From: Alphaproteobacteria bacterium
GTDB lineage: Bacteria; Pseudomonadota; Alphaproteobacteria; Micropepsales; Micropepsaceae
Length of the DNA: 64,000 nucleotides
Assembly: GCA_025361185.1 (NCBI GenBank)
Contig: JANYAR010000143.1
Location: 1-64,000, forward strand
Reading direction: 5' to 3'
Part shown: piece by piece, positions 1 through 64,000 of the stretch
Position numbering within the stretch: position 1 is the stretch's first letter
Layout of the letters: each line of letters opens with the position of its first letter
The notes under the pieces: model-generated
Seen by the model: the letters and a program-made list of their open reading frames with translations, nothing else
Database searches by the model: none
What the model was told of the DNA's origin: nothing
Translations under genes and position numbers: made by a program

Positions 1-117
1 AAGGGGCGCTGGCATCGCGCCATGAGCAGCCCAAACGCGCCCATCTCCACCCGCGTGCCAATCAATCCGCGCCCGCCCATTCTGCACAATTACGAGCCGG
101 CCGGCGGGGGGGACTAG
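1..117 (+). CDS. possible C-terminal end of a gene cut by the window edge
   Basis: Frame 1 is open from the first base to a TAG at 115-117 and would encode about 38 residues ending in NYEPAGGGD. The composition (Pro, Arg and Ala rich, high GC) fits the coding style of this genome, but the piece is too short to assign to a family. It could be the tail of a real gene that starts outside the window, or chance. The following 600 bases have clearly lower GC, so a gene boundary here is plausible. Confidence 0.3.
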   Translation, partial: KGRWHRAMSSPNAPISTRVPINPRPPILHNYEPAGGGD

Positions 118-297
118 GGGCGCTTAGCCATGGCCCTAAAGTGCAAGGATTTGAGATAGTTGTTCCGAGACAGACGGAATATCGAGCAGATTGACTGTGG
201 CCACTACGAGCTTGCTGTGCGACCCCGTGATCGCGAACTCTCCGATCCGGCGTCCGAAGCCAGGCTGCGCGAAGCCTTTCTACTTGCGGCCGCCCCC

Positions 298-428
298 TGC
301 ACATAGCTGCACATTTATTCACAGAGAAATTGTTGGACCTGTGTTGGTATTGAAAAATCCGATTTCAAAAAAGCAAGTCGAAGCAATTAGATAGTCGCTG
401 AATGTGGCGCCCACCTACGGCACCAGTC
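298..428 (+). repeat. copy 1 of a ~130 bp dispersed direct repeat
   Basis: This block aligns by eye with 8794-8927 at roughly 75% identity. Shared landmarks in the same order are ACATTTATT, AAATTGTTGGACCT, GTTGGTAT, CAAAAAAG, AGATAG and CGCCCACCTACG. The core (326-340) recurs alone at 562-575. Function is unknown; it may be a remnant of a mobile-element end or an attachment region. Confidence 0.6.
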
Positions 429-644
429 ACAATTACGTAGCAATATCAATATGTTACGAGGAATTTTGGATTCCCAGTTTGGGCATCATCTCCATGCGTG
501 CATCTCGTTGTTACGCCGCCAAACATCATTGCTTAACCGCAGTTAAACACCTCAACGCATCGAAATTGTTGGACCAAGGTTGGACCTAACGCGATCTCGC
601 TGGCATCACCGGGAAAATTTGTTTTCTGAAGCTGCGGTATTGCA

Positions 645-675
645 AATGTCCGCTTCCCAGCCAAAAGCGGACATT
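645..675. repeat. inverted repeat, GTCCGCTT family
   Basis: AATGTCCGCTT (645-655) and AAGCGGACATT (665-675) form perfect 11-bp arms around a 9-base loop. Related, less perfect copies lie at about 2755-2785 and 4396-4422, all intergenic. It resembles small REP-like palindromic repeats common between genes of alphaproteobacteria. Confidence 0.6.
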
Positions 676-726
676 CGTCAACAGGGCTTCGGCTTATGTT
701 TGCCCATCGGCACGGCAATCTGGCTC

Positions 727-1818
727 CTAGTGCGCCGAGATTTTCAGCAACTCCGCCAGATAGTCCTTCCACGCCGCCGCCCAGGTATGGGTGTTGTGGC
801 CATGGGTCTGGTCTCCGATTGGGATCAGGACAAAGCGGCCCGTTTTCAGGCGCGTCACTTCTCGCTCGGCGATCCCGAGCTCGGGCGGATCACTGAAATC
901 GTCAGCGGAATTTACCCAAATCACGGGCGCTGTTATCCGTTCCAGCGCGGGCGAAGGGTCATAGCCGCGCGAGGCATCAAACTGGTACAATATGTCATTG
1001 GCGTCGAGCGTGGCCAAGTCGTCATCCATTCTGCTCTTCGCAAAAGCGTCCGCCGCGTCGCGGCCGGGATACTGTTTCTGCATTTGCAAAGCCGAGCTGC
1101 CAGACAGCAGCTTCAAGACGGACGCCGTGCGCAGGCCTTCGCGAGGCTCCGCCTTGTATTCACCACCTTTCCAGGCCGGATCGGAGATGATCGCGTCAAT
1201 CGCCAGCTTGCGCCAGAGACGGTTGCGGCCCGACACCTGCACCGGCAGGCAAGCCAGCGGCATCAGCGCGTCGGCAAAGGCGGGATGGGTCTCGCCCCAA
1301 ACAAAAGCATGCATGCAACCCATGGACGTACCCATTATCAGCCGCAGGTGATTGACATGCAAACCCTGGGTTAGCAGCACATATTGCGCCTCGACCATGT
1401 CGTCATATCCGTATTTCGGGAAATGGGCGTGCAGTCCATCGCTCGGCTTGGATGACTTCCCATGGCCGATGCTGTCGGGCAGCACGATGAAGTATTTCTC
1501 TGGGTCCAGCAGACCGCCGGGCACGAACAGCACATCGGAAAATTGGGGCTGGAAGAACTGGTGACCATCGCTGCTGGTTCCGTGCAGAATCATTACAGCG
1601 TTGGTAATATGACCGGCGCCGTCACGCACGGGCTTGCCCAGGATGGTGTAATGCAGGCGAAGCGTGGACAGCGTTTCTCCAGATTGAAATTTAAAATTCC
1701 GAACGACAAAATCGCCCTCCTGCGAGAGTGGATCGGCGGCATGCGCGTTGCCGGCTAGACAGGCACACAGAACGCTCGCACAGACTCCCAGACCGAATAT
1801 AACTTTGCGAGATTTCAT
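727..1818 (-). CDS. secreted MetX-like alpha/beta hydrolase (copy 1)
   Basis: The 363-residue protein has an N-terminal signal peptide (about 1-27, ending AHA) and then an alpha/beta-hydrolase fold of the homoserine O-acetyltransferase (MetX) superfamily. The nucleophile elbow reads GTSMGC, the acid region NSADDFSDPPEL, and a His lies in the C-terminal THGH segment, so the triad looks complete. GAGAGG sits 5 bases before the ATG. The export signal argues against a methionine-pathway role; an extracytoplasmic esterase or acyltransferase is more likely. A paralogue with almost the same mature sequence but a different signal peptide is encoded at 57011-58075 on the other strand. Substrate unknown. 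Confidence 0.85.
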   Translation of the reverse strand: MKSRKVIFGLGVCASVLCACLAGNAHAADPLSQEGDFVVRNFKFQSGETLSTLRLHYTILGKPVRDGAGHITNAVMILHGTSSDGHQFFQPQFSDVLFVPGGLLDPEKYFIVLPDSIGHGKSSKPSDGLHAHFPKYGYDDMVEAQYVLLTQGLHVNHLRLIMGTSMGCMHAFVWGETHPAFADALMPLACLPVQVSGRNRLWRKLAIDAIISDPAWKGGEYKAEPREGLRTASVLKLLSGSSALQMQKQYPGRDAADAFAKSRMDDDLATLDANDILYQFDASRGYDPSPALERITAPVIWVNSADDFSDPPELGIAEREVTRLKTGRFVLIPIGDQTHGHNTHTWAAAWKDYLAELLKISAH

Positions 1819-1989
1819 CGTTGCCTCTCGAAGTATGGTTCACTTTTTCGGCCTCGACCAGCGATTTGCCTTTCGAATGAGAGATGCAATCCATCACCAC
1901 TGACAGCCAAATGTATCCAATGTCTAGGAATCGCTTGGGGCTCAAACAATTGAATTCGCGTAGGAGTGGCTGACAGCATCCTTAAAACT

Positions 1990-2610
1990 CTAATAAAGCC
2001 TCGTTTTATAACTCTCATCGATTTGCTTTTCGACCGTCACGACATCTGTTCCCGCAATCTGGTCGGCCAGGATGCGACCAAGCGTCGGAAACGCGCCTTT
2101 AGGGATGCGCCTATCCGGATTCCACAACTCTGACCGGATCACCGCTTTGCCGCACTGAAAGAAAACCTTCTGCACGGAGACATCCAGCGCTGCCGTCGGG
2201 ACTCGGCCCTGCGCTGCCAGTGGCGCCAACAGGTCGGGATCAATAGTGATTTCGACGCGACCATTTACACGCAAGGTTTCACTGAGTCCGGGCACGACAA
2301 ACAATAATCCGATGTGGGGATTTTCGACTACGTTCATCATCGTGTCTGCGCGGTTGTTGCCCCTTCGGTCAGGGATTAACAACCTTCTCTCGTTCAGCAC
2401 GCTCACAAATCCTGGCGCATCACCACGTGGAGTTGCATTGCAATTTCCCGATTTATCCGAGGAGGACATGACCACAAAAGGCGACAACGCGATGAAATCT
2501 ACACAATAGTGATCGAGGTGATCCAACTCCTTCGCCAACGACATGTGGCTGGGTTGTCCGTAATGCTCACGTACTGCCTCGGCCGATCGCAGAACTTTTT
2601 CAGAGCTCAA
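1990..2610 (-). CDS. pyridoxamine 5'-phosphate oxidase-like (PPOX) flavin-binding protein
   Basis: The 206-residue product looks like the PPOX-class split-barrel family (MSMEG_1061-like). Visible family features are the segment LLIPDRRGNNRADTMMNV near residue 75 and the following NPHIGLLFVVPG strand. Such proteins bind FMN or F420 and reduce or oxidise small molecules; the actual substrate cannot be told. The start taken is TTG (2610), with GGGAGG about 12 bases upstream, so the exact N-terminus is uncertain. It is a lone gene, with the MFS carrier gene upstream on the same strand 296 bases away. Confidence 0.8.
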   Translation of the reverse strand: MSSEKVLRSAEAVREHYGQPSHMSLAKELDHLDHYCVDFIALSPFVVMSSSDKSGNCNATPRGDAPGFVSVLNERRLLIPDRRGNNRADTMMNVVENPHIGLLFVVPGLSETLRVNGRVEITIDPDLLAPLAAQGRVPTAALDVSVQKVFFQCGKAVIRSELWNPDRRIPKGAFPTLGRILADQIAGTDVVTVEKQIDESYKTRLY

Positions 2611-2754
2611 TGGTTTCTTTTGCCTCCCGTAGTTCGCTTATCACCAGACACCTCGTCCTCACAGCCCGATACTTGGGATTATTAAGCCAGATGGCAGCTT
2701 CTCAGGCAAATGGGGGGCAGGTCCGAATATCTGCTTTCGATCAACGCCGGCGTG

Positions 2755-2785
2755 ACAGCCTCGCTTTGCGCCAAACGCGGACATT
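2755..2785. repeat. imperfect inverted repeat, GTCCGCTT family
   Basis: CGCTTTGCGCCAAA followed by GCGGACATTC matches the copy at 4396-4422 almost base for base in the centre and 645-675 in its arms. It lies in the 296-base gap between the PPOX and MFS genes, which otherwise shows no gene. Confidence 0.45.
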
Positions 2786-2906
2786 CTGGCATGAGCTGAC
2801 TAGGGGGAAAGTTCAGCTCGTCCGCCACAATCGGGTCCAGTGTTGATGCCTTCTGATAGTGAGCGCAGTCAGTCTTGATGGCGGTAAATCATGTGATATT
2901 GACTAT

Positions 2907-4304
2907 CTAATTGCGGGCCGAACTAGGGCGTTGAGCCAACGCAACTCCGACAGCGATGACGATGAGCGCGGCCAGCGCAAATCCGACACCATCTGCCGCA
3001 AACCCGGTACTGTAATTGCCGCTTCCTTGCACCAGCACGCCGGTGATGGCCGGCCCTAAAATTGCACCGATATTACCAAAGGTGCCCATGAGGCCGATGC
3101 CACCAGCGACCGCCCTGCCGCGCAGGAACGATGAAGGCAAACTGTGAAAGGCGCCGTAAGTAGCGCTATTAGCAGTCAGTCCAATAACAAGCGCCGTGAG
3201 CACAATCGCATTCGATTGCGTAAGACTAGCGACGCCGAGGCACGAAGCGGTCAGCAGCCATGGCAGCGCCACATGCCATATGCGTTCGCCCCTTCTTGAG
3301 CTCGAACGCCCACCGAGGATCATCGCGGGAATAGCCGCCACAAAACACAACGCGACGACAAAGCCCGTGGCGGTATTGGAAAAGCCCATCGCCTTCACGA
3401 TCTGCGGCAGCCACAACAAGATACCGTAAGCAGCGACGTTCGCGGCTAAAAAGGCAACCCCAAGCGCAACTACGCGTAGATCACGCAGGGCGGGCCACAA
3501 ATCAGGGCGACCAACCGGTTCCTCAACCGCTAGGCGCGCTGCGATTATTTGCTTCTCTCCGTTCGTGAGCCATAAGGCGCGCGCCGGACCGTCGGGCAGA
3601 TATTTTAACACGGCGAACGCGAGCAGAAATGCTGGCAACCCTTCTATCAGAAACAGCCATTGCCAGCCGTGTAGACCGGCAAGCCCGTCCATTCCCAGAA
3701 TGAGGCTGGAGACCGGTCCTCCAATAACGAACGACAAGGGAACGGCAATCATGAAATACGCGGTCAAGCGGGCAAGTTGGCCCCTCGGAAACCAATAGGT
3801 CAGATAGAGAAACATGCCGGGGACAAACCCCGCTTCCGCCACGCCGAGGAGAAATCGCACCACGTAAAAACTGATTGGGGTTTGTACGAGTGCGTTCGAG
3901 GCGGACAGCAAACCCCATACCGCCATGATGTAAAAAAACCAGCTCCGCGCCCCGATACGTCCCAGGATCACATTGGCAGGCACTTGGAACAGTGAGTAGC
4001 CGATGAAGAAGATTCCAGCGCCAAATCCGAACTCCGTGGGAGAAAAGCCCAAGTCCTTGTTCATGGTGAGGGCCGCGAAACCGGCATTCGTCCGGTCGAT
4101 GAAGCTCACGATAAAGAGCAGGCCCATGAATGGGATCAGTCGCCAAGCACATTTGTTGAAGACTTGGTCTTGTTCAGAGATGGCGCTTCCCGGCCCTTCC
4201 TTTTCCTCAGACACCAGGTCCCCACCGCCTAACTTTAGGTCATTGAGCCAGATGGGAACCCCACTGGCAACATGGGTACGATTTCGGATGGAATGGGAGG
4301 TCAT
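2907..4304 (-). CDS. MFS transporter, anion:cation symporter type
   Basis: From the ATG at 4304 (AGGAAC upstream) the product is 465 residues. It shows about 12 hydrophobic segments and features of the ACS family (tartrate/galactonate/phthalate-like carriers): RLIPFMGLLFIVSFIDRTNAGFA at TM1, GARSWFFYIM, RFLLGVAEAGFVPGMFLYLTYWFP around TM4, and a short polar central loop. It probably takes up an organic anion across the inner membrane by proton symport; the substrate is unknown. The open frame continues upstream to 4877, but that part is low in family signal and runs antisense to the sulfotransferase gene, so it is excluded. Confidence 0.85.
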   Translation of the reverse strand: MTSHSIRNRTHVASGVPIWLNDLKLGGGDLVSEEKEGPGSAISEQDQVFNKCAWRLIPFMGLLFIVSFIDRTNAGFAALTMNKDLGFSPTEFGFGAGIFFIGYSLFQVPANVILGRIGARSWFFYIMAVWGLLSASNALVQTPISFYVVRFLLGVAEAGFVPGMFLYLTYWFPRGQLARLTAYFMIAVPLSFVIGGPVSSLILGMDGLAGLHGWQWLFLIEGLPAFLLAFAVLKYLPDGPARALWLTNGEKQIIAARLAVEEPVGRPDLWPALRDLRVVALGVAFLAANVAAYGILLWLPQIVKAMGFSNTATGFVVALCFVAAIPAMILGGRSSSRRGERIWHVALPWLLTASCLGVASLTQSNAIVLTALVIGLTANSATYGAFHSLPSSFLRGRAVAGGIGLMGTFGNIGAILGPAITGVLVQGSGNYSTGFAADGVGFALAALIVIAVGVALAQRPSSARN

Positions 4305-4395
4305 TTCAGCGTTCCTAGGCACGGCGCGATTCCCCAGGCGCGCCTGTTTGATTAAAGCGTTGGCGAAAACATAGGACCAGAAGTTGAAGGCCCCA

Positions 4396-4422
4396 GTGTC
4401 CGCTTTGCGCCAACGGACATTC
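4396..4422. repeat. inverted repeat, GTCCGCTT family
   Basis: GTGTCCGCTTTGCGCC followed by AACGGACATTC forms an imperfect hairpin between the divergent MFS and sulfotransferase genes. It is the third member of the family also seen at 645-675 and 2755-2785. Confidence 0.5.
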
Positions 4423-4525
4423 ATGAGCTTATTAGGGAGATGTGGGGGGGGTAGGTCAGTGCAGCCTGATCTCGTCGAGGCGCTTCTGTGATAGCTTCTT
4501 TCGCGGATAACAATTGGGGGAAGAC

Positions 4526-5125
4526 GTGGCGTTGAAAGTAGTGGGCTCGGGACTTGGCCGGACGGGCACCAAGTCCTTGCAATCGGCTCTAAATATCCTG
4601 GGGGTTGGGCCCTGTCATCACATGGTCGAGGTGTTTGCCCATCCGGAGACTGCACGCCTGTGGATCGAGGCCGCAGCCGGGCGGCCAGACTGGGACGCAA
4701 TCTTCGCGGGGTATGGATCGATGGTGGATTATCCTGGCGCCCAGTATTGGCGTCAGATCGCCGCCTATTATCCGCAAGCCAAGGTGCTGCATTCGGTGCG
4801 CGATCCGGAAGCTTGGTTCGATTCCACCCAGGCGACGATCTTCGCCCCGGACGGACCGACGTCGCGGCCGGGGCCAATGAAGGAATTCTTCGCCAGCTTC
4901 AGTGGCGAATTCCGCGATCATATGCACGACCGTGCCTTTATGACCGATTATTTTTGTCGCCATACCGAGAAGGTTAAGCGGACCATCCCCCCTGAGAGAC
5001 TGCTGATCTATGAGGCCGGCCAGGGTTGGGAGCCTCTTTGCCAATTCCTAGAGGTCCCGGTCCCCACGATGCCCTTTCCCAACGAGAATTCACGCGCCGA
5101 ATTCATCGCCCGTGTCAGGAGCTAG
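4526..5125 (+). CDS. sulfotransferase family protein
   Basis: The product is 199 residues from the GTG at 4526, which sits just after GGGGGAAG; a TTG 12 bases earlier is the alternative. The P-loop-like 5'-phosphosulfate motif GLGRTGTKSLQ lies at the N-terminus and the 3'-phosphate-binding segment SVRDPEAWFDST near residue 90, as in single-domain PAPS-dependent sulfotransferases (Sulfotransfer_4-like). It would transfer a sulfuryl group from PAPS to a small acceptor that cannot be predicted. It is divergent from the MFS gene and followed by a long gene-poor stretch. Confidence 0.8.
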   Translation: MALKVVGSGLGRTGTKSLQSALNILGVGPCHHMVEVFAHPETARLWIEAAAGRPDWDAIFAGYGSMVDYPGAQYWRQIAAYYPQAKVLHSVRDPEAWFDSTQATIFAPDGPTSRPGPMKEFFASFSGEFRDHMHDRAFMTDYFCRHTEKVKRTIPPERLLIYEAGQGWEPLCQFLEVPVPTMPFPNENSRAEFIARVRS

Positions 5126-5802
5126 GCGCTGGCAAATCGGTTACCCGATTGTCACTCCACCTAAGCCCTCGTGCGCATGAATTTGGTTAAGGCTAAAACT
5201 TTGCCGCTGGCAAATGGCACTGCGTTGGAATCCATGGTCAGCGCCAGAACTGAATAAGTGGTGGCGACAAAAAGGCTCGCCGCAAACGAGGATTTTAAAT
5301 GGCACTAGAACATTCGCGTCGGAAGACATTGACATGGATAAGCGCAGCGGCGGCGGCAGCTAGCAGATCGGCCTCTTCTGCCAAGGCAGATACTCGGATA
5401 CACCCCCAACCATCGACGTGATCAGCCAAAAATCCTCGCCACTGTCCATCTCACTTCTTTCAAGGCGCGAGGTCGGCCTCGAAGGCAACTGCAGCGATAA
5501 AGCCGCTTCTTGGAGGGGGCCACGTTTCGCAATGGCAGAGGGCTGAAAACGAGGCGCAATTACCTTGCAAAGAGGCGTCCACCACGAGCCCCGTCGACGA
5601 TTTGCACGCCAGCCGCGGCGTGATCCGGATACTGAAAACAATTAGAGTTTGCCTCAGCTACATGTCTACTGCATTTGGCACTCAGGTTTTTACGCGCTGG
5701 TTGGGAGCTATCGGATAAGAAAGCCCCGCAACTCTACCGGCAAGGCCGCATTCTAAGAGGGAAATCGGCTTTTTCGGAATAGTGTGCGGTCTCAGTCCCT
5801 GA
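5126..5802. other. gene-free stretch
   Basis: No open frame here has both a credible ribosome-binding site and recognisable sequence. Composition is mixed and less GC-rich than neighbouring genes. I see no tRNA-like fold or transposase remnant. It is probably decayed or non-coding DNA of the accessory stretch. Confidence 0.5.
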
Positions 5803-6033
5803 TTAAAGCGACAAAAATTCAGGGCTGCAGACAATTTGACCAAGTTCGGTTGGTTTAAGAACTTTGCCAATGTTCCCTTCGATCAGGATAAAAGCTCTTT
5901 CTCTTTCAGGGGAAGTAAGGCGGAGCCATCGCCGCACGCACTCCAACAATGGGCCGTTGTAGAGAGCAGTTCGGGACACAAGGCGCGCCTCGCAATACCA
6001 CTCCAACGGCTGAAAGCCACGCTGCGTTAACAT
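5803..6033 (-). CDS. possible small hypothetical protein
   Basis: A 76-residue frame starts at the ATG at 6033, preceded by GGAGCGA at good spacing. The product (MLTQRGFQPLEWY... to FILIEGNIGKVLKP...) has balanced, protein-like composition but matches no family I recognise. No neighbour on the same strand gives context. It may be a genuine small gene or chance, and it lies in an otherwise gene-poor region. Confidence 0.3.
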   Translation of the reverse strand: MLTQRGFQPLEWYCEARLVSRTALYNGPLLECVRRWLRLTSPERERAFILIEGNIGKVLKPTELGQIVCSPEFLSL

Positions 6034-6584
6034 TCGCTCCATCTTCAAGCGACCGTCTTGAGAACTGAACGCGGCTCGCCACGACGGTCGGGCGTTTCCT
6101 CACTCCTGAACACAGCGGGCGAGCCGCGCATCCCTTTCGGGACGCTTGATGCTGTTCCTAGGAAGCGCTTGTGGGCAATAGCGAAGCTGCAGGGTTTAAT
6201 GCCCAATCGCGCGCCAAGCTTAAATCTTCATCATGCCGCCCCGTGCCAGTAGGCCAAACCTTTCGCCATGATCCTGTTGCTGCAACCATTTAATCAGTTA
6301 GGGCCCGGGGTTGATCAAGTAGCATCGCCTCGCGGAATGAACACATCGCGGGTAGGGGCGCTTCCGGGCCATTTCCCATTAGAGCGTGGGCCGGGGTAGA
6401 TCGGCCTAGGATCAATATAGTGAACTGCGCGGCATGAGCCAGCCCCCTTCAGACGTAAGCCGCTCGACTCGTTACATTGCGAGTTGAATAATCCTATCCG
6501 CGTTGGAGACAAGCGACCTGAGCATCATGCGTATTTTGACGAGATGGCCGAGGGGCCGGGGCGATAGCTTCCGGCCCTTTTCAC
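6034..6584. other. gene-free stretch
   Basis: Nothing convincing is seen on either strand. Short frames here lack ribosome-binding sites and family features. No repeat of the families described elsewhere in the window was noticed here. Confidence 0.5.
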
Positions 6585-6857
6585 TTACGACGGTCTACGA
6601 ATTGTGCCTGGGTCGCCCTGCAAGCAGCATTGTCCGGACGAAAAGGACAGGACCACAAGTGCGGCGAGTTGCCCAACAATCCAGTCGGTCCCGCGCCCCG
6701 CCAAGTGGATTCGGACGACGACAAGGATGGACGCGCCAATGGCGACGCTCAGGAACCATTTGCGTAGCGAAGTGGAAAAGTAAATTACGCTTCCCGCAAT
6801 CAGCAACATTGGCACATCCATTAACAGTGGGAATGTCTCCGCAAGAAAATCCTTCAT
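6585..6857 (-). CDS. possible small membrane protein
   Basis: The 90-residue frame predicts two or three hydrophobic segments: LLMDVPMLLIAGSVIYF, then WFLSVAIGASILVVVRIHL, then IVGQLAALVVLSF. These are separated by charged residues, as in small inner-membrane proteins. No strong ribosome-binding site precedes the ATG and the family is unknown. It is tandem with, and downstream of, the PAS gene. Confidence 0.4.
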   Translation of the reverse strand: MKDFLAETFPLLMDVPMLLIAGSVIYFSTSLRKWFLSVAIGASILVVVRIHLAGRGTDWIVGQLAALVVLSFSSGQCCLQGDPGTIRRPS

Positions 6858-6915
6858 GCTGCGGACAATAATTTAGCTTTTTCCTTAATTCTTCTCATCA
6901 GAGGTTGCCGTAGCT

Positions 6916-7443
6916 TTAGCCCTCACCCGTGGTTCGGAACCAATGCTCAACTTCCGTATTGAAGTTGATTTTCTCGGCCTCGCCGGGAAAGCGGGAAGAA
7001 GGAAAATCGGTCGCGCCGAATATACCCTGGCCCCCGGTTTCGACATTCTCCAGGGGCATGATAATTCGCTCCCCTGCATACGACTTGCCCGCGCTTGCAG
7101 ATGTGATGCCGGTGCCGTGATAAAGAGAAGGCCCGGTCAGCACCCTCTTACATTTCGCAAACAAGCCCGGATAATCGTCTGTCGGATGGGCCTCAGACAT
7201 TGGTAGTCCGTGAAAATTCTTCCCGAAGATCGCTGAAACCCGGTCGCCCGCCAGTCTGCCGGTAAAAGAATCCGTGGCGGGTTCGTAGATGTATGCCCAC
7301 ACATACGGGAGCTGTTGCTTTAGCGCGCTCGGCATCAAGCTTGCCCAAGCGGGCATCTGGCGGCCACGCCGAACAGCGAGCCAGTGGGCTGCGACGACCT
7401 TCAGAACCGGAGATATGATTGAGTGCTCAAAATCAGTGGACAT
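6916..7443 (-). CDS. PAS domain protein (PAS_5-like)
   Basis: From the ATG at 7443, preceded by GGGGG, the product is 175 residues. The pattern PVLKVVAAHWLAVRRGRQMPAWASLMP, followed by a PAS-like core (YVWAYIYEPATDSFTGRLAGDRV...) and LPLENV-like C-terminal strands, matches the stand-alone alphaproteobacterial PAS_5 proteins. These have no output domain, so a sensory or adaptor role is inferred only. A GTG start 12 bases earlier is possible. A hairpin terminator for the phasin gene lies just beyond its start. Confidence 0.75.
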   Translation of the reverse strand: MSTDFEHSIISPVLKVVAAHWLAVRRGRQMPAWASLMPSALKQQLPYVWAYIYEPATDSFTGRLAGDRVSAIFGKNFHGLPMSEAHPTDDYPGLFAKCKRVLTGPSLYHGTGITSASAGKSYAGERIIMPLENVETGGQGIFGATDFPSSRFPGEAEKINFNTEVEHWFRTTGEG

Positions 7444-7467
7444 GTGCCCCCGCACGCTCTGATAACG

Positions 7468-7494
7468 AAAGGCCCCACCGAGCGGCAGGGCCTT
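7468..7494 (-). terminator. likely rho-independent terminator of the phasin gene
   Basis: On the minus strand AAGGCCC and GGGCCTT pair around a 12-base loop, followed by TCGTT. It begins 28 bases past the phasin stop codon. The T-run is short, so termination strength is uncertain. Confidence 0.55.
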
Positions 7495-7521
7495 ACACTC
7501 AATTCATCTGATGGGTACGAA

Positions 7522-7962
7522 TTAGGCCTTCGCGACCTGCATAAGCTGGCCCGCCGCCTCAACGCGCGCTTGCAGGGGAGCAGAGCCCTGCTTGGCAGTG
7601 GCTATAAATGCCTCGTTGATCCGCGACAGATGGCTGACATAACCAGCGAAAGCGTTTTTCGCGAAGCTGGTCTGAAGCTCGATGATTTCATGGATCGACT
7701 TGGAGCTCATCATGGCCTTGGAGGCCGCAACGGCGTCTTCGATGGCCTTCTTGGCATAGGCCGACGAGTTCTGTGCGAGTGATTGAAGGCCACTGCCGAC
7801 AATGGTGGCGGACTCGGCATAGGCTTCGACGGTACCCTTGTTGAACTCGCCAACAGCCTCATAGAGCTTGGCGGACTTCTCAAAGCCGGTCTTGAGTGCT
7901 TCCGCGCCAAAAGCGAACTCGGCGGTGGCGGTTTTCTCGGTGGTGTTCTTGGACTTGCTCAT
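7522..7962 (-). CDS. phasin family protein
   Basis: The 146-residue product starts at the ATG at 7962 behind AGGGAAAACACC. It is a mostly helical, Ala-rich protein with the phasin_2 pattern: FEKSAKLYEAVGEFNKGTVEAYAESATIVGSGLQ, then SKSIHEIIELQTSFAKNAF near residue 95. Phasins coat polyhydroxyalkanoate granules in the cytoplasm and control their size. A palindrome matching the PhaR/PhbF operator lies about 100 bases upstream (8063-8079), which fits repression relieved by granule formation. No PHA synthase gene is in the window. Confidence 0.88.
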   Translation of the reverse strand: MSKSKNTTEKTATAEFAFGAEALKTGFEKSAKLYEAVGEFNKGTVEAYAESATIVGSGLQSLAQNSSAYAKKAIEDAVAASKAMMSSKSIHEIIELQTSFAKNAFAGYVSHLSRINEAFIATAKQGSAPLQARVEAAGQLMQVAKA

Positions 7963-8309
7963 GGTGTTTTCCCTGGGGTTTGTTTTGAAGCCTGCCGCCC
8001 GGACCACCCATGCTGCAGTACGGGATAATCCTGTATGTGGATAGTAAAGAGCGGTCAACATTATGTTGCGCTGCAACATAGGTAGACCTACCTAATTGCG
8101 TGCAAGGCGTTGTAAGCGCGCCCATTTTTGGCAGCGCTTGCATCCTGTGACATGTCACCGCACTGCCATGTTAGGGAGGATGTGGCCATGAGTCCGCCAG
8201 CGGCTTCGTGCGACCTCACTGCGGGGGCCGGCCACCTTGTTCACCGACAATGATGTCCGGCGCGCCCTCCCCGCCATCCACGTGCCTTCGGCAGGCAGCC
8301 GCGTCCGGC
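7963..8309. other. intergenic region upstream of the phasin gene
   Basis: The region holds the phasin promoter area and two adjacent palindromes at 8063-8079 and 8080-8095. No gene was seen. The 3' end of the frameshifted IHF/HU gene borders it at 8310. Confidence 0.5.
8063..8079. promoter_or_regulatory. PhaR/PhbF-type operator
   Basis: ATGTTGC-GCT-GCAACAT is a perfect 7-bp inverted repeat and fits the TGNTGC-N3-GCAA box described for PhbF/PhaR repressors. It lies about 100 bases upstream of the phasin start codon. A second palindrome, TAGGTAG-AC-CTACCTA (8080-8095), abuts it. Confidence 0.6.
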
Positions 8310-8625
8310 TCATGGGCGAGCGTTATGGTCCCGCCCCGACTCCGCAGTCGCGTTCAAGCGCGCCCGCATCTCCTTGCCGCACCGAAAGTGAGGCTGCCGC
8401 TTTGCGCTCACTATGACCGCCGCGCCCGTGCGTGGATTGCGACCGGGGCGGGGGCGCCCTCTGCTTCACTGAAAACGCTCCAAAACCACGGAGTTCAACT
8501 CGCTGGCCACGCGCAAGCGCTTTAGTCATGGCTTCGAGTATTGCGCTAACAACCCGATCGGCGTCTCGCAAGTGTGAAAGCCTGTAACGCGCGGCAAGTC
8601 GCGCGACTAATTCAGATTTGATCAT
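8310..8625 (-). pseudogene. IHF/HU-family DNA-binding protein gene, frameshifted
   Basis: From the ATG at 8625 (GGGGGAG upstream) the frame encodes [14 protein letters not shown]... through [14 protein letters not shown], the first half of an IHF-beta/HU protein. It then runs into the wrong frame. Removing one base from the G-runs at 8445-8454 restores [13 protein letters not shown]...[12 protein letters not shown] and a stop at 8310-8312, giving the expected full domain of about 104 residues. The beta-arm GRNPRTG and the C-terminal GKEMRARL are both intact in the second frame. Either one extra base is a homopolymer sequencing error or the gene has been inactivated very recently. Confidence 0.8.
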
Positions 8626-8793
8626 GCTCCCCCTGCCCCCGGCGGTAGTTTTTATGCATCTAGCCCAAACCGCAATCTCTTCTGCTGTGTGCCTTTTCCT
8701 TGCCATCTATCCAATCCTCCTTGGTCAAAACCATACTTAGGGAGGACCAGTTCAAAGGGGGCAGATCAGTCCGCTTTGTAATTTGATGGAAGA

Positions 8794-8927
8794 CCTACAC
8801 ATACGTGAACATTTATTAACAAGAAAATTGTTGGACCTAAGTTGGTATGAAAAAAGATGATCCAAAAAAGATAAGTTGTAACAATAAGATAGCTGGCAAT
8901 TGTGACGCCCACCTACGCACCATTCAT
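8794..8927 (+). repeat. copy 2 of the ~130 bp dispersed direct repeat
   Basis: It aligns with 298-428 in the same orientation, with several small insertions and deletions. The core AAAATTGTTGGACCTA is at 8824-8839. The copy ends exactly where GC content rises, just before the 35-bp palindrome. Confidence 0.6.
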
Positions 8928-8955
8928 CTGGCCCGTGACACGGGCCAGATGAATG
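8921..8955. repeat. 35-bp perfect palindrome
   Basis: Two 17-base arms (8921-8937 and 8939-8955, the left beginning CATTCATCTGGCCCG) are exact reverse complements around a single central A. No T-run follows on either strand, so it is not a typical terminator. It could be a cruciform-forming site or a recombination remnant. Confidence 0.75.
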
Positions 8956-9131
8956 ACAAGCGGCCCCGCGCGACAGCGACTTGAGGGGCCGCGCGTCAGG
9001 CGAAAACTCGGACTTCCCAACCAATGCCAAGCCCGCCCGCGCGTCAGCGCCTTGCTCCCTCCCCCGTTTGCCAATCGCCGCGTCCCCTATAGTCTTCCCC
9101 CAACCATAAGAACCGTAAGGGAACCCCGCCC

Positions 9132-9995
9132 ATGCTTCGCAAGCTCGCAATCGCCACCGCCCTGTCACTGCTGGCCGCGCCGGCCATCGCCGCCAGCGAC
9201 TATGAAGTGCCGTTCGCGGCGCACCATGTCATCGCCAATATCTATTTCGTCGGCACCAAGGGCCAGGCGAATTATCTGATCACCACGCCGGCGGGAAACA
9301 TCCTGGTCAATTCCGGTCTGGAAACGACCGTGCCGATGACCAAGGAGAGCATCGCCAAGCTGGGCTTCAAATACGGCGACACCAAAATCCTGCTGATCAG
9401 CCACGCCCATTTCGACCATGACGCGGGCAGCGCCCTGGTCGTCAAGGAGACTGGCGCGAAGTATGACGTGATGGATAGCGATGTCGCGGTGGTGGAATCC
9501 GGCGGCAAGAATGATTTCAATTATGGCGACAAGGGCGGGGAGAACCTCTATCCGGCTGTCAAGGTGGACCGCGTGCTGCATGACGGCGACACGGTCTCGC
9601 TGGGCGGCACGGTGCTGACGGCGCACAAGACGCCCGGCCATACCAAGGGCTGCACCACCTGGACGATGAAGGTGAAGGACGGCGGCAAGACGCTGGACGT
9701 GGTGATTGTCGGCAGCCCCAATGTCAATCCGGGCTATGTGCTGGTGGGCAACAAGAAGTATCCCGGCATCGCCCAGGACTATGAAAAAACTTTCCAGGTT
9801 CTGAAATCGCTGCCGGTAGATGTGTTCCTGGGCGCGCATGGCGCCTATTACGGCATGGACGCCAAATATCCCAAGATGACGGCGGGCGGCGCCAATGTGT
9901 TCATCGACCCGGCCGGCTACAAGGCCTATATCGCCAATCGCGAAGCCGCTTTCCGCAAGGAATTGGCCAAGCAGCAGGCGGGCGCCAAGCTCTGA
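9132..9995 (+). CDS. subclass B3-like metallo-beta-lactamase fold hydrolase
   Basis: The 287-residue protein starts with a signal peptide (about 1-20, ending AIAAS) and is periplasmic. Zinc ligands are visible: HAHFDHDAG near residue 95 (HxHxDH), His in PGHTKGC near 170, and His in LGAHGAYYG near 237, the B3 pattern. The GSPNVNPGYVLVGNKKYPGIAQDY segment is also typical of B3 enzymes. It may hydrolyse beta-lactams or another cyclic amide or ester; activity cannot be inferred with certainty. It converges with the PfkB kinase gene, with 1 base between the stop codons. Confidence 0.9.
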   Translation: MLRKLAIATALSLLAAPAIAASDYEVPFAAHHVIANIYFVGTKGQANYLITTPAGNILVNSGLETTVPMTKESIAKLGFKYGDTKILLISHAHFDHDAGSALVVKETGAKYDVMDSDVAVVESGGKNDFNYGDKGGENLYPAVKVDRVLHDGDTVSLGGTVLTAHKTPGHTKGCTTWTMKVKDGGKTLDVVIVGSPNVNPGYVLVGNKKYPGIAQDYEKTFQVLKSLPVDVFLGAHGAYYGMDAKYPKMTAGGANVFIDPAGYKAYIANREAAFRKELAKQQAGAKL

Positions 9996-9996
9996 G

Positions 9997-10902
9997 TTAT
10001 TCGTTCCACGAATTGCAGCCGCTCATCGCCGCCTCGACATGCGCAAGTGTGGGGAGGCCGGCTTCGATCCCCAGATGCTGGATCGAGAGCGCGGCAGCGA
10101 CGGAGGCGAAGCGAAAATGCTCCTCCCAGGATTGATCCGGATCGCGCAGGTAGGAAAACATGTAGGAGCCGTGAAAGACGTCACCTGCCCCGTTCGTGTC
10201 GATGACTTTTTCGCGCGGTATCGGGTGGGCGGGAAGATGGCCTTCCTGGTCACCGGCATACCAGAGGACGCCTTCGCCGCCCAAGGTCACCGCGCCGACC
10301 TTGCAGCCTTTGTTGCGCAGATAGCCCAGCATGGCGCGGTGCGTCAGTCCCATTTCCTCGCACAACAGTTCCGATACCACGGCAACATCGATGAAGTTCA
10401 GAAGCGCGTCGGTATTCGGACGCAGACGGCCGCCGTCCAGTGACGTCAGAATGCCGCGTTTGCGGCATTCCATCGCATAGTAGATCGCGGCATCGGGTTG
10501 GTGACCATCCAGATGCAGCGCCAGAAAATCGGAAAGGTCGAGCACCGGAAAGGCCCGCAGATAATGCGCATCCCGGCCGCGCAGAATCGCCCGCTTGCCC
10601 TTGAAGGGGCGGATGAAAGAGACCGCCGTTTTTGCGACTTTGCGTTGATAGATCTGAAGCGGATAGTCACTCGCCATGTCTTGAAACATCCTGCCGGGCC
10701 GGTCATTGGCGAAGGCGCAGAGCAAGTCTGTTTCCAAGCCCAGCCTTGCGCAACAGAAGGCCGCGGCGACGGCGTTGCCGCCGAAACTGAACGCGTAGTC
10801 TTCCGCCACGTATTTTTTGTCGCCTTCCGGCATGCGGTCGGTCAGGAACGTCACGTCGATATAGGTGTGCCCGACAAACAGCACTTTGTTTTTGCTTTCC
10901 AC
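9997..10902 (-). CDS. PfkB-family carbohydrate kinase
   Basis: The 301-residue reading starts at the GTG at 10902 with AAGGA 7-8 bases upstream; an in-frame ATG at 10956 has no ribosome-binding site. The ribokinase fold is shown by FSFGGNAVAAAFCCARLG near residue 40 and the C-terminal catalytic signature DTNGAGDVFHGSYM, whose Asp is the catalytic base. It phosphorylates a sugar or nucleoside using ATP in the cytosol; the substrate is unknown. No sugar operon surrounds it. Confidence 0.85.
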   Translation of the reverse strand: MESKNKVLFVGHTYIDVTFLTDRMPEGDKKYVAEDYAFSFGGNAVAAAFCCARLGLETDLLCAFANDRPGRMFQDMASDYPLQIYQRKVAKTAVSFIRPFKGKRAILRGRDAHYLRAFPVLDLSDFLALHLDGHQPDAAIYYAMECRKRGILTSLDGGRLRPNTDALLNFIDVAVVSELLCEEMGLTHRAMLGYLRNKGCKVGAVTLGGEGVLWYAGDQEGHLPAHPIPREKVIDTNGAGDVFHGSYMFSYLRDPDQSWEEHFRFASVAAALSIQHLGIEAGLPTLAHVEAAMSGCNSWNE

Positions 10903-11137
10903 CGACGCATCCTTTTTGCTTTGGACCCATGGGCCAAAGCCACCGCAAGTCCCCATGGCAGGTGATGACGTTACCGAGAATGGCCGGGCTCCTCAACCAG
11001 CCCCCATCATCACGTCCGGCCCATGATCGCGATACCATAGCCGCCGGCCTAGATGGGTGAGGAGCGGGCAGCCGACGCGGTTAGCGGCGGCTGACGAGCA
11101 GGTCCAGTGGAATGAGGCACGACCCGCGTAGCGGGGC

Positions 11138-11160
11138 AAATCGGTTCAGTGGACCGATTT
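11138..11160. repeat. palindromic repeat with TCCAGTGGA-type core
   Basis: AAATCGGTTCAGTGGACCGATTT folds into a hairpin. Other hairpins with the same core but different stems lie at 26400-26424, 32157-32175, 51963-51981, 52024-52049 and 55552-55576. The stems differ yet stay self-complementary, so structure is kept rather than sequence. Confidence 0.6.
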
Positions 11161-11200
11161 GAGTGCTGAACGCCCGAGCGTAAGCGAGGGCCAGAGCGAC

Positions 11201-11233
11201 GAACGGTCGATAGCGACAGCGTATCGACGGCTT
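11201..11233. repeat. 33-base block identical to 32186-32218
   Basis: The block begins GAACGGTCGATAGCGACAGC and is identical in both places, followed by a near-identical GGCGAGCGGCCG. It follows the hairpin 11138-11160 as the second block follows the hairpin 32157-32175, so hairpin plus tail form one repeat unit. Confidence 0.7.
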
Positions 11234-11436
11234 AGGCGAGCGGCCGGGCGAAAACACCGGCCTTGTTCCGCATCAAATAAGTATTCTGTCCCCGGATTTT
11301 ATATTCCAGGATTTCTCGCGCGACATCGCGGCGGAGTTCGCGGAAGCAGCCCAAAGGGCGGGTTTTTTCTCCAGTTTGACCGTGCGGGTCCTCACGGATC
11401 GTGCTAATCTTGGCGCGCATCTCCGGGGGACCGGCC

Positions 11437-12234
11437 ATGAATCACCATCATTCACGCCGTCTGGTGCTGGGCGCGATCCTGGCGCAATTGCCGCTGTTAT
11501 CGGCGAGGGCGCAGATCAATGCCGGCGATCTGTTGAATCACGCCGGCGGCGTGCAAAGCCTATTGGGCGCGGGCCTGAGCCATGGCGAAATCGGCGCTGG
11601 GCTGAAGGACGTACTGAAAGTGTCGTCGCGCAAGGTGATCGGCCAGGTCAGCAAGCCCAACGGGTTTTTCGGCGATCCCGCCATCCGCATTCCCTTGCCG
11701 GGGCAGTTGGAGCAGGTACGCCAGCCGCTGTCGATGGTGGGCGCGAGCGGCATGTTGGACGACCTGTCCTTGCGCATGAACCGGGGGGCGGAAAAGGCCG
11801 CGCCCAAGGCGCTGAACATCCTGACCGATGCTGCATCCAATATCAGTTTCGACGACGCGCGCCAGATATTAACCGGACCGCAGGATTCAGTGACTCAGTA
11901 TTTCCGGCGCAGTTCAACCGAAAAGATGACCACCGAATTCACGCCCATCATGGGGTCGGCGCTGAAAGGCTCTGGCGCGGATAAGGTCATGGACTCGGTG
12001 CGCCAGAAGGTGGGCGGAATGCCCATGCTGGGTGCGTTGGGACAGATGGGGTTGGGCAAGATGGGGATGGGCCAGTCGAACATGGCCCAGTCGCTGCTGA
12101 ATCTCGACCTGACCGGATTTGCTGTCGGCGGGGCGCTGGAAGGCATTTTCCATTATATGGGCCTGCAGGAAGCCGACATACGCAGCAATCCGGCGGCGCG
12201 GTCCACTAGCCTGTTGCGCAAGCTCTTCGGCTAG
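11437..12234 (+). CDS. DUF4197 family secreted protein
   Basis: From the ATG at 11437 (GGGGGA upstream) the product is 265 residues with a signal peptide (about 1-30, ending SARA). The rest matches DUF4197: ALKDVL-like segment GLKDVLKVSSRKVIGQVSKPNGFF, then IRIPLPGQLEQVRQPL, and a C-terminal GALEGIFHYMGLQEADIRSNPAARSTSLLRKLFG tail. Function is not established; family members are small periplasmic or envelope helical proteins. It is a lone gene. Confidence 0.85.
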   Translation: MNHHHSRRLVLGAILAQLPLLSARAQINAGDLLNHAGGVQSLLGAGLSHGEIGAGLKDVLKVSSRKVIGQVSKPNGFFGDPAIRIPLPGQLEQVRQPLSMVGASGMLDDLSLRMNRGAEKAAPKALNILTDAASNISFDDARQILTGPQDSVTQYFRRSSTEKMTTEFTPIMGSALKGSGADKVMDSVRQKVGGMPMLGALGQMGLGKMGMGQSNMAQSLLNLDLTGFAVGGALEGIFHYMGLQEADIRSNPAARSTSLLRKLFG

Positions 12235-12253
12235 AGCATCTGATCTGAGCCCT

Positions 12254-12285
12254 GGAATTTCCGGGGACATGATATGTAATTCGCG
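12254..12285 (+). repeat. GAATTCCGGGGACA repeat fragment
   Basis: GGAATTTCCGGGGACATGAT followed by ATGTAATTCG and, soon after, ATAGCTAACG. The same pieces recur at about 51781-51815, 53524-53550, 54654-54675 and 55635-55654. It resembles repeats associated with REP-associated (RAYT) transposases, none of which is in the window. Confidence 0.45.
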
Positions 12286-12308
12286 CCATAGCTAACGCCT
12301 GCGATCAG

Positions 12309-13151
12309 CTAGCCTTTGATCGCAATCCCATAGCCGCCGGACTTTATGCTGGCGCAGACATGGCCTTTGGTGGGGCGCTGACCGAGGAAAGCCCCGCCGA
12401 TCCGCACCCCGCCGACCCAGATCACATCGTCATGGATGACGGCCTGGGGTTGCTCGCCGCACAGAAAGCGGCCGCGGATGCGCACGGCACCGCGATTGAG
12501 ATAGCGGACATACAGCACTTCCTTGTCGAAACGGTCGAGCAGCACAAAGGTGCTGGGATCGGGACGGAAGGCGCGTATCTGCAACAGCTGGGCGGGTTCA
12601 TAGACATTGTCCTGGACGCGAAAGGCGATGTCGTTGCTCCAGTCATAGCCGAAGGCCTGCACCATCAACCCGCCGCCCCGCCGCGCCAGCTTCAGCACCA
12701 CACAGTCATCCACCACCAGCGGCATGAAGGGGCCTGGCCCCTTGCCGATGACGCGGTCGGTGCCGAACACCATCATCAAATTATCTGGCATCAGATCGTC
12801 CGGCGCCGGTAGCTGGTTGCAGCCCGGCGGCGGCGAAGGCTCACCCGCCGCGATCAAGGGGCCGGTCGGCGGCGGCGGCTGAAAATAAAGCCATGTCAGA
12901 TAGCCGCCGCCCATCGCGGCCTGGATGCCAAGAATACAGCCCAGGACCCAGCCCAAGCCCACGTCCCGCAGGGTCAATTCATAGGCTGCCAGCAGACTGA
13001 GCGCGGTCGCCACCGCCAGCACCGCCGGCCCGCGCAGAGACAGCCATGAGTTGCCCGCCACAAACGCCCAGAAAAGAAGCATGCAGGCGATGACGCGAGC
13101 CACGCTGCCGATGTCGCGGCGCGAAAAGCCAAAATGTCCGGTCCCCGTCAT
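12309..13151 (-). CDS. hypothetical membrane protein divergent from padR
   Basis: From the ATG at 13151 the product is 280 residues. Three hydrophobic stretches (about 15-100) are followed by a Pro-rich linker (PPPPTGPLIAAGEPSPPPG) and a roughly 150-residue soluble domain ending GHVCASIKSGGYGIAIKG. I recognise no family. The start codon lies inside the large palindrome 13143-13180, the proposed PadR operator. The gene is therefore probably controlled together with the padR operon that runs the other way. Confidence 0.7.
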   Translation of the reverse strand: MTGTGHFGFSRRDIGSVARVIACMLLFWAFVAGNSWLSLRGPAVLAVATALSLLAAYELTLRDVGLGWVLGCILGIQAAMGGGYLTWLYFQPPPPTGPLIAAGEPSPPPGCNQLPAPDDLMPDNLMMVFGTDRVIGKGPGPFMPLVVDDCVVLKLARRGGGLMVQAFGYDWSNDIAFRVQDNVYEPAQLLQIRAFRPDPSTFVLLDRFDKEVLYVRYLNRGAVRIRGRFLCGEQPQAVIHDDVIWVGGVRIGGAFLGQRPTKGHVCASIKSGGYGIAIKG

Positions 13152-13180
13152 ATGTACTACATTGTATACATATGACGGGG
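13143..13180. promoter_or_regulatory. putative PadR operator 1 (14-bp perfect inverted repeat)
   Basis: CCCCGTCATATGTA (13143-13156) and TACATATGACGGGG (13167-13180) are exact reverse complements around the 10-base centre CTACATTGTA. It covers the start codon of the divergent membrane-protein gene and lies 62 bases before padR. The centre resembles the second box at 13210-13224. Confidence 0.65.
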
Positions 13181-13190
13181 CGGTCAAGTG

Positions 13191-13224
13191 TTGACGCCCG
13201 CCTTATTTTATCTACGATGTAGAT
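13191..13224 (+). promoter_or_regulatory. padR promoter with overlapping operator 2
   Basis: TTGACG (13191-13196) and TACGAT (13213-13218) are 16 bases apart and form a plausible sigma-70 promoter. The -10 lies within ATCTACGATGTAGAT (13210-13224), a palindrome sharing CTAC-N3-GTA with the centre of operator 1. A repressor bound here would block its own promoter. Confidence 0.55.
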
Positions 13225-13241
13225 GAAATGGAGTCCTCCTG

Positions 13242-13586
13242 ATGGAGAACCTCGGCCAGTTCGAGCAGATCGTCCTCACCGCCATCCTGGCGCTGGATGA
13301 CAATGCCTATGGCGTCACCATCCATGCCAAGGTCGAGGACTTGTCGCGGCCCAAAAAATCCGCGCGCGGCGCGGTCTATGCCACGCTCGACCGCATGGAG
13401 GACAAGGGGCTGATCACCTCCTGGCTGTCGGAGCCGACCAAGGAGCGCGGCGGCCGCTCGCGCCGCCACTATCGTATCGAGAAGTCCGGCGCCAAGGCCT
13501 TGCGGGAATCCGCGCGCACCGCCCAGCGCCTGATCGAGACCATCGCACAGACTCTGGGAGGCCTGGCATGGAAGCCGCCCGGCTGA
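13242..13586 (+). CDS. PadR-family transcriptional regulator
   Basis: The 114-residue protein is a short PadR: winged helix with FEQIVLTAILALDDNAYGVTIHAKVE, RGAVYATLDRMEDKGLITSWL and the wing GGRSRRHYRIEKSGAKAL, then a C-terminal helix. A GGAG motif precedes the ATG. It overlaps the next gene by 19 bases, so the two are co-translated. Regulators of this size often control the adjacent membrane gene. Two TAC-N3-GTA boxes at 13143-13224 are the likely binding sites, suggesting autoregulation. Confidence 0.9.
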   Translation: MENLGQFEQIVLTAILALDDNAYGVTIHAKVEDLSRPKKSARGAVYATLDRMEDKGLITSWLSEPTKERGGRSRRHYRIEKSGAKALRESARTAQRLIETIAQTLGGLAWKPPG

Positions 13587-14599
13587 ACGCACCCCCCGAC
13601 TGGCTGGAACGCATGGTGCTGCTGGCGATCCCACCCGCGGCGCGCGAAGGGGTGGCGGGCGATTTGTGGGAGACCTATCAAAATCCCCGCCAATATGCCG
13701 CCGAAGCGCTGCATACCGTGCCCTTTGTCATCGCCAGCCAGATGCGGCGCAACCTCAATCTTCCCGCCCTGATGCTGCAAGGCGCGCTGATTTTCATCTG
13801 CCTGGGCGGCGTGGCCACATTTGTGGCGTTGCCTGTGCTGATGCTGCGCGAGGCCTATCAGGCGACGGCGCGCCCCTGCCCCCGGCGCGCAATCCGCGAA
13901 GTGACGTTGCTGTCGTCCGGCGCGATGGTTCTGCTGTTCGTGATCATGTCCGCGCGGTTTGCCTTCCCGGTCCGCGCCGGCGTGGACCATTTCATGTGGA
14001 TGAACCTGTTTCTGCTGGGCCTGCTGCTGTCGCCCTTCCTCTGCATATTCCGCGCCGTCCTCATCCTGCAAGGCGACCGCAGCACGCCCCTTGCGGCGAG
14101 CGTCCTGGCGAAGGAGGACTTGGCGCGCGACTATCGCGCTTTCCTGCAACGCGCCCTCTGCCGCAATCTGCTGGAAGCGGTGGCGCTGGCCTTCGCGGCG
14201 GTTTGCGGTTTCTTTTTCGCCTGGAACGCCCTGCTGATCGGATTGTTTGCGTTGGCGGCGATCTATCTTCTGCTGGCGGCCGCGGGGCAGCGCGCCTCGC
14301 CGACATGCGATTTTGTGTCCCTGCGGGCGCACTATCAGCGCGAATTGGCGCGCCAACAACACCTGCACCGTTTCTTGCGGTGGCTGTGGTTCTCGCCAGT
14401 CCTGGTGGCGCTCCATATCCGGCTGACCGAACAGGGTCTGGCGGCGAATAGGCCCATGACGGCCATACTGGATTGTGTTGCCGCCGCCATTCTCTGCTTC
14501 CTGGTCACAGCCCTCAATCGCGAGCATGGCGGGCGCATGCAGGAACAGATCGGATTGCTGGACCGGCTGCGTGAAAGACGTGCCGCCGGATCGCTCTAG
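13568..14599 (+). CDS. multi-pass membrane protein co-translated with PadR
   Basis: The 343-residue protein begins with a soluble segment, DWLERMVLLAIPPAAREGVAGDLWETY. This resembles the N-terminal prefix seen on PadR-linked FtsX-type permeases. About six or more hydrophobic segments follow, but no ABC permease domain or nucleotide-binding partner is present. Its start overlaps padR by 19 bases. It converges on the NfeD gene with the two stop codons overlapping in a shared CTAG. A stress- or drug-responsive envelope role is only an inference from the PadR link. Confidence 0.75.
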   Translation: MEAARLNAPPDWLERMVLLAIPPAAREGVAGDLWETYQNPRQYAAEALHTVPFVIASQMRRNLNLPALMLQGALIFICLGGVATFVALPVLMLREAYQATARPCPRRAIREVTLLSSGAMVLLFVIMSARFAFPVRAGVDHFMWMNLFLLGLLLSPFLCIFRAVLILQGDRSTPLAASVLAKEDLARDYRAFLQRALCRNLLEAVALAFAAVCGFFFAWNALLIGLFALAAIYLLLAAAGQRASPTCDFVSLRAHYQRELARQQHLHRFLRWLWFSPVLVALHIRLTEQGLAANRPMTAILDCVAAAILCFLVTALNREHGGRMQEQIGLLDRLRERRAAGSL

Positions 14600-15048
14600 C
14601 CCGCCCGTACGGTCAGCCGCGAGCCGCCGACACCGACAACCGTGACCTTGGCGCCGGACGCGAGCACACTGCCGCCTTCCAGCTTCGCGGCCCATTCCTT
14701 GCCGTCGACAAATACCCGCCCACGGCCATCGCGAAAATTCTCGGCCACTACGCCTTCCTGGCCGGCAAGGCGGGATCGCGTATCGTTGATGTCGCCGCCC
14801 AAAACGGCCCACGGAAAGAAGCGCCGGCCCGCCAAGGTCGTCACGATGGTGAGAAGGGCGAAGATCACCAATTGCATGGTCAGATCGAAATGATAGGCAA
14901 GGCTGCCCGCGCCCATCAGCGCCGCGCAAGCCGCGGGCCATAGCAGCCATCCCGAACCGCTCGCCACCTCCACGGCCAGCAGCGCCGCGCCGATGGCCAG
15001 CCACAGGGCAAAGGGATGTTGCAGAAGCCAATCCATCGCCAGGGCCAT
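14596..15048 (-). CDS. NfeD-like membrane protein
   Basis: The 150-residue protein has N-terminal transmembrane segments (FALWLAIGAALLAVEV, SGWLLWPAACAALMGAGSLAY, MQLVIFALLTIVTTL) and a C-terminal OB-fold (GQEGVVAENFRDGRGRVFVDGKEWAAKLEGGSVLASGAKVTVVG). This is the short NfeD architecture without protease domain. It begins 2 bases after the stop of the SPFH gene, the standard pairing in which NfeD acts with a stomatin-like protein in membrane microdomain organisation. Confidence 0.88.
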   Translation of the reverse strand: MALAMDWLLQHPFALWLAIGAALLAVEVASGSGWLLWPAACAALMGAGSLAYHFDLTMQLVIFALLTIVTTLAGRRFFPWAVLGGDINDTRSRLAGQEGVVAENFRDGRGRVFVDGKEWAAKLEGGSVLASGAKVTVVGVGGSRLTVRAG

Positions 15049-15050
15049 CG

Positions 15051-16016
15051 TCAGGCTCCGGACATGGGAACTGAGCCCCGCGGCGATGGCGGCGGCGTGA
15101 TGGGATGGGAGCCGCCGCCGGCCACGAACTTCACAAGTTCGCCAATACCGGCAATCGAGCCGGTGATGCCGGCCATGTCGGCCGGTATGATCACCGTTCT
15201 CTGCTGCGGGCTGCGCGCCAGTTCGGCGAAGGCGTCGACATATTTCTGGGCGATGAAATAGTTGATGGCATTGACGTCGCCCTTGGCGATGGCTTCCGAC
15301 ACCGCCGTGGTCGCCTTGGCTTCGGCATCCGCCGAGCGCTCGCGCGCCTCGGCGTCGCGGAAGGCGGCTTCCTTGCGCCCTTCGGCTTCCAGGATCGCGG
15401 CCTGCTTGGCGCCTTCGGCCCGCGTGATGGCGGCATGACGCTCGCCATCGGCCTCGGTGATGACGGCGCGGCGCTCGCGCTCGGCCTTCATCTGGCGGGC
15501 CATGGCATTGGTGATGTCGGGCGGCGGCACCAGATCCTTGATTTCGATGCGGGTCACCTTGACGCCCCAGGGATTGGTGGCGTGATCGATGGTGGACAGC
15601 AGCCTGGTATTGATCTGGTCGCGCTGGGACAGGACCTCGTCAAGGTCCATCGAGCCCACCACGGTGCGCAGATTGGTTTGCGACAATTGGGTGATGGCGA
15701 AATTGAGATTGTCCACCCGGTAGGCCGCCTGGCCCGCATCCATCACCTGAATGAACACGATCGCATCCACGCGCACCGAGACATTGTCCTTGGTGATGAC
15801 ATCCTGCTGGGGCACATCCAGAACCTGTTCCATCATGTTCACCCGCCGGCCGACCGCCTCGACAAAGGGCGTCAGGAAGGCAATGCCCGGCGACAGGGTG
15901 CGGGTGTAACGGCCAAAATGCTCAATGGTATATTCGCGGCCCTGCGGCACGATCTTGATGGCGCGAAGCAGGATGATCGCGGCCAGAACGACCAGGACAA
16001 GCGCGACGATTTGCAT
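15051..16016 (-). CDS. SPFH/band 7 stomatin-like protein (paraslipin/QmcA type)
   Basis: From the ATG at 16016, preceded by GGGGGAAAC, the product is 321 residues. It has one N-terminal transmembrane helix, then a band 7 domain (IVPQGREYTIEHFGRYTRTLSPGIAFLTPF near 25-50, YRVDNLNFAITQLSQTNLRTVVGSMDLDE near 110). A long Ala/Glu/Arg-rich coiled coil (about 180-260) follows. It is the partner of NfeD immediately downstream and likely forms membrane-associated oligomers. An open frame continues upstream to 16217 but crosses the divergent isomerase gene, so it is ignored. Confidence 0.9.
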   Translation of the reverse strand: MQIVALVLVVLAAIILLRAIKIVPQGREYTIEHFGRYTRTLSPGIAFLTPFVEAVGRRVNMMEQVLDVPQQDVITKDNVSVRVDAIVFIQVMDAGQAAYRVDNLNFAITQLSQTNLRTVVGSMDLDEVLSQRDQINTRLLSTIDHATNPWGVKVTRIEIKDLVPPPDITNAMARQMKAERERRAVITEADGERHAAITRAEGAKQAAILEAEGRKEAAFRDAEARERSADAEAKATTAVSEAIAKGDVNAINYFIAQKYVDAFAELARSPQQRTVIIPADMAGITGSIAGIGELVKFVAGGGSHPITPPPSPRGSVPMSGA

Positions 16017-16127
16017 GTTTCCCCCAAAATGCCCAAAGACTGATAGTGGATGGCCAGAACCTATCCCGGCCCCAATTCCGCTTCCATCGCAAAATCCGCT
16101 AAGCTCCCCCAAAACAGGGAGGAAGCA

Positions 16128-17018
16128 ATGAGCGGACCCAATCGCAGGCACGCACTGGGAGCGGTGGCGGGCCTTGCCGGGCTGGCGGCTTCGTCCCGCA
16201 CCCAGGCCCAAGCCCAAACTAAGGGCCGCAACAAGACTGAGAGTTTGTCAGGCTGTGCCGTGAACCTGGATACCTGGTTCAAGCAGGTGCCGTTCGAACA
16301 GCGCTTTGCCCTGGCCAAGCAGCACGGCTTCCAGTTCATCGAATATTGGACGGTCGACCGCAACAATGGCGGCGGCAAGGCTTCGGCCTGGCGCAAGCTG
16401 GCCGACGATAATGGGCTCACGGTCACCCAGTTCGCCCCCGCCTGGCCCAATTTCGCCGACCCGGCCAAACTTTCCGAGCTTGTGAAGACCACGGAGACCG
16501 CCATCGCGGACGCGCGCACGCTGGGCTGCACCCAGTTCACCGTCACCGGCCATTCGCTGATCGATGGCATGAGCCGCGAGGCCCAGCTGGCCGGTTATCT
16601 GGCGGGATTGATGCGCATCGCGCCGATGCTGGAAGCCGCCGGCATGACCGCGCTGGTCGAGCCCTTCAACCGGGTCAACCATTTGAACCATCTGCTCAAC
16701 GGCTCGCAGCCGGGGCTGCCCATGGTGCGCGCCGTGAACTCGCCCAAGGTCAAGCTGCTGTGGGACTTCTATCACATGCAGTTGGAGGACGGCGACCTGA
16801 TCGAGAAATTCAACGCCGGCGCCGACCAGGTCGCCCATGTCCAGATCGGCGATGTGCCGGGCCGTCACCAGCCCGGCACCGGCGAGGTCAACCATGCCAA
16901 TCTGCTGCGTGCCGTGCGCGCCGCCGGCTATCGCGGCAAGATCGGGCTGGAATTCATGCCGCTGGACCAGAATGACGCCAAGGCGGTGGACGACATGCTG
17001 GCGTTGGGCGTGGGCTAG
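16128..17018 (+). CDS. Tat-exported TIM-barrel sugar isomerase/epimerase (hydroxypyruvate isomerase-like)
   Basis: The product is 296 residues from the ATG at 16128 behind AGGGAGGAAGC. Residues 1-30 form a Tat-type signal (NRRHALGAVAGLAGLAASS). The rest is an AP-endonuclease-2-like TIM barrel related to Hyi, with ligand segments VEPFNR near 165, LLWDFYHMQLEDGDLI near 205, HVQIGDVPGRHQPGTGEVN near 235 and GLEFMP near 275. The expected metal-binding Glu, Asp, His and Glu are visible. Its substrate is probably a keto-sugar acid handled in the periplasm. Stop codon shared in CTAG with the convergent Gfo/Idh gene. Confidence 0.82.
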   Translation: MSGPNRRHALGAVAGLAGLAASSRTQAQAQTKGRNKTESLSGCAVNLDTWFKQVPFEQRFALAKQHGFQFIEYWTVDRNNGGGKASAWRKLADDNGLTVTQFAPAWPNFADPAKLSELVKTTETAIADARTLGCTQFTVTGHSLIDGMSREAQLAGYLAGLMRIAPMLEAAGMTALVEPFNRVNHLNHLLNGSQPGLPMVRAVNSPKVKLLWDFYHMQLEDGDLIEKFNAGADQVAHVQIGDVPGRHQPGTGEVNHANLLRAVRAAGYRGKIGLEFMPLDQNDAKAVDDMLALGVG

Positions 17019-18181
17019 CCCGCAATCGTCACGCGTTTGGCACTGCGTTGCGCCCGGATCGACAGCTCCGCCGCCAGCAAGCACTGGGCCTGGTCCTGGG
17101 CCGTGTGAGTGCGGTTCACCACATCACCGACGAATTGCGGGCCGAAGGGCAGTGGACCATTGTTGCAGTCGATGTAGCGGGCGCGCTTGCCATCCACCAG
17201 GAACAGGTTGTTACCCTGTTTGGAGACCGCGACGTTGGCGTATTTGCGGATCTCGATATAGCCGTCGGTGCCCAGCACAAACAGCCTGCCGTCGCCCCAG
17301 GTGCCAAGACCATCAGGCGTGAACCAGTCCAGCCGCACATAACCGAAGCCCTTGTCGCCCCGCAGCATCATGTCGCCGAAATCCTGGAAATGCGGATGAT
17401 CCGGATGGCGCAGATTGGCGATCTGGGCTGCGGCAACCTCAGCCTTGGTCGAGCCGGTATAGAACAGGAACTGGTCGATCTGGTGGGAGCCGATATCGCA
17501 GAGGATGCCGCCATACTGCACATCCTGCCAGAACCAATCGGGGCGCGGCGCCCCGCCGCCATTGTCGCCGGTGCGCTGGAACACCTGATGCGGCGCGATG
17601 TTGATGGTCTGGATGACCTTGCCGATAGCGCCTTGCTGAATCAGCTCTCCGGCATGGACGGCGGCGCGCACCTCCAGCCGCTCGGAATAGAGGATCGCAT
17701 ATTTGCGCCCCGTCTCCTGTATGGTTTTGCGCACCGCCGCCAGGTCATCCAGGGTGGTGATGCCGGGCTTGTCGGCCAGAAAATCCTTGCCCGCCCGCAT
17801 CGCCCGCATGCCGATACCCGCGCGCTCATTGGCGATGTGCGACGACAGAACCAGCTGCACGGTGGGGTCGTGCAGCACCTCGTCCTGGCTGCGGGCGGGT
17901 TTGGCGCCGGGATAGCGGCGGGCGAACACCGCCAGCTTGTCGGGTTCGGAGCCCCAATAGGAAACCAGCTCGCCGCCGCCGCGCTGGATGGCGCCGATCA
18001 TGCCATGAATATGGTCATGGCTGATGCCGCAGACCGCAAAGCGGATATGATGTTTGGGGGGAACTTCCGGTGCGGCCGGCAGCGTCTCGGCCTGCGCCAT
18101 GCCGGGCGTCATGGCCATCGCCGCCATCAGCGCGGCGGAACCCAGACCCGCCGCCTCCAGTATCTCACGCCGCTTCTTCAT
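17015..18181 (-). CDS. Tat-exported Gfo/Idh/MocA family oxidoreductase
   Basis: The 388-residue protein begins MKKRREILEAAGLGSAALMAAMA, a Tat-like signal. A Rossmann-type N-terminal domain follows (IRFAVCGISHDHIHGMI), with ADKPGITTLDDL in the place of the usual EKP loop. The C-terminal domain contains GGILCDIGSHQIDQFLFYTG, the usual D-I-G-S-H segment with the catalytic His. Exported members often carry tightly bound NAD(H) and act on sugar substrates. It heads a likely operon with the genes at 18192-20389. Confidence 0.85.
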   Translation of the reverse strand: MKKRREILEAAGLGSAALMAAMAMTPGMAQAETLPAAPEVPPKHHIRFAVCGISHDHIHGMIGAIQRGGGELVSYWGSEPDKLAVFARRYPGAKPARSQDEVLHDPTVQLVLSSHIANERAGIGMRAMRAGKDFLADKPGITTLDDLAAVRKTIQETGRKYAILYSERLEVRAAVHAGELIQQGAIGKVIQTINIAPHQVFQRTGDNGGGAPRPDWFWQDVQYGGILCDIGSHQIDQFLFYTGSTKAEVAAAQIANLRHPDHPHFQDFGDMMLRGDKGFGYVRLDWFTPDGLGTWGDGRLFVLGTDGYIEIRKYANVAVSKQGNNLFLVDGKRARYIDCNNGPLPFGPQFVGDVVNRTHTAQDQAQCLLAAELSIRAQRSAKRVTIAG

Positions 18182-18191
18182 GCCAAAAATC

Positions 18192-18770
18192 CTATTTGAC
18201 GCGGCTGACCTTGTAGATCACGCCATCGACCCGCATCTCATAAAGACCCGCCGCGGAACCGTAATTGATAGTCGCCTTGTAGACTGCGGCGGGCTTGCTC
18301 CATTTCGCGCGGTTGATATCGGATTCCGCCTGTTGCCAGACATGACCATCCGGCATGGTGACGGTGAAACTGCCGTCCCGCGCGAAGCCATAGGCGGTCA
18401 TCGGCATTTTCGAGGCGATCGGCTTGGTGTCGCCAAGCACGGCGCTGAGGAAACTCTCCGGTTTCTCCTTGGGTTGGGCGCGGCGCGGCGCGGCGGCCCC
18501 GCCATAAGCAGCGCTCCCATAAGCAGCACCGGGGCCCGGCACCAGCCGCGTCTGGGTCTCGGGGGCGGGAGAAAGGCCCAACAAAGAGCGCATCGGCTGC
18601 GCCGAACCGTAAAAACAATCCAGCCAGACGCGGTTGTCGGGAATGCCTTCGCAGCGCGCGGCGCCGTCCATCACCGCATCGCGCGTCGGCTCCGCCAGCG
18701 CGGGAAGCGAAACCGCCACGCAGATTGCAAAGACCAGCCCCGTGATATCGAAGAGTTTGCGCTTCATCAT
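18192..18770 (-). CDS. hypothetical secreted protein
   Basis: The 192-residue product has a signal peptide (about 1-26, ending ALA), a Cys-containing DGAARCEGIPDNRVWLDCFYGSAQPMRSLLGLSP segment, a Pro/Ala/Gly-rich linker and a C-terminal domain with GSFTVTMPDGHVWQQAESD and a YEMRVDGVIYKVSRVK end. Its start overlaps the stop of the membrane-protein gene by 4 bases (ATGA), so they are translationally coupled. No known function. Confidence 0.7.
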   Translation of the reverse strand: MMKRKLFDITGLVFAICVAVSLPALAEPTRDAVMDGAARCEGIPDNRVWLDCFYGSAQPMRSLLGLSPAPETQTRLVPGPGAAYGSAAYGGAAAPRRAQPKEKPESFLSAVLGDTKPIASKMPMTAYGFARDGSFTVTMPDGHVWQQAESDINRAKWSKPAAVYKATINYGSAAGLYEMRVDGVIYKVSRVK

Positions 18771-19498
18771 GACAAGGTTCCTGTGCGTGGTGTGGGATGT
18801 ACAATTATACAGCGCTTGCGGCTGGCCGGATTGACTTTCAGATCGGCATTGTCGGAAAGCCAGACAAAATCAATCTTGTTCCAGGGATAGAGTATAGCCT
18901 CGCGGTCGGCGACCAGCACCGCGCCCCGGTCTAGCGCCAGCATGAACTGCTCGGCCATGTCGCGACGCTCGCCGAAGATTTCCACGCATTGCACGCTGCG
19001 GGCCTGGCTGAGAGTGAAACTCCAGCCCTGCGCCACCATGGCCGAGAAGGCGACGATAACGGCCGGGCCCCAGGCATAGATCAAGTGGTTGCGGTGGCGC
19101 GACAGCACCGCGCGTATGACGGCCCACACCGCATAGCCCAGGATGATCGCCAGGGCCGGGGTGACCAGCGTCCCCCAGGGCCATTGCTCGGAGAAGAAAT
19201 AAAAGCCCGTATAGACCAGCACGAAGATCGGGCACATGGTCAGAACCGGCGGACAGACCTGTTCCCAGCCGGCGAAATATTTCGCCCCGCCCAGCACCAG
19301 CAACAAGATCAATCCCATCGCCACCATGGGCAGGAAAAACGAGCCTGCCAGCAACGCGGCCGAGACAAAATCATTGAAATCCATAAGGCCCAGCACGGCG
19401 ATGCTGTTGATGGTGAGAATTTCGCCCCAGACAAACGCAACGGCCAGAACGAAAAAACACGCCGCGACGATCGAAATGTATGAACTCGGCTTGTCCAA
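18767..19498 (-). CDS. hypothetical membrane protein
   Basis: The 243-residue protein has about five or six hydrophobic segments in its first 165 residues. A C-terminal soluble part follows, containing VQCVEIFGERRDMAEQFMLALDRGAVLVADREAILYPWNKIDFVWL. I recognise no family. It starts 3 bases after the amidohydrolase stop and overlaps the next gene by ATGA, so it is part of the same operon-like run. Confidence 0.65.
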   Translation of the reverse strand: MDKPSSYISIVAACFFVLAVAFVWGEILTINSIAVLGLMDFNDFVSAALLAGSFFLPMVAMGLILLLVLGGAKYFAGWEQVCPPVLTMCPIFVLVYTGFYFFSEQWPWGTLVTPALAIILGYAVWAVIRAVLSRHRNHLIYAWGPAVIVAFSAMVAQGWSFTLSQARSVQCVEIFGERRDMAEQFMLALDRGAVLVADREAILYPWNKIDFVWLSDNADLKVNPASRKRCIIVHPTPRTGTLS

Positions 19499-19501
19499 AG
19501 T

Positions 19502-20389
19502 CTACCAGTTCAAAAGCCGTTGCAGATTGCCGCCCTTGACCTTGGCGATGTCGGCGGCCGGATAGCCCTTCATGTGGACATCGACGATCTTGGTCGGGCC
19601 ACCGCTCCACACCACGCGCTCGGGTCCATATTCCTTGATCAGACGGCGGGTGAACGGCAGCACGCTTTCAAAATGGGGCCCGTCGCTGGCGATATAATCC
19701 AAGCCCGACAGCTTCATATAGACATTGGGCAGCCTGGCGAGTTCCAGCATGTTGGCATATTCAAACGGGTTGCCCAGCTTGGGTTCGCCCATATGGTCGA
19801 TCAGCACCTTGCAGCCCGGAAACGCGCGAATGGCGTCGGCAGCCTGCAACGCATAGTTGGGACCAATATGCAGCTCGATCACCAGATCGAGCTCCACCGC
19901 CTGTTTCCACAGCGCCCGCACATAATCCGCCGCGAAGGAGTCCAGATATATCTCCTTGCCGCGATGGGCATGGAATCGTGTGGCGACGATGCGCGGCTGG
20001 CTTTTCACCAGGGCGGCAAGCTTCTTGGGCGATTCCGGATTCTTGGGATAGAACAGGCTGGTGGCCTTGAACTTGTCGGGCGCGGTGCGGCGCAGGCAAT
20101 CCAGCACCAGCGCATGATCGTCGCCATAAGGTTCGGGCTGCACGAACATCGCCTTGTCGATGCCGAACGCCTTGAGATGCGCCTCATAGGGCGGCAGCGG
20201 ATCGGGGGGGAGTGTACTGGTGTCGGGCTTGTAGGCGGCGTTAGGATGAAAAGGAAACTTCGCCACATTGGAACTGAACATATGCATGTTCCATTCGATC
20301 ACCGGCGTATCGGCGGCAAGCGCAGGCCGCGCATGCCCCGCCAGCGCGGCCGCGCCCATCACGGTTAGAAGATCGCGGCGGTTGACCAT
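19502..20389 (-). CDS. Tat-exported amidohydrolase (amidohydrolase_2 type)
   Basis: The reading from the ATG at 20389, with GGGAA 7 bases upstream, gives 295 residues. The signal MVNRRDLLTVMGAAALAGHARPALA is Tat-like. The rest is a metal-dependent TIM-barrel hydrolase of the 2-pyrone-4,6-dicarboxylate lactonase/L-fuconolactonase kind. Supporting segments are IEWNMHMFSSN after the signal, VIELHIGPN near 165, KVLIDHMGEPKLGNP near 190, and PERVVWSGGPTKIVD at the end. Such enzymes open sugar lactones, which fits neighbours that act on oxidised sugars. Confidence 0.78.
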   Translation of the reverse strand: MVNRRDLLTVMGAAALAGHARPALAADTPVIEWNMHMFSSNVAKFPFHPNAAYKPDTSTLPPDPLPPYEAHLKAFGIDKAMFVQPEPYGDDHALVLDCLRRTAPDKFKATSLFYPKNPESPKKLAALVKSQPRIVATRFHAHRGKEIYLDSFAADYVRALWKQAVELDLVIELHIGPNYALQAADAIRAFPGCKVLIDHMGEPKLGNPFEYANMLELARLPNVYMKLSGLDYIASDGPHFESVLPFTRRLIKEYGPERVVWSGGPTKIVDVHMKGYPAADIAKVKGGNLQRLLNW

Positions 20390-20452
20390 GTTCATTTCCC
20401 ATTGCTTTTGCGGATGGGCGAAGGGATACCATGCCAAGCGGATACGGGAAAC

Positions 20453-22585
20453 ATGAATAGAAATGCCCTGAATGAGCAGGCTGTCGCGCTGCACCGCAGC
20501 GGACAGTGGGCGCAAGCCGAGAGCCTGTATCTTCAGGCCCTGGCTGAGAATCCGCGCGACTTTTCCGCCCGCCACTTGCTGGGCGTGATGAAGGCGCAGT
20601 CCGGGCGCATGGACGAAGCCCTGGCCGATATCTCGCTGGCCCTGGAAATTGAGCCCGACGATCCCGAGGCGCTGCTCAACCGGGCCAATGTGCTGAAGGT
20701 GTTGAACCGCCCGCAGGAAGCCCTGGCCGGGTTCGAACGCGCCCTGACGTTAAAGCCCGGATGGCCGCAAGCCGAAAATAATCGCGCCACGGTGCTGCAG
20801 GCCCTGGGACGGTTCGAGGACGCACTGGCGGGGTATGATCGTGCGCTGGCGGCGGCGCCCGATTACGCCGAAGCCTTGAACAATCGTGGCAGCGTTTTGC
20901 AGGACCTGGGGCGTCCGGCGGAAGCCCTGGCGGCCTATGACCAGGCCTTGCGTCTGGCGCCAAAATTTGCCGCCGCCTTCAACAACCGGGGCAGCGTGTT
21001 GCTGGAGCTCAAGCGTTTCGCCGATGCGCTTTTCTGCTTCGATCGCGCGCGGGCGTTGCGCCCTGACGATGCGGAAATCCTGAACAATCGCGGCAACGCC
21101 CTGCAGGGGCTGATGCGCTATGACGAGGCGCTGGCGGCTTACGATTCTGTGCTGGCACTCAAGCCCGATTATGCCGAGGCGTTGAACAATCGCGGCGAAG
21201 CCCTTCAGCAACTCAAACGGCACGAAGAAGCGCTGGCCTCCTATGACCGGGCCCTGGCGGCGCCGGGCCATGCCCATGCCTTCGGCGGCGCCGCGATGGC
21301 GGCGCTCAATCTTTGCGATTGGAAAAGAAGTGCACAGATCGGTGCGCAGATGAAGAGCCACATCGCCGAGGGCGAACCCATCTCGCCCTGGGTGCTGCTG
21401 GGCCATAGCGGCGACGAGATGCTGCAGCGACAATGCGCCGCCGCGGTGATCCGTCGGCGTTTCCCGGCATTGCCGCCGCCGCTGGCATTCGCGCGCACCC
21501 ACCGCGGCAAAATCCGCCTGGCTTATATTTCGTCGGATGTGGGTCATCACCCGGTGGCGACCCAGATCGTGCAGCTGATCGAAAGCCATGACCGCGCGCG
21601 CTTCGATGTCATCGGCGTCGGCACCAATCAGGATGACGGCAGCCCCCAACGCCGGCGCCTGGTCGCCGCCTACGACCGTTTCATAGACGCCCATCAGGTT
21701 GCGCCCCTGTCCGTCGCCGAGCAGCTGCGGGGGCTGGAGGTGGATGTGCTGGTGGACTTGAACGGCCATACCCGGGGCGATAATTTCGACATTCTGGCGC
21801 ATCGCCCGGCGCCGGTGCAGGCCACCTGGCTGGGCTATGCCGGCACCACCGCCGCACCCTTCATCGATTACGTGATCGCCGACCGGATTGTCGCTCCCGA
21901 TGCGCAGGCCTTTTCGGAAAAAATCGTCGCCCTGCCGGACAGTTATTTTCCCGTCGATACCACCCGCACCATCGGCAAATCTCCCACCCGCGCGCAAGCC
22001 GGATTACCGCCGGACGGCTTTGTGTTCTGTTCCTTCAACAACAATTGGAAACTGACCGAGCCGGTTTTCGCGATCTGGATGCGGTTGCTCAATTCGGTGC
22101 CCGGCAGTGTGCTCTGGCTCAAGCAGACCGGCGAAACGGCGAAGGCCAATCTGCTGCAGGCGGCAGCAGACCAAGGCGTTGCGCCGCACCGGCTGATCTT
22201 CGCTGGGCCCGCGGCCCTGGACGTTCATCTTGCCCGCCACCAATTGGCCGACCTGTTCCTGGATACCCTGCCCTACAACGCCCATGCCACCGCCTGTGAC
22301 GCATTGTGGGCGGGGCTGCCGGTCTTGACTTTGCGCGGCACCGCCTTTGCCGGCCGGGTGGGCGCCAGCCTGCTGACAGCCGTGGGCCTGCCGGAACTGA
22401 TTACCGAGACGCAAGAAGACTATGAAGCCTTGGCCCTGGCGCTGGCGCAGGATCGCGCCCGGCTCAGCGCCTTGCGCGAAAAGCTGGCCGCCAGCCGCGC
22501 CACCGCGCCCCTGTTCGACACCGTGCGTTTTGCCCGCAATCTGGAAGCGGCCTATGCGCAGATGCTAGCTGCCGCTGTGAAGTGA
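20453..22585 (+). CDS. TPR-containing O-GlcNAc transferase-like glycosyltransferase (GT41)
   Basis: The product is 710 residues from the ATG at 20453 (GGGAAAC upstream). Residues about 5-285 are eight or so TPR units (ALNNRGSVLQDLGRPAEAL pattern). The C-terminal half is the SPINDLY/OGT catalytic region: YISSDVGHHPVATQIVQLIE near 360, VLVDLNGHTRGDNFDILAHRPAPVQATWLGYAGT near 440, FCSFNNNWKLTEPVFAIWMRLL near 525, and LFLDTLPYNAHATACDALWAGLPVLTLRG near 615. It probably transfers a sugar from a nucleotide donor to Ser/Thr of proteins held by the TPRs. The architecture recalls FlmG flagellin glycosyltransferase of Caulobacter. It overlaps the cytochrome gene convergently by 21 bases. Confidence 0.88.
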   Translation: MNRNALNEQAVALHRSGQWAQAESLYLQALAENPRDFSARHLLGVMKAQSGRMDEALADISLALEIEPDDPEALLNRANVLKVLNRPQEALAGFERALTLKPGWPQAENNRATVLQALGRFEDALAGYDRALAAAPDYAEALNNRGSVLQDLGRPAEALAAYDQALRLAPKFAAAFNNRGSVLLELKRFADALFCFDRARALRPDDAEILNNRGNALQGLMRYDEALAAYDSVLALKPDYAEALNNRGEALQQLKRHEEALASYDRALAAPGHAHAFGGAAMAALNLCDWKRSAQIGAQMKSHIAEGEPISPWVLLGHSGDEMLQRQCAAAVIRRRFPALPPPLAFARTHRGKIRLAYISSDVGHHPVATQIVQLIESHDRARFDVIGVGTNQDDGSPQRRRLVAAYDRFIDAHQVAPLSVAEQLRGLEVDVLVDLNGHTRGDNFDILAHRPAPVQATWLGYAGTTAAPFIDYVIADRIVAPDAQAFSEKIVALPDSYFPVDTTRTIGKSPTRAQAGLPPDGFVFCSFNNNWKLTEPVFAIWMRLLNSVPGSVLWLKQTGETAKANLLQAAADQGVAPHRLIFAGPAALDVHLARHQLADLFLDTLPYNAHATACDALWAGLPVLTLRGTAFAGRVGASLLTAVGLPELITETQEDYEALALALAQDRARLSALREKLAASRATAPLFDTVRFARNLEAAYAQMLAAAVK

Positions 22586-23869
22586 GCTTCGAATCCGGCT
22601 CACCGTCTCGGGTGAAATGGCGGGCGCCTGATTGCCCCAATTGTTGCGCACATAGGTGAGAATATTGGCCACCTGCTCATCGGTGAGACGCCAGGCAAAG
22701 CTGGGCATGCCGGGACCCGTTGGAGCCTTGGGCGTTACCGCCGCCTTGCCGCCCGCCAGTACCATACGCACCACCGTATCGGCCCGCACCTGGGCGATGT
22801 TTGCGTTGCCCGCCAGCGGCGGAAACAGCACGTTGCCCTTGCCGTCGCGGCCGTGGCAGGCCGCGCAACTGATGTCGTAGGCCACCGCGCCCGCCTTCAT
22901 CTGCGCGTCCACGCCGGTGGCGCCGCCGCCATTGCCGCGTGAGGGGGGCAGATCCTTTAGATACACCGCGATCGCCTCAAGATCGGTTTCGTCCATGCGG
23001 GAGGTGGAGTTCTCCACGGCTTCCGCCATGGGGCCGGAGGCGATGGAATGGCTGCTGCGACCGGTCTGCAAATATTCCGCGATATCGGCGGTGCTCCAGG
23101 CGCCAAGCCCGGCATTACGTTCATTGGTGAGATCGGGTGCGAACCAGCCTTGCAGCGAGGTACCGGTCAGCGCAGCTCCCGTGTCGGCGCCGAAGGCATT
23201 CTTGGACGTATGGCAGGCACCACAATGCGCCAGGCCGTTCGCCAGATAGGCTCCGCGATTCCAGGCCTCGCTCTTGGCGGAATCGTGGACATGGATCTGT
23301 GGGTTGAAGAACAGCTTGTTCCAGACCCGCATCCCAAAGCGAAGATTGTAGGGAAAGCGCAGCTGGTTGACATCGACGCTGTTATTCACCGGTTTGACGG
23401 TGCGCAGATAGGACCACATGACCGCAATGCTTCGATCGCTCACATTGGCGTAATAGGGATAAGGCATGGCCGGATAGAGCCGCTTGCCGCCCGGCGCGAT
23501 TCCGCGCTTCATCGCCAGAATGAAGTCTGCCCGCGTATAGTTGCCGATGCCGGTCTGCTTGTCCGGCGTAATATTGGGGGCCACCATTTTTCCGAACGGG
23601 GTCTGGAGCACGACACCGCCGGCCAGATCCTTGCCGTGACAGCCTTCGCAGTCGCCCAGGATCACCTGATATTTGCCCAGAGCCACAATCTTTTCGGCAT
23701 CGATCTTTGCAGCGGCCGCGGGCACGGCAACAGCGGCAAACGCGGCAGCCAGCAACGTCGTCGAGGCGGTCAGCGAGCGTAGGCGATAGCCAGCGCGAGA
23801 AATTAAACAGGAGCGTAGGCGCGGTTCGTAGCGCCAGCGTGCGAACGAGCGGCCAATTAAAAAAGTCAT
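22565..23869 (-). CDS. tri-heme cytochrome c subunit of a membrane sugar dehydrogenase
   Basis: The 434-residue protein starts at the ATG at 23869, overlapping the GMC stop by ATGA. An Arg-rich N-terminus is followed by a hydrophobic signal (about 33-52, AAAFAAVAVPAAAA). Three haem-binding CXXCH motifs (CEGCH near 72, CGACH near 215, CAACH near 335) match the gluconate/alcohol dehydrogenase cytochrome c subunits. It passes electrons from the flavoprotein to the respiratory chain at the outer face of the inner membrane. Last gene of the three-gene operon. Confidence 0.88.
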   Translation of the reverse strand: MTFLIGRSFARWRYEPRLRSCLISRAGYRLRSLTASTTLLAAAFAAVAVPAAAAKIDAEKIVALGKYQVILGDCEGCHGKDLAGGVVLQTPFGKMVAPNITPDKQTGIGNYTRADFILAMKRGIAPGGKRLYPAMPYPYYANVSDRSIAVMWSYLRTVKPVNNSVDVNQLRFPYNLRFGMRVWNKLFFNPQIHVHDSAKSEAWNRGAYLANGLAHCGACHTSKNAFGADTGAALTGTSLQGWFAPDLTNERNAGLGAWSTADIAEYLQTGRSSHSIASGPMAEAVENSTSRMDETDLEAIAVYLKDLPPSRGNGGGATGVDAQMKAGAVAYDISCAACHGRDGKGNVLFPPLAGNANIAQVRADTVVRMVLAGGKAAVTPKAPTGPGMPSFAWRLTDEQVANILTYVRNNWGNQAPAISPETVSRIRSSLHSGS

Positions 23870-25629
23870 GCGTGCACCAGCGCGCCGGGCGATTTGATAT
23901 ATTTGCCGGTGATGGCTTCGGCCGCCCAAAAGGCCAGCGCGCCGACCGTACCGGTGGGATTCATGCCGGCATTGTGGGCAAAGGCCGACGCGCCGATCAC
24001 GAACACATTGGGTACGTCCCAGCTTTGCAGATATTTATTCACCGCGCTGGTTTTGGGATCATTGCCCATGATCGCGCCGCCGGTATTGTGGGTGCTCTGA
24101 TAGGGCACCGAATTCCAGCCCTTCTTGAGCCGCCCCACCGCGGCGTATTTGGCGTTGAACGGCTTGGTCATCTTCTCCAACTGGTCCGACAGATAGTTCG
24201 ACATGGCGACATCGTTATCGGGGAAGTCGAAGGTGACGCGCAGCAGCGGCCTGCCATGCCGGTCGGTATAGGTGGGATCGAGGTCGAGATAATTCTCCCG
24301 CACCGGATAGGACGAACCCTGTGAGCCGAAGCCCATCGAATTTTGATACCCGTCCACCGTCGCCTGTTTCCACCCCGCGCCCCAGCGCGGGCTGCCGGGC
24401 ATGGTCGGGCGGTTGCTGATCGGCCGCCCGTTGGTGACCGAGCAGCCGATGCCGGCGCCACCCACGAAATTCAGCTTGGAATGATCGAAAGCGTCCCCTT
24501 GGAAATCATCGATGTGCATGCCCAGCGAACCGGCGCCGATGAAGGGATTGAAATGCTTGCCCTCGAACATCAGGCGCGCGCCGGCGCTGGTCTGGTAGCA
24601 ATAGTTGCGGCCCAAGGTGCCCTTGCCCGTCGCCGGGTCATACTGGGCGCCGATCTTGGAGAGCAGCATCAGGCGCACATTCATCAGCCCATAGGCGCAG
24701 ATCAGCACGATGTCGCCGGGCTGTTCATATTCCACGCCATCGGCGCCGACATAGGTGACGCTTTTGGCCATTTTGCCGTCAGGCGTGAGATTGACTTTCA
24801 GCACCTCGCATTCGGTGCGCAGCTCGAAGTTCGGCTTCTTCATCAGGACCGGCAGGATGGTGGTCTGGGCGCTGGCCTTGGAATAGTTGCCGCAGGCAAA
24901 GCGCTCGCAGAAGCCGCAATAGCTGCATTGCCCCATGCGGATGCCCAGCGGATTGACATAGGCCTGGGACAGGTTGGACGACGGAAGCGGGAATGGATGG
25001 AAACCCAGCTCCTTCATCTTCCCCGCGAACAGGGTGGAGGCATAGGGCATCTGCATCGGCGGATTGGGATATTCGCGGGTGCGTGCGCTTTCAAAGGGAT
25101 TGCCGCCCGGCTGAATCTGGCCCTTGAGATTGCCCGCCTTGCCGGAAACGCCGCAGAGATATTCGAATTGGTCGAAACAATGCTCGATCTCGTTCCAGGT
25201 CGGGCCCCAGTCCTGCAATTGCAGGCCCTTGATCTTGGCCGCGCCATAACGCTGGGTGAGATGGGTTTTGATCTGAAAGTCCGACTCCCAAAAACGCCAG
25301 GTAGTGCCGTTCCAATGCACCCCCGCGCCGCCCACGCCATTGCCCGGCAGGAAGGAGCCGTAATCGCGCATCGGCAGCGCCGTCTGGCTGATGTCATTGC
25401 GCATGGTCATGGCTTCGACACTGGGCTGCAGGAACAGGTCCTTGCGCACGGCAAAGCGCAGCTCGTCCTGCATATAGGCGATGTTGAAGTCGGTGGCGGT
25501 GTCGCGCCATGGTCCGCGCTCGATCGCGACGACGTTGAGACCCGCGTCGGTCAGCTGCTGGGCCAGGATGGAGCCGGTCCAGCCCAGGCCGATGATCACC
25601 GCGTCTTTTCTGGGAAGCATCCGGGCCAT
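23866..25629 (-). CDS. GMC-family FAD oxidoreductase, large subunit of sugar dehydrogenase
   Basis: The 587-residue product starts at the ATG at 25629, one base after the subunit 3 stop. The FAD dinucleotide fold VIIGLGWTGSILAQQL is at residues 10-25; GAGVHWNGTTWR and CGFCERFACGNYSKAS follow. The C-terminal catalytic region has QSTHNTGGAIMG and NPTGTVGALAFWAAEAI. It lacks its own signal and probably crosses the membrane with the Tat-signalled subunit 3. The family includes gluconate 2-dehydrogenase, sorbitol and fructose dehydrogenases and glucoside 3-dehydrogenase; the substrate is not decided by sequence. Confidence 0.9.
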   Translation of the reverse strand: MARMLPRKDAVIIGLGWTGSILAQQLTDAGLNVVAIERGPWRDTATDFNIAYMQDELRFAVRKDLFLQPSVEAMTMRNDISQTALPMRDYGSFLPGNGVGGAGVHWNGTTWRFWESDFQIKTHLTQRYGAAKIKGLQLQDWGPTWNEIEHCFDQFEYLCGVSGKAGNLKGQIQPGGNPFESARTREYPNPPMQMPYASTLFAGKMKELGFHPFPLPSSNLSQAYVNPLGIRMGQCSYCGFCERFACGNYSKASAQTTILPVLMKKPNFELRTECEVLKVNLTPDGKMAKSVTYVGADGVEYEQPGDIVLICAYGLMNVRLMLLSKIGAQYDPATGKGTLGRNYCYQTSAGARLMFEGKHFNPFIGAGSLGMHIDDFQGDAFDHSKLNFVGGAGIGCSVTNGRPISNRPTMPGSPRWGAGWKQATVDGYQNSMGFGSQGSSYPVRENYLDLDPTYTDRHGRPLLRVTFDFPDNDVAMSNYLSDQLEKMTKPFNAKYAAVGRLKKGWNSVPYQSTHNTGGAIMGNDPKTSAVNKYLQSWDVPNVFVIGASAFAHNAGMNPTGTVGALAFWAAEAITGKYIKSPGALVHA

Positions 25630-25630
25630 T

Positions 25631-26368
25631 TCACACACCCCCGTAGATGGAAACGGGGCCGCGCGGATAGGGCTGGTTGTGTTTTTCGATATGGTCGCGA
25701 TAGTCGTAGCGCGCGCCGGGAAAGCCGATCATCTTCCAGCTCGCCATGCCCTTGTTACCGCCATAGAGCGGATCGGCGAAAAAACCTTCCATGGTGTTCT
25801 GCAGCATCAGCTCGAAAAATTGCTTGGTGCTGAAACCCGGCTTCAACTTGAGGGCGATCTTGCCGCCGTCCAGGCCGGCCAGGACCTCGTCCTGCTGCTG
25901 CTGCGTAAGGCTGCGGAAATCTTTTTTGCTGGTGGCGTTGGTGTAATCGTTCAGCGCGCCCAGGCCCAACCGGTAGCGCCCGGCGGGCGTCAGATCGCCC
26001 TGATATCCCTGGGTGGAAAGCCCCGGCATGAACGGGCCCTTGGTGTAGAGCCGGCTGGCCTGTCCGAAGGAACCGGCAAGCTGGCGGTCGATGAAAATGG
26101 CGCAGCCGCAGTCCTTGCCGCCGGGCGACAGATGATCGCCCGGGATCAGGCGGTCGACGATGGCTTCCACGGTCGCGGCTTCGCGGGGGGTGAAAAAATA
26201 CCAGCCCAGCGGATTTACCGGGCGCGGCGGCTCACCGGAAAAGGGGGACCAGGGCGACGCGCCCGATAGGGTGCGGCCAAATCCTGGGGCCGTGGCAGCC
26301 AGAACCGGAACGGCCGCAGCCGTGGCAAGCAAGCGCCGGCGGCTCAGCATGCGCAAAGTGTTGTTCAT
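25631..26368 (-). CDS. gluconate 2-dehydrogenase subunit 3-like protein (Tat signal)
   Basis: From the ATG at 26368, preceded by AAGGGGATC, the product is 245 residues. Residues 1-30 are a twin-arginine signal (LSRRRLLATAAAVPVLAAT). The remainder matches the subunit 3 family: FFTPREAATVEAIVDRLIPGDHLSPGGKDCGCAIFIDRQLAG, then KQFFELMLQNTMEGFFADPLYGGNKGMASWKMIGFPGA. It is the small subunit needed for export and stability of the GMC partner. First gene of the dehydrogenase operon. The frame continues upstream to 26848 but that part lies across the GntR promoter and is excluded. Confidence 0.9.
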   Translation of the reverse strand: MNNTLRMLSRRRLLATAAAVPVLAATAPGFGRTLSGASPWSPFSGEPPRPVNPLGWYFFTPREAATVEAIVDRLIPGDHLSPGGKDCGCAIFIDRQLAGSFGQASRLYTKGPFMPGLSTQGYQGDLTPAGRYRLGLGALNDYTNATSKKDFRSLTQQQQDEVLAGLDGGKIALKLKPGFSTKQFFELMLQNTMEGFFADPLYGGNKGMASWKMIGFPGARYDYRDHIEKHNQPYPRGPVSIYGGV

Positions 26369-26399
26369 GATCCCCTTCGGCCTTCGCACCGTTCGCCCG

Positions 26400-26424
26400 A
26401 CAAAAGGTCCACTGGACCTTTTGT
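26400..26424. repeat. palindromic repeat with TCCACTGGA core
   Basis: ACAAAAGGTCCACTGGACCT followed by TTTGT is a perfect hairpin between the divergent subunit 3 and GntR genes. It belongs to the family described at 11138-11160. Confidence 0.6.
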
Positions 26425-26619
26425 GATCGGGCTCCAGGCGCTGTGGCCACCTCCCCTTTATCCGCCCCGCGCGAGGAGAGGCCGATCTCCGTTCCGCCCA
26501 CGCGATTCTATTGTTCTTGGGGACGATCCTAAGCGCTGGTTTGGCCTGGATCAATTTTGCGGGCGCGAAGGCCGTGCAGGGCAATTGTATTTCTTGCGCC
26601 GAAAGACCAATGTCGCGGT

Positions 26620-27507
26620 ATGGTGACAAGACGCCCCAAAGCCAGCCGCCTGCAGGCCGAACTGGCGCGCCGCATCCTGACACTGCTGAAAGAACAGGGC
26701 GCCCAGCCCGGCCATCACCTGGTGGAACTGGAGCTTTGCCACAGCTTTGGCGTGTCGCGCACCCCGGTCCGCGGCGCGCTGAAACTGCTGGCCGCGGACG
26801 GTATGGTGACGTCACGCGCCGGGCGCGGGTTCGTTCTGGCCAGGACACCTGCGGACAGCGACGAAGCCGCTGACGAAGATCAGGACGACCAGCGCCTGTT
26901 CGACGAACTGGCGCGGGCGCGGGCCGCGGGAAAACTGAGCGACCAGTTCAGCCAGCAGGAAGTGGTGCGCCGCTTCCATGCACCATTGGGCAGGGTGATG
27001 GCGGTGCTGCGCCAGTTGGCGGGGCTGGGCGTGGTGGAGCGCAAGGCAGGCCATGGCTGGGCCTTCATCGGCGACCCGGCGCGCATCCTGAATGAAAGCT
27101 ACGCATTCCGCCGCGCCCTGGAACCGCAGATGCTGCTGCAGCCGGGATTCAAGCTGGACCGCGCCTGGGCGGAAAAAGCGCGCAGCCAGCATCAAAAACT
27201 GCGCAAGAAGCCGTGGCGCGCCGGCGACGGGGTGGGCTTTCACGCCGTCAATGCCGATTTTCACGAACAGCTGGCGCGCTGCTGCGGCAACCGCGCCATG
27301 CTCAAGGCCATCCAGCAGCAGAACCAGCTGCGCCACTTCCTGATCGGACAGCTGGATTATCCGGCCGACCAGGTGCACAGCGCGATCGACGATCATCTGG
27401 AGATTTTGGCGGCGCTGGAGGCCGGCTATGCCGACAAGGCTGCGGCGCTGATGCTGCATCACCTGACCCAGAGCGCCAGCCAGTCGCAAAAGGAAGATGT
27501 CGCCTAG
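26620..27507 (+). CDS. GntR/FadR-type regulator with two winged-helix domains
   Basis: The 295-residue product has a standard GntR winged helix at about 8-72 (LARRILTLLKEQGAQPGHHLVELELCHSFGVSRTPVRGALKLLAADGMV...GRGFVLAR). A second winged-helix-like unit follows at about 92-150 (LSDQFSQQEVVRRFHAPLGRVMAVLRQLAGLGVVERKAGHGWAFI), then an FCD-type effector domain (FHAVNADFHEQLARCCGN near 210; DDHLEILAALEAGYADKAAALMLHHL at the end). The Asp and His residues of the FCD metal site are visible. It is divergent from the sugar dehydrogenase operon and probably regulates it. Start codon choice is uncertain. Confidence 0.8.
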   Translation: MVTRRPKASRLQAELARRILTLLKEQGAQPGHHLVELELCHSFGVSRTPVRGALKLLAADGMVTSRAGRGFVLARTPADSDEAADEDQDDQRLFDELARARAAGKLSDQFSQQEVVRRFHAPLGRVMAVLRQLAGLGVVERKAGHGWAFIGDPARILNESYAFRRALEPQMLLQPGFKLDRAWAEKARSQHQKLRKKPWRAGDGVGFHAVNADFHEQLARCCGNRAMLKAIQQQNQLRHFLIGQLDYPADQVHSAIDDHLEILAALEAGYADKAAALMLHHLTQSASQSQKEDVA

Positions 27508-28937
27508 TAAATATCGCGCCGGTACAAACCATCTTGCGTCATCCGGTCGAGACTTTCCTCGCCCAGAATAGCAACCAGCGCATCCTGCACCCCCGCCGCC
27601 ATGGCAAGCCCGCCGCACACCAATATGGACGCGCTGCGTTCGCGCACCCAGCGTCCGATCTCGGCGCCCTGCTCCGCCACCAGATGCTGGACATATTTCT
27701 TAGGGACAGCATCGCGCGAGAACACCAGATCGGTCCGGGCCAGAGTGCCGTCCGCCTGCCACGCCTTGAGATCATCGCCATAAAACAGGTCGGCGGCGCG
27801 GGTGCGTTCGCCGAACAGCAGCCAGGCATCGCCCAGCTTTTTCTGTTGGCGATAAAAAAGATGCGCGCGCAAGCCCGCAATGCCGGTGCCCGCCCCGATC
27901 AATAGCTGTGGGCCGTCATTCGGGGGATGAAAATTGGGATTGGGGCGCAGGCGCAGCTTGACCACGCCGCCAATGGTGCAACCCTGCGTCAGCCAGCCCG
28001 AGCCCAGCCCAAGGCTGCCGTCATCCTTCACCGCCTTGCGCACCAAGAGTTCCATGCGGCCCTGGTCCGGCAGCGAGGCGATGGAGAATTCGCGGGTGGC
28101 AAAAGATTCCAGCCGGTCCACCAGCCATTGCAGGGCGATGCCTTCGACTTCATGCGGCTGCGGCAGGCGCGAATGGGCGATGATGTCGCGCAAAAAGCTC
28201 CATTGCCCGCGCCAGCGAAAGCTCAAGCCGCCGTCCAGCTCATGCCGCGCCAGGAATGCGGTGACGGACTCCTCGCTGTTGCGCGGCCAGATTTCCGCAA
28301 TGTCGCCCGCCGTCCAGTTCAGCTGAGCCGTATCCTTTGGCACCAAGCCCAGATGCCAGGCCTCGCCGCCCGGACTGCCGGGATTGAGCAGCCGACGTTC
28401 GTCCAGCAGCCAGTCCCGCGGCGGGCCTGGCATCAGGGCCTCGGCCGAGGTTTGCGCCCCCAGCCGGTTCAATTGCTCGCTCCATTTTGTCATGGCGGCG
28501 ACATCGTCATCGCCATTCACGCACACGACATCGAACAGGCGGCGCGCCTTGGCTGCCGCCAGCCAGCGGTCAAGGCCGCGGCCAAAGCCGCAGAAGGTGG
28601 CGTCATATTTCATATCCCCCAGCGCCAGCACGGCATAGGACAGAGTTTTGAGCGCCGGGGTCTGCGCCATCTGCTTGCGGACGAAGGCACGTGCGGAATC
28701 GGGCGCCTCGCCCGCGCCATAGGTACTGGTGACCACCAGCAAGGTGCCGGCCTCGGCAATTTCCGTAACGCTCAAGGCGCCCAGCGGCGCAACCCGCACC
28801 ACGCGATCTTTACCGGCCACCAGCGCATTGGCGCTCAGCCAGGCGATGCGCTCGGCGGCTCCGGTCTGGCTGGCAAAAGCGACCAGGATTTTGCCGCCGG
28901 ATCCGGAACGGTTGCGAAACAGGGAAGCAAAGACCAT
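27504..28937 (-). CDS. flavodoxin-flavin reductase fusion (CysJ/cytochrome P450 reductase-like)
   Basis: The 477-residue protein has an N-terminal FMN-binding flavodoxin domain (ILVAFASQTGAAERIAW, VVTSTYGAGEAPDSARAF, VLALGDMKYDATFCGFGRGLDRWL). A FAD/NADPH reductase part follows (REFSIASLPDQG, LLIGAGTGIAGLRAHL, DAWLLFGERTRAADLFY) with the terminal aromatic end DGLYRRDIY. It is shorter than CysJ (about 600 residues) because the connecting domain is reduced. It would pass electrons from NADPH to an unknown redox partner. It converges with GntR through a shared CTAG stop. Confidence 0.82.
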   Translation of the reverse strand: MVFASLFRNRSGSGGKILVAFASQTGAAERIAWLSANALVAGKDRVVRVAPLGALSVTEIAEAGTLLVVTSTYGAGEAPDSARAFVRKQMAQTPALKTLSYAVLALGDMKYDATFCGFGRGLDRWLAAAKARRLFDVVCVNGDDDVAAMTKWSEQLNRLGAQTSAEALMPGPPRDWLLDERRLLNPGSPGGEAWHLGLVPKDTAQLNWTAGDIAEIWPRNSEESVTAFLARHELDGGLSFRWRGQWSFLRDIIAHSRLPQPHEVEGIALQWLVDRLESFATREFSIASLPDQGRMELLVRKAVKDDGSLGLGSGWLTQGCTIGGVVKLRLRPNPNFHPPNDGPQLLIGAGTGIAGLRAHLFYRQQKKLGDAWLLFGERTRAADLFYGDDLKAWQADGTLARTDLVFSRDAVPKKYVQHLVAEQGAEIGRWVRERSASILVCGGLAMAAGVQDALVAILGEESLDRMTQDGLYRRDIY

Positions 28938-29205
28938 GTGGGCGCACTAGCACGGGCGCAAAGCCCGCGCAAACCCCGGTTTTGCGCAAGTTCCTGGGCG
29001 TGGGCAAGCGTTCCTGCGGCCCGGCCCGATGTTCAAAATGCTGATATTGAATCGGCCGTGGCTGCGCCGTGCGCGAAACGCGATATCTGTGACAGGCCTG
29101 GGGAAAACCGGCATTACTTAAAAAGCTGCTGAATATTTTTACACACGATTAAGCGGTTATTTCCTAGGCTTCGCGCGCTTGGGCGGCCAAACACAGGAGC
29201 CGCCG

Positions 29206-29475
29206 ATGAAATACGACACAGACAAGCATGCGGGCCGGATCGCCAATGATGGCGAGTTGATATTGCCCGATCTTCCCCCCATCGACACCGTGCGATGGTT
29301 CGCCGGCCGCAAGGCGCGCGTGGTTGCCGCGGTGCAGGCCGGCGCGCTCAGCGTATCGCAGGCTTGCCGCCGCTATGGCCTCTCGCCGGAGGAGTTGCGC
29401 GAATGGGAACGGCGCTATGAATCCGGAGAGTTGGGAAGGCCGCGCTTTGTCGCGCGACCGCGCCGGCTGCACTGA
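29206..29475 (+). CDS. sciP: SciP-like DUF1153 protein, predicted CtrA inhibitor
   Basis: The 89-residue product starts at the ATG at 29206 behind AGGAG. It carries the DUF1153 signature LPDLPPIDTVRWFAGRKARVVAAVQAGALSVSQACRRYGLSPEELREWERRYE, an HTH-containing fold. In Caulobacter SciP binds CtrA and blocks transcription of CtrA-activated promoters late in the cell cycle. It is a lone gene with a 268-base upstream region. A CtrA-type site lies elsewhere in this window upstream of tipF. Confidence 0.85.
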   Translation: MKYDTDKHAGRIANDGELILPDLPPIDTVRWFAGRKARVVAAVQAGALSVSQACRRYGLSPEELREWERRYESGELGRPRFVARPRRLH

Positions 29476-29478
29476 AAG

Positions 29479-31506
29479 TCAGCCGCCGATCGCGGCCAGC
29501 ACGCCGCTTTCGGTCAATATCTGCGGCAGGATGACAGGCTTGGCCGCGCCGGGCGCGTAATAGAGGTAGAGCGGCACCCCGGAGCGGCCATTGTCCTTCA
29601 ACAGCGCGGTGATTTGCGGATTCTGGTTGGTCCAGTCGGCCACCAGATAGACGACATTCTTTGCCGCGAAGGCACTCTTGATGCTGCCCTGCGACAGCAC
29701 CGCATCCTCATTGACCAGACAGGTGATGCACCAGGCGGCGGTGGCGTCGACGAAGACGGGGCGGTTCGACGCGCGCAAGGCGGCGAGCCTGGCGGCGCTA
29801 TAGGGCTCGCCCATTTTCGTGCTCTGAACGGGGGCGCTAGTTGCCGCATCACGCAGCAGGCTGATGCCATAAAGGCCGAATGCCAGAACCAGCAGCGCCA
29901 ATAGCGCGCCAATGCCGCGCCCGCGCGCCGACAGATCGCGCGTCACGCTCCACAGCCAGGCACCCAGCGCCAGCGCGATCATCGCAGCCAGAACCAGCGC
30001 TACGCCGCGCGGACCTGCTTCCTGCGCCAGCACCCACACCAGCCAGGCGGCGGCGGCATACATGGGAAAGGCCAGGAACTGTTTGAAGGTCAGCATCCAT
30101 GCGCCGGGCTTGGGAATGAAGGCCAGCGCCCTGGGCCAGATACCCAAGAGCAGGAAGGGAAGCGCAAAGCCCAGGCCCAGCGACACAAATACCAGCAGCG
30201 CCAGCGGTGCGCTTAAGGCCAGAGCAAACCCCAGAGCCGCCGCCATGAAGGGTGCCGTGCAAGGCGCGGCCACCGCCACCGCCAGCACGCCGGTGAAGAA
30301 GGCACCCGTCAGGCCGCCGCGGCCGGCCAGACTTTCGCCCGCCGTGACACTGCCGACCTCAAACAGGCCCGAGAGATTGAGCCCCACCGCAAACACCAGC
30401 AGCGCGAACCCCGCCACCGCGATGGGCGATTGCAACTGAAAGCCCCAGCCGATTTCCTGCCCCCCTGCGCGCAAGGCGACGATGGCCAGACCCAGAACCG
30501 CAAAGGAGAGCACCGCACCAGCGGCATAGGCGAAGCTTTCGCCGCGGCCCTGCTCTCCATGACGTGCCACCGACAGCGCCTTCATCGCCAGGATGGGCAG
30601 CACGCAGGGCATGACATTGAGGATCACCCCGCCGAGAAAGGCGAACAGCATCGCCAGCCACAGGGTCAGATCGCCGCTTGCGGCCGCGTTGAATTCGGCC
30701 GGCGGCACCGGGCCGGGCGCAGCACTGACTTCCAGCGCCTGGACCGAGCCATCGCTGGAGGTGAGCACCAGCAAGCCTTGCAGCAGCCCGCCCACTTTCG
30801 CGCCCGGGGTCAGGCGCAGCACCAAACCATCCTTGGCATAGCCCACCAATTGCGGCGCGGCGTTCTTGATCATGCCGCCGGCGGCGGGGAAAAAATCGGC
30901 GGAGGTGGGGTGCGCGGCGGCCAGGGACGGCGCGGCGACATAGAGATCGAGGGTGTTGCCCAATGCATAATTCAGTTTCCAGGGCGAAGCGACCGGCAAC
31001 AGCGCGCGCGCCGCTGCGAAGTCCTTGGCCACCGCCGGATCGGGCTGTTGGGGTCCGACCTGCAAGGTCAAACTCAGGACGGCGTCTTCGGGAATGCAGA
31101 TTTTCTCGCACACCAGCCAGCTGACGGCAGCCTTGATCGTCACCGAGCCCTTGGCATCGGCGGGCGCTGTGAGCGTGGTCAAGAGCCAGGGCGTGCCCTC
31201 ATAGCCATAGTCCATCAGCGGCCCGACCGGCAGCCGCTTGGGCCGCGGCCATTGGATGGCGCCGGCTTTCCAGCCCGGCGGCAGGGTCCACCCAATTTCG
31301 GTGGGGGCGCCGGCGTCGCCCGGATTTTTCCAATAAGTGTGCCAATGGGGCGCGATCTTTTCTTCCAGCGCCACCGTGATGCCGGCGCCGGGGGCGACAG
31401 CCTTGTCCTCGGCCACCAGCCGGGCATGCACCTTGGGCTGCGCGTCTTGCGCGAAGGCAGGCGTTGCCGCCAGCAGTAGAACCAAAGAAAGAAGAATACG
31501 CTTCAT
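29479..31506 (-). CDS. DsbD/ScsB-type thiol:disulfide interchange protein
   Basis: The 675-residue protein has a signal peptide (1-19), an N-terminal periplasmic domain containing the Cys pair SWLVCEKICIPEDA near 135, and eight or so membrane segments with the Cys pair in VMPCVLPILAMKALS and AAPCTAPFMAAALGFAL. A C-terminal thioredoxin domain carries DATAAWCITCLVNE (CxxC). All three redox Cys pairs are present, so it can move electrons from cytosolic thioredoxin to the periplasm. Length and N-terminal domain resemble ScsB rather than classical DsbD. It is divergent from rsmD. Confidence 0.88.
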   Translation of the reverse strand: MKRILLSLVLLLAATPAFAQDAQPKVHARLVAEDKAVAPGAGITVALEEKIAPHWHTYWKNPGDAGAPTEIGWTLPPGWKAGAIQWPRPKRLPVGPLMDYGYEGTPWLLTTLTAPADAKGSVTIKAAVSWLVCEKICIPEDAVLSLTLQVGPQQPDPAVAKDFAAARALLPVASPWKLNYALGNTLDLYVAAPSLAAAHPTSADFFPAAGGMIKNAAPQLVGYAKDGLVLRLTPGAKVGGLLQGLLVLTSSDGSVQALEVSAAPGPVPPAEFNAAASGDLTLWLAMLFAFLGGVILNVMPCVLPILAMKALSVARHGEQGRGESFAYAAGAVLSFAVLGLAIVALRAGGQEIGWGFQLQSPIAVAGFALLVFAVGLNLSGLFEVGSVTAGESLAGRGGLTGAFFTGVLAVAVAAPCTAPFMAAALGFALALSAPLALLVFVSLGLGFALPFLLLGIWPRALAFIPKPGAWMLTFKQFLAFPMYAAAAWLVWVLAQEAGPRGVALVLAAMIALALGAWLWSVTRDLSARGRGIGALLALLVLAFGLYGISLLRDAATSAPVQSTKMGEPYSAARLAALRASNRPVFVDATAAWCITCLVNEDAVLSQGSIKSAFAAKNVVYLVADWTNQNPQITALLKDNGRSGVPLYLYYAPGAAKPVILPQILTESGVLAAIGG

Positions 31507-31570
31507 GCCCCTGCCCTATAGACCGTTAGCATGCTATTCGCCAGTTCGAGCAAATAGTTACAGGACAGAG

Positions 31571-32149
31571 ATGCGGATAACGGGCGGAAAGTTGGGGGGG
31601 CGGCGGCTGATCACGCCCGATGACATAAGCGTGCGCCCGACCTCCGACCGCACCCGCCAGGCGATTTTCAACATCCTGCGGCACAGGGACTTCGGCATCG
31701 GCTTTTCGCTGGAAGGGTCGGCGGTAGCGGACCTGTTCGCAGGCACCGGCGCGCTGGGGATCGAGGCGCTAAGCCAGGGGGCGCGCTGGTGCCTGCTGGT
31801 GGATGACAGCGCCGACAGCCGCGCCATCCAGCGCGAAAATATCGAGGCGCTGGGCCTGACCGGGGCGACGCGCATCTGGCGGCGCGACGCATGCGACCTG
31901 GGGCCGATCTCGCCCAGCGCGGGTGGGCCGTTCAACCTGGTGTTTCTCGATCCGCCCTACCGCAAGGACCTGATCCCCAAGGCGTTGGCCAGTTTGACGG
32001 ACTGCGGCTGGCTGGCCGACCGCGCCCTGCTGGTGGCGGAGACCAATACCAGCGAAGCATTCGATGCGCCCGGCTTCACCCTGCTGGACGAACGCGACTA
32101 TGGCGAGACGCGGATACGGTTTCTGACGGTGAGCCGCCAGCGCGCGTAG
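31571..32149 (+). CDS. rsmD: 16S rRNA (guanine(966)-N(2))-methyltransferase
   Basis: From the ATG at 31571, with AGGA 5 bases upstream, the product is 192 residues, usual for RsmD. It begins MRITGGKLGGRRLITP. The SAM motif is VADLFAGTGALGIEALSQGA and the catalytic motif FLDPPY lies near residue 125. RPTSDRTRQAIFNIL is family-typical. It methylates G966 of 16S rRNA during 30S assembly. Confidence 0.93.
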   Translation: MRITGGKLGGRRLITPDDISVRPTSDRTRQAIFNILRHRDFGIGFSLEGSAVADLFAGTGALGIEALSQGARWCLLVDDSADSRAIQRENIEALGLTGATRIWRRDACDLGPISPSAGGPFNLVFLDPPYRKDLIPKALASLTDCGWLADRALLVAETNTSEAFDAPGFTLLDERDYGETRIRFLTVSRQRA

Positions 32150-32156
32150 CGCGTGA

Positions 32157-32218
32157 GCATGTCCAGTGGACATGCGAAAGGCGGCGAACGGTCGATAGCG
32201 ACAGCGTATCGACGGCTT
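32157..32218. repeat. palindromic repeat with TCCAGTGGA core plus 33-base tail
   Basis: GCATGTCCAGTGGACATGC (32157-32175) is a perfect hairpin just after rsmD. It is followed at 32186-32218 by a block identical to 11201-11233. The unit falls between rsmD and the convergent FABP-like gene. Confidence 0.65.
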
Positions 32219-32287
32219 GGGCGAGCGGCCGTCGGACAGTTCGCCGCGCCGCTGATCTCTCCTGTCTACGGACCTGGCTTCACACGG

Positions 32288-32941
32288 CTACGATTTATCC
32301 CGCTTGGCTATGATCTGGAACAGTGGATTGGGTGTGGGCTCGGCCACTTTCACAAGCGTGTTGCAGTCGCGGTGCTGGAATAGTTCAGATTGCCCCCGCA
32401 CCTTGAGCATGGTGTCGGAAACATAGCTCCAGCTTCCATCTTCGTTGAAGGTGATCTCGAGGCTGTAGGCGTCGGTGCGAAAGGCATATTCCAGAAACGC
32501 GGTGGAAGAGATGCCATAGTCGGTCTGGCCGCGCCTGGCGCTCACGGTCAGGCTTGTGGCATCGGGGCTTGCCTGCCCGGACGCAAGCGCCACCTGGCCG
32601 CGCGGGATGGCCAGCGATTGCAGCACCAGCCCCGTCGCCGGCTCCCACAGCCAATAGCCGACCTGGTCGTGGAAGGTGGTGTCTTCGTCTTCTGTCAGGA
32701 TATGGACGTGATAACGCAAGCCATAGAACAGCTGCGGTCCGTTGGCCTGGGGATCGATCGGCTGCATGTCAATGCGTTCGAGATATTCCCGGCGCTCCGG
32801 ACCTTCCGCCTTGGGATTGACGTCAACACCCTTGCGGCCCTCCCAGGTGCCCGCCAACCGGCGCAAGGGCCCGAGATTGGCTAGGGTGTCCGGATCGACG
32901 TCTTGCGGCTCGGTGAAGATGTCGTCGGGGAAAGGGTTCAT
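32288..32941 (-). CDS. FABP-like (nitrobindin-type) beta-barrel protein
   Basis: From the ATG at 32941 the product is 217 residues. It shows a lipocalin-like barrel: LRRLAGTWEGRKGVDVNPKAEGPERREYLERIDMQPID near 30, YHVHILTEDEDTTFHDQVGYWLWEPATGLVLQSLAIPRG near 90, and a C-terminal SWSYVSDTMLKVRGQSELFQHRDCNTLVKV. This matches the FABP/haem-binding DUF1794-like family. Ligand and role are unknown. It follows mutL on the same strand by 26 bases. Confidence 0.75.
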   Translation of the reverse strand: MNPFPDDIFTEPQDVDPDTLANLGPLRRLAGTWEGRKGVDVNPKAEGPERREYLERIDMQPIDPQANGPQLFYGLRYHVHILTEDEDTTFHDQVGYWLWEPATGLVLQSLAIPRGQVALASGQASPDATSLTVSARRGQTDYGISSTAFLEYAFRTDAYSLEITFNEDGSWSYVSDTMLKVRGQSELFQHRDCNTLVKVAEPTPNPLFQIIAKRDKS

Positions 32942-32967
32942 CGTTGATCTCGCATGTGTGTTGAACC

Positions 32968-34745
32968 CTAACGCCGCCCGAACAATTTCTCGATATCCGC
33001 AAGCTTGAGCTCGACATAGGTCGGGCGGCCGTGATTGCACTGGCCGGAATGGGACGTGGCCTCCATCTCGCGCAGCAGGGCGTTCATCTCTTCCGCATTG
33101 AGGCGCCGCCCGGCGCGCACGCTCATGTGACAGGCAAGCGTGCCGGAAACCTCTTCCAGCCGTTCTTTCAGCGACAGGGCATTGCCGGTTTCGGCAATCT
33201 CGTCCGCCAGGTCGCGCACCAGGCCCTTGACGTCCAGCTTGCCCAGCATGGCGGGGACTTCGCGCACCATCACCGCGTCGGGCCCGAAGGCCTCGATCAC
33301 CAGGCCCAGTTCAGCCAGCTCGCCCGCGCGCGCCGTCACGCGGGTGACTTCCGACGGGTCGAGCTCCACCACTTCGGGAATCAGCAAGGGCTGGCGCGTC
33401 ACCCCGCCATTGGCCAGCGCCTTTTTCATCCGCTCATAGACCAGACGTTCATGGGCGGCATGCTGGTCCACGATCACGATGCCGTCCTCGGTCTGGGCCA
33501 CGACATAGGTTTCGTGCAACTGGGCGCGGGCGACGCCGAGTTGATAGTTGGGCGCATCGGGCACGGCCTCTTCCACCCGCGCCGATGCCTCGAACATCGC
33601 CGGCGCCGGCTCGCGCAGCACGGCAAAGCTGTTGGCGGAGGGATAGGGATAGGGCGCCTGGCGCTGGAACGCCGCCCCACTTCTAAATGAGTCCAGGGCC
33701 GCATCCGCTACGGTGGTGGAGGCGCGATGACCGCTGCCCGCCAACGCCTGCTTCAGCGCGCCCACAATCAGCCCGCGCACCAGACCGGCGTCGCGGAAAC
33801 GCACTTCTGTCTTGGCGGGATGGACATTCACATCCACGAAGGCGGGATCGCAGTCCAGGAACAGCGCCAGCGCGGGATGGCGGTCGCGCGCCAGGAAATC
33901 GGCATAGGCGCCGCGCACCGCCCCCACCAACAGCTTATCGCGCACCGGGCGGCCATTGACGAACAGAAACTGCATAGCGGCATTGGCGCGGTTGTAGGTG
34001 GGAAGCCCGGCATAGCCCGACAGCGACACCCCTTCGCGCGCCGCTTCCACGCGGGCGGCATTATCGCCGAAGTCACGGCCCATGATGCGGGCCAGGCGGG
34101 GAAGCCGCCCGTCCATAAGATCAGGTTCCGCGGGAAGATCGATCGCCTTGCGTCCGTCCAGGGTAAGCGTAAAGCCGATATCGGGCCGCGCCATCGCCAG
34201 CCGTTTGACCATGTCGGTGATGGCGAGGTCTTCCGAACGGGTGGATTTGAGAAATTTCAGCCTTGCCGGAGTGGCGTAAAACAATTCACGCACTTGCGCG
34301 CGGGTGCCGTGCTGGCCGCGCGCCAGAAAGGCGGCGGGGCGCGGACCTTCGATCCTGCCGCCATCCACTGCGATCTCCGCCGCCTCGCCATCCGCCGTGC
34401 GGCTGGTCAGGTTCAGCCGCGCCACCGCGCCGATCGAGGGCAACGCCTCACCGCGAAAGCCCATGGTGACGATATGGGAGAGATCGTCCTCACCGCCCGA
34501 CACCGGCAGCTTGGAAGTGGCATGGCGCTCGATGGCCAGCTTCAGATCGTCGGCCGACATGCCGATGCCGTCATCCTCGACCAACAGCAGGTCGGCGCCG
34601 CCGTTTGAGGCGGCGATATCGATGCGGGTGGCGCCCGCATCGATGGCATTCTCCACCAGTTCCTTGATCGCGGCGGCAGGCCGCTCGACGACTTCACCGG
34701 CGGCGATGCGGTTGACGGTGCCTTCGGAGAGCCGCCGGATCGGCA

Positions 34746-34746
<1 letters not shown>
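32968..34746 (-). CDS. mutL: DNA mismatch repair protein MutL
   Basis: The 592-residue protein begins [23 protein letters not shown]. The GHKL ATPase motifs [20 protein letters not shown] and [11 protein letters not shown] are intact. The C-terminal dimerisation/endonuclease domain holds [12 protein letters not shown], matching the DQHA(X)2E(X)4E metal motif found where MutH is absent, so it probably nicks the new strand itself. Its start overlaps the pgi stop by one base (TAATG). Confidence 0.95.
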
Positions 34747-36023
<1,277 letters not shown>

Positions 36024-36084
36024 GAGCTAACTCTAACAGAGGGGTTTGCGAACCCGCCTCCCCGCCTGCAACCATCAACAGGTC

Positions 36085-37575
36085 TTAGGGCTTTTTGGCG
36101 GATTTGGGCGCCGGTGACTGGTTTTCCGGGGACTTATCGACCGTCTTTGACGGCTGCGTGACACCCGGTACAGGCGCGGTGGCCGGAGCCGTCACGGGCG
36201 CACCCGGGGGAAGGGTCGCCGGGCGCATCGCGGGACGCGAAACAGTGGGGGCGCCCTCCACCGGGCTGCCGCCAATGACCACGGTCAGGCGCGCGGGATC
36301 GTATAGGCGTCTGGCCACGCGTTTGACGTCCGCCAAACTCACCGCCTGGATCAGGGAATTGCGGCGGGCGACATAGCCGATATCCAGATTCTGCCGCTGA
36401 AAGGTGCCGAGCTGGGCCGCCGTGCCGCTGTTGGAGGCGAAGGCCAGCGGGAAACTTCCGGTGAGATAGGTCTTGGCGTCGTCCAGTTCCTGCTGGGTGG
36501 GGCCGTTCTTGGCGAATTCACTCAGCGCATCCTTCACCACCTGCACGGTCTGGCGAATGGCGTTGGCGCGGGTCGCAACCGAGCCCTGCATCACCGCCGC
36601 CTTGTTATAGGCGGTGAGCGAGGTGGAGATGCCATAGGTCAAGCCGCGCTTGACCCGCACCTCGCCCATCAGGCGCGAGGAAAAATCGCCGCCGCCCAGA
36701 ATATAATTGGCGACATAGCCGGGAATGAAATCGGGGTCCTGGCGCATGATGCCCGGCAATCCGAAAGCCGCGGTCGGCTGCGGCACCGGCAGCGCGATGA
36801 CATGGATGCCGGGCGCGCCCAGCCGGCCGACATTGGGCAATGGGGGCGGACTTCCGCCCGACACCGGCAGGAAGGTTTCGCCCAAAAGCTTGGTCAGCGT
36901 GGGCGCGGTGATGTCGCCGGCAACGGCCACCTTCAGTCCGCTCTTCACCCAGTGGCCGCGTGCGAAGTTGCGCAAGTCCGCGGGCGTGACCGAAGAAATG
37001 CTGGCAATCTCGCCGCTGACGGGATGGGCATAGGCGTGACCGCCAAAAAATTCGCGCATGAAGCCGCGCGCCGCCAGGCGCTGGGGCTCGGCCTGATCCT
37101 GCTCAAGCGACTGGATGATCTGAGCCCGCACCTTTTGGATTGCTTCATTCTCGAAGCGCGGACGGGTCAGCGCCAATTGCAGCAGATGCATCGCTTCGGG
37201 CGCATTCTCCTTCAGAGTGGAAATGGAGATCACCAGATAGTCGCGTTCGGCCCGCGCGCTGAAGGCAATGGCGCGGTTGGCCAGGGCTTCGTGGAAGGAT
37301 TTGGAATCCAGTCCCCCCGCACCCTCATCGATCATGGCGCCGGCAAAGGCGGCCAGTCCCGCCTTGCCGGCCGGGTCATAGGCGGAGCCCGCCGGCAGTG
37401 AGATATTGAACGAGATGATAGGAACGGTGTGGTCCTCGGCGAACCAGACTTCGGCCTTCTTGCCCAGATCGATGTTCTGGATATTGGCGGCCCGCGCCGG
37501 GACCGGCGCAATCAAAATAAGCACGGGGGCCGCCACGAGCAGAATCAGCGCGAAGGCTGCAAGAAGGCGCTTCAT
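36085..37575 (-). CDS. M16 family protein, inactive-type subunit
   Basis: From the ATG at 37575 (GGAGGCGGCAA upstream) the product is 496 residues, with a signal peptide (about 1-29, ending ARA). It has the M16 fold (ISFNISLPAGSAYDPAGKAGLAAFAGAMIDEGAGG) but no HXXEH zinc motif, so it is a non-catalytic partner. The C-terminal Pro/Ala/Lys-rich tail (about 430-496) looks disordered. It overlaps the catalytic M16 gene by ATGA; such pairs act as heterodimeric periplasmic peptidases. Confidence 0.85.
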   Translation of the reverse strand: MKRLLAAFALILLVAAPVLILIAPVPARAANIQNIDLGKKAEVWFAEDHTVPIISFNISLPAGSAYDPAGKAGLAAFAGAMIDEGAGGLDSKSFHEALANRAIAFSARAERDYLVISISTLKENAPEAMHLLQLALTRPRFENEAIQKVRAQIIQSLEQDQAEPQRLAARGFMREFFGGHAYAHPVSGEIASISSVTPADLRNFARGHWVKSGLKVAVAGDITAPTLTKLLGETFLPVSGGSPPPLPNVGRLGAPGIHVIALPVPQPTAAFGLPGIMRQDPDFIPGYVANYILGGGDFSSRLMGEVRVKRGLTYGISTSLTAYNKAAVMQGSVATRANAIRQTVQVVKDALSEFAKNGPTQQELDDAKTYLTGSFPLAFASNSGTAAQLGTFQRQNLDIGYVARRNSLIQAVSLADVKRVARRLYDPARLTVVIGGSPVEGAPTVSRPAMRPATLPPGAPVTAPATAPVPGVTQPSKTVDKSPENQSPAPKSAKKP

Positions 37576-38978
37576 TTGCCGCCTCCCGGAATGAGATAGG
37601 CGGTGACGGCATCCTTGCGCGACAGCGATCCAGCCGCCTTGCGCACGCCTTCCGCGCTCACGCCGCGAATGCGCGCGGGCCATTTGTTCACATCGTCCAC
37701 CGTCAGCCCGATGACCAGGGCCTGACCATAGGCGGATGCCAGCGCGAACTGGCTGTCGCGGCGATAGGTGACGCTGGCGATCAACTCGGTCTTGGCACGG
37801 CCCAGATCGCTGTCGCGCGGCAGCGCCAGGGTGTTGACGCCCAGCACCTGATCCACCGCCTTTTCCAAGGCTTCCAGGCTCACGCCGGGGCGTGGCACGG
37901 CGTAGACGGAGAATTCGCCCGCATCGCGGACATTGCCGTCGTAACTGGCGCCGGCATCGGTGGCGAGCTTCTTCTGCTCCACCAGCACCCGGTACAGGAT
38001 GGAGGTCTGATCGCCTCCCAGAAGCTGGGCATAGGTCTCAAGGCTTTCGGCCTGGCCGGGCGCGCCTTGCGCGTAGGAGGGCACGCGATAGATGCGGCTG
38101 AAAATCGGCACGCGCGCATCGCCGCGCACGATCGTCATGCGGGTTTCGGCCAGGCGCGGCGGCTCGGTGAATTCGGCGCGGGGCGAAAGCTCGCGGGCCG
38201 CGACATTGCCATAAGCCTCCTGCGCCATCTTGCGCACGTCTTCGGGCGTCACGTCGCCGGCGATCACAAGGATGGCGTTGTTGGGCGAATAATGATGGTC
38301 GTAGAAGTCCTGGGCCGACACGCGGTCGATGCGGCGCACCTCATCGGACCAGCCGATCACCGGACGGCCGTAAGGGTGAGACAGATGCAGGGCTGCGTGC
38401 ATCTGCTCGTTCATCAGGGACTGAGGTTCATTGTCCACCCGCATGCGGCGCTCTTCCAGCACCACATCGCGTTCCGGCCCGACATGGGAATCGGACAGGT
38501 CCAGATTGGCGAGGCGATCGGCTTCCAGCTTCATCGCCAGTGGCAGCCGGTCCGTGGCGATCTGCTCATAGAAGGCCGTATAGTCGTGATCGGTGAAGGC
38601 GTTGGTTTCGCCGCCATTCTTGGCAATCGTCTGCGAGAAGGCGTCATCGGGCACCTGTTTGGTGCCGCGGAACATCATATGTTCAAAGAAATGCGCCAGG
38701 CCCGAGATGCCCGGCGGATCGTCCACCGCGCCCACCTTGAACCACAGCATCTGGGTGGCGACGGGGGCCCGGTGATCGGGGATCACCAGCACCTGCATGC
38801 CGTTGGCCAGCGCGAACTGGAAGGTGCTGTTGCCGGTCTGGCGCGGATTGACCGGCGCGGGCTGGGACAGCTTGGCCCGGTTGGCGCTCTTGTCGGGCTG
38901 CGCGGCCGCGGCCGCGCCCGCGCACAGCGCGGCGGCAACGCAAAGTGTGCGAAAAAGAACGCGCCTAGAACCAGTCAA
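37572..38978 (-). CDS. M16 family zinc metallopeptidase, catalytic subunit
   Basis: The catalytic motif HFFEHMMFRGTK near residue 70 (HXXEH) and the downstream zinc-ligand region NGGETNAFTDHDYTAFYE...EADRLANL are intact. The likely start is the TTG at 38978, giving a signal peptide (LFRTLCVAAALCAGAAAAA) and overlapping the preceding DUF3035 gene by 14 bases; no ATG or GTG fits. The longer frame to 39047 has no signal-like start. It pairs with the inactive subunit that follows. Product about 468 residues, exported. Confidence 0.85.
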   Translation of the reverse strand: MTGSRRVLFRTLCVAAALCAGAAAAAQPDKSANRAKLSQPAPVNPRQTGNSTFQFALANGMQVLVIPDHRAPVATQMLWFKVGAVDDPPGISGLAHFFEHMMFRGTKQVPDDAFSQTIAKNGGETNAFTDHDYTAFYEQIATDRLPLAMKLEADRLANLDLSDSHVGPERDVVLEERRMRVDNEPQSLMNEQMHAALHLSHPYGRPVIGWSDEVRRIDRVSAQDFYDHHYSPNNAILVIAGDVTPEDVRKMAQEAYGNVAARELSPRAEFTEPPRLAETRMTIVRGDARVPIFSRIYRVPSYAQGAPGQAESLETYAQLLGGDQTSILYRVLVEQKKLATDAGASYDGNVRDAGEFSVYAVPRPGVSLEALEKAVDQVLGVNTLALPRDSDLGRAKTELIASVTYRRDSQFALASAYGQALVIGLTVDDVNKWPARIRGVSAEGVRKAAGSLSRKDAVTAYLIPGGGK

Positions 38979-39495
38979 ACCAGCCGCCGCTCTTTTCTTT
39001 CTTCTTGGGAGCCACCTTGGTACCCTTGGCGACTTCGGCGTCGGCATTGACCGGCTTTCCCGTGTTGGGCGTGGCCGCGCTGCTCAGGATGCGGTCGGTG
39101 AAGCTGCGATCGGCATTCTGGATTGCGGCACGTTGATCGGCGTTCAGCCGGGCACGGATGGCGGGATCGCTGTTCTGCGCCTTGGAGTTGGCGAGCAGCA
39201 TCCGCTCGCCCGGCGTGAAGTTGCCCCGCATGCCATTGGCCACAGTCTGGGGGTCGGCGTTGCTGAACAGCGCGATTTCCGCATTGGTGGAGGGATCGCG
39301 GGTGTTGGAGGGCGGCGCACCGGGGGTCGGCGGGCGCAGATTGAAGTCGGGTGGGATGACCAGCGGCGCCTTGGTGGTGACGGCGAATTCGTCAGGCGAC
39401 TTCTTTTGCAGCCCCGCCGCGTCGCGCATCGACTCGCACCCCGTGAGCGCCATCGCACACAGGCCTATGACCGGCACCGCTTTCAACATTCTCAT
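38965..39495 (-). CDS. DUF3035 lipoprotein (BamF-type)
   Basis: From the ATG at 39495 the product is 176 residues with a lipobox (MALTGCESM, Cys about 18). The core DEFAVTTKAPLVIPPDFNLRPPTPG near 36-60 is the DUF3035 signature. In Caulobacter a protein of this kind (BamF) is a lipoprotein of the outer-membrane BAM complex. The C-terminus is Lys-rich and ends GGWFDWF. It follows lspA by one base, fitting an envelope gene order of lspA then lipoprotein. Confidence 0.82.
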   Translation of the reverse strand: MRMLKAVPVIGLCAMALTGCESMRDAAGLQKKSPDEFAVTTKAPLVIPPDFNLRPPTPGAPPSNTRDPSTNAEIALFSNADPQTVANGMRGNFTPGERMLLANSKAQNSDPAIRARLNADQRAAIQNADRSFTDRILSSAATPNTGKPVNADAEVAKGTKVAPKKKEKSGGWFDWF

Positions 39496-39496
39496 C

Positions 39497-40012
39497 TCAA
39501 ACCTCGTTCGACGTCGGCGGATGCTCGGGCTTGAGCACATCGTAAAGTATCGCGATGGCGCCCAGCGTAATCGCCACATCGGCTATGTTGAAAATATACC
39601 AGTCATAGCCGAAGGCGTAAAAGTGGAAAAAATCCGCCACCTTGCCGTAGACCAGCCGGTCCACCAGGTTGTTGCCCAGCGCCCCGCCGATAATCAGCCC
39701 ATAGCCGATGGCCAGGGCCCAGCTGGTCGAACGCCACAAAAGCCAGCCCAAAACCACCACCGCCACCACGGACAGGGCGATCAGCAAGGCGGTTCCCAGC
39801 CCCGAGGCCGGAAACAGGCCGTAGGAAATGCCGGGGTTCCACACCATCACCAGGTTAAAAAACGGCAACACCGGCACCGCCGCCCCCGGGGGCATATGGG
39901 CGAAACCCGCGCCATAGAGCAGGAACAGCTTGGAACCCTGGTCGGCCACCAGCGCCAGGGCCGCGGCGACCAGGCCGACCTCGCGCGGCTGCAATCCCTT
40001 GCGCGACGTCAT
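39497..40012 (-). CDS. lspA: lipoprotein signal peptidase (signal peptidase II)
   Basis: The 171-residue protein starts at the ATG at 40012, overlapping the ileS stop (ATGA). Four membrane segments are visible. The catalytic Asp motifs are present: GGALGNNLVDRLVYGKVADFF (NxxDR) and FNIADVAITLGAI (FNxAD). It cleaves the signal peptides of lipoproteins such as the DUF3035 protein encoded next. N-terminal VADQGSKLF is also typical. Confidence 0.93.
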   Translation of the reverse strand: MTSRKGLQPREVGLVAAALALVADQGSKLFLLYGAGFAHMPPGAAVPVLPFFNLVMVWNPGISYGLFPASGLGTALLIALSVVAVVVLGWLLWRSTSWALAIGYGLIIGGALGNNLVDRLVYGKVADFFHFYAFGYDWYIFNIADVAITLGAIAILYDVLKPEHPPTSNEV

Positions 40013-42978
40013 GCCGGCACCAATGCCGCGACGGCGCCGGTGCAGCGGTCGCACAAGTGCGGATTTCGACCGATCACCTCTCGGAGGACGCGCCAGCAAC
40101 GGTCACATTTCTCTCCATCTGCCTTTTTTACCACAACTGAGACACCTTGCACGTCTGGCAAGCTGAAGGCTCCAGGCGGGGCATTGCTGAAAACATCGGT
40201 CGCAAATGAGGACGTAATTGCGATGTCTTGAGCGGGAAATTTATCAAGCTCCGGCCAATCGCTTAAGTTGAGATAAGCAGTGGGGAATGCCTCAAGGCTT
40301 GAGCCAACGGTTTTTGCAGCACGTTCGATCTCCACCGCGCCGGTAACAACCCGCCTAAAAACACGAATACGTTTCCATTTTTCGATAAGCGCGGGATTTT
40401 CCCACTCCTTAGGCACAGCAAAAAAGTCTTGCAAGTGTACACTTTCATCCGTGCCGAAGCGTGTGGTCCACACTTCTTCCATGGTAAAACAGAGGATGGG
40501 CGCATACCAAGTTACGATGCATTTGAAGATGTAATCCATGACCGTACGCGCACCTGCTCTGCGCGGCTCGCTTTTGCTGTCGCAGTAAAGAGAGTCTTTG
40601 CGAATATCGAAATAGAAGGCGGAGAGGTCGTTGGTGCAGAAATTGAACAGGGCGGAGTTCACAAGACCGAAATCAAAAGCCTCATAAGCCTTGCGTACGA
40701 TGGCGTCGAGTTCTGCCAACCGGGCCAGCATATAGCGCTCCAGCTCCTGCATTTTATCAGGCCCGATGCGTTCCTTCTCGTCGAACCCCGACAGGTTGGC
40801 CAGCATGAAGCGTATGGTGTTGCGAAGGCGGCGATAGGCCTCGACATTGGCCTTGATGATGTCGTCGCCGATGCGCAGGTCTTCGGTGAAGTCCGATGAG
40901 GCGGCCCACAGGCGCAGAATTTCCGCGCCGTTCTTTTCCGCGATCACCTGCGGCGCCAATGTGTTGCCCAAGCTCTTGGACATCTTGCGGCCCTCCTTGT
41001 CGAGGACGAAGCCGTGGGTCAGGACACCCTTGTAAGGCGCATGGCCGGTGGTGCCGACGCTTTCCAGCAGCGAGGACTGGAACCAGCCGCGATGCTGGTC
41101 GGAGCCTTCCAGATACAGGTCAGCGCGCTCCGCTTTGGGCCAGTTGGGATCGATCGGCTTTTCCACCACAAAGACATGGGTGGAGCCGGAGTCGAACCAG
41201 ACATCCAGAATGTCGGTGATCTGCTCATAGTCGTCCGGATTGCGGCCCTCGCCCAAAAAGCGCGATGGCGGCGAAGTAAACCAGGCATCGGCGCCCTCGG
41301 CCTCAAATGCTTGTTCAATGCGGCGGAAGACGTCCTTGTCGTTCAACACCAGGCCGGATTTCTTGTCGACAAAAATCGCCAGCGGCACGCCCCAGGCGCG
41401 CTGGCGCGACAACACCCAATCAGGACGCCCCTCCACCATCGCGCCGATGCGGTTTTGGCCGCGCGGCGGATACCATTTGGTTTCGCCGATCGCGGTCATG
41501 GCGAGCTGGCGCAGGGTCTGGCCGTTCATAAATGGTTTGTCGATAGCGACAAACCATTGCGGCGTGGCGCGGAAAATGACGGGAGCCTTCGACCGCCACG
41601 AATGCGGATAGGAATGGCGCAAGGTGCCCTTGGCGAGCAGCTTGCCATGGGCGATCAGTTCCTTGATCACCGCGCCATTGGCGTCACCGTCCTTGCCTTC
41701 GGGGGTGAGAATGCGCTTGCCCGCGAAGGCCGGCACATGGGGCGCATAGGAGCCGTCGGGCTGCACCAGGTTGAACGCGTCGGGATTCTTGGCCGGGTAG
41801 TCGCGGTCCATGCCCAGCATCAGCTCGAAATCGTCCTCGCCATGGCCAGGCGCGTTGTGGACAAAGCCGGTGCCGGTGTCGGCGGTGACGAAACCCGCGG
41901 GCAGCACCGGCACGGTGAAGTCATAACCGACGCTGCGCAATGGGTGAACTGCAACTAAAGATTCCAATTCTTTAGTCGTCACGGCTCGTATGCGACTCAG
42001 CATCATCTTGGCATGCTTGGCCACCTGCTCAGCCAGTGTGTCGGCCAGTAATAGTTTCTCCCCGACTCGCGCCAAGCTACCGTCAGCAGCATCGGCGATC
42101 TGGTAAAGGCCGTAAGAAATCTCCGGCGAAAAGGCGATGGCGCGGTTACCGGGAATGGTCCAGGGCGTGGTGGTCCAGATCACGATGAAGGTATGCGCCA
42201 AATCTGGCTTGCTTGAATGCTCCAGTGCAAGCGCCAAGTGCTCATTCGCCCTATGTTCCCTAGTGAACGCGATAGGGAATTTCACATAAATCGTCGGCGA
42301 CTGTTTCTCGTGATACTCGACCTCGGCATCGGCCAGCGCGGTCTTTTCCACCGGCGACCACATCACCGGGCGGAAGCCGCGATAGAGCAGGCCGTTCTCC
42401 ACGAACTTCATCGCCTCGCGCGCGATCACCGCTTCGGCCTTGAAGTTCATGGTGGTGTAGGGATGCTCGAAATCACCGATCTGGCCCAGGCGCTTGATCT
42501 GTTCACGCTGGATATTCAGCCAGTGGCTGGCGAACTTGCGGCATTCCCGCCGCAGCACATCCTTGGCGATGTCATCCTTGGCCTTGCCCTCTTCGCGGAA
42601 TTTCTCTTCCACCTTCCATTCGATGGGAAGGCCGTGACAGTCCCAGCCCGGCACATAGGGCGCGTCCTTGCCCAGCATGCCCTGGCTGCGCACCACGAAA
42701 TCTTTCAGGATGTGGTTGAGCCCGGTGCCGGAATGAATATCGCCGTTCGCATAGATCGGGCCGTCATGGAGAATGAACTGGGGTCTCTTTTTTCCCGCTT
42801 CTTCTTGGGCCTTGGCGCGGGCCCGCAGCTTGCCGTAGAGGTCGATCTCCGCCCAGCGCGCCAGCCATTTGGGCTCGGCTTCCGGCAGCCCCGCCTTCAT
42901 GGGGAAATCGGTGGCGGGCAGGAACATCGTCGCCCGGTAATCCGGGGATTCGGCGGGTTTTTCGGGCTTTTCAGACAT
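40009..42978 (-). CDS. ileS: isoleucyl-tRNA synthetase
   Basis: The 989-residue enzyme charges tRNA-Ile. Class I motifs are present: YANGDIHSGTGLNH near 80 (HIGH variant) and GRKMSKSLGN near 665. The editing domain has VIWTTTPWTIPGN and the HNAPGHGEDD segment. The C-terminal zinc motif is CDRCWRVL...HLCDRC. Stretches of the gene (about 40090-40720 and 41940-42260) are clearly AT-richer in codon use than the rest. The gene is upstream of and overlaps lspA. Confidence 0.96.
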   Translation of the reverse strand: MSEKPEKPAESPDYRATMFLPATDFPMKAGLPEAEPKWLARWAEIDLYGKLRARAKAQEEAGKKRPQFILHDGPIYANGDIHSGTGLNHILKDFVVRSQGMLGKDAPYVPGWDCHGLPIEWKVEEKFREEGKAKDDIAKDVLRRECRKFASHWLNIQREQIKRLGQIGDFEHPYTTMNFKAEAVIAREAMKFVENGLLYRGFRPVMWSPVEKTALADAEVEYHEKQSPTIYVKFPIAFTREHRANEHLALALEHSSKPDLAHTFIVIWTTTPWTIPGNRAIAFSPEISYGLYQIADAADGSLARVGEKLLLADTLAEQVAKHAKMMLSRIRAVTTKELESLVAVHPLRSVGYDFTVPVLPAGFVTADTGTGFVHNAPGHGEDDFELMLGMDRDYPAKNPDAFNLVQPDGSYAPHVPAFAGKRILTPEGKDGDANGAVIKELIAHGKLLAKGTLRHSYPHSWRSKAPVIFRATPQWFVAIDKPFMNGQTLRQLAMTAIGETKWYPPRGQNRIGAMVEGRPDWVLSRQRAWGVPLAIFVDKKSGLVLNDKDVFRRIEQAFEAEGADAWFTSPPSRFLGEGRNPDDYEQITDILDVWFDSGSTHVFVVEKPIDPNWPKAERADLYLEGSDQHRGWFQSSLLESVGTTGHAPYKGVLTHGFVLDKEGRKMSKSLGNTLAPQVIAEKNGAEILRLWAASSDFTEDLRIGDDIIKANVEAYRRLRNTIRFMLANLSGFDEKERIGPDKMQELERYMLARLAELDAIVRKAYEAFDFGLVNSALFNFCTNDLSAFYFDIRKDSLYCDSKSEPRRAGARTVMDYIFKCIVTWYAPILCFTMEEVWTTRFGTDESVHLQDFFAVPKEWENPALIEKWKRIRVFRRVVTGAVEIERAAKTVGSSLEAFPTAYLNLSDWPELDKFPAQDIAITSSFATDVFSNAPPGAFSLPDVQGVSVVVKKADGEKCDRCWRVLREVIGRNPHLCDRCTGAVAALVPA

Positions 42979-43017
42979 GGGCCGACGCTTCTAACAGGGG
43001 GGCGTCGGGGCGTCCAG

Positions 43018-43995
43018 CTAAGCCGGTTTCGCCAGGATTTTCCGCGCCTTGGCGGCATCGGTGGTGATCTGATCGATCAGGGCCTGCAGGCTGGGGAACT
43101 TGGCTTCGGGCCGGATGTACTCGATCAATTCGACCGACAGATATTTGCCGTACAGATCGCCGTCGAAGTCGAACAGGTGGGTTTCCAGCAGCGGGACATT
43201 CACCTGGTACATCGGACGGATGCCGAAATTGGCGACGCCGTCATGACGCGCGACCACATGGTCGCCATCCAGAATGGCGACCCGCACGGCATAGACCCCG
43301 AAGGCCGGCGCCAGGCAGTGGCCCAGATGCATGTTGGCGGTGGGAAAGCCCATGGTGCGGCCGCGCGCATCGCCATGCTCGACCCGGGCCTCAACGACCC
43401 AGGGATGACCCAGCAGCCGCGCCGCCTCTTCCGGCTTGGCCTGTTTCAGCAATTGGCGGATCAAGGTGGAGGAAATCTTCTCATCCCCGGAGGCTGTCAC
43501 CGTATCGAAGGCGGTGACGCTGAAGCCTTGCGTTTCGCCCATGCCGGACAGCGTCGCCAGGTTTCCGGCGCGGCGCTGGCCAAATTCGAAATCATGTCCC
43601 ACCACCACGCCGCTGATGCCCAGGCCCGCGACCAGAACATTTTGCACAAAGTCCTGCGGGCTGCGGCGTGCCATTTCGGCATCGAAAGTGAGCGCGAACA
43701 GCGCATCCACGCCCAGATCCGCCAGCAAGCGCGCCTTGGACCGGAGCGGCGTCAGGCGGAAGGATTCCGGCCCCGCGGGCGTTAGCCCGCCCTCTTGACG
43801 AAGCAGTTTGAAATATTCCTGCGGATGCGGCTCGAAGCTGAGTACCGCCAGCGGCGCGCGGCGCGCCTCGGCCTGGACTTTCGCCTGGGCAATCAGCGCG
43901 CGATGACCGCGATGGACGCCATCGAAATTGCCGATGGCCACGACCGCGCCGCGATAGGCGGCGGGAACATCATCGAAATGGCGAAAGATGCGCAC
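43018..43995 (-). CDS. ribF: bifunctional riboflavin kinase/FAD synthetase
   Basis: From the GTG at 43995 (AAGGA upstream, one base after the maoC stop) the product is 325 residues. The N-terminal adenylyltransferase domain has VVAIGNFDGVHRGHRALI. The C-terminal riboflavin kinase has GRTMGFPTANMHL and a VELIEYIRPEAKF end. It makes FMN and FAD from riboflavin. The ribF-ileS-lspA order is conserved in proteobacteria. Confidence 0.93.
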   Translation of the reverse strand: MRIFRHFDDVPAAYRGAVVAIGNFDGVHRGHRALIAQAKVQAEARRAPLAVLSFEPHPQEYFKLLRQEGGLTPAGPESFRLTPLRSKARLLADLGVDALFALTFDAEMARRSPQDFVQNVLVAGLGISGVVVGHDFEFGQRRAGNLATLSGMGETQGFSVTAFDTVTASGDEKISSTLIRQLLKQAKPEEAARLLGHPWVVEARVEHGDARGRTMGFPTANMHLGHCLAPAFGVYAVRVAILDGDHVVARHDGVANFGIRPMYQVNVPLLETHLFDFDGDLYGKYLSVELIEYIRPEAKFPSLQALIDQITTDAAKARKILAKPA

Positions 43996-43996
43996 C

Positions 43997-44431
43997 CTAA
44001 TCCTTGGCGCCGGACGCGGCCGGCCGGCGCGGCGCCAGAACATGGGCTTCCGATTCCAGCACCTGCTTGCCGTCCACCGTGCAAACGCAGTCCATCACCA
44101 CGGCACGGCCGTTGATCTCGCGCACCGTGGCGGTGGTGACGACCGTGTCTCCGATCCGCACCGGAATCTTGAACACGATGCTGGCGGACAAAAAGATCGA
44201 GCCGTCGCCCGGCAACTCGGTGCCCAGCAAGGCCGAGATGAACCCGATGCTCAGCGCGCCATGCGCCACCCGTCCGCGAAACACCGTTTTGCGCGCGAAC
44301 TCTTCGTCGAAATGCACCGCATTCATGTCGCCGGTGGCTTCGCCGAACAGCTGGACATGGTGCTCGGTGACGGTACGGGTGATGCTGGCCGACATGCCCG
44401 GCTTGAGTTCGTCGAGAAAAACGCTGGTCAT
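43997..44431 (-). CDS. MaoC-like enoyl-CoA hydratase domain protein
   Basis: The 144-residue hot-dog-fold protein contains the hydratase motif GDMNAVHFDEEFARKTVFRGRVAHGALSIGFISALLG near 32-70, with the catalytic Asp and His of MaoC enzymes. It likely hydrates an enoyl-CoA ((R)-specific, PhaJ-like) or another CoA thioester, which could feed PHA synthesis. It is one base from ribF and 16 bases from the HAD gene, in one minus-strand operon. Confidence 0.85.
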   Translation of the reverse strand: MTSVFLDELKPGMSASITRTVTEHHVQLFGEATGDMNAVHFDEEFARKTVFRGRVAHGALSIGFISALLGTELPGDGSIFLSASIVFKIPVRIGDTVVTTATVREINGRAVVMDCVCTVDGKQVLESEAHVLAPRRPAASGAKD

Positions 44432-44447
44432 TGATTCACCAGGCCCC

Positions 44448-45314
44448 TTACCAGATCAGTCTGCGGGTTGCGCTGCCTGCCGCCGCCCCATAGCGGGTGA
44501 ACAGGACTGCAAGATGTTCGTCAGTATAAGGCGCAATATCCTCGCCATGAACCCCATCGGCGATAAACAGCGCCTCCAGGCCCGCTCGATTGGCGCCCCT
44601 TATGTCGGTCAAAAGCCCGTCCCCCACCGCCAAAGCGCGCTTGGGCCCATGCCCCAAAAGGACGCCCAGCGCGGCCAGCGCCGATTCATAGACCGGCAGG
44701 TGCGGCTTGCCATAATATGTCACCGCGCCTCCCAACGCCTCATAGGCCTGCGCCAGCGCCCCGGCGCAATAGAGCAGCTTGTCGCCCCGGTGCACCACCA
44801 GATCGGGATTGGCGCACAGCATGGTCAGGCCACGCGCGCGCATCGCCGCCAATTCGTCGGCATAGTCCTGCACCGTCTCGGTCATATCGTCACGCAAGCC
44901 GATGGCCAGAACCACCTCGGCCCGGTCGATGCCGGTGCGGCTGATATCCAGCCCCTGGATCATCGCAAGGTCGCGGTCCGGACCTATATAATAGAGTGGC
45001 AAGGTGCGAGCGGTGCTCAGCCGGGCGAGCTCGTCGCGGGCGGCACCCCCGGAACTGACAATGGCGTCATAGCAATCGGGCGGCAGGCCATAGAGGCTGC
45101 ATTGGGCCGCGACCTCCGCCGGCACGCGCGGCGCATTGGTGAGCAGCACCACCGGCCCATGCTTTTGCTTGAAGCGGTAAAGGGCGTCGGCGGCGGCGGG
45201 ATGATGGCGATGGCCGTCATGCACCACGCCCCAGACGTCGCAGATCAGCGCGTCGTGGCGGTGCGCAATCTCACTTAATCCACTGATAAGTTTGGGGACC
45301 GGGCGCGGAAGCAT
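44448..45314 (-). CDS. TIGR01459-type HAD-superfamily hydrolase
   Basis: The 288-residue protein has class IIA HAD architecture: motif I ALICDVWGVVHDG near 22, motif II VVLLTNAPR near 55, motif III YYGKPHLPVYESAL near 200 and motif IV AVGDGLLTDIRGANRAGLEALFI near 225. It probably dephosphorylates a small metabolite. Members of this family are typically adjacent to ribF/maoC in alphaproteobacteria, as here. Substrate unknown. Confidence 0.88.
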   Translation of the reverse strand: MLPRPVPKLISGLSEIAHRHDALICDVWGVVHDGHRHHPAAADALYRFKQKHGPVVLLTNAPRVPAEVAAQCSLYGLPPDCYDAIVSSGGAARDELARLSTARTLPLYYIGPDRDLAMIQGLDISRTGIDRAEVVLAIGLRDDMTETVQDYADELAAMRARGLTMLCANPDLVVHRGDKLLYCAGALAQAYEALGGAVTYYGKPHLPVYESALAALGVLLGHGPKRALAVGDGLLTDIRGANRAGLEALFIADGVHGEDIAPYTDEHLAVLFTRYGAAAGSATRRLIW

Positions 45315-45407
45315 GCGGCTTGCAAATGGGGCTTGAATGGGAGCGAAGCGGTCGCATGCGCGCGCGCCCTCGTCAATGGCGCAAAAGCGCCTCGGCGTGC
45401 GGCTGGA

Positions 45408-46667
45408 TCAGCCTGCCCTTTTAAAAGGAAGGACCGCCGCCGGTTCCAGGGCGGAGACCGGCTTGAGCGAATCCTCGCGCACCGCGCGCGGTTCGCCAAA
45501 CAGATAGCCCTGGGCATAGTCCACGGCATATTCCAGCAACTGCACCACGGTCCTCTCGTCCTCGACCCGTTCGGCAATCAGGTTCAGGCCGTGACGGGTG
45601 AGCAGCTTCTTGAAATCTTCCGCGGCGACCGCCGAACCCGCCCCGCTCATGCCGCGCGTCAGCATGGAGGCGCGCACTTTCAGATGACGGAAGCCGATCG
45701 CTTTGAGGCGCAGGAAATCCAGCGCCAAGCTTTCCACATGATCCATGCTGAGCGCAAAACCCATGGTCGCAAGCGAGGTGAGATTGCGTTCGCCCTCGAC
45801 GCCGGCCTTGAGCACCGCCTCCTGGCTGAACTCGAAAATGATCTGGCCCGTCAGGTCGCGGTTGAGGCGCATATAATCCAGGAATTGCGGGAAGAATTCC
45901 TTGTCGGCCAGTGTGTCGCCGGAAATATTGCAGAAGATGCCGATGTCGCGGTTCTTCTGGGTCAGGCGGCGCACGATCTGCACACAGCGGAACAGCAGCA
46001 GATTGTCGACCACGCTCATCAGGCCCGCGGGCGCGGCCACCTGCATATACTGGGCGGGCATGATGATCTGGCCGTCGCGGTCGCGCAGGCGCGACAGCGC
46101 CTCGTAATAGCGCAGCTTGCGTTGCGGCAGGCTGACCATGGGCTGCAGATAGAGATCGACGCGATTTTCCTCGAGGCTCGAGCGGATGGTCTCCAGCAGG
46201 ACGCCCTTGTCGTTCAACGTATTGAGATAAGCGCCGGCTGGCCCGCGCTGGACGCGTGTCGCTTCGTGCGGAACCTGGGCGGCGGTGCGGGAAATCTTCC
46301 CGGTGAAATCGTGCATCAGGGTTTCGAGCACCTGCAATTCGGCGACGATCTTTTTTTCCTGCGTGCTGGCGCGCTGTTCGATCAGGCCGCCCAGCTCGCC
46401 CAGCCGCGCGCGCGTGTCATGCAGCGTAGTTTCAAATTCCAGATGGCTCTTGCGCAGGTGCGTCATTTCCTTGGCGATGGCGCGCTTGTCGCGGCGGCGC
46501 GCGAAGGAAGCAACCACCTGCTGCACAAAGACAAAGCCGACCATCCCCGACAGGATCGCCACCGGCCAGCCGGTGAACAAAGCCAGGCCTGCGCCCAGGG
46601 TGGCGCAGACGAAAAAGGCGCAGAGCGTCAACAGGGCCTTGGTCAGGCTGGAGATTCGATCGTTCAT
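45408..46667 (-). CDS. tipF: TipF-like degenerate EAL protein
   Basis: The 419-residue protein has two N-terminal membrane helices (about 8-50), a coiled coil (about 60-115) and a C-terminal EAL domain. The EAL signature survives as YYEALSRLR, but the catalytic DDFGxG segment is replaced by SMDHVESLALD, so it probably binds c-di-GMP without hydrolysing it. This matches TipF, the Caulobacter flagellar-assembly factor. A perfect CtrA box lies 74-89 bases upstream. Confidence 0.82.
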   Translation of the reverse strand: MNDRISSLTKALLTLCAFFVCATLGAGLALFTGWPVAILSGMVGFVFVQQVVASFARRRDKRAIAKEMTHLRKSHLEFETTLHDTRARLGELGGLIEQRASTQEKKIVAELQVLETLMHDFTGKISRTAAQVPHEATRVQRGPAGAYLNTLNDKGVLLETIRSSLEENRVDLYLQPMVSLPQRKLRYYEALSRLRDRDGQIIMPAQYMQVAAPAGLMSVVDNLLLFRCVQIVRRLTQKNRDIGIFCNISGDTLADKEFFPQFLDYMRLNRDLTGQIIFEFSQEAVLKAGVEGERNLTSLATMGFALSMDHVESLALDFLRLKAIGFRHLKVRASMLTRGMSGAGSAVAAEDFKKLLTRHGLNLIAERVEDERTVVQLLEYAVDYAQGYLFGEPRAVREDSLKPVSALEPAAVLPFKRAG

Positions 46668-46740
46668 GGCGGCAACTATTGCCGGGTGCGCGTTTCCAAT
46701 TCCTTAACCACGAAAAACCCGCAGCTGACCTGCCACGCCG

Positions 46741-46756
46741 GTTAACAAGTAGTTAA
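46741..46756 (-). promoter_or_regulatory. CtrA box upstream of tipF
   Basis: The minus strand reads TTAACTACTTGTTAAC, a perfect TTAA-N7-TTAAC CtrA consensus. It lies 74 bases upstream of the tipF ATG and 7 bases past the stop codon of the small secreted-protein gene. CtrA activation of flagellar genes fits the TipF assignment. Confidence 0.75.
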
Positions 46757-46763
46757 ATCCGGC

Positions 46764-47021
46764 CTATTCCCACTGGCGCGTATAGATATTGTAATGGCGC
46801 AGCGGCTTGGTGCCTTGATAGGGCTGGACCGGCTTGTAGGGGGTGAAACCCTGCATCGATTCATTTTCGCGCGGGGCCCGGGGCGCCTCCGGCGCACGCG
46901 GCGCTTCGGGAATGGCTGTGTTGCGGTTGTGCCGATAGCCGTAATCCTGCGCGGCGGCGGGCGCCAGCGCGCTGCCGGTGCCAAGCACGGCGATGACCGC
47001 CGCTAACATGATCTTATTCAC
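46764..47021 (-). CDS. small secreted hypothetical protein
   Basis: The GTG at 47021, preceded by GGGGAGC, gives 85 residues: a signal peptide (about 1-21, ending AAA) and a mature part rich in Pro, Arg and Tyr with an APEAPRAPR repeat, ending RHYNIYTRQWE. No family recognised. An in-frame ATG 12 bases later is possible. It may be a cell-envelope or matrix peptide. Confidence 0.6.
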   Translation of the reverse strand: MNKIMLAAVIAVLGTGSALAPAAAQDYGYRHNRNTAIPEAPRAPEAPRAPRENESMQGFTPYKPVQPYQGTKPLRHYNIYTRQWE

Positions 47022-47121
47022 GTGCCGCTCCCCATCTGCGCCACGCCAAACCGTGGATGCGGGAATTATATCGCAGCGTGCGGCTGAACCCAACCTGAAA
47101 CAATGACGGTTTATCAGCGGC

Positions 47122-47153
47122 AAAAAGAAAACGGCCCCGTTTTCGCGGGGCCG
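47122..47153 (-). terminator. rho-independent terminator
   Basis: On the minus strand CGGCCCCG and CGGGGCCG pair around CGAAAA and are followed by TTTTCTTTTTG. It sits 17 bases past the stop of the Gly/Tyr-rich gene at 47170-48090. Confidence 0.85.
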
Positions 47154-47169
47154 CTTCTTAAGTTACCGC

Positions 47170-48090
47170 CTACCGGCCGCGATGGCCTTGCCACCCGCCA
47201 TGACCGCCGTCGCCACTGGACTGCGACTGGGAGTTCTGGGACCGGAAATTCTGGTGATTGCCGCCGCCCCAATTGCCGCGCGCCCCATTATAGGCCTGCG
47301 GGGTCTGTTGCTGGACGTTGCTCTGAAAACTGCTCCGGCCGGAAAATCCGCCCGAGCTGCCATGGTTCCAGCCGCGGCCGCCGGTATAGGGCTGAACAGT
47401 CTGCTGTTGGAAATTGCCCTGAAAATTGCTTCGGCCGCCGCCAAAGCTGCCGCGATTGCCGCCCCGGCCGCCGCTGTAGGGCTGGGTCTGAAAGTTCTGT
47501 TGCGGCTGATAGGCCTGGCGCGAAGTTCCGAAGCCACGCCCGAAGTTGCCGCCACGCCCGAAATTGCCGCCGCGTTCGAAATTGCCGCCGCGCGCGAAAT
47601 TGCGGCCGCCAAAATTGTGGCTGCGATAGAAGTCACGGCCCAGTGCCGGCCCGAAACGGCCGCCGCGGAAGTCGCCATAATGCCAGCCGCCATTTCTCCA
47701 GAACTGCCGGCGCCCGCCATAGTCGCGATAATAGAAAGGTCCGTTGTACAAGCCGCCGTCATAATAGACGTCGCCATAATAAAGCGGCAGGTCGTAGTAA
47801 TCGTTCGGGCAGTCATAGTCGGGATCGCAATATTGATCCTCGTCGGCGCCATCATATTGGCCATAGCCGTCATACTGGCCGCCATACTGACTATAAGGTT
47901 GCTGGCCACCATACTGACTATAAGGTTGGCCATAGGGCTGGCCATAAGGTTGACCATACGGTTGGCCAGCGGACTGGTCGTAACCAGAACCATCGTCATT
48001 GGGGTCATAGGGCTGCGCGCCGGCCGGGGTCGCCGCCAGCGCGCCTGCCATGCCGAAGGCGATTGTCGCCGCTTTGAAAAAGTTTCTCAT
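47170..48090 (-). CDS. secreted Gly/Gln/Tyr-rich repeat protein
   Basis: From the ATG at 48090 (GGAGCGAAACG upstream) the product is 306 residues: signal peptide 1-26, then low-complexity repeats. GQPY is repeated about four times, QPYSQYGGQ twice, an Asp/Tyr-rich stretch follows (YCDPDYDCPNDYYDLPLYYGDVYYDGG), then GRGGNFGRGGNF and QQNFQ-rich C-terminal repeats. It is probably an extracellular or surface structural protein; no enzyme domain is visible. A terminator follows. Confidence 0.75.
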   Translation of the reverse strand: MRNFFKAATIAFGMAGALAATPAGAQPYDPNDDGSGYDQSAGQPYGQPYGQPYGQPYSQYGGQQPYSQYGGQYDGYGQYDGADEDQYCDPDYDCPNDYYDLPLYYGDVYYDGGLYNGPFYYRDYGGRRQFWRNGGWHYGDFRGGRFGPALGRDFYRSHNFGGRNFARGGNFERGGNFGRGGNFGRGFGTSRQAYQPQQNFQTQPYSGGRGGNRGSFGGGRSNFQGNFQQQTVQPYTGGRGWNHGSSGGFSGRSSFQSNVQQQTPQAYNGARGNWGGGNHQNFRSQNSQSQSSGDGGHGGWQGHRGR

Positions 48091-48432
48091 CGTTTCGCTC
48101 CACTGACTTTCTTTTGGCCGCGCGAAGATTCGCGTTGTTGAAGAGCGTGAGGCTTTGCGGCTGAACCGCATCTGAACCAATTAAGACTTATTCGTGCTGG
48201 TTAGATTGGGAATTAGTATAGGTCCCGCCTCCGCGGCAGAAGCGCAGACTACCTCCCCCGGCGCGCGCGACAGCGCGCTTGCATCGGGGGAGGGTGAGTA
48301 GCGGCAGCGTACGAACGTAGCTGGCCGTTCGCAGGGCCTGGCCGCCCTGCTCACCCAGCGAAAGCCGGAGGGGGAAAAAGAAAACGGCTCCGGAAAATCC
48401 GGAGCCGCTTGCTTGCCGATCAGGATTGGCGA
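48091..48432. other. intergenic region with REP-like palindrome and terminator
   Basis: CCTCCCCCG (48252-48260) pairs with CGGGGGAGG (48285-48293) around an inner GCGCGC palindrome. GGGTGAG later pairs with CTCACCC, making a longer structured repeat up to about 48375. A terminator for the next minus-strand gene closes the stretch. No gene is supported. Confidence 0.6.
48374..48407 (-). terminator. rho-independent terminator
   Basis: On the minus strand CGGCTCCGG and CCGGAGCCG pair around ATTTT and are followed by TTTTCTTTTTC. It lies 26 bases past the stop of the Gly-rich gene at 48433-48879. Confidence 0.85.
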
Positions 48433-48879
48433 TCAACGGTGATGGCCGCCGCCGCCGCCGTGCCCACCACCAAAGCCGCCGCCGCGTCCACCAAAGCCGC
48501 CGCCATGGCCACCGCCAAAGCCGCCGCCGTGTCCATAGCCGCCGCGATAACCGCCACCCCAGCCGCCACCATAGCCGCCATAGCCGCCGCCAAAGCCGCC
48601 GAAATAGATGCTCGGGCCATAACCGCCGCCGTAGCCGCCATAATCGTAGGGATCATAGTAAGGGTCGTAATAGGCGGGCGCGTAGTAGGGATCGTAATAA
48701 CGCGGGCCATAAGAGTGACGGTATCGCGGACCATAATAGCCGCCGTAATAACCGGGGCCGCCGATACCGAATCCGACCACCACGCGCGCTTGCGCCGGGG
48801 TGGTGAGCGCGGCGGTGGTCGCGGTGGCCAGACCGGCCACCATCACTGCACTCAAGGCTGCTTTCGCAAATGTCTTCAT
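48433..48879 (-). CDS. secreted Gly/Tyr-rich protein
   Basis: The 148-residue product has a signal peptide (about 1-32, ending AQA). After it comes VVVGFGIGGPGYYGGYYGPRY, a Tyr/Asp/Pro-rich middle (RYYDPYYAPAYYDPYYDPYDYGG) and a Gly/His-rich tail ending GGGGGHHR. The composition suggests an exported structural or metal-binding surface protein; the tail His residues could bind metal. Similar in style to the gene at 47170-48090. Confidence 0.72.
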   Translation of the reverse strand: MKTFAKAALSAVMVAGLATATTAALTTPAQARVVVGFGIGGPGYYGGYYGPRYRHSYGPRYYDPYYAPAYYDPYYDPYDYGGYGGGYGPSIYFGGFGGGYGGYGGGWGGGYRGGYGHGGGFGGGHGGGFGGRGGGFGGGHGGGGGHHR

Positions 48880-49092
48880 GATTGGTCTCCTGTATTCGAA
48901 CGGGTCCCCTCACCCTGCTGATCGCCATCCTGTGCAAGACCGGCTGAACCGCACATGAACAACGGCAAGGCCCCCCCAACCTGTTGCCCCCGGGCGTGAA
49001 ATACCCTGAAAAGGCCTTGAAGCCGCCCCCTGTTCATCGGGCCGTTCGGGGGCGATTTGCCCCGGGAATGGGCTTTTTTGCCCCCCTCCGGC

Positions 49093-49121
49093 TTGACCGG
49101 GCCCCTGGGGCTACCTAAATA
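49093..49121 (+). promoter_or_regulatory. sigma-70 promoter of groESL
   Basis: TTGACC (49093-49098) and TAAATA (49116-49121) are separated by exactly 17 bases. The predicted transcription start near 49128 falls just before the CIRCE element. The whole 48880-49210 gap upstream of groES otherwise shows no gene. Confidence 0.7.
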
Positions 49122-49134
49122 CGGGTCGCGGTTG

Positions 49135-49161
49135 TTGGCACTCACCTGAGGTGAGTGCTGC
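49135..49161 (+). promoter_or_regulatory. CIRCE element (HrcA operator)
   Basis: TTGGCACTC-N9-GAGTGCTGC matches the CIRCE consensus TTAGCACTC-N9-GAGTGCTAA except at the outer bases. It lies 50 bases upstream of groES. HrcA repression with relief after heat shock is expected. Confidence 0.88.
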
Positions 49162-49210
49162 AACCCAGCTATAACCCAACGATTTCAAAAACTTACAGAA
49201 GAGGATCCCA

Positions 49211-49519
49211 ATGAAATTCCGTCCGCTTGGCGACCGCGTCGTGGTCCGCCGCATCAAGGAAGATCAGAAGACCCCCGGCGGCATCATCATTCCCGACACC
49301 GTCGCGGAAAAGCCCCAGGAAGGCGAAGTGATCTCGATCGGCCCCGGCGCCATCGACGAAAAGACCGGCAAGCGCACCCCGCTGGAAGTGAAGGCCGGCG
49401 ACTATGTGCTGTTCGGCAAATGGTCGGGCACCGAGGTCAAGCTTGATGGCGAGGAGCTCCTGATCATGAAGGAGAGCGACATCATGGGCGTGCTCGAAGG
49501 CAAGAAAGCCAAGAAGTAG
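49211..49519 (+). CDS. groES: co-chaperonin GroES
   Basis: The 102-residue protein begins [46 protein letters not shown]. The mobile loop lies at [16 protein letters not shown], and the barrel ends [15 protein letters not shown]. It caps GroEL to assist folding. GAGGATCCCA precedes the ATG. The operon is controlled by the sigma-70 promoter and CIRCE element just upstream. Confidence 0.97.
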
Positions 49520-49566
49520 CACTTCGCCCCTCACACAATCCCACAAACAGATTTCAGGAGACTTAG

Positions 49567-51225
<1,659 letters not shown>

Positions 51226-51260
51226 GTCATGTCGGTCGTGTCAAACGGCTAGAAATGCAG

Positions 51261-51297
51261 AAAGCCCCGGTGAGCAATCACCGGGGCTTTTTTTGTT
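51261..51297 (+). terminator. rho-independent terminator of groESL
   Basis: AAAGCCCCGGTGAGCAATCA followed by CCGGGGCTTTTTTT gives an 8-9 bp GC-rich stem and a T-run, 36 bases past the groEL stop. Confidence 0.92.
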
Positions 51298-51347
51298 TGC
51301 TGACAATTGAGATGAGCAACAAATTTTCAATACGCCGGTAAATCAAA

Positions 51348-51518
51348 ATGGCATCCCTTATTCAAACTCTAAAAGATCTCGCGAGGACGCCAGGGAAAGA
51401 CGAAGCATCTGATCAATGGATTCAGCAAACGGACACACCGGCCTTTCTGACCCAAAATTCATTGGCGGACGAATTCGTTCTATATGCGAGCCTATCTGGC
51501 ACTGCCCAACTTCTTTGA
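51348..51518 (+). CDS. possible small hypothetical protein or 5' part of a frameshifted gene
   Basis: A 56-residue frame (MASLIQTLKDLARTPGKDEA... to SGTAQLL) of AT-rich, protein-like composition follows the groEL terminator. It has no strong ribosome-binding site. It overlaps by 35 bases, in a +1 frame, a second open frame at 51484-51786. The two may be one gene split by a frameshift. No family recognised. Confidence 0.35.
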   Translation: MASLIQTLKDLARTPGKDEASDQWIQQTDTPAFLTQNSLADEFVLYASLSGTAQLL

Positions 51519-51786
51519 CTGGTTTCACTCTGACCTGTTTCTTTATCACGCGAGCGAGATAACGCGGCTCCTCAACAACGTACGTTGGAGCATCTATCGA
51601 TATCTCGGACCGGCCTACGCTGCTGCTTTTCAATTCACCAATAATATTGCGGGATACACCTTCAACGTTCCAGCCGAACTGACTGATCCGCTTGCAAAAG
51701 CTATGTGGTGGGACCTGATGAACAGGGTCCGCGCGGCGCCTTGGCAGTCAGAATTCGCAGTGTCGCCGTCCCTCCAGCAGCGTTAG
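51484..51786 (+). CDS. possible hypothetical protein or 3' part of a frameshifted gene
   Basis: The 100-residue frame (MRAYLALPNFFDWFHSDLFLY... to SEFAVSPSLQQR) is rich in Trp, Phe and Tyr, with protein-like composition and a lower GC than neighbours. It starts inside the preceding frame. The segment HASEITRLLNNVRWSIYRYLGPAYAAAFQFTNN looks helical. No family recognised; a repeat fragment and palindromic repeats follow directly. Confidence 0.4.
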   Translation: MRAYLALPNFFDWFHSDLFLYHASEITRLLNNVRWSIYRYLGPAYAAAFQFTNNIAGYTFNVPAELTDPLAKAMWWDLMNRVRAAPWQSEFAVSPSLQQR

Positions 51787-52061
51787 CTATCTCGGGAATT
51801 CCGGGCACACTATACCGAACTCGTTTCGCCTAGCCGCTCGCCTAAATTCGCGGCGCTCGTAGTTCTCGGCCCTCCGCTTACGCTCCGGGCGTTCGGCACA
51901 CGACTGCCGTCCCCGCCTCGGGTCGCGCTTGGCCGCGCGCCCCTGCGGCGCTCGTCGCTCTCGCAGGTCCACCGGACCTGCTCGTCCGCCATCGCTGACG
52001 CGATGGCGGAACACGTTCGGCGGGCAAAAGGTCCTATCGGACCTTTTGCTAATCCGCCTCA
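51787..52061. repeat. cluster of palindromic repeats (reverse orientation)
   Basis: A GAATTCCGGG(G)ACAC-type fragment is at 51794-51815. Hairpins GCAGGTCCACCGGACCTGC (51963-51981) and that at 52024-52049 (core AGGTCCTATCGGACCT) follow. Between them are reverse copies of the tail found beside other hairpins (GCTTACGCTCCGGGCGTTCG and similar). It appears to be several repeat units stacked after the ModA-like gene. Confidence 0.55.
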
Positions 52062-52889
52062 CTACTCCTTGCCCTTTCGCGGATCGACGCCGCGCGAATA
52101 CCAGATCGCGAAGGTGCCCGGCTGGGTGGCGTATTGGATGAATTGCTGGCCGAGATCGGGGTGCGCGGCCTTGGATGGGACGGCGGCGACGGCGTCCAGG
52201 TAGCGGCCATACTCTTCGGGGATCGGGCCGGCCACGACCAGATTGTCCCACTTCATGATCTGGCTGATGTTCTGCACCGCCATGTCGCCCTCGCCCCGGG
52301 CCAGGGCATCGCCGCCTTCGCCATAGGGGCTGGGCGCATGCTTGACCCCGGCCATTTCCGGCAGGTCGAACAGGCTCGACAGCATATAGGCGGTCTTGGT
52401 GCACCCCGGGCCGCCGGGCGTGCCGTTGCAGCGCGAGTGCATCACCCGGTTCGCCGTCTTCAGCACGGCGATGAACTTCTCTTTGGTGGAGATGTCCGGG
52501 ACTTTCGCGCCCTTCATCACCGCCAGGCCCTGATAGGAACGGCCGATGTGCTTGCGGGTGCCGGTCTTGATGGCGTCCTTGACTTGATCCATTTCGTCGG
52601 CCGGCAGGAACACGGCATCGGCCGCCCCATCACTCGCCATTTTCTTCACATCATCCATGCCGCCGCCCTTGACGGTGACCTTGATGCCGGTCTCCGCCTC
52701 GAAGGCCTTGGTGATGATTTCCAGACCGCCAACGTTGGTGAAGCCCGGGGTGCCCACGATGACCTCGCGGGTCCCTGTCTGGGTCTGCGCGCCGGCCGGG
52801 GCGGCCCAAGAAAGAGTGAAGGCAAGAGCGGCGGCCAAAGCGGCGGCAAGACCGATCACGGCGCTGAGTTTGGCGTTCAAAATTCGCAT
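52062..52889 (-). CDS. ModA-like extracytoplasmic substrate-binding protein
   Basis: The 275-residue protein has a signal peptide (about 1-34, ending GAQ) and a type II periplasmic-binding fold of the molybdate-type solute-binding family (GLEIITKAFEAETGIKVTVKGGGMDDVKKMASDGAADAVFLPADEMDQV...). AAGGAG precedes the ATG. No ABC permease or ATPase gene is adjacent, so it is an orphan binding protein, perhaps a sensor, or uses a carrier elsewhere. Ligand unknown. Confidence 0.8.
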   Translation of the reverse strand: MRILNAKLSAVIGLAAALAAALAFTLSWAAPAGAQTQTGTREVIVGTPGFTNVGGLEIITKAFEAETGIKVTVKGGGMDDVKKMASDGAADAVFLPADEMDQVKDAIKTGTRKHIGRSYQGLAVMKGAKVPDISTKEKFIAVLKTANRVMHSRCNGTPGGPGCTKTAYMLSSLFDLPEMAGVKHAPSPYGEGGDALARGEGDMAVQNISQIMKWDNLVVAGPIPEEYGRYLDAVAAVPSKAAHPDLGQQFIQYATQPGTFAIWYSRGVDPRKGKE

Positions 52890-52929
52890 GGTTTTCTCCT
52901 TCGTTGAATTCGGTGACGTACGATCGAGA

Positions 52930-53466
52930 TCAATTGGCTGTTGTTTTGACGCGAATAGGCGCGGCGGTGTAGCAGCCGCGCGCCTCGCCGAACCCCTTCA
53001 AATACGCGCGCCGCACGGCGCCCGCGAGATATATCTGGGCGATTTTCCGGTCGCGCTTGTCGGCGCCGGTGATGAAGCGAAGAACGCCTTCATAGGGAAT
53101 GAAGCTTCCGGCCGCTTCGCCCTCCAGTTCGGCCACCGTGGGCAGTGTCCTGCCTTTGGCCGCGGCGTCCGCAGCTTTGGTATCGAAGTCGGGTCCCAGG
53201 GCTGTGTCCAAATGCATGATTTCCCCCGTGAGGACATCGCAGCGCGGGTCGAGGGGCGCATAGGGCGCCCGCGCCGCATTGCGCAGCGCCGCCGCAATGG
53301 CCGGCCGCATCACATTGAGATCGCCAAGCGGCCTGTCCAGCACGGTTTTCACATGTTTCTCGCCGGTGGCCGCGATGCCGTCTGCGGCGAAGGCCGGGTT
53401 GACGCTCATAAGGGCGAGCGCGGCGGCGGCGATGCGGTAATACAGCGGTTTAAAATTTCCGTTCAT
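52930..53466 (-). CDS. hypothetical secreted protein
   Basis: From the ATG at 53466, preceded by GGGGGGAATT, the product is 178 residues with a signal peptide (about 1-28, ending AFA). The mature part has HVKTVLDRPLGDLNVMRPAIAAALRNAARAPYAPLDPRCDVLTGEIMHLDTALGPDFD and a C-terminal GAVRRAYLKGFGEARGCYTAAPIRV with one Cys. Two Cys residues could pair. It is upstream of the ModA-like gene by 40 bases on the same strand. No family recognised. Confidence 0.65.
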   Translation of the reverse strand: MNGNFKPLYYRIAAAALALMSVNPAFAADGIAATGEKHVKTVLDRPLGDLNVMRPAIAAALRNAARAPYAPLDPRCDVLTGEIMHLDTALGPDFDTKAADAAAKGRTLPTVAELEGEAAGSFIPYEGVLRFITGADKRDRKIAQIYLAGAVRRAYLKGFGEARGCYTAAPIRVKTTAN

Positions 53467-53523
53467 GGCAATTCCCCCCATTGAACAGGAATACGGTGAC
53501 AGGAGCACCATAGCCCAGAAAAG

Positions 53524-53550
53524 GGAATTCCGGGGACACAATAGCTAACG
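53524..53550 (+). repeat. GAATTCCGGGGACA repeat unit
   Basis: GGAATTCCGGGGACACAATA followed by GCTAACG is the best-preserved copy of this family. An AATTCGGGACAGAATCAAG piece follows at 53560-53578. It lies just downstream of the HSL esterase gene stop. Confidence 0.5.
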
Positions 53551-53580
53551 CGAATACGCGAATTCGGGACAGAATCAAGA

Positions 53581-54636
53581 TCAGTGGCCGAGGTGTTTGT
53601 CAAAGAACCGGGCGATCTCGCTGTTGTAGTCGATGGTCTCAGGCGCGGTGATGTCCCTGTAATATTGCGCGTGCGACAGGCCCTCAAACACCTGCAGTTC
53701 CGCCTCCACCCCGGCCTGGCGCATCTTGCGGTGCACGCGCACGGTGTTGGAGAGGAACAGGTCACGCGTACCCGATGTCAGGATGGTCGGCGGGAAGCCG
53801 TGCATGTCGCCGTAAACCGGCGAAAGCTGCGGGTCCTTGAGGTCATGACCGTTGGCGTACAACAACGCCGCCGCGCCCCAGAAACCGTCGTTGGAGACCA
53901 GCACATTGTCGATTCCGTCGTTGGTGAAATAGCTGTCGCCCGTCTTGGTCATGTCGGACCAGGGCGTGCCTGGCGCGATGGCGCCGGGCAGCGGCAAGCC
54001 TTCCGTCCTGGCGCGCAGCACCGTCGCCAGCGTGATGCTGCCTCCGGCCGAGGTGCCGAAAATGCCGATGTTCTTCGGTTTGATCGTCTTCAGCGCCTCC
54101 CGGTACACCGCCATCGCATCATCCATCGCGGCGGGATAGGGAAAATCCGGCGACATCCGATAGTCGACCGAGATGACCTTGTAGTGGCCGAATCCGGCAA
54201 GTTCGATCGCCTCCGCCAGGCCCGCCTCGCCAGGACGCAAGACAAAACCGCCGCCGTGGAAATAGAGCAGCAGGCGGTTGCGGTTGGCGGGCGGCGTCAC
54301 GTCCGGCGTGACGATATAGGCCTTCACGCCCGCGATGGCCGCCGGCTCGACCTTGACGTGCAGGGCGGCACGCATCGCCCGAATGGCCGGAATCGATTCC
54401 GCGGCATTCTTGGCCACCAGCGCCTTCCATTCGGCGGAAGTCTTGGGCACGACATTCCAGATCGGGTTGACAGGCTGCGCGATCAGCGCTCGCATCTGCG
54501 GGCTGACCGTGTCTGGCACAGGGATCGTCCGCGCGGGCAGTTGCCGGGGGCCTGATTGCGGTTGGGCTGGCTGCGCCTGGCCCGCGCCCGCCAAACAAAC
54601 GGACAAGATGCCCGCCATCAACAATCGAGAATTCAT
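53581..54636 (-). CDS. secreted HSL-type alpha/beta hydrolase (esterase)
   Basis: From the ATG at 54636 (GGGGAGGGATTG upstream) the product is 351 residues with a signal peptide (about 1-22, ending AQA). The oxyanion-hole motif LLYFHGGGFVLRPG near 125 and the nucleophile elbow GIFGTSAGGSI near 190 define the hormone-sensitive-lipase family. An Asp and His are expected near FLSNTVR and GLSHAQY. It probably hydrolyses short acyl or steroid-like esters in the periplasm. It is divergent from the RraA-like gene. Confidence 0.85.
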   Translation of the reverse strand: MNSRLLMAGILSVCLAGAGQAQPAQPQSGPRQLPARTIPVPDTVSPQMRALIAQPVNPIWNVVPKTSAEWKALVAKNAAESIPAIRAMRAALHVKVEPAAIAGVKAYIVTPDVTPPANRNRLLLYFHGGGFVLRPGEAGLAEAIELAGFGHYKVISVDYRMSPDFPYPAAMDDAMAVYREALKTIKPKNIGIFGTSAGGSITLATVLRARTEGLPLPGAIAPGTPWSDMTKTGDSYFTNDGIDNVLVSNDGFWGAAALLYANGHDLKDPQLSPVYGDMHGFPPTILTSGTRDLFLSNTVRVHRKMRQAGVEAELQVFEGLSHAQYYRDITAPETIDYNSEIARFFDKHLGH

Positions 54637-54653
54637 CAATCCCTCCCCTTCGC

Positions 54654-54675
54654 CGGATTCCGGGGACTATCATAA
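54654..54675 (+). repeat. GATTCCGGGGACT repeat fragment
   Basis: GGATTCCGGGGACTATCATA plus ACGC, in the divergent gap between the esterase and RraA-like genes. A tandem GTAATCTTTGG repeat follows at about 54721-54743. Confidence 0.4.
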
Positions 54676-54772
54676 CGCTCTTTCGCGCTGGATCGGAGCT
54701 TGACCGCCAGGTCGCCGACGGTAATCTTTGGTGGTAATCTTTGGGCAGTCGTCGGCACTGGAGGATGGAAGT

Positions 54773-55528
54773 ATGCGAATTCATGTCACCTCCTGGGGCT
54801 CATTGCTTGTCGGTGGGCTGCTGACAGGCCTGGTGGGAGGCGTGGTTGCCCAGCCCCTGCCTGACGCCAAGACCTATGGCGCAAATCCGGCTCTTCTGAT
54901 CGATGGCTATCGCCACGTTGAGGTCGCCTCTGTCTCGGACGCGCTCGAACAACTTCACGGCAAGCGTTCCTTTATGACGCACCGGATCCATGCGATCTCT
55001 GACGGCAAGATCGCGGGTTTTGCCGTGACGGTTCAGATGGACAAGGCGGAGGGCAGCGCGCCCGCCGCGGTGACGCCCATGCAGGCGGCGATCGATACGG
55101 CGCCCAGGGATTCCGTCTATGTGATGACCATGGCGGATGGAGATGACATTGCCGGCATCGGCGGTCTGATGGCCACGGCCATGAACGCGCGCGGGTTTTC
55201 CGGAGCGATAATCGATGGCGGCGTGCGCGACGTCGCTTACCTCAAGAAGATTGCGTTTCCCGTTTATGCCTCAGGGATAGTGCCTTCCACGTCGGTCGGA
55301 CACTACCGCGCGACGCAAGCTGTACCGGTAACCGCCGGCGGCGTTCGCGTCAGCCCGGGCGATATTATCGTGGCGGATGCTGACGGCGTCGTGGCGGTGC
55401 CCAGAGATATCGCAGCCGAGGTGCTGGTCAAGGCGCAAGCCTTGGATCAGACAGAGCATTCCATGTACGGCTATATCGAAAAGTTGCGCTCCCTCGAGGA
55501 AGCCGTTCAACGCTTCGGCCGCCTGTAG
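54773..55528 (+). CDS. secreted RraA-like (HMG/CHA aldolase family) protein
   Basis: From the ATG at 54773 behind GGAGGATGGAAG the product is 251 residues. It starts with a signal-like segment (LLVGGLLTGLVGGVVAQ) and then the RraA fold: GGLMATAMNARGFSGAIIDGGVRDVAYL near 135-165 and SPGDIIVADADGVVAVP near 205. The Asp of DGGVRD and the Arg are those of 4-hydroxy-4-methyl-2-oxoglutarate aldolases. Export is unusual for this family. A periplasmic oxaloacetate/HMG-type aldolase or a binding protein is possible. Confidence 0.75.
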   Translation: MRIHVTSWGSLLVGGLLTGLVGGVVAQPLPDAKTYGANPALLIDGYRHVEVASVSDALEQLHGKRSFMTHRIHAISDGKIAGFAVTVQMDKAEGSAPAAVTPMQAAIDTAPRDSVYVMTMADGDDIAGIGGLMATAMNARGFSGAIIDGGVRDVAYLKKIAFPVYASGIVPSTSVGHYRATQAVPVTAGGVRVSPGDIIVADADGVVAVPRDIAAEVLVKAQALDQTEHSMYGYIEKLRSLEEAVQRFGRL

Positions 55529-55551
55529 TGAGGAGCGGTTTGCGAAGCAAA

Positions 55552-55576
55552 CGAAATGATCCAGTGGATCATTTCG
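55552..55576. repeat. palindromic repeat with TCCAGTGGA core
   Basis: CGAAATGATCCAGTGGATCA followed by TTTCG is a perfect hairpin after the RraA-like gene. Its tail, GAGCGACGAACGCCCGGAGC, matches the tails beside the copies at 11138 and, reversed, 51787-52061. A degraded AATTCCGGATACCTAACGCG fragment of the other family follows at 55635-55654. Confidence 0.6.
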
Positions 55577-55728
55577 AGCGACGAACGCCCGGAGCGAAAG
55601 CGACGGGCCGCGGAAACCGCGTGAATTCCGTCCGCAATTCCGGATACCTAACGCGACCTTAATGGTTTCGGGCTAGTTTTTACCTGTGTATTCATCCGGC
55701 TTCGCCGGTCGTGCTTTACGATGGTACC

Positions 55729-56943
55729 ATGCGTCGGAATCGAAAAAAGTTCCCTATGACGCCGCGACAGACCGCAAAACTTCTTGTTGCCTCGGGCGCG
55801 CTTTTGCTGGCGCTCGGCATGGGTGCGCGCGCGGCCGAAGCCCAGACAAAGCCGTCCACGGTCCATAAAAAATCCGTCCATGCAAAGGCGGCGGCCGCGC
55901 CGGTGATGATCGTCACCAAGCCGCCGGCCGATGCCAAGGACTTCGACTATCAGGCCCGCATCCAGGAAGCCCAGGAGCTGGTCGCCAGGCAGCCGGTGCT
56001 GCCCAGTGACATGCAGGTGGATGCCGACGGGCGGCTTTCCCATTTCGTCTGGACCCTGGCGGTCGGTGCGGCCAGCGGTCCGCTCAAGATCGTCCACATG
56101 AGTGAGGACGGAAAAAACGACCAGGGCCTTACCATCACCTGGCCGGTCGACAATTTCATCAATACGCACTTTCGCGTGGCTGACGGCCTGATCGTCTTTG
56201 CCCAGCGCCGTCCGGTCCACGCCCCAAAAGGCGATCAGGACGGTTATCAGGAAGCGGTCTACACCGCCTATGCCCCCGAACTCGACACCAAGACGATGCG
56301 CGCCGCCGGAATGGCGTATCTGCGCTACCTGCAGCGCCAGGCCTATAACCGCATCAAGGACCATGACGTGCGCTCCCGCGTCGCGCCGGACGCCACGGTG
56401 GCCGACGAGATCCCCACCAACATGGTGCTGCGGCTGATGATCGCCGAACATGTCGATCCCCTGCACATGAAGTATGTCGGGATCGAGCAATGCGTTCACG
56501 AGGTGCTGTTCACCCTGGGCGCCAACACCAGCCACGCCTATGCCTATGCCAAGTCCAGCGTCGGCGCGCGCGGCCTGCCCCAGTTCATGGAAGGCAGTTA
56601 CCAGATGGTCCGCACCAACTATCCCAAGGCGCTGCTGGAGCCGGACTTCGAACGGGGCATCGTCGATTCGCACAATGCGATGCTGGCGACCGTGCTGCTG
56701 ATGGACCTGGAATTGACGGAGTTGCCGCAGGATTATCTGAAGCGGTTCGGCACGTCGGGCCAGCAGCTCACCGCATTCCTGGCCGCCGGGTACAACCGCA
56801 ATCCGGCGCACGTGGTGCAGACCTATCATCGCACCCACAGCCTGACCGGCGGCGACGCCCCCTTCCAGAGCAAGATGTATGTGCGCATACAGAGCTGGGT
56901 AGGCAGCTTTCTCAAGACGGAATACGCCATTCCCCTGGACTGA
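55729..56943 (+). CDS. secreted lytic-transglycosylase-like protein
   Basis: The 404-residue reading (ATG at 55729; upstream GTG at 55711 and ATG at 55756 are alternatives) has a signal region (LLVASGALLLALGMGARAAEA) and a Lys/Ala-rich linker. The C-terminal half shows a lysozyme/SLT-like core: EQCVHEVLFTLGANTSHAYAYAKSSVGARGLPQFMEGSYQMV near 255-295 and LAAGYNRNPAHVVQTYHRT near 360. The S-x-GA-x-GLPQFM and GYN parts are characteristic. The catalytic Glu may be that of VHEVL, but the assignment is uncertain. Confidence 0.68.
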   Translation: MRRNRKKFPMTPRQTAKLLVASGALLLALGMGARAAEAQTKPSTVHKKSVHAKAAAAPVMIVTKPPADAKDFDYQARIQEAQELVARQPVLPSDMQVDADGRLSHFVWTLAVGAASGPLKIVHMSEDGKNDQGLTITWPVDNFINTHFRVADGLIVFAQRRPVHAPKGDQDGYQEAVYTAYAPELDTKTMRAAGMAYLRYLQRQAYNRIKDHDVRSRVAPDATVADEIPTNMVLRLMIAEHVDPLHMKYVGIEQCVHEVLFTLGANTSHAYAYAKSSVGARGLPQFMEGSYQMVRTNYPKALLEPDFERGIVDSHNAMLATVLLMDLELTELPQDYLKRFGTSGQQLTAFLAAGYNRNPAHVVQTYHRTHSLTGGDAPFQSKMYVRIQSWVGSFLKTEYAIPLD

Positions 56944-57010
56944 GTTCCCGTGACGGCGTTATCAAGGAAGCCTCCCTGGACCAGCTGGCACAATTTTGAG
57001 GGGACGCCCC

Positions 57011-58075
57011 ATGTTGCGATTGTTCGCCGGACTTATTTTTCTCAGCGTCTCTGGCGGCACCGCGCAGGCCGTCCCCTCGCAGGAAGGCGATTTCGCCGTC
57101 CGGAATTTCACCTTCCAATCCGGCGAAAAGCTGGCCACGCTGCGCCTGCACTACACCATCCTGGGCAAGCCGGTGCGCGACGGCGCAGGCCATATCACCA
57201 ACGCCGTGATGCTCCTGCACGGAACCAGTTACGATGGACAACAGTTCTTCCAGCCCCAATTTGCCGATGTGCTGTTCACCCCCGGCGGTCTGCTGGACCC
57301 GGAGAAATACTTCATCGTGATCCCCGACAGCATCGGCCATGGAAAGTCTTCCAAGCCGAGCGATGGCATGCGCGCCCATTTCCCGAAATACGGATATGAC
57401 GACATGGTCGCGGCGCAATATGTGCTGCTGACCCAGGGCCTGCATGTCGATCACCTGCGGCTGATCCTGGGCACGTCCATGGGTTGCATGCATGCCTTTG
57501 TCTGGGGCGAGACCCATCCCGACTTTGCCGATGCGCTGATGCCGCTGGCCTGCCTGCCGGTGCAGGTGGCAGGCCGCAACCGCCTGTGGCGCAAGCTGGC
57601 GATCGACGCGATCAAGTCCGATCCGGCGTGGAAGGGCGGCGACTACAAGGCCCAGCCGCGCGAAGGCCTGCGCACGGCAGCGGTCTTGAAGCTGCTGTCC
57701 GGCAGCTCGGCATGGCAGATGCAGAAACAGTATCCCAGCCGCGACGCCGCGGACGCCTTTGCAAAAAGCCGAATGGATGACGACTTGGCCACGCTCGACG
57801 CCAACGACATACTGTACCAATTCGACGCCTCACGTGATTATGACCCATCGCCCGCCCTGGAGCGGATCACGGCGCCGGTGATGTGGGTCAATTCCGCAGA
57901 CGATTTCAGTGATCCGCCAGAGCTGGGGATCGCCGAGCGGGACGTGACGCGCCTGAAAAAAGGCCGTTTTGTCCTACTCCCGATCAGCGAGCTGACCCAT
58001 GGCCACGCCACCCATAGCTGGGCGGCGGCATGGAAGGACTATCTGGCGGAGCTGCTGAAAATCTCTGCGCGCTAG
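57011..58075 (+). CDS. secreted MetX-like alpha/beta hydrolase (copy 2)
   Basis: From the ATG at 57011 (GAGGGGACGCC upstream) the product is 354 residues with a signal peptide (about 1-20, ending AQA). The mature protein is nearly the same as that encoded at 727-1818, by eye close to 88% identical, with the same GTSMGC elbow and DDFSDPPEL acid region. The signal peptides are unrelated. It therefore likely has the same extracytoplasmic activity on an unknown ester. Confidence 0.87.
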   Translation: MLRLFAGLIFLSVSGGTAQAVPSQEGDFAVRNFTFQSGEKLATLRLHYTILGKPVRDGAGHITNAVMLLHGTSYDGQQFFQPQFADVLFTPGGLLDPEKYFIVIPDSIGHGKSSKPSDGMRAHFPKYGYDDMVAAQYVLLTQGLHVDHLRLILGTSMGCMHAFVWGETHPDFADALMPLACLPVQVAGRNRLWRKLAIDAIKSDPAWKGGDYKAQPREGLRTAAVLKLLSGSSAWQMQKQYPSRDAADAFAKSRMDDDLATLDANDILYQFDASRDYDPSPALERITAPVMWVNSADDFSDPPELGIAERDVTRLKKGRFVLLPISELTHGHATHSWAAAWKDYLAELLKISAR

Positions 58076-58093
58076 GCGCCCGATTGCCGCCGT

Positions 58094-59065
58094 CTAATTT
58101 CCGGGCGGCTGGTCGGTCTGGAAATAATGCACCTGGCCTTCCTTGCTGCGCGGCGTGATCGCCATGCGGATGCTGCGGCCGGTGTTGGGGCAACTGGTGG
58201 CGCGGTGCCAGCGTTCTTCATTGGCGTTGATCAGGTCGCCATATTCGCCATGCACCACACCCACCCCGGAGATCAGGGCACAGACATTGCCGTAAACATT
58301 GAGCCAAACCTCCTGCATGATTTCGTGGAAATGACCCCAGCTGGTGTCGGGCGGCAGCGCCGTCAGCGGCGGTCCGATGTTGAGGTTTGAGGAGGTGTGG
58401 CCGTCATAGAGGAAGCGCTCACCCTTGCGATCCGACGCGCCATATTCGTCCACATTGAAGAACGGCATGTTGAAGCTGTCATAGCCGCCGGTCGAGGTGA
58501 TCTTGGTCTTGATATATTTGTAGCCCTTGATCGGCGCCGGGGTTTCGCTTTCCGGATAGGACGGCACCTGGCCGGCGGGCGTGGTGCGGTAATAGACCAC
58601 CGGCGCGTCGCCGACAGTTTCCAGGCAATAGGACAGGCGCGGCGCCACATTGAACACCCAGCCCTTGGGCAGGACCTTCGGCTCCTGGCCGTCGATGGTG
58701 ACCTTGAGCTGGCCGCTATAGACCCAGCCCCAGGCGCGGTCGTCGGCATAGAACAGGCACTTGGACTTGTCGCCCGGCGCCATCTGGACGTAACGGCCGT
58801 CGAAGTCGCGGTTCAGCAGCACTTTCTGCTCCCAGCGCTTCTGGCCCTGATGCGCTTTGAGAACATCGGCGATGTGCCAGATCGGCTTGTTCACACTCCC
58901 ATAAGGCGTTTCCGGCGTCTTCTGCGCCGCCCAGACCGTGCGGGAGGGACCGTTCTCGCCGGCGGCCTGGGACCACCAGTTGGTCTGCTTGGGGGAAGGC
59001 GTCCCATCCTGCGCCAAGGCGGGCGCTGCGGCCAGGACAAGCAGCAAGGCAGGTAAGTATCTCAT
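58094..59065 (-). CDS. secreted bicupin-like protein
   Basis: The 323-residue protein has a signal peptide (1-18, ALA). Two cupin-like halves are visible: VLLNRDFDGRYVQMAPGDKSKCLFYADDRAWGWVYSGQLKVTIDG near 80-125, and WGHFHEIMQEVWLNVYGNVCALISGVGVVHGEYGDLINANEERWHRATSC near 242-295. The second half holds His and Glu residues placed like the metal ligands of cupins. Substrate unknown. It converges with the MetX-like gene. Confidence 0.7.
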   Translation of the reverse strand: MRYLPALLLVLAAAPALAQDGTPSPKQTNWWSQAAGENGPSRTVWAAQKTPETPYGSVNKPIWHIADVLKAHQGQKRWEQKVLLNRDFDGRYVQMAPGDKSKCLFYADDRAWGWVYSGQLKVTIDGQEPKVLPKGWVFNVAPRLSYCLETVGDAPVVYYRTTPAGQVPSYPESETPAPIKGYKYIKTKITSTGGYDSFNMPFFNVDEYGASDRKGERFLYDGHTSSNLNIGPPLTALPPDTSWGHFHEIMQEVWLNVYGNVCALISGVGVVHGEYGDLINANEERWHRATSCPNTGRSIRMAITPRSKEGQVHYFQTDQPPGN

Positions 59066-59168
59066 GGAAGTCTCCCCTGTTTTTTCTGACGCTAAGCCGA
59101 TCGGCGCCCAGCCACAAGGTTACCGGTCGTGCTAAACATGCCTGATTCAGGCGAAGGGCCGGGCAGCA

Positions 59169-60413
59169 ATGGATACGACAACGGGGGCGATCCGTCCCCG
59201 CGCGGTATTTTCGCGCTATCAGAAATTCGTCATTGCCGTCCTGGCGTTTCTGCAGTTCAGCATCATCCTGGACTTTATGATTATCTCGCCCCTGGGCGCG
59301 ATGATGATACCGACCCTGCACATGAGCCCGCAGCAGTTCGGCCTGGCCGTCTCCTCCTATGCCTTCAGCGCCGGGGCGTCGGGCCTGCTGGCGGCCGGGT
59401 TTGCAGACCGGTTCGACCGCAAGCGGCTGCTGCTGTTCTTCTATGCGGGCTTCATCCTGGGCACCCTGCTCTGCGCCCTGGCCACCACCTACCCCCTGCT
59501 GCTGGCGGCGCGGATCGTGACGGGGGTGTTCGGCGGGGTGATTGGCTCGGTCGTGCTGGCCATCGCCACCGATCTGTTTGCGCTGGAGGTGCGCGGCCGG
59601 GTGATGGGCTTCATCCAGACGGCGTTCGCCGCCAGCCAGGTGCTGGGCCTGCCCGCCGGGCTTTACTTCGCCAACCGCTGGGACTGGCACGCGCCGTTCC
59701 TGGCGATCATCGCCGTCGCCGTTCCGGCGGGCCTGGTGATCCTATTCTGGATGAAGCCGGTGGCGGCGCATCTGACCCTGACACAGGAACGCAGTCCCTT
59801 TATGCATCTGGCCCATACCTTGGCGGAGCCGCGCTATCGCCTCGCCTTCATCCTCACCATGCTGCTGCCCACCGGCGGCTATATGCTGATGCCCTTCGGC
59901 ACCGCCTTTATCGTCGGCAATGTCGGGCTATCGCTTGCCACCCTGCCCACCATCTATCTGGTCACCGGGCTTTGCACCGTGTTCGTGGGGCCGCTGGTGG
60001 GCAAGGCCAGCGACAGCTACGGCAAATACCGCACCTTCTGTTTCGGCACCATCATGACCATCATCATGGTGGCGATCTGGACCAATATGGGGCATGCGCC
60101 GCTCATCACCGTGATCGCGGTCAATGTGCTTTTGTTCATCGGCATCTTCTCGCGCATGATCCCGGCGCAGGCGCTGATGTCGGCCATTCCCGAAGTCACC
60201 AAGCGCGGCGCCTTTAATGCTGTCAGCGCCTCGCTGCAGCAATTCGCGGGCGGCGTTTCGGCGGCCATCGCCGGAGCGGTCATTGCCCTGGCTCCGAATG
60301 GGGCGCTGCTGCACTTCAACTGGCTGGGCGCCATCGTAATGGGGGTAGCAGCGCTGTCGCTGCTGCTGATGTATTTCGTGCACCAGGCCGTGCCCGAGCC
60401 GCCGCCGCGCTGA
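59169..60413 (+). CDS. MFS transporter (DHA1-like)
   Basis: The 414-residue protein shows about 12 membrane segments. The loop 2-3 signature GFADRFDRKRLLLFFYAGFILGT lies near 78, followed by ARIVTGVFGGVIGSVVLAIATDLF near 115, and no signal peptide is present. The start has GGGCAGCA upstream. It resembles sugar/drug efflux or predicted arabinose-type carriers of the MFS. Substrate unknown; it is convergent with a small cupin gene, 7 bases apart. Confidence 0.85.
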   Translation: MDTTTGAIRPRAVFSRYQKFVIAVLAFLQFSIILDFMIISPLGAMMIPTLHMSPQQFGLAVSSYAFSAGASGLLAAGFADRFDRKRLLLFFYAGFILGTLLCALATTYPLLLAARIVTGVFGGVIGSVVLAIATDLFALEVRGRVMGFIQTAFAASQVLGLPAGLYFANRWDWHAPFLAIIAVAVPAGLVILFWMKPVAAHLTLTQERSPFMHLAHTLAEPRYRLAFILTMLLPTGGYMLMPFGTAFIVGNVGLSLATLPTIYLVTGLCTVFVGPLVGKASDSYGKYRTFCFGTIMTIIMVAIWTNMGHAPLITVIAVNVLLFIGIFSRMIPAQALMSAIPEVTKRGAFNAVSASLQQFAGGVSAAIAGAVIALAPNGALLHFNWLGAIVMGVAALSLLLMYFVHQAVPEPPPR

Positions 60414-60420
60414 AGCGCAA

Positions 60421-60894
60421 CTATTGGCGAACCTTGAACACAATCGCCCGGAACACCGTACCGGATTTGACCACGGTCAGGTGCGGCTGGCCCGCGGGGA
60501 CCACGACAAAATCGCCGGGCCGCAAACTCACCACCGTTCCGCCGGCGATGGCGCCGCCGCGCCGCTCGCCAGGGCCGGTATCGCGCATGCCCGTGGCGGT
60601 GCCGCCGAAAGTGAATTCCGCGTCGCCCTGCTGGATCGCCATATAGTCGATCCAGTACTCATGCACTTCCACTTCGCCGGGCCCGGTGCGCCCCGCCACC
60701 AGCACATAATGGTTCTCATGGTCCGCCAGGGTGGCAAGCGTCAGCGCGCCCTTGCCCGACGCAAGCGCCGCCAGATCGGAATCGCTGAAATGGTGAAACC
60801 CATCCGGCGGCGTGGCATGGCCGGTGGTCTGTGCCTGGGCGGCGTGCGCCAAACACAAAGCGAATCCGATTCCCAGCAACGACATTTTCAACAT
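60421..60894 (-). CDS. secreted cupin-domain protein
   Basis: The 157-residue protein has a signal peptide (about 1-21, AQA) and one cupin domain: GPGEVEVHEYWIDYMAIQQGDAEFTFGG near 72-100 and VVSLRPGDFVVVPAGQPHLTVVKSG near 125-148. Possible metal ligands are His, Glu and the final His of AGQPH. It is a small periplasmic binding or isomerase-type cupin. Substrate unknown. Confidence 0.82.
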   Translation of the reverse strand: MLKMSLLGIGFALCLAHAAQAQTTGHATPPDGFHHFSDSDLAALASGKGALTLATLADHENHYVLVAGRTGPGEVEVHEYWIDYMAIQQGDAEFTFGGTATGMRDTGPGERRGGAIAGGTVVSLRPGDFVVVPAGQPHLTVVKSGTVFRAIVFKVRQ

Positions 60895-61059
60895 GATGTC
60901 CTCCCCAATGCCGGCAGGTTCGCCGGCCCTTGTCCGAGCCTATCGCCAATGTCCGCCGGCGGCCACGACTTCGCCCAAATTGGGAACCGGACGCTTCGCG
61001 CAGCTCTGGACGAAAACCGGGCATTTGCCGCAGACTGCGCCGGTCATCCGGAGGCTTCC

Positions 61060-62259
61060 ATGGCACAGAAAAAGGTAAAATCGCGCACGAAGAGCGCTGC
61101 GAAGAAAGCGCCAAAAGCATCCCGCCGCACAAGGAATGGCAATCTGATCCTGGTGGCCACCCGCAAGGGCGCCTGGCTCTACCATGGCGACAAGGCGCGC
61201 CAGCAATGGCGCAGCGACGGGCCGCATTTCCTGGGCCAGATCATCCAGCATCTGGTGCTCGATCCGCGCGACGGTAAGACCTTGCTGGCCGCCGCCAGCA
61301 CCGGCCATCTGGGCCCGACCATCTTCCGCTCGACCGATCTGGGGCGCAGCTGGAAGGAAGCCACACGCCCGCCGGCCTTCCGCAAAGTGCCCGAAGGAGA
61401 GAAGGGCCGCAGCGTCAATCACACCTTCTGGCTCACCCCGGCGCACGCCAACGAACCCGGCGTCTGGTATGCCGGCACATCGCCGCAAGGCTTGTTCCGC
61501 AGCGAGGACGGCGGCATGACCTGGGAAGCTTTCTCCGGCCTCAATGACGATCCGCGCTACCGCGCCTGGATGGGGAGCGAGCAAGACGGCACCCCGGATG
61601 GACCCAAGCTGCACTCCATCATCGTCGATCCGCGCGACCCAGCGCATCTGTATTTCGCCATGTCGGGCGGCGGCGTGCATGAAACGCGCGATGGCGGCAA
61701 GCACTGGGAGCCGCTGGTCGAGGGCATGGAGGTGGTGGGTGGGTTCGATGCCAAAAACGTCACCTTTCACGATCCGCATTGCGTGCGTCTCTGCCCCTCA
61801 AATCCCGACCGGCTGTACCAGCAGAACCATTGCGGGATTTACCGGCTCGACCGTCCCGCCAAAGTCTGGAAGCGCATCGGCAAGGCCATGCCCAAAAGCG
61901 TCGGCGATATCGGGTTTCCCATGGTGGTGCATCCGCGCGACGACGCGCGCGCCTGGGTGCTGCCGATGGACGGCCAGACGGTGTGGCCCCGGACCAGTGT
62001 CAACGGCCAGCCCGCGATCTACGGCACGCCAGACGGCGGCAAAAGCTGGAAGCGGCTGGACAGCGGTCTGCCCAAGGCCCAGGCTTGGTGGACAGTGAAA
62101 CGGCAGGCCTTTGCGGCCGACGCCAGCAATCCCGTCGGGCTTTATTTCGGCACCACCAGCGGCGAGCTTTGGACAAGCCGCAACGAGGGCAAGGCCTGGA
62201 ATTGCATCGCCCGGCATCTGCCGGAAATCTACGCGGTGGAAACCGCCGAGATGGAATAA
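61060..62259 (+). CDS. BNR/sialidase-like beta-propeller protein
   Basis: From the ATG at 61060 (GGAGGCTTCC upstream) the product is 399 residues. A Lys-rich N-terminus is followed by repeated BNR/Asp-box motifs: STDLGRSW, SEDGGMTW, TRDGGKHW, TPDGGKSW and SRNEGKAW, the hallmark of VPS10/sialidase-type propellers. There is no signal peptide, so it is likely cytosolic. It is translationally coupled (TAATG) to the MoaD/ThiS-like gene, suggesting a shared function. Confidence 0.8.
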   Translation: MAQKKVKSRTKSAAKKAPKASRRTRNGNLILVATRKGAWLYHGDKARQQWRSDGPHFLGQIIQHLVLDPRDGKTLLAAASTGHLGPTIFRSTDLGRSWKEATRPPAFRKVPEGEKGRSVNHTFWLTPAHANEPGVWYAGTSPQGLFRSEDGGMTWEAFSGLNDDPRYRAWMGSEQDGTPDGPKLHSIIVDPRDPAHLYFAMSGGGVHETRDGGKHWEPLVEGMEVVGGFDAKNVTFHDPHCVRLCPSNPDRLYQQNHCGIYRLDRPAKVWKRIGKAMPKSVGDIGFPMVVHPRDDARAWVLPMDGQTVWPRTSVNGQPAIYGTPDGGKSWKRLDSGLPKAQAWWTVKRQAFAADASNPVGLYFGTTSGELWTSRNEGKAWNCIARHLPEIYAVETAEME

Positions 62260-62531
62260 TGGCTGACGGCCCGGTCAGGATTCTGATTGCCAGTCCCTTG
62301 CGGTCCTACACCGGCGCGGACGAGGTCGAGGCGTCGGGGAAAACCTTGGGCGCGCTGCTTGGTGATCTGGACCGGCGCTTTCCCGGTATCCGCTTTCGCA
62401 TGATCGATGAGCAGGATAAAATCAGGCGGCACATTCGCTTCTTTATCAATGGCGAACCGGTATTCGATCTTGCCGGCGGCGTTCATCCTTCCGACGAGGT
62501 GTGTATCGTGCAGGCACTCAGTGGCGGATAA
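62259..62531 (+). CDS. MoaD/ThiS-family sulfur-carrier-like protein
   Basis: The 90-residue beta-grasp protein has the family order: an N-terminal RILIASPLRSYTG strand, a hydrophobic GKTLGALLGDLDRRFPGIRFRMID helix-strand, FFINGEPVFDLAGGVHPSDEVCIVQAL and a C-terminal double glycine (SGG). The GG end is required for adenylation and thiocarboxylate formation in sulfur carriers. No MoeB/ThiF-like activator gene is nearby. It overlaps the BNR gene by one base. Confidence 0.82.
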   Translation: MADGPVRILIASPLRSYTGADEVEASGKTLGALLGDLDRRFPGIRFRMIDEQDKIRRHIRFFINGEPVFDLAGGVHPSDEVCIVQALSGG

Positions 62532-62788
62532 ATTGGGCGGCGGATAACCCACTGGGAGCACTTGGCGATGACGCGCCAGGTCTCGCAAATGACACCTTGT
62601 CGCCCTCCGATTCCGGTGGATGGCGCCGAATCCGCATTGCCAGCGGGCCCAATTGGGCAGAACCTGCCCTTGATGGCGGCCCCGTTACCGGGCTCCAAAA
62701 TCCAAACAGGGCGAACCACCATGCGTGAGCAGATCATTGAACTTTCCGGGTGCGTGCTTTGAGCAGCCCCTGGACGCCGCAAGGCAAG

Positions 62789-63664
62789 ATGTCGCCCATC
62801 AACTTTAACGGTATCAAGGGCCTGCCGCCCGGGGCCATTAGCGGTGGTGCGGTGGTCATCGCGCTGGCGGTGATCCTGCTCTCAACCTATTTCACCATCG
62901 ACCAGGGTGAGCGCGGCGTGATCCTGCACAATGGCGCCATCGCCGGGGAAGCCGAGCCGGGGCTGCATTTCAAGCTGCCCATCATCACCACCATCGCGAA
63001 AATCTCGGTCCAGATCCAGAAGGAAGCGTTCGAGAAGACCGCCGAAGGCGACACAAGGCTTCAGGCCTATTCGCGCGACCAGCAGCCCGCCACCATCGCC
63101 ATGGCGGTGAACTATCACGTCACCGACGCCTCGGCCGTCTATGCCCAGTTCGGCTCGCTGACCAACATGAAATCGCGCATCATCAATTCCAGAGCCTATG
63201 AGCAGGTGAAGAATGTCTTCGGCCAGTTCGATGCCGCCGACGCCATCCAGAAACGCGCACTTCTGAACGCCGAAGTGTTCGCCGCCATCCGCAAATCGGT
63301 GAGCGGCCCGGTGGTGATCGACAGCGTGCAGATCGAGGACATCACTTTCTCCACCCAGTATGAAGGCGCCGTCGAGGCCCGCATGCAGGCCATCGTCAAG
63401 CAGCAGCAGGCCGAAGCCGACAAGCAGAAGCGCATCATCGATGCCGATGCATCCGCCTATGAGGTCAAGGCCGCCGCCGACGCCAAGGCGCACCAGATCG
63501 AAGTGCAGGGCAAGGCCGAGGCCGGCGCGATCCAGGCGCGCGGCGACGCCCTGCGCAACAATCCCAGCCTGCCCACCCTGGTCGCGGCCGAGAAATGGAA
63601 CGGCATACTGCCCACCACCATGGTGCCGGGAAATACCGTGCCGTTTTTGAACATCGCCAAATAG
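62789..63664 (+). CDS. prohibitin-like SPFH protein
   Basis: From the ATG at 62789 (AAGGCA upstream) the product is 291 residues. One N-terminal membrane helix (GGAVVIALAVILLSTYF) is followed by the prohibitin-type band 7 domain: IDQGERGVILHNGAIAGEAEPGLHFKLPIITTIAKISVQIQKEAFEK, then INSRAYEQVKNVFGQFDAADAIQKRALLNAEV. A coiled coil rich in QAEADKQKRIIDADASAYEVKAAADAKAHQIE follows. It likely forms large membrane rings, as prohibitins do. This is the second SPFH gene of the window (compare 15051-16016) but without NfeD. Confidence 0.85.
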   Translation: MSPINFNGIKGLPPGAISGGAVVIALAVILLSTYFTIDQGERGVILHNGAIAGEAEPGLHFKLPIITTIAKISVQIQKEAFEKTAEGDTRLQAYSRDQQPATIAMAVNYHVTDASAVYAQFGSLTNMKSRIINSRAYEQVKNVFGQFDAADAIQKRALLNAEVFAAIRKSVSGPVVIDSVQIEDITFSTQYEGAVEARMQAIVKQQQAEADKQKRIIDADASAYEVKAAADAKAHQIEVQGKAEAGAIQARGDALRNNPSLPTLVAAEKWNGILPTTMVPGNTVPFLNIAK

Positions 63665-63812
63665 CGGCGCAGGCGCGGATTGCACTTAGGTCTCAGTTCG
63701 GCGGTCTCAATTCGGCGGAACACCGATTAAAGGCCGTTCATTAACCAGCAAAAATCATACTGCGTTAAGCGCTGAAACCTAGCCTGCGAGGCTTCACTCG
63801 GAAGGATAGCGT

Positions 63813-63983
63813 ATGGATATTGCAAGCGTAGGTTCGGCGGCAGTTGCTTCTGTTTTGCCGAAGGCTCCTCAACCGCCGCCGCCGCCAACAAACGATAACG
63901 ACGGTGACAGCGACCATGGGGCGCCCGACGTGAAGTCCGCCACGTCAGCGGGCGTGGGAACCGTCGTCGATCAAACCGCTTAG
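63813..63983 (+). CDS. small hypothetical protein (56 residues)
   Basis: The ATG at 63813 has GGAAGGATAGC at good spacing. The product is MDIASVGSAAVASVLPKAPQ followed by a Pro-5 run, an Asn/Asp-rich segment and a VGTVVDQTA end. Short proteins with an MDIxxVGSA start and a GxxVDxTA end occur in alphaproteobacteria, but I cannot name the family. The end of the gene lies 17 bases from the window edge. Confidence 0.55.
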   Translation: MDIASVGSAAVASVLPKAPQPPPPPTNDNDGDSDHGAPDVKSATSAGVGTVVDQTA

Positions 63984-64000
63984 CGTGCGTGTTCGAAGCT

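Follow-up and report, generated by a model that had tools for sequence, protein, structure and literature searches.

What would a beta-propeller protein do with a ubiquitin-like carrier encoded in overlap with it? The question is raised by a gene pair near the end of the 64,000-nucleotide stretch of alphaproteobacterial DNA analysed here (the window), in which an Asp-box (BNR) propeller gene runs into a gene for a small protein with a C-terminal double glycine. The answer preferred here, at somewhat under an even chance, is that the small protein is a CysO-like carrier dedicated to the propeller, charged by a shared E1 and serving most likely as a sulfur donor.

The gene pair and its surroundings in the window

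The pair comprises the following features:
61050-61054, + strand: GGAGG, the likely ribosome-binding site of the propeller gene (read in the sequence)
61060-62259, + strand: propeller gene, encoding a 399-aa Asp-box (BNR) protein (ORF call)
61777-61833, + strand: codons H240 to C258 of the propeller, in the motifs HDPHC and QQNHCG (58-row alignment of diverse propellers)
62257-62261, + strand: TAATG stop/start overlap with one shared base (read in the sequence)
62259-62531, + strand: carrier gene, encoding a 90-aa beta-grasp protein with the C-terminus QALSGG (ORF call)

The first base of the carrier ATG at 62259 is the last A of the propeller TAA (62257-62259), and GGAGG stands five bases before the propeller ATG at 61060. 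The open reading frames, their coordinates, the TAATG overlap and the double glycine had all been described in the first-pass annotation, and each is present in the sequence. The overlap suggests that the two proteins are produced jointly. In Pfam, the propeller matches Sortilin-Vps10 (38.9 bits) and BNR (31.0 bits) and the carrier matches ThiS (PF02597, 30.7 bits), all above the cut-offs.

Six neighbouring genes were scanned with Pfam. Upstream of the pair lie alpha/beta hydrolase and MFS transporter genes together with a divergent gene (60421-60894) that has a weak cupin match below the cut-off, and a Band_7 gene follows downstream; given such neighbours, the pair looks like a two-gene unit here. 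Two long open frames, at 58094-59065 and 55711-56943, had no Pfam match at E ≤ 0.001. A sigma-70 and terminator scan of 60850-62900 returned one promoter-like site, located within the carrier gene, and a single terminator-like site, such sites being fewer than in shuffled sequences. A phage origin was rejected, as a phage DNA search at E 1e-5 gave no match, and so was a role in anti-phage defence, with no PADLOC family matching propeller or carrier at E ≤ 0.01.

Conservation, inheritance and context of the pair

At least 560 propeller relatives emerged from a scan of species genomes, and locus analysis used the best 80. A carrier gene lies directly downstream on the same strand in all 80, the contig ending inside the carrier gene in two of these loci (L052 and L053). 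The record labels of the 80 relatives, which are mostly metagenome-assembled, cover Alpha-, Beta- and Gammaproteobacteria, Myxococcales/Myxococcaceae, Nitrospirae, Nitrospinae and Vicinamibacteria. Because the best 80 were picked by similarity, a class-wide draw of 190 genomes was also searched. A propeller was present at E ≤ 1e-20 in 34 of them, and it is adjoined by a carrier in at least 31 of the 34, in either gene order. Thirty class-wide loci were inspected, and the carrier is adjacent on the same strand in 29 (14 downstream, 15 upstream) and missing in one (L142). In the other four propeller genomes, the carrier is adjacent by coordinates in two (G147 and G041), the propeller contig has no PF02597 match in one (G146) and the propeller sits at a contig edge in the last (G099). 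The frequency of the pairing is far above chance. The first-pass annotation had suggested surveying the co-occurrence of the pair across genomes and had named a pairing unique to this genome as part of the outcome that would speak against a module; these counts answer that survey, and the pair is widespread.

The propellers of L095, L096, L100, L117 and L142 have no adjacent carrier; the genome that holds L142 (G141) has only two other PF02597 proteins, both located elsewhere, so that linkage to a carrier may not be needed for the propeller to work. Among annotated plasmid records, carrier-first examples list a MoaD/ThiS family protein followed by an exo-alpha-sialidase or a hypothetical protein, and others list the propeller without a carrier. 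A Pseudomonas aeruginosa plasmid record (L094, NZ_CP133752.1) includes the pair within a segment that looks like a chromosomal block, where a PmpM efflux gene is also predicted. Start codons assigned by a crude rule give a four-base stop/start overlap in 15 of the 69 pairs so assigned.

Protein trees of propeller and carrier were compared over 123 pairs. Both trees group the 19 pairs in which the carrier comes first into one clade, with support of 1.0 in the propeller tree and 0.998 in the carrier tree, and since this gene order is one clade in each tree, the pair appears to be inherited as a unit. Distances in the two trees correlate with r 0.96 over the 123 pairs and 0.56 within 69 close pairs, values in which shared species descent is uncontrolled. 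Ten canonical MoaD/ThiS sequences cluster apart from the pair carriers, with the exception of the actinobacterial L099 and L116 (support 0.71). As judged from these sequence comparisons, propeller and carrier very probably work as one unit, a conserved module, because both genes stay together through many distantly related bacteria.

The wider gene context was surveyed in 99 loci using a home-made gene caller, with neighbour families mostly named by reading the sequences and checked with Pfam for L049. A YCII gene occurs within 3 kb of the propeller open frame in 17 of the 99 loci, a VOC gene in 13 and a sigma factor in 8 (11 when the whole locus is considered). In 14 loci the nearest YCII gene is at most 9 bases from the propeller frame, which can extend upstream of the true start. 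Record titles place 15 of the 17 YCII loci in Betaproteobacteria, L022 in Myxococcaceae and L094 in Pseudomonas. The fullest clusters, L018 and L049, encode on one strand a sigma factor, two ABC proteins, YCII, two VOC proteins, a START-like protein, two YCII proteins, the propeller, the carrier, YCII and DUF1428; for L049, Pfam confirmed the sigma factor (with DUF6596), YCII, VOC-like, START-like and DUF1428 genes. In the available part of one paper, ECF42 sigma factors are described as having a TPR-rich extension and a YCII-related neighbour (PMC8999054), and excerpts of another report that ECF42 of Sinorhizobium meliloti raises glyoxylase-like and ligand-binding proteins (PMC6180224). The loci of the relatives resemble ECF42 clusters with YCII and VOC genes, an assignment made from the long C-terminal part of the sigma factor, the YCII neighbours and the published descriptions, whereas none of these genes is found among the six scanned neighbours in the window. 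This context is thus a lead for function and not part of the module, and it suggests that the pair acts in detoxification or stress metabolism in Betaproteobacteria and Pseudomonas. An ECF42-like motif, TGTCG[GA]-N16-18-CGTC, derived from two promoters given in the available text of PMC6180224, was not enriched, with 6 matches in the 17 YCII loci (0.026 per kb; shuffles 4.4) against 41 in other close loci (0.047 per kb), and there was none near the window pair. Diverged propeller-carrier pairs in five same-genus genomes (L106-L110) have another setting, in which the propeller frame is at most 1.8 kb from a MoaB-like gene and at most 2.3 kb from a lytic-transglycosylase-like gene, both named by reading.

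Propeller, carrier and candidate activating enzymes

The window propeller matches PDB entry 3b7f (Reut_B4987 / YP_299179.1 of Ralstonia eutropha JMP134) with a phmmer E-value of 1.2e-160. An AlphaFold2 (AF2) model of the relative L044 superposes on 3b7f with Z 53.2 and an rmsd of 1.6 Å over 356 residues at 62-63% identity. The window protein, which forms one propeller of about 370 residues, thus belongs to the same family by full-length homology and, through L044, to the same fold, a single seven-bladed Asp-box propeller, with no important difference seen. Names such as sialidase, exo-alpha-sialidase and glycosyl hydrolase are attached to some relatives in databases. The RIP motif is a hallmark of GH33 sialidases, and neither this motif nor a signal peptide was seen by eye in the window propeller. 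Excerpts of the paper that treats 3b7f describe it as functionally uncharacterised as of 2009, with seven blades carrying Asp-boxes, and mention no carrier partner (PMC2716378); they also give GH74 enzymes 7+7 blades and GH33 enzymes 6. A GH74 xyloglucanase was rejected, as it needs two tandem seven-bladed propellers and the window protein has one, and a GH33 sialidase was rejected on the required six blades and RIP motif, the best match being the seven-bladed 3b7f. For the L044 model, GH74 enzymes come next after 3b7f with Z up to 29.4, aligned to about half of each GH74 chain. Thiocyanate dehydrogenase is also among the structure matches (VIA-align, Z 24), a match that is uninformative because it is tied with unrelated propellers. 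The N-terminal stretch encoded at 61060-61140 is rich in Lys, Arg and Ala, and several relatives have similar basic starts.

Positions conserved at 95% or more in the 58 aligned propeller rows include K36, G37, H240, Q255, H257, G285, F286, P302, R311 and R348, and H185 is conserved at 91%. These near-invariant residues are common to the propeller subfamilies, and in the stretches inspected the five carrier-less propellers (L095, L096, L100, L117 and L142) retain K36, H240, Q255 and H257. We infer that K36, H185, H240, Q255, H257, R311 and R348 share one pocket.

The AF2 model of the carrier alone has a mean pLDDT of 89.5, with 75 for the last ten residues. Its fold gives TM-scores of 0.86-0.88 to CysO, 0.81-0.83 to SAMP1, 0.66-0.75 to the MoaD proteins of molybdopterin synthase and 0.40 to ThiS. 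On this model and on sequence, the carrier is a ubiquitin-like beta-grasp protein of the CysO/SAMP1 type. CysO is the thiocarboxylate sulfur carrier of cysteine and 2-thiosugar synthesis. It is the best PDB match of the carrier in both sequence and fold (3dwg, 3dwm, 4n6e), and the two have a Gly-Gly C-terminus in common; the carrier differs in having a beta-propeller as its partner, with no CysM or Mec named among the six scanned neighbours. By title, the PDB entries matched include sulfur-carrier and BexX/CysO complex entries. The archaeal ubiquitin-like modifier SAMP1 (3po0, 4hro, 2l52) has a similar fold, and the SAMP1 NCBIfam model is matched by all 43 carriers of an alignment at E ≤ 0.01, but the window carrier scores 37.8 bits against the SAMP1 equivalog NF041918, below its cut-off of 60. 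The tail x[LIVF][SAT]GG is present in 122 of 123 pairs, in two of them after trimming of residues behind Gly-Gly. A Nonomuraea carrier that adjoins a propeller (L116:6069-6383) ends in PALA, without Gly-Gly, and two carriers (L124:1294-1686 and L132:2523-2918) have 24 and 17 residues behind it and, as their sequences suggest, would need trimming before activation. The MoaD-like label of the first-pass annotation was therefore imprecise, since fold and sequence are nearest CysO/SAMP1, and a moaD-moaE pair and a ThiS-ThiG fusion are present separately in the genome. A canonical MoaD of molybdopterin synthase was rejected: a MoaE-like gene adjoins another MoaD, and no moaE is among the six neighbours in the window.

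The three PF02597 proteins of the source genome are the ThiS-ThiG fusion, the MoaD beside MoaE (both named by reading their sequences) and the window carrier, and they lie on three separate contigs (C167, C27 and C104, the last being the window contig). The moaD-moaE operon, with moaB-like and moaC-like genes, is on another contig than the pair (named by reading). For E1 enzymes (PF00899), the genome has a strong match on contig C134 and a weak one, below the cut-off, on C163. The earlier observation that no activating, molybdenum or thiamine gene is near can be given a scope: the contig holds no E1 and no other PF02597 protein, and the search for molybdenum and thiamine genes covered the six scanned neighbours, which include no molybdenum cofactor (Moco) gene. 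Use of the ordinary MoeB elsewhere had been thought to count against a separate module; should the carrier be activated, such use is likely, as the genome offers a single strong E1 candidate, a full-length MoeB-type protein on another contig. The source genome and 12 genomes of relatives have one strong MoeB-type match each, some with further PF00899 matches, and as none of the 13 has a PF00899 match on the propeller contig, there is no linked E1 in these genomes. In one same-genus genome, a propeller and a MoeB-type E1 are about 8.7 kb apart on one contig (G164:C5:167829-169010 and 177678-178391). By hand count, PF00899 is present in 34 of 34 propeller genomes and in 122 of 156 genomes without a propeller (Fisher p 0.0009), an association that may merely mirror genome size. 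A Prok-JAB (JAMM) protein is encoded on another contig of the source genome. Of the 34 propeller genomes, 12 have a strong Prok-JAB match (E < 1e-10, hand count), as do 30 of the 156 others (p 0.07), so such a deconjugase is not required, and a dependence of the pair on JAMM was rejected as unsupported by this distribution.

Possible roles of the pair

In the preferred explanation, both proteins would be cytosolic, and the carrier would be adenylated and thiocarboxylated by the single housekeeping MoeB-type E1; charging by this shared enzyme is likely, given the modelled carrier fold and the tail. The carrier C-terminus would then be presented to the propeller pocket built of the near-invariant residues above, and the propeller would take sulfur from it to modify a small molecule. 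This passing of sulfur from carrier to propeller is a best guess. Two points favour a sulfur donor over protein modification and over a solely structural role: the carrier is most similar to those of the CysO type, and no deconjugase is needed. An AF2 read-through pseudo-complex gave a pTM of 0.72, with the linker below 50 and a mean of 65 for the last five residues, and showed no confident docking of propeller and carrier, a weak test that is limited by the linker and by alignment depth. A more specific and doubtful proposal is that thiocarboxylated ubiquitin-like carriers have in the propeller a client enzyme of a new type: its His/Gln/Arg site would receive the sulfur from the dedicated carrier and place it in a small molecule, and in part of the tree the pair would be an arm of the ECF42 stress clusters.

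Two other explanations keep carrier and propeller as partners, and both are considered unlikely. The carrier could be a structural or regulatory subunit whose tail plugs the propeller pocket without activation chemistry, which would suit the tight pairing and overlap, the L116 carrier lacking Gly-Gly and the propellers without an adjacent carrier; however, Gly-Gly in 122 of 123 pairs goes beyond the needs of a structural tail, and the pseudo-complex failed to dock confidently. Rather improbable, too, is a SAMP-like protein modifier that the shared E1 activates for attachment to lysine residues of the propeller or of further proteins, altering their activity. Unprocessed ubiquitin-like modifiers have residues after Gly-Gly, as the L124 and L132 carriers do, and the SAMP1 model matches, the close fold and the Prok-JAB protein of the source genome point the same way. 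Against such a modifier, strong Prok-JAB matches are found in just 12 of the 34 propeller genomes, and one-to-one gene pairing would be expected of a dedicated partner more than of a general modifier.

The remaining explanations are less probable still. A service in Moco synthesis, with the carrier as a spare MoaD and the propeller as a Moco-handling protein, is very unlikely: the MoaB-like gene near the diverged pairs L106-L110 is consistent with it, but a moaD beside moaE is already present elsewhere in the source genome, the carrier is nearer to CysO than to MoaD and the scanned neighbours lack Moco genes. A sialidase or other secreted glycosidase with an incidental carrier, as the database names and the distant GH74 similarity would have it, was rejected on the architecture of the propeller and is highly improbable, given its single seven blades against 7+7 or 6, the lack by eye of a RIP motif and signal peptide, and the conservation of the carrier beside it.

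The pair of Pseudomonas aeruginosa is presumably PA1355/PA1356. In one study, a PA1356 that may differ from the pair protein is reported to promote colonisation, adhesion and biofilm formation and is lowered in that study's data (PMC11538994). No description of the propeller-carrier pair was found in the accessible portions of the open-access literature, where the term ThiS is partly confounded by a common word, and the main text of PMC1779556 makes no mention of BNR, sialidase, glycosyl hydrolase or propeller. The first-pass view of an uncharacterised module accordingly fits the literature, and its module part is borne out by the conservation of the pair, the two gene orders and the congruent trees; both of its options, sulfur transfer and protein modification, are compatible with the data.

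For a family with a solved structure (3b7f) that came without a function, and with relatives named as sialidases or glycosyl hydrolases, the analysis supplies a partner protein, a likely route of activation and a list of residues. The pair is present in many environmental and some clinical bacteria, and if the carrier is charged, the propeller would be a new client for the field of sulfur carriers and ubiquitin-like proteins.
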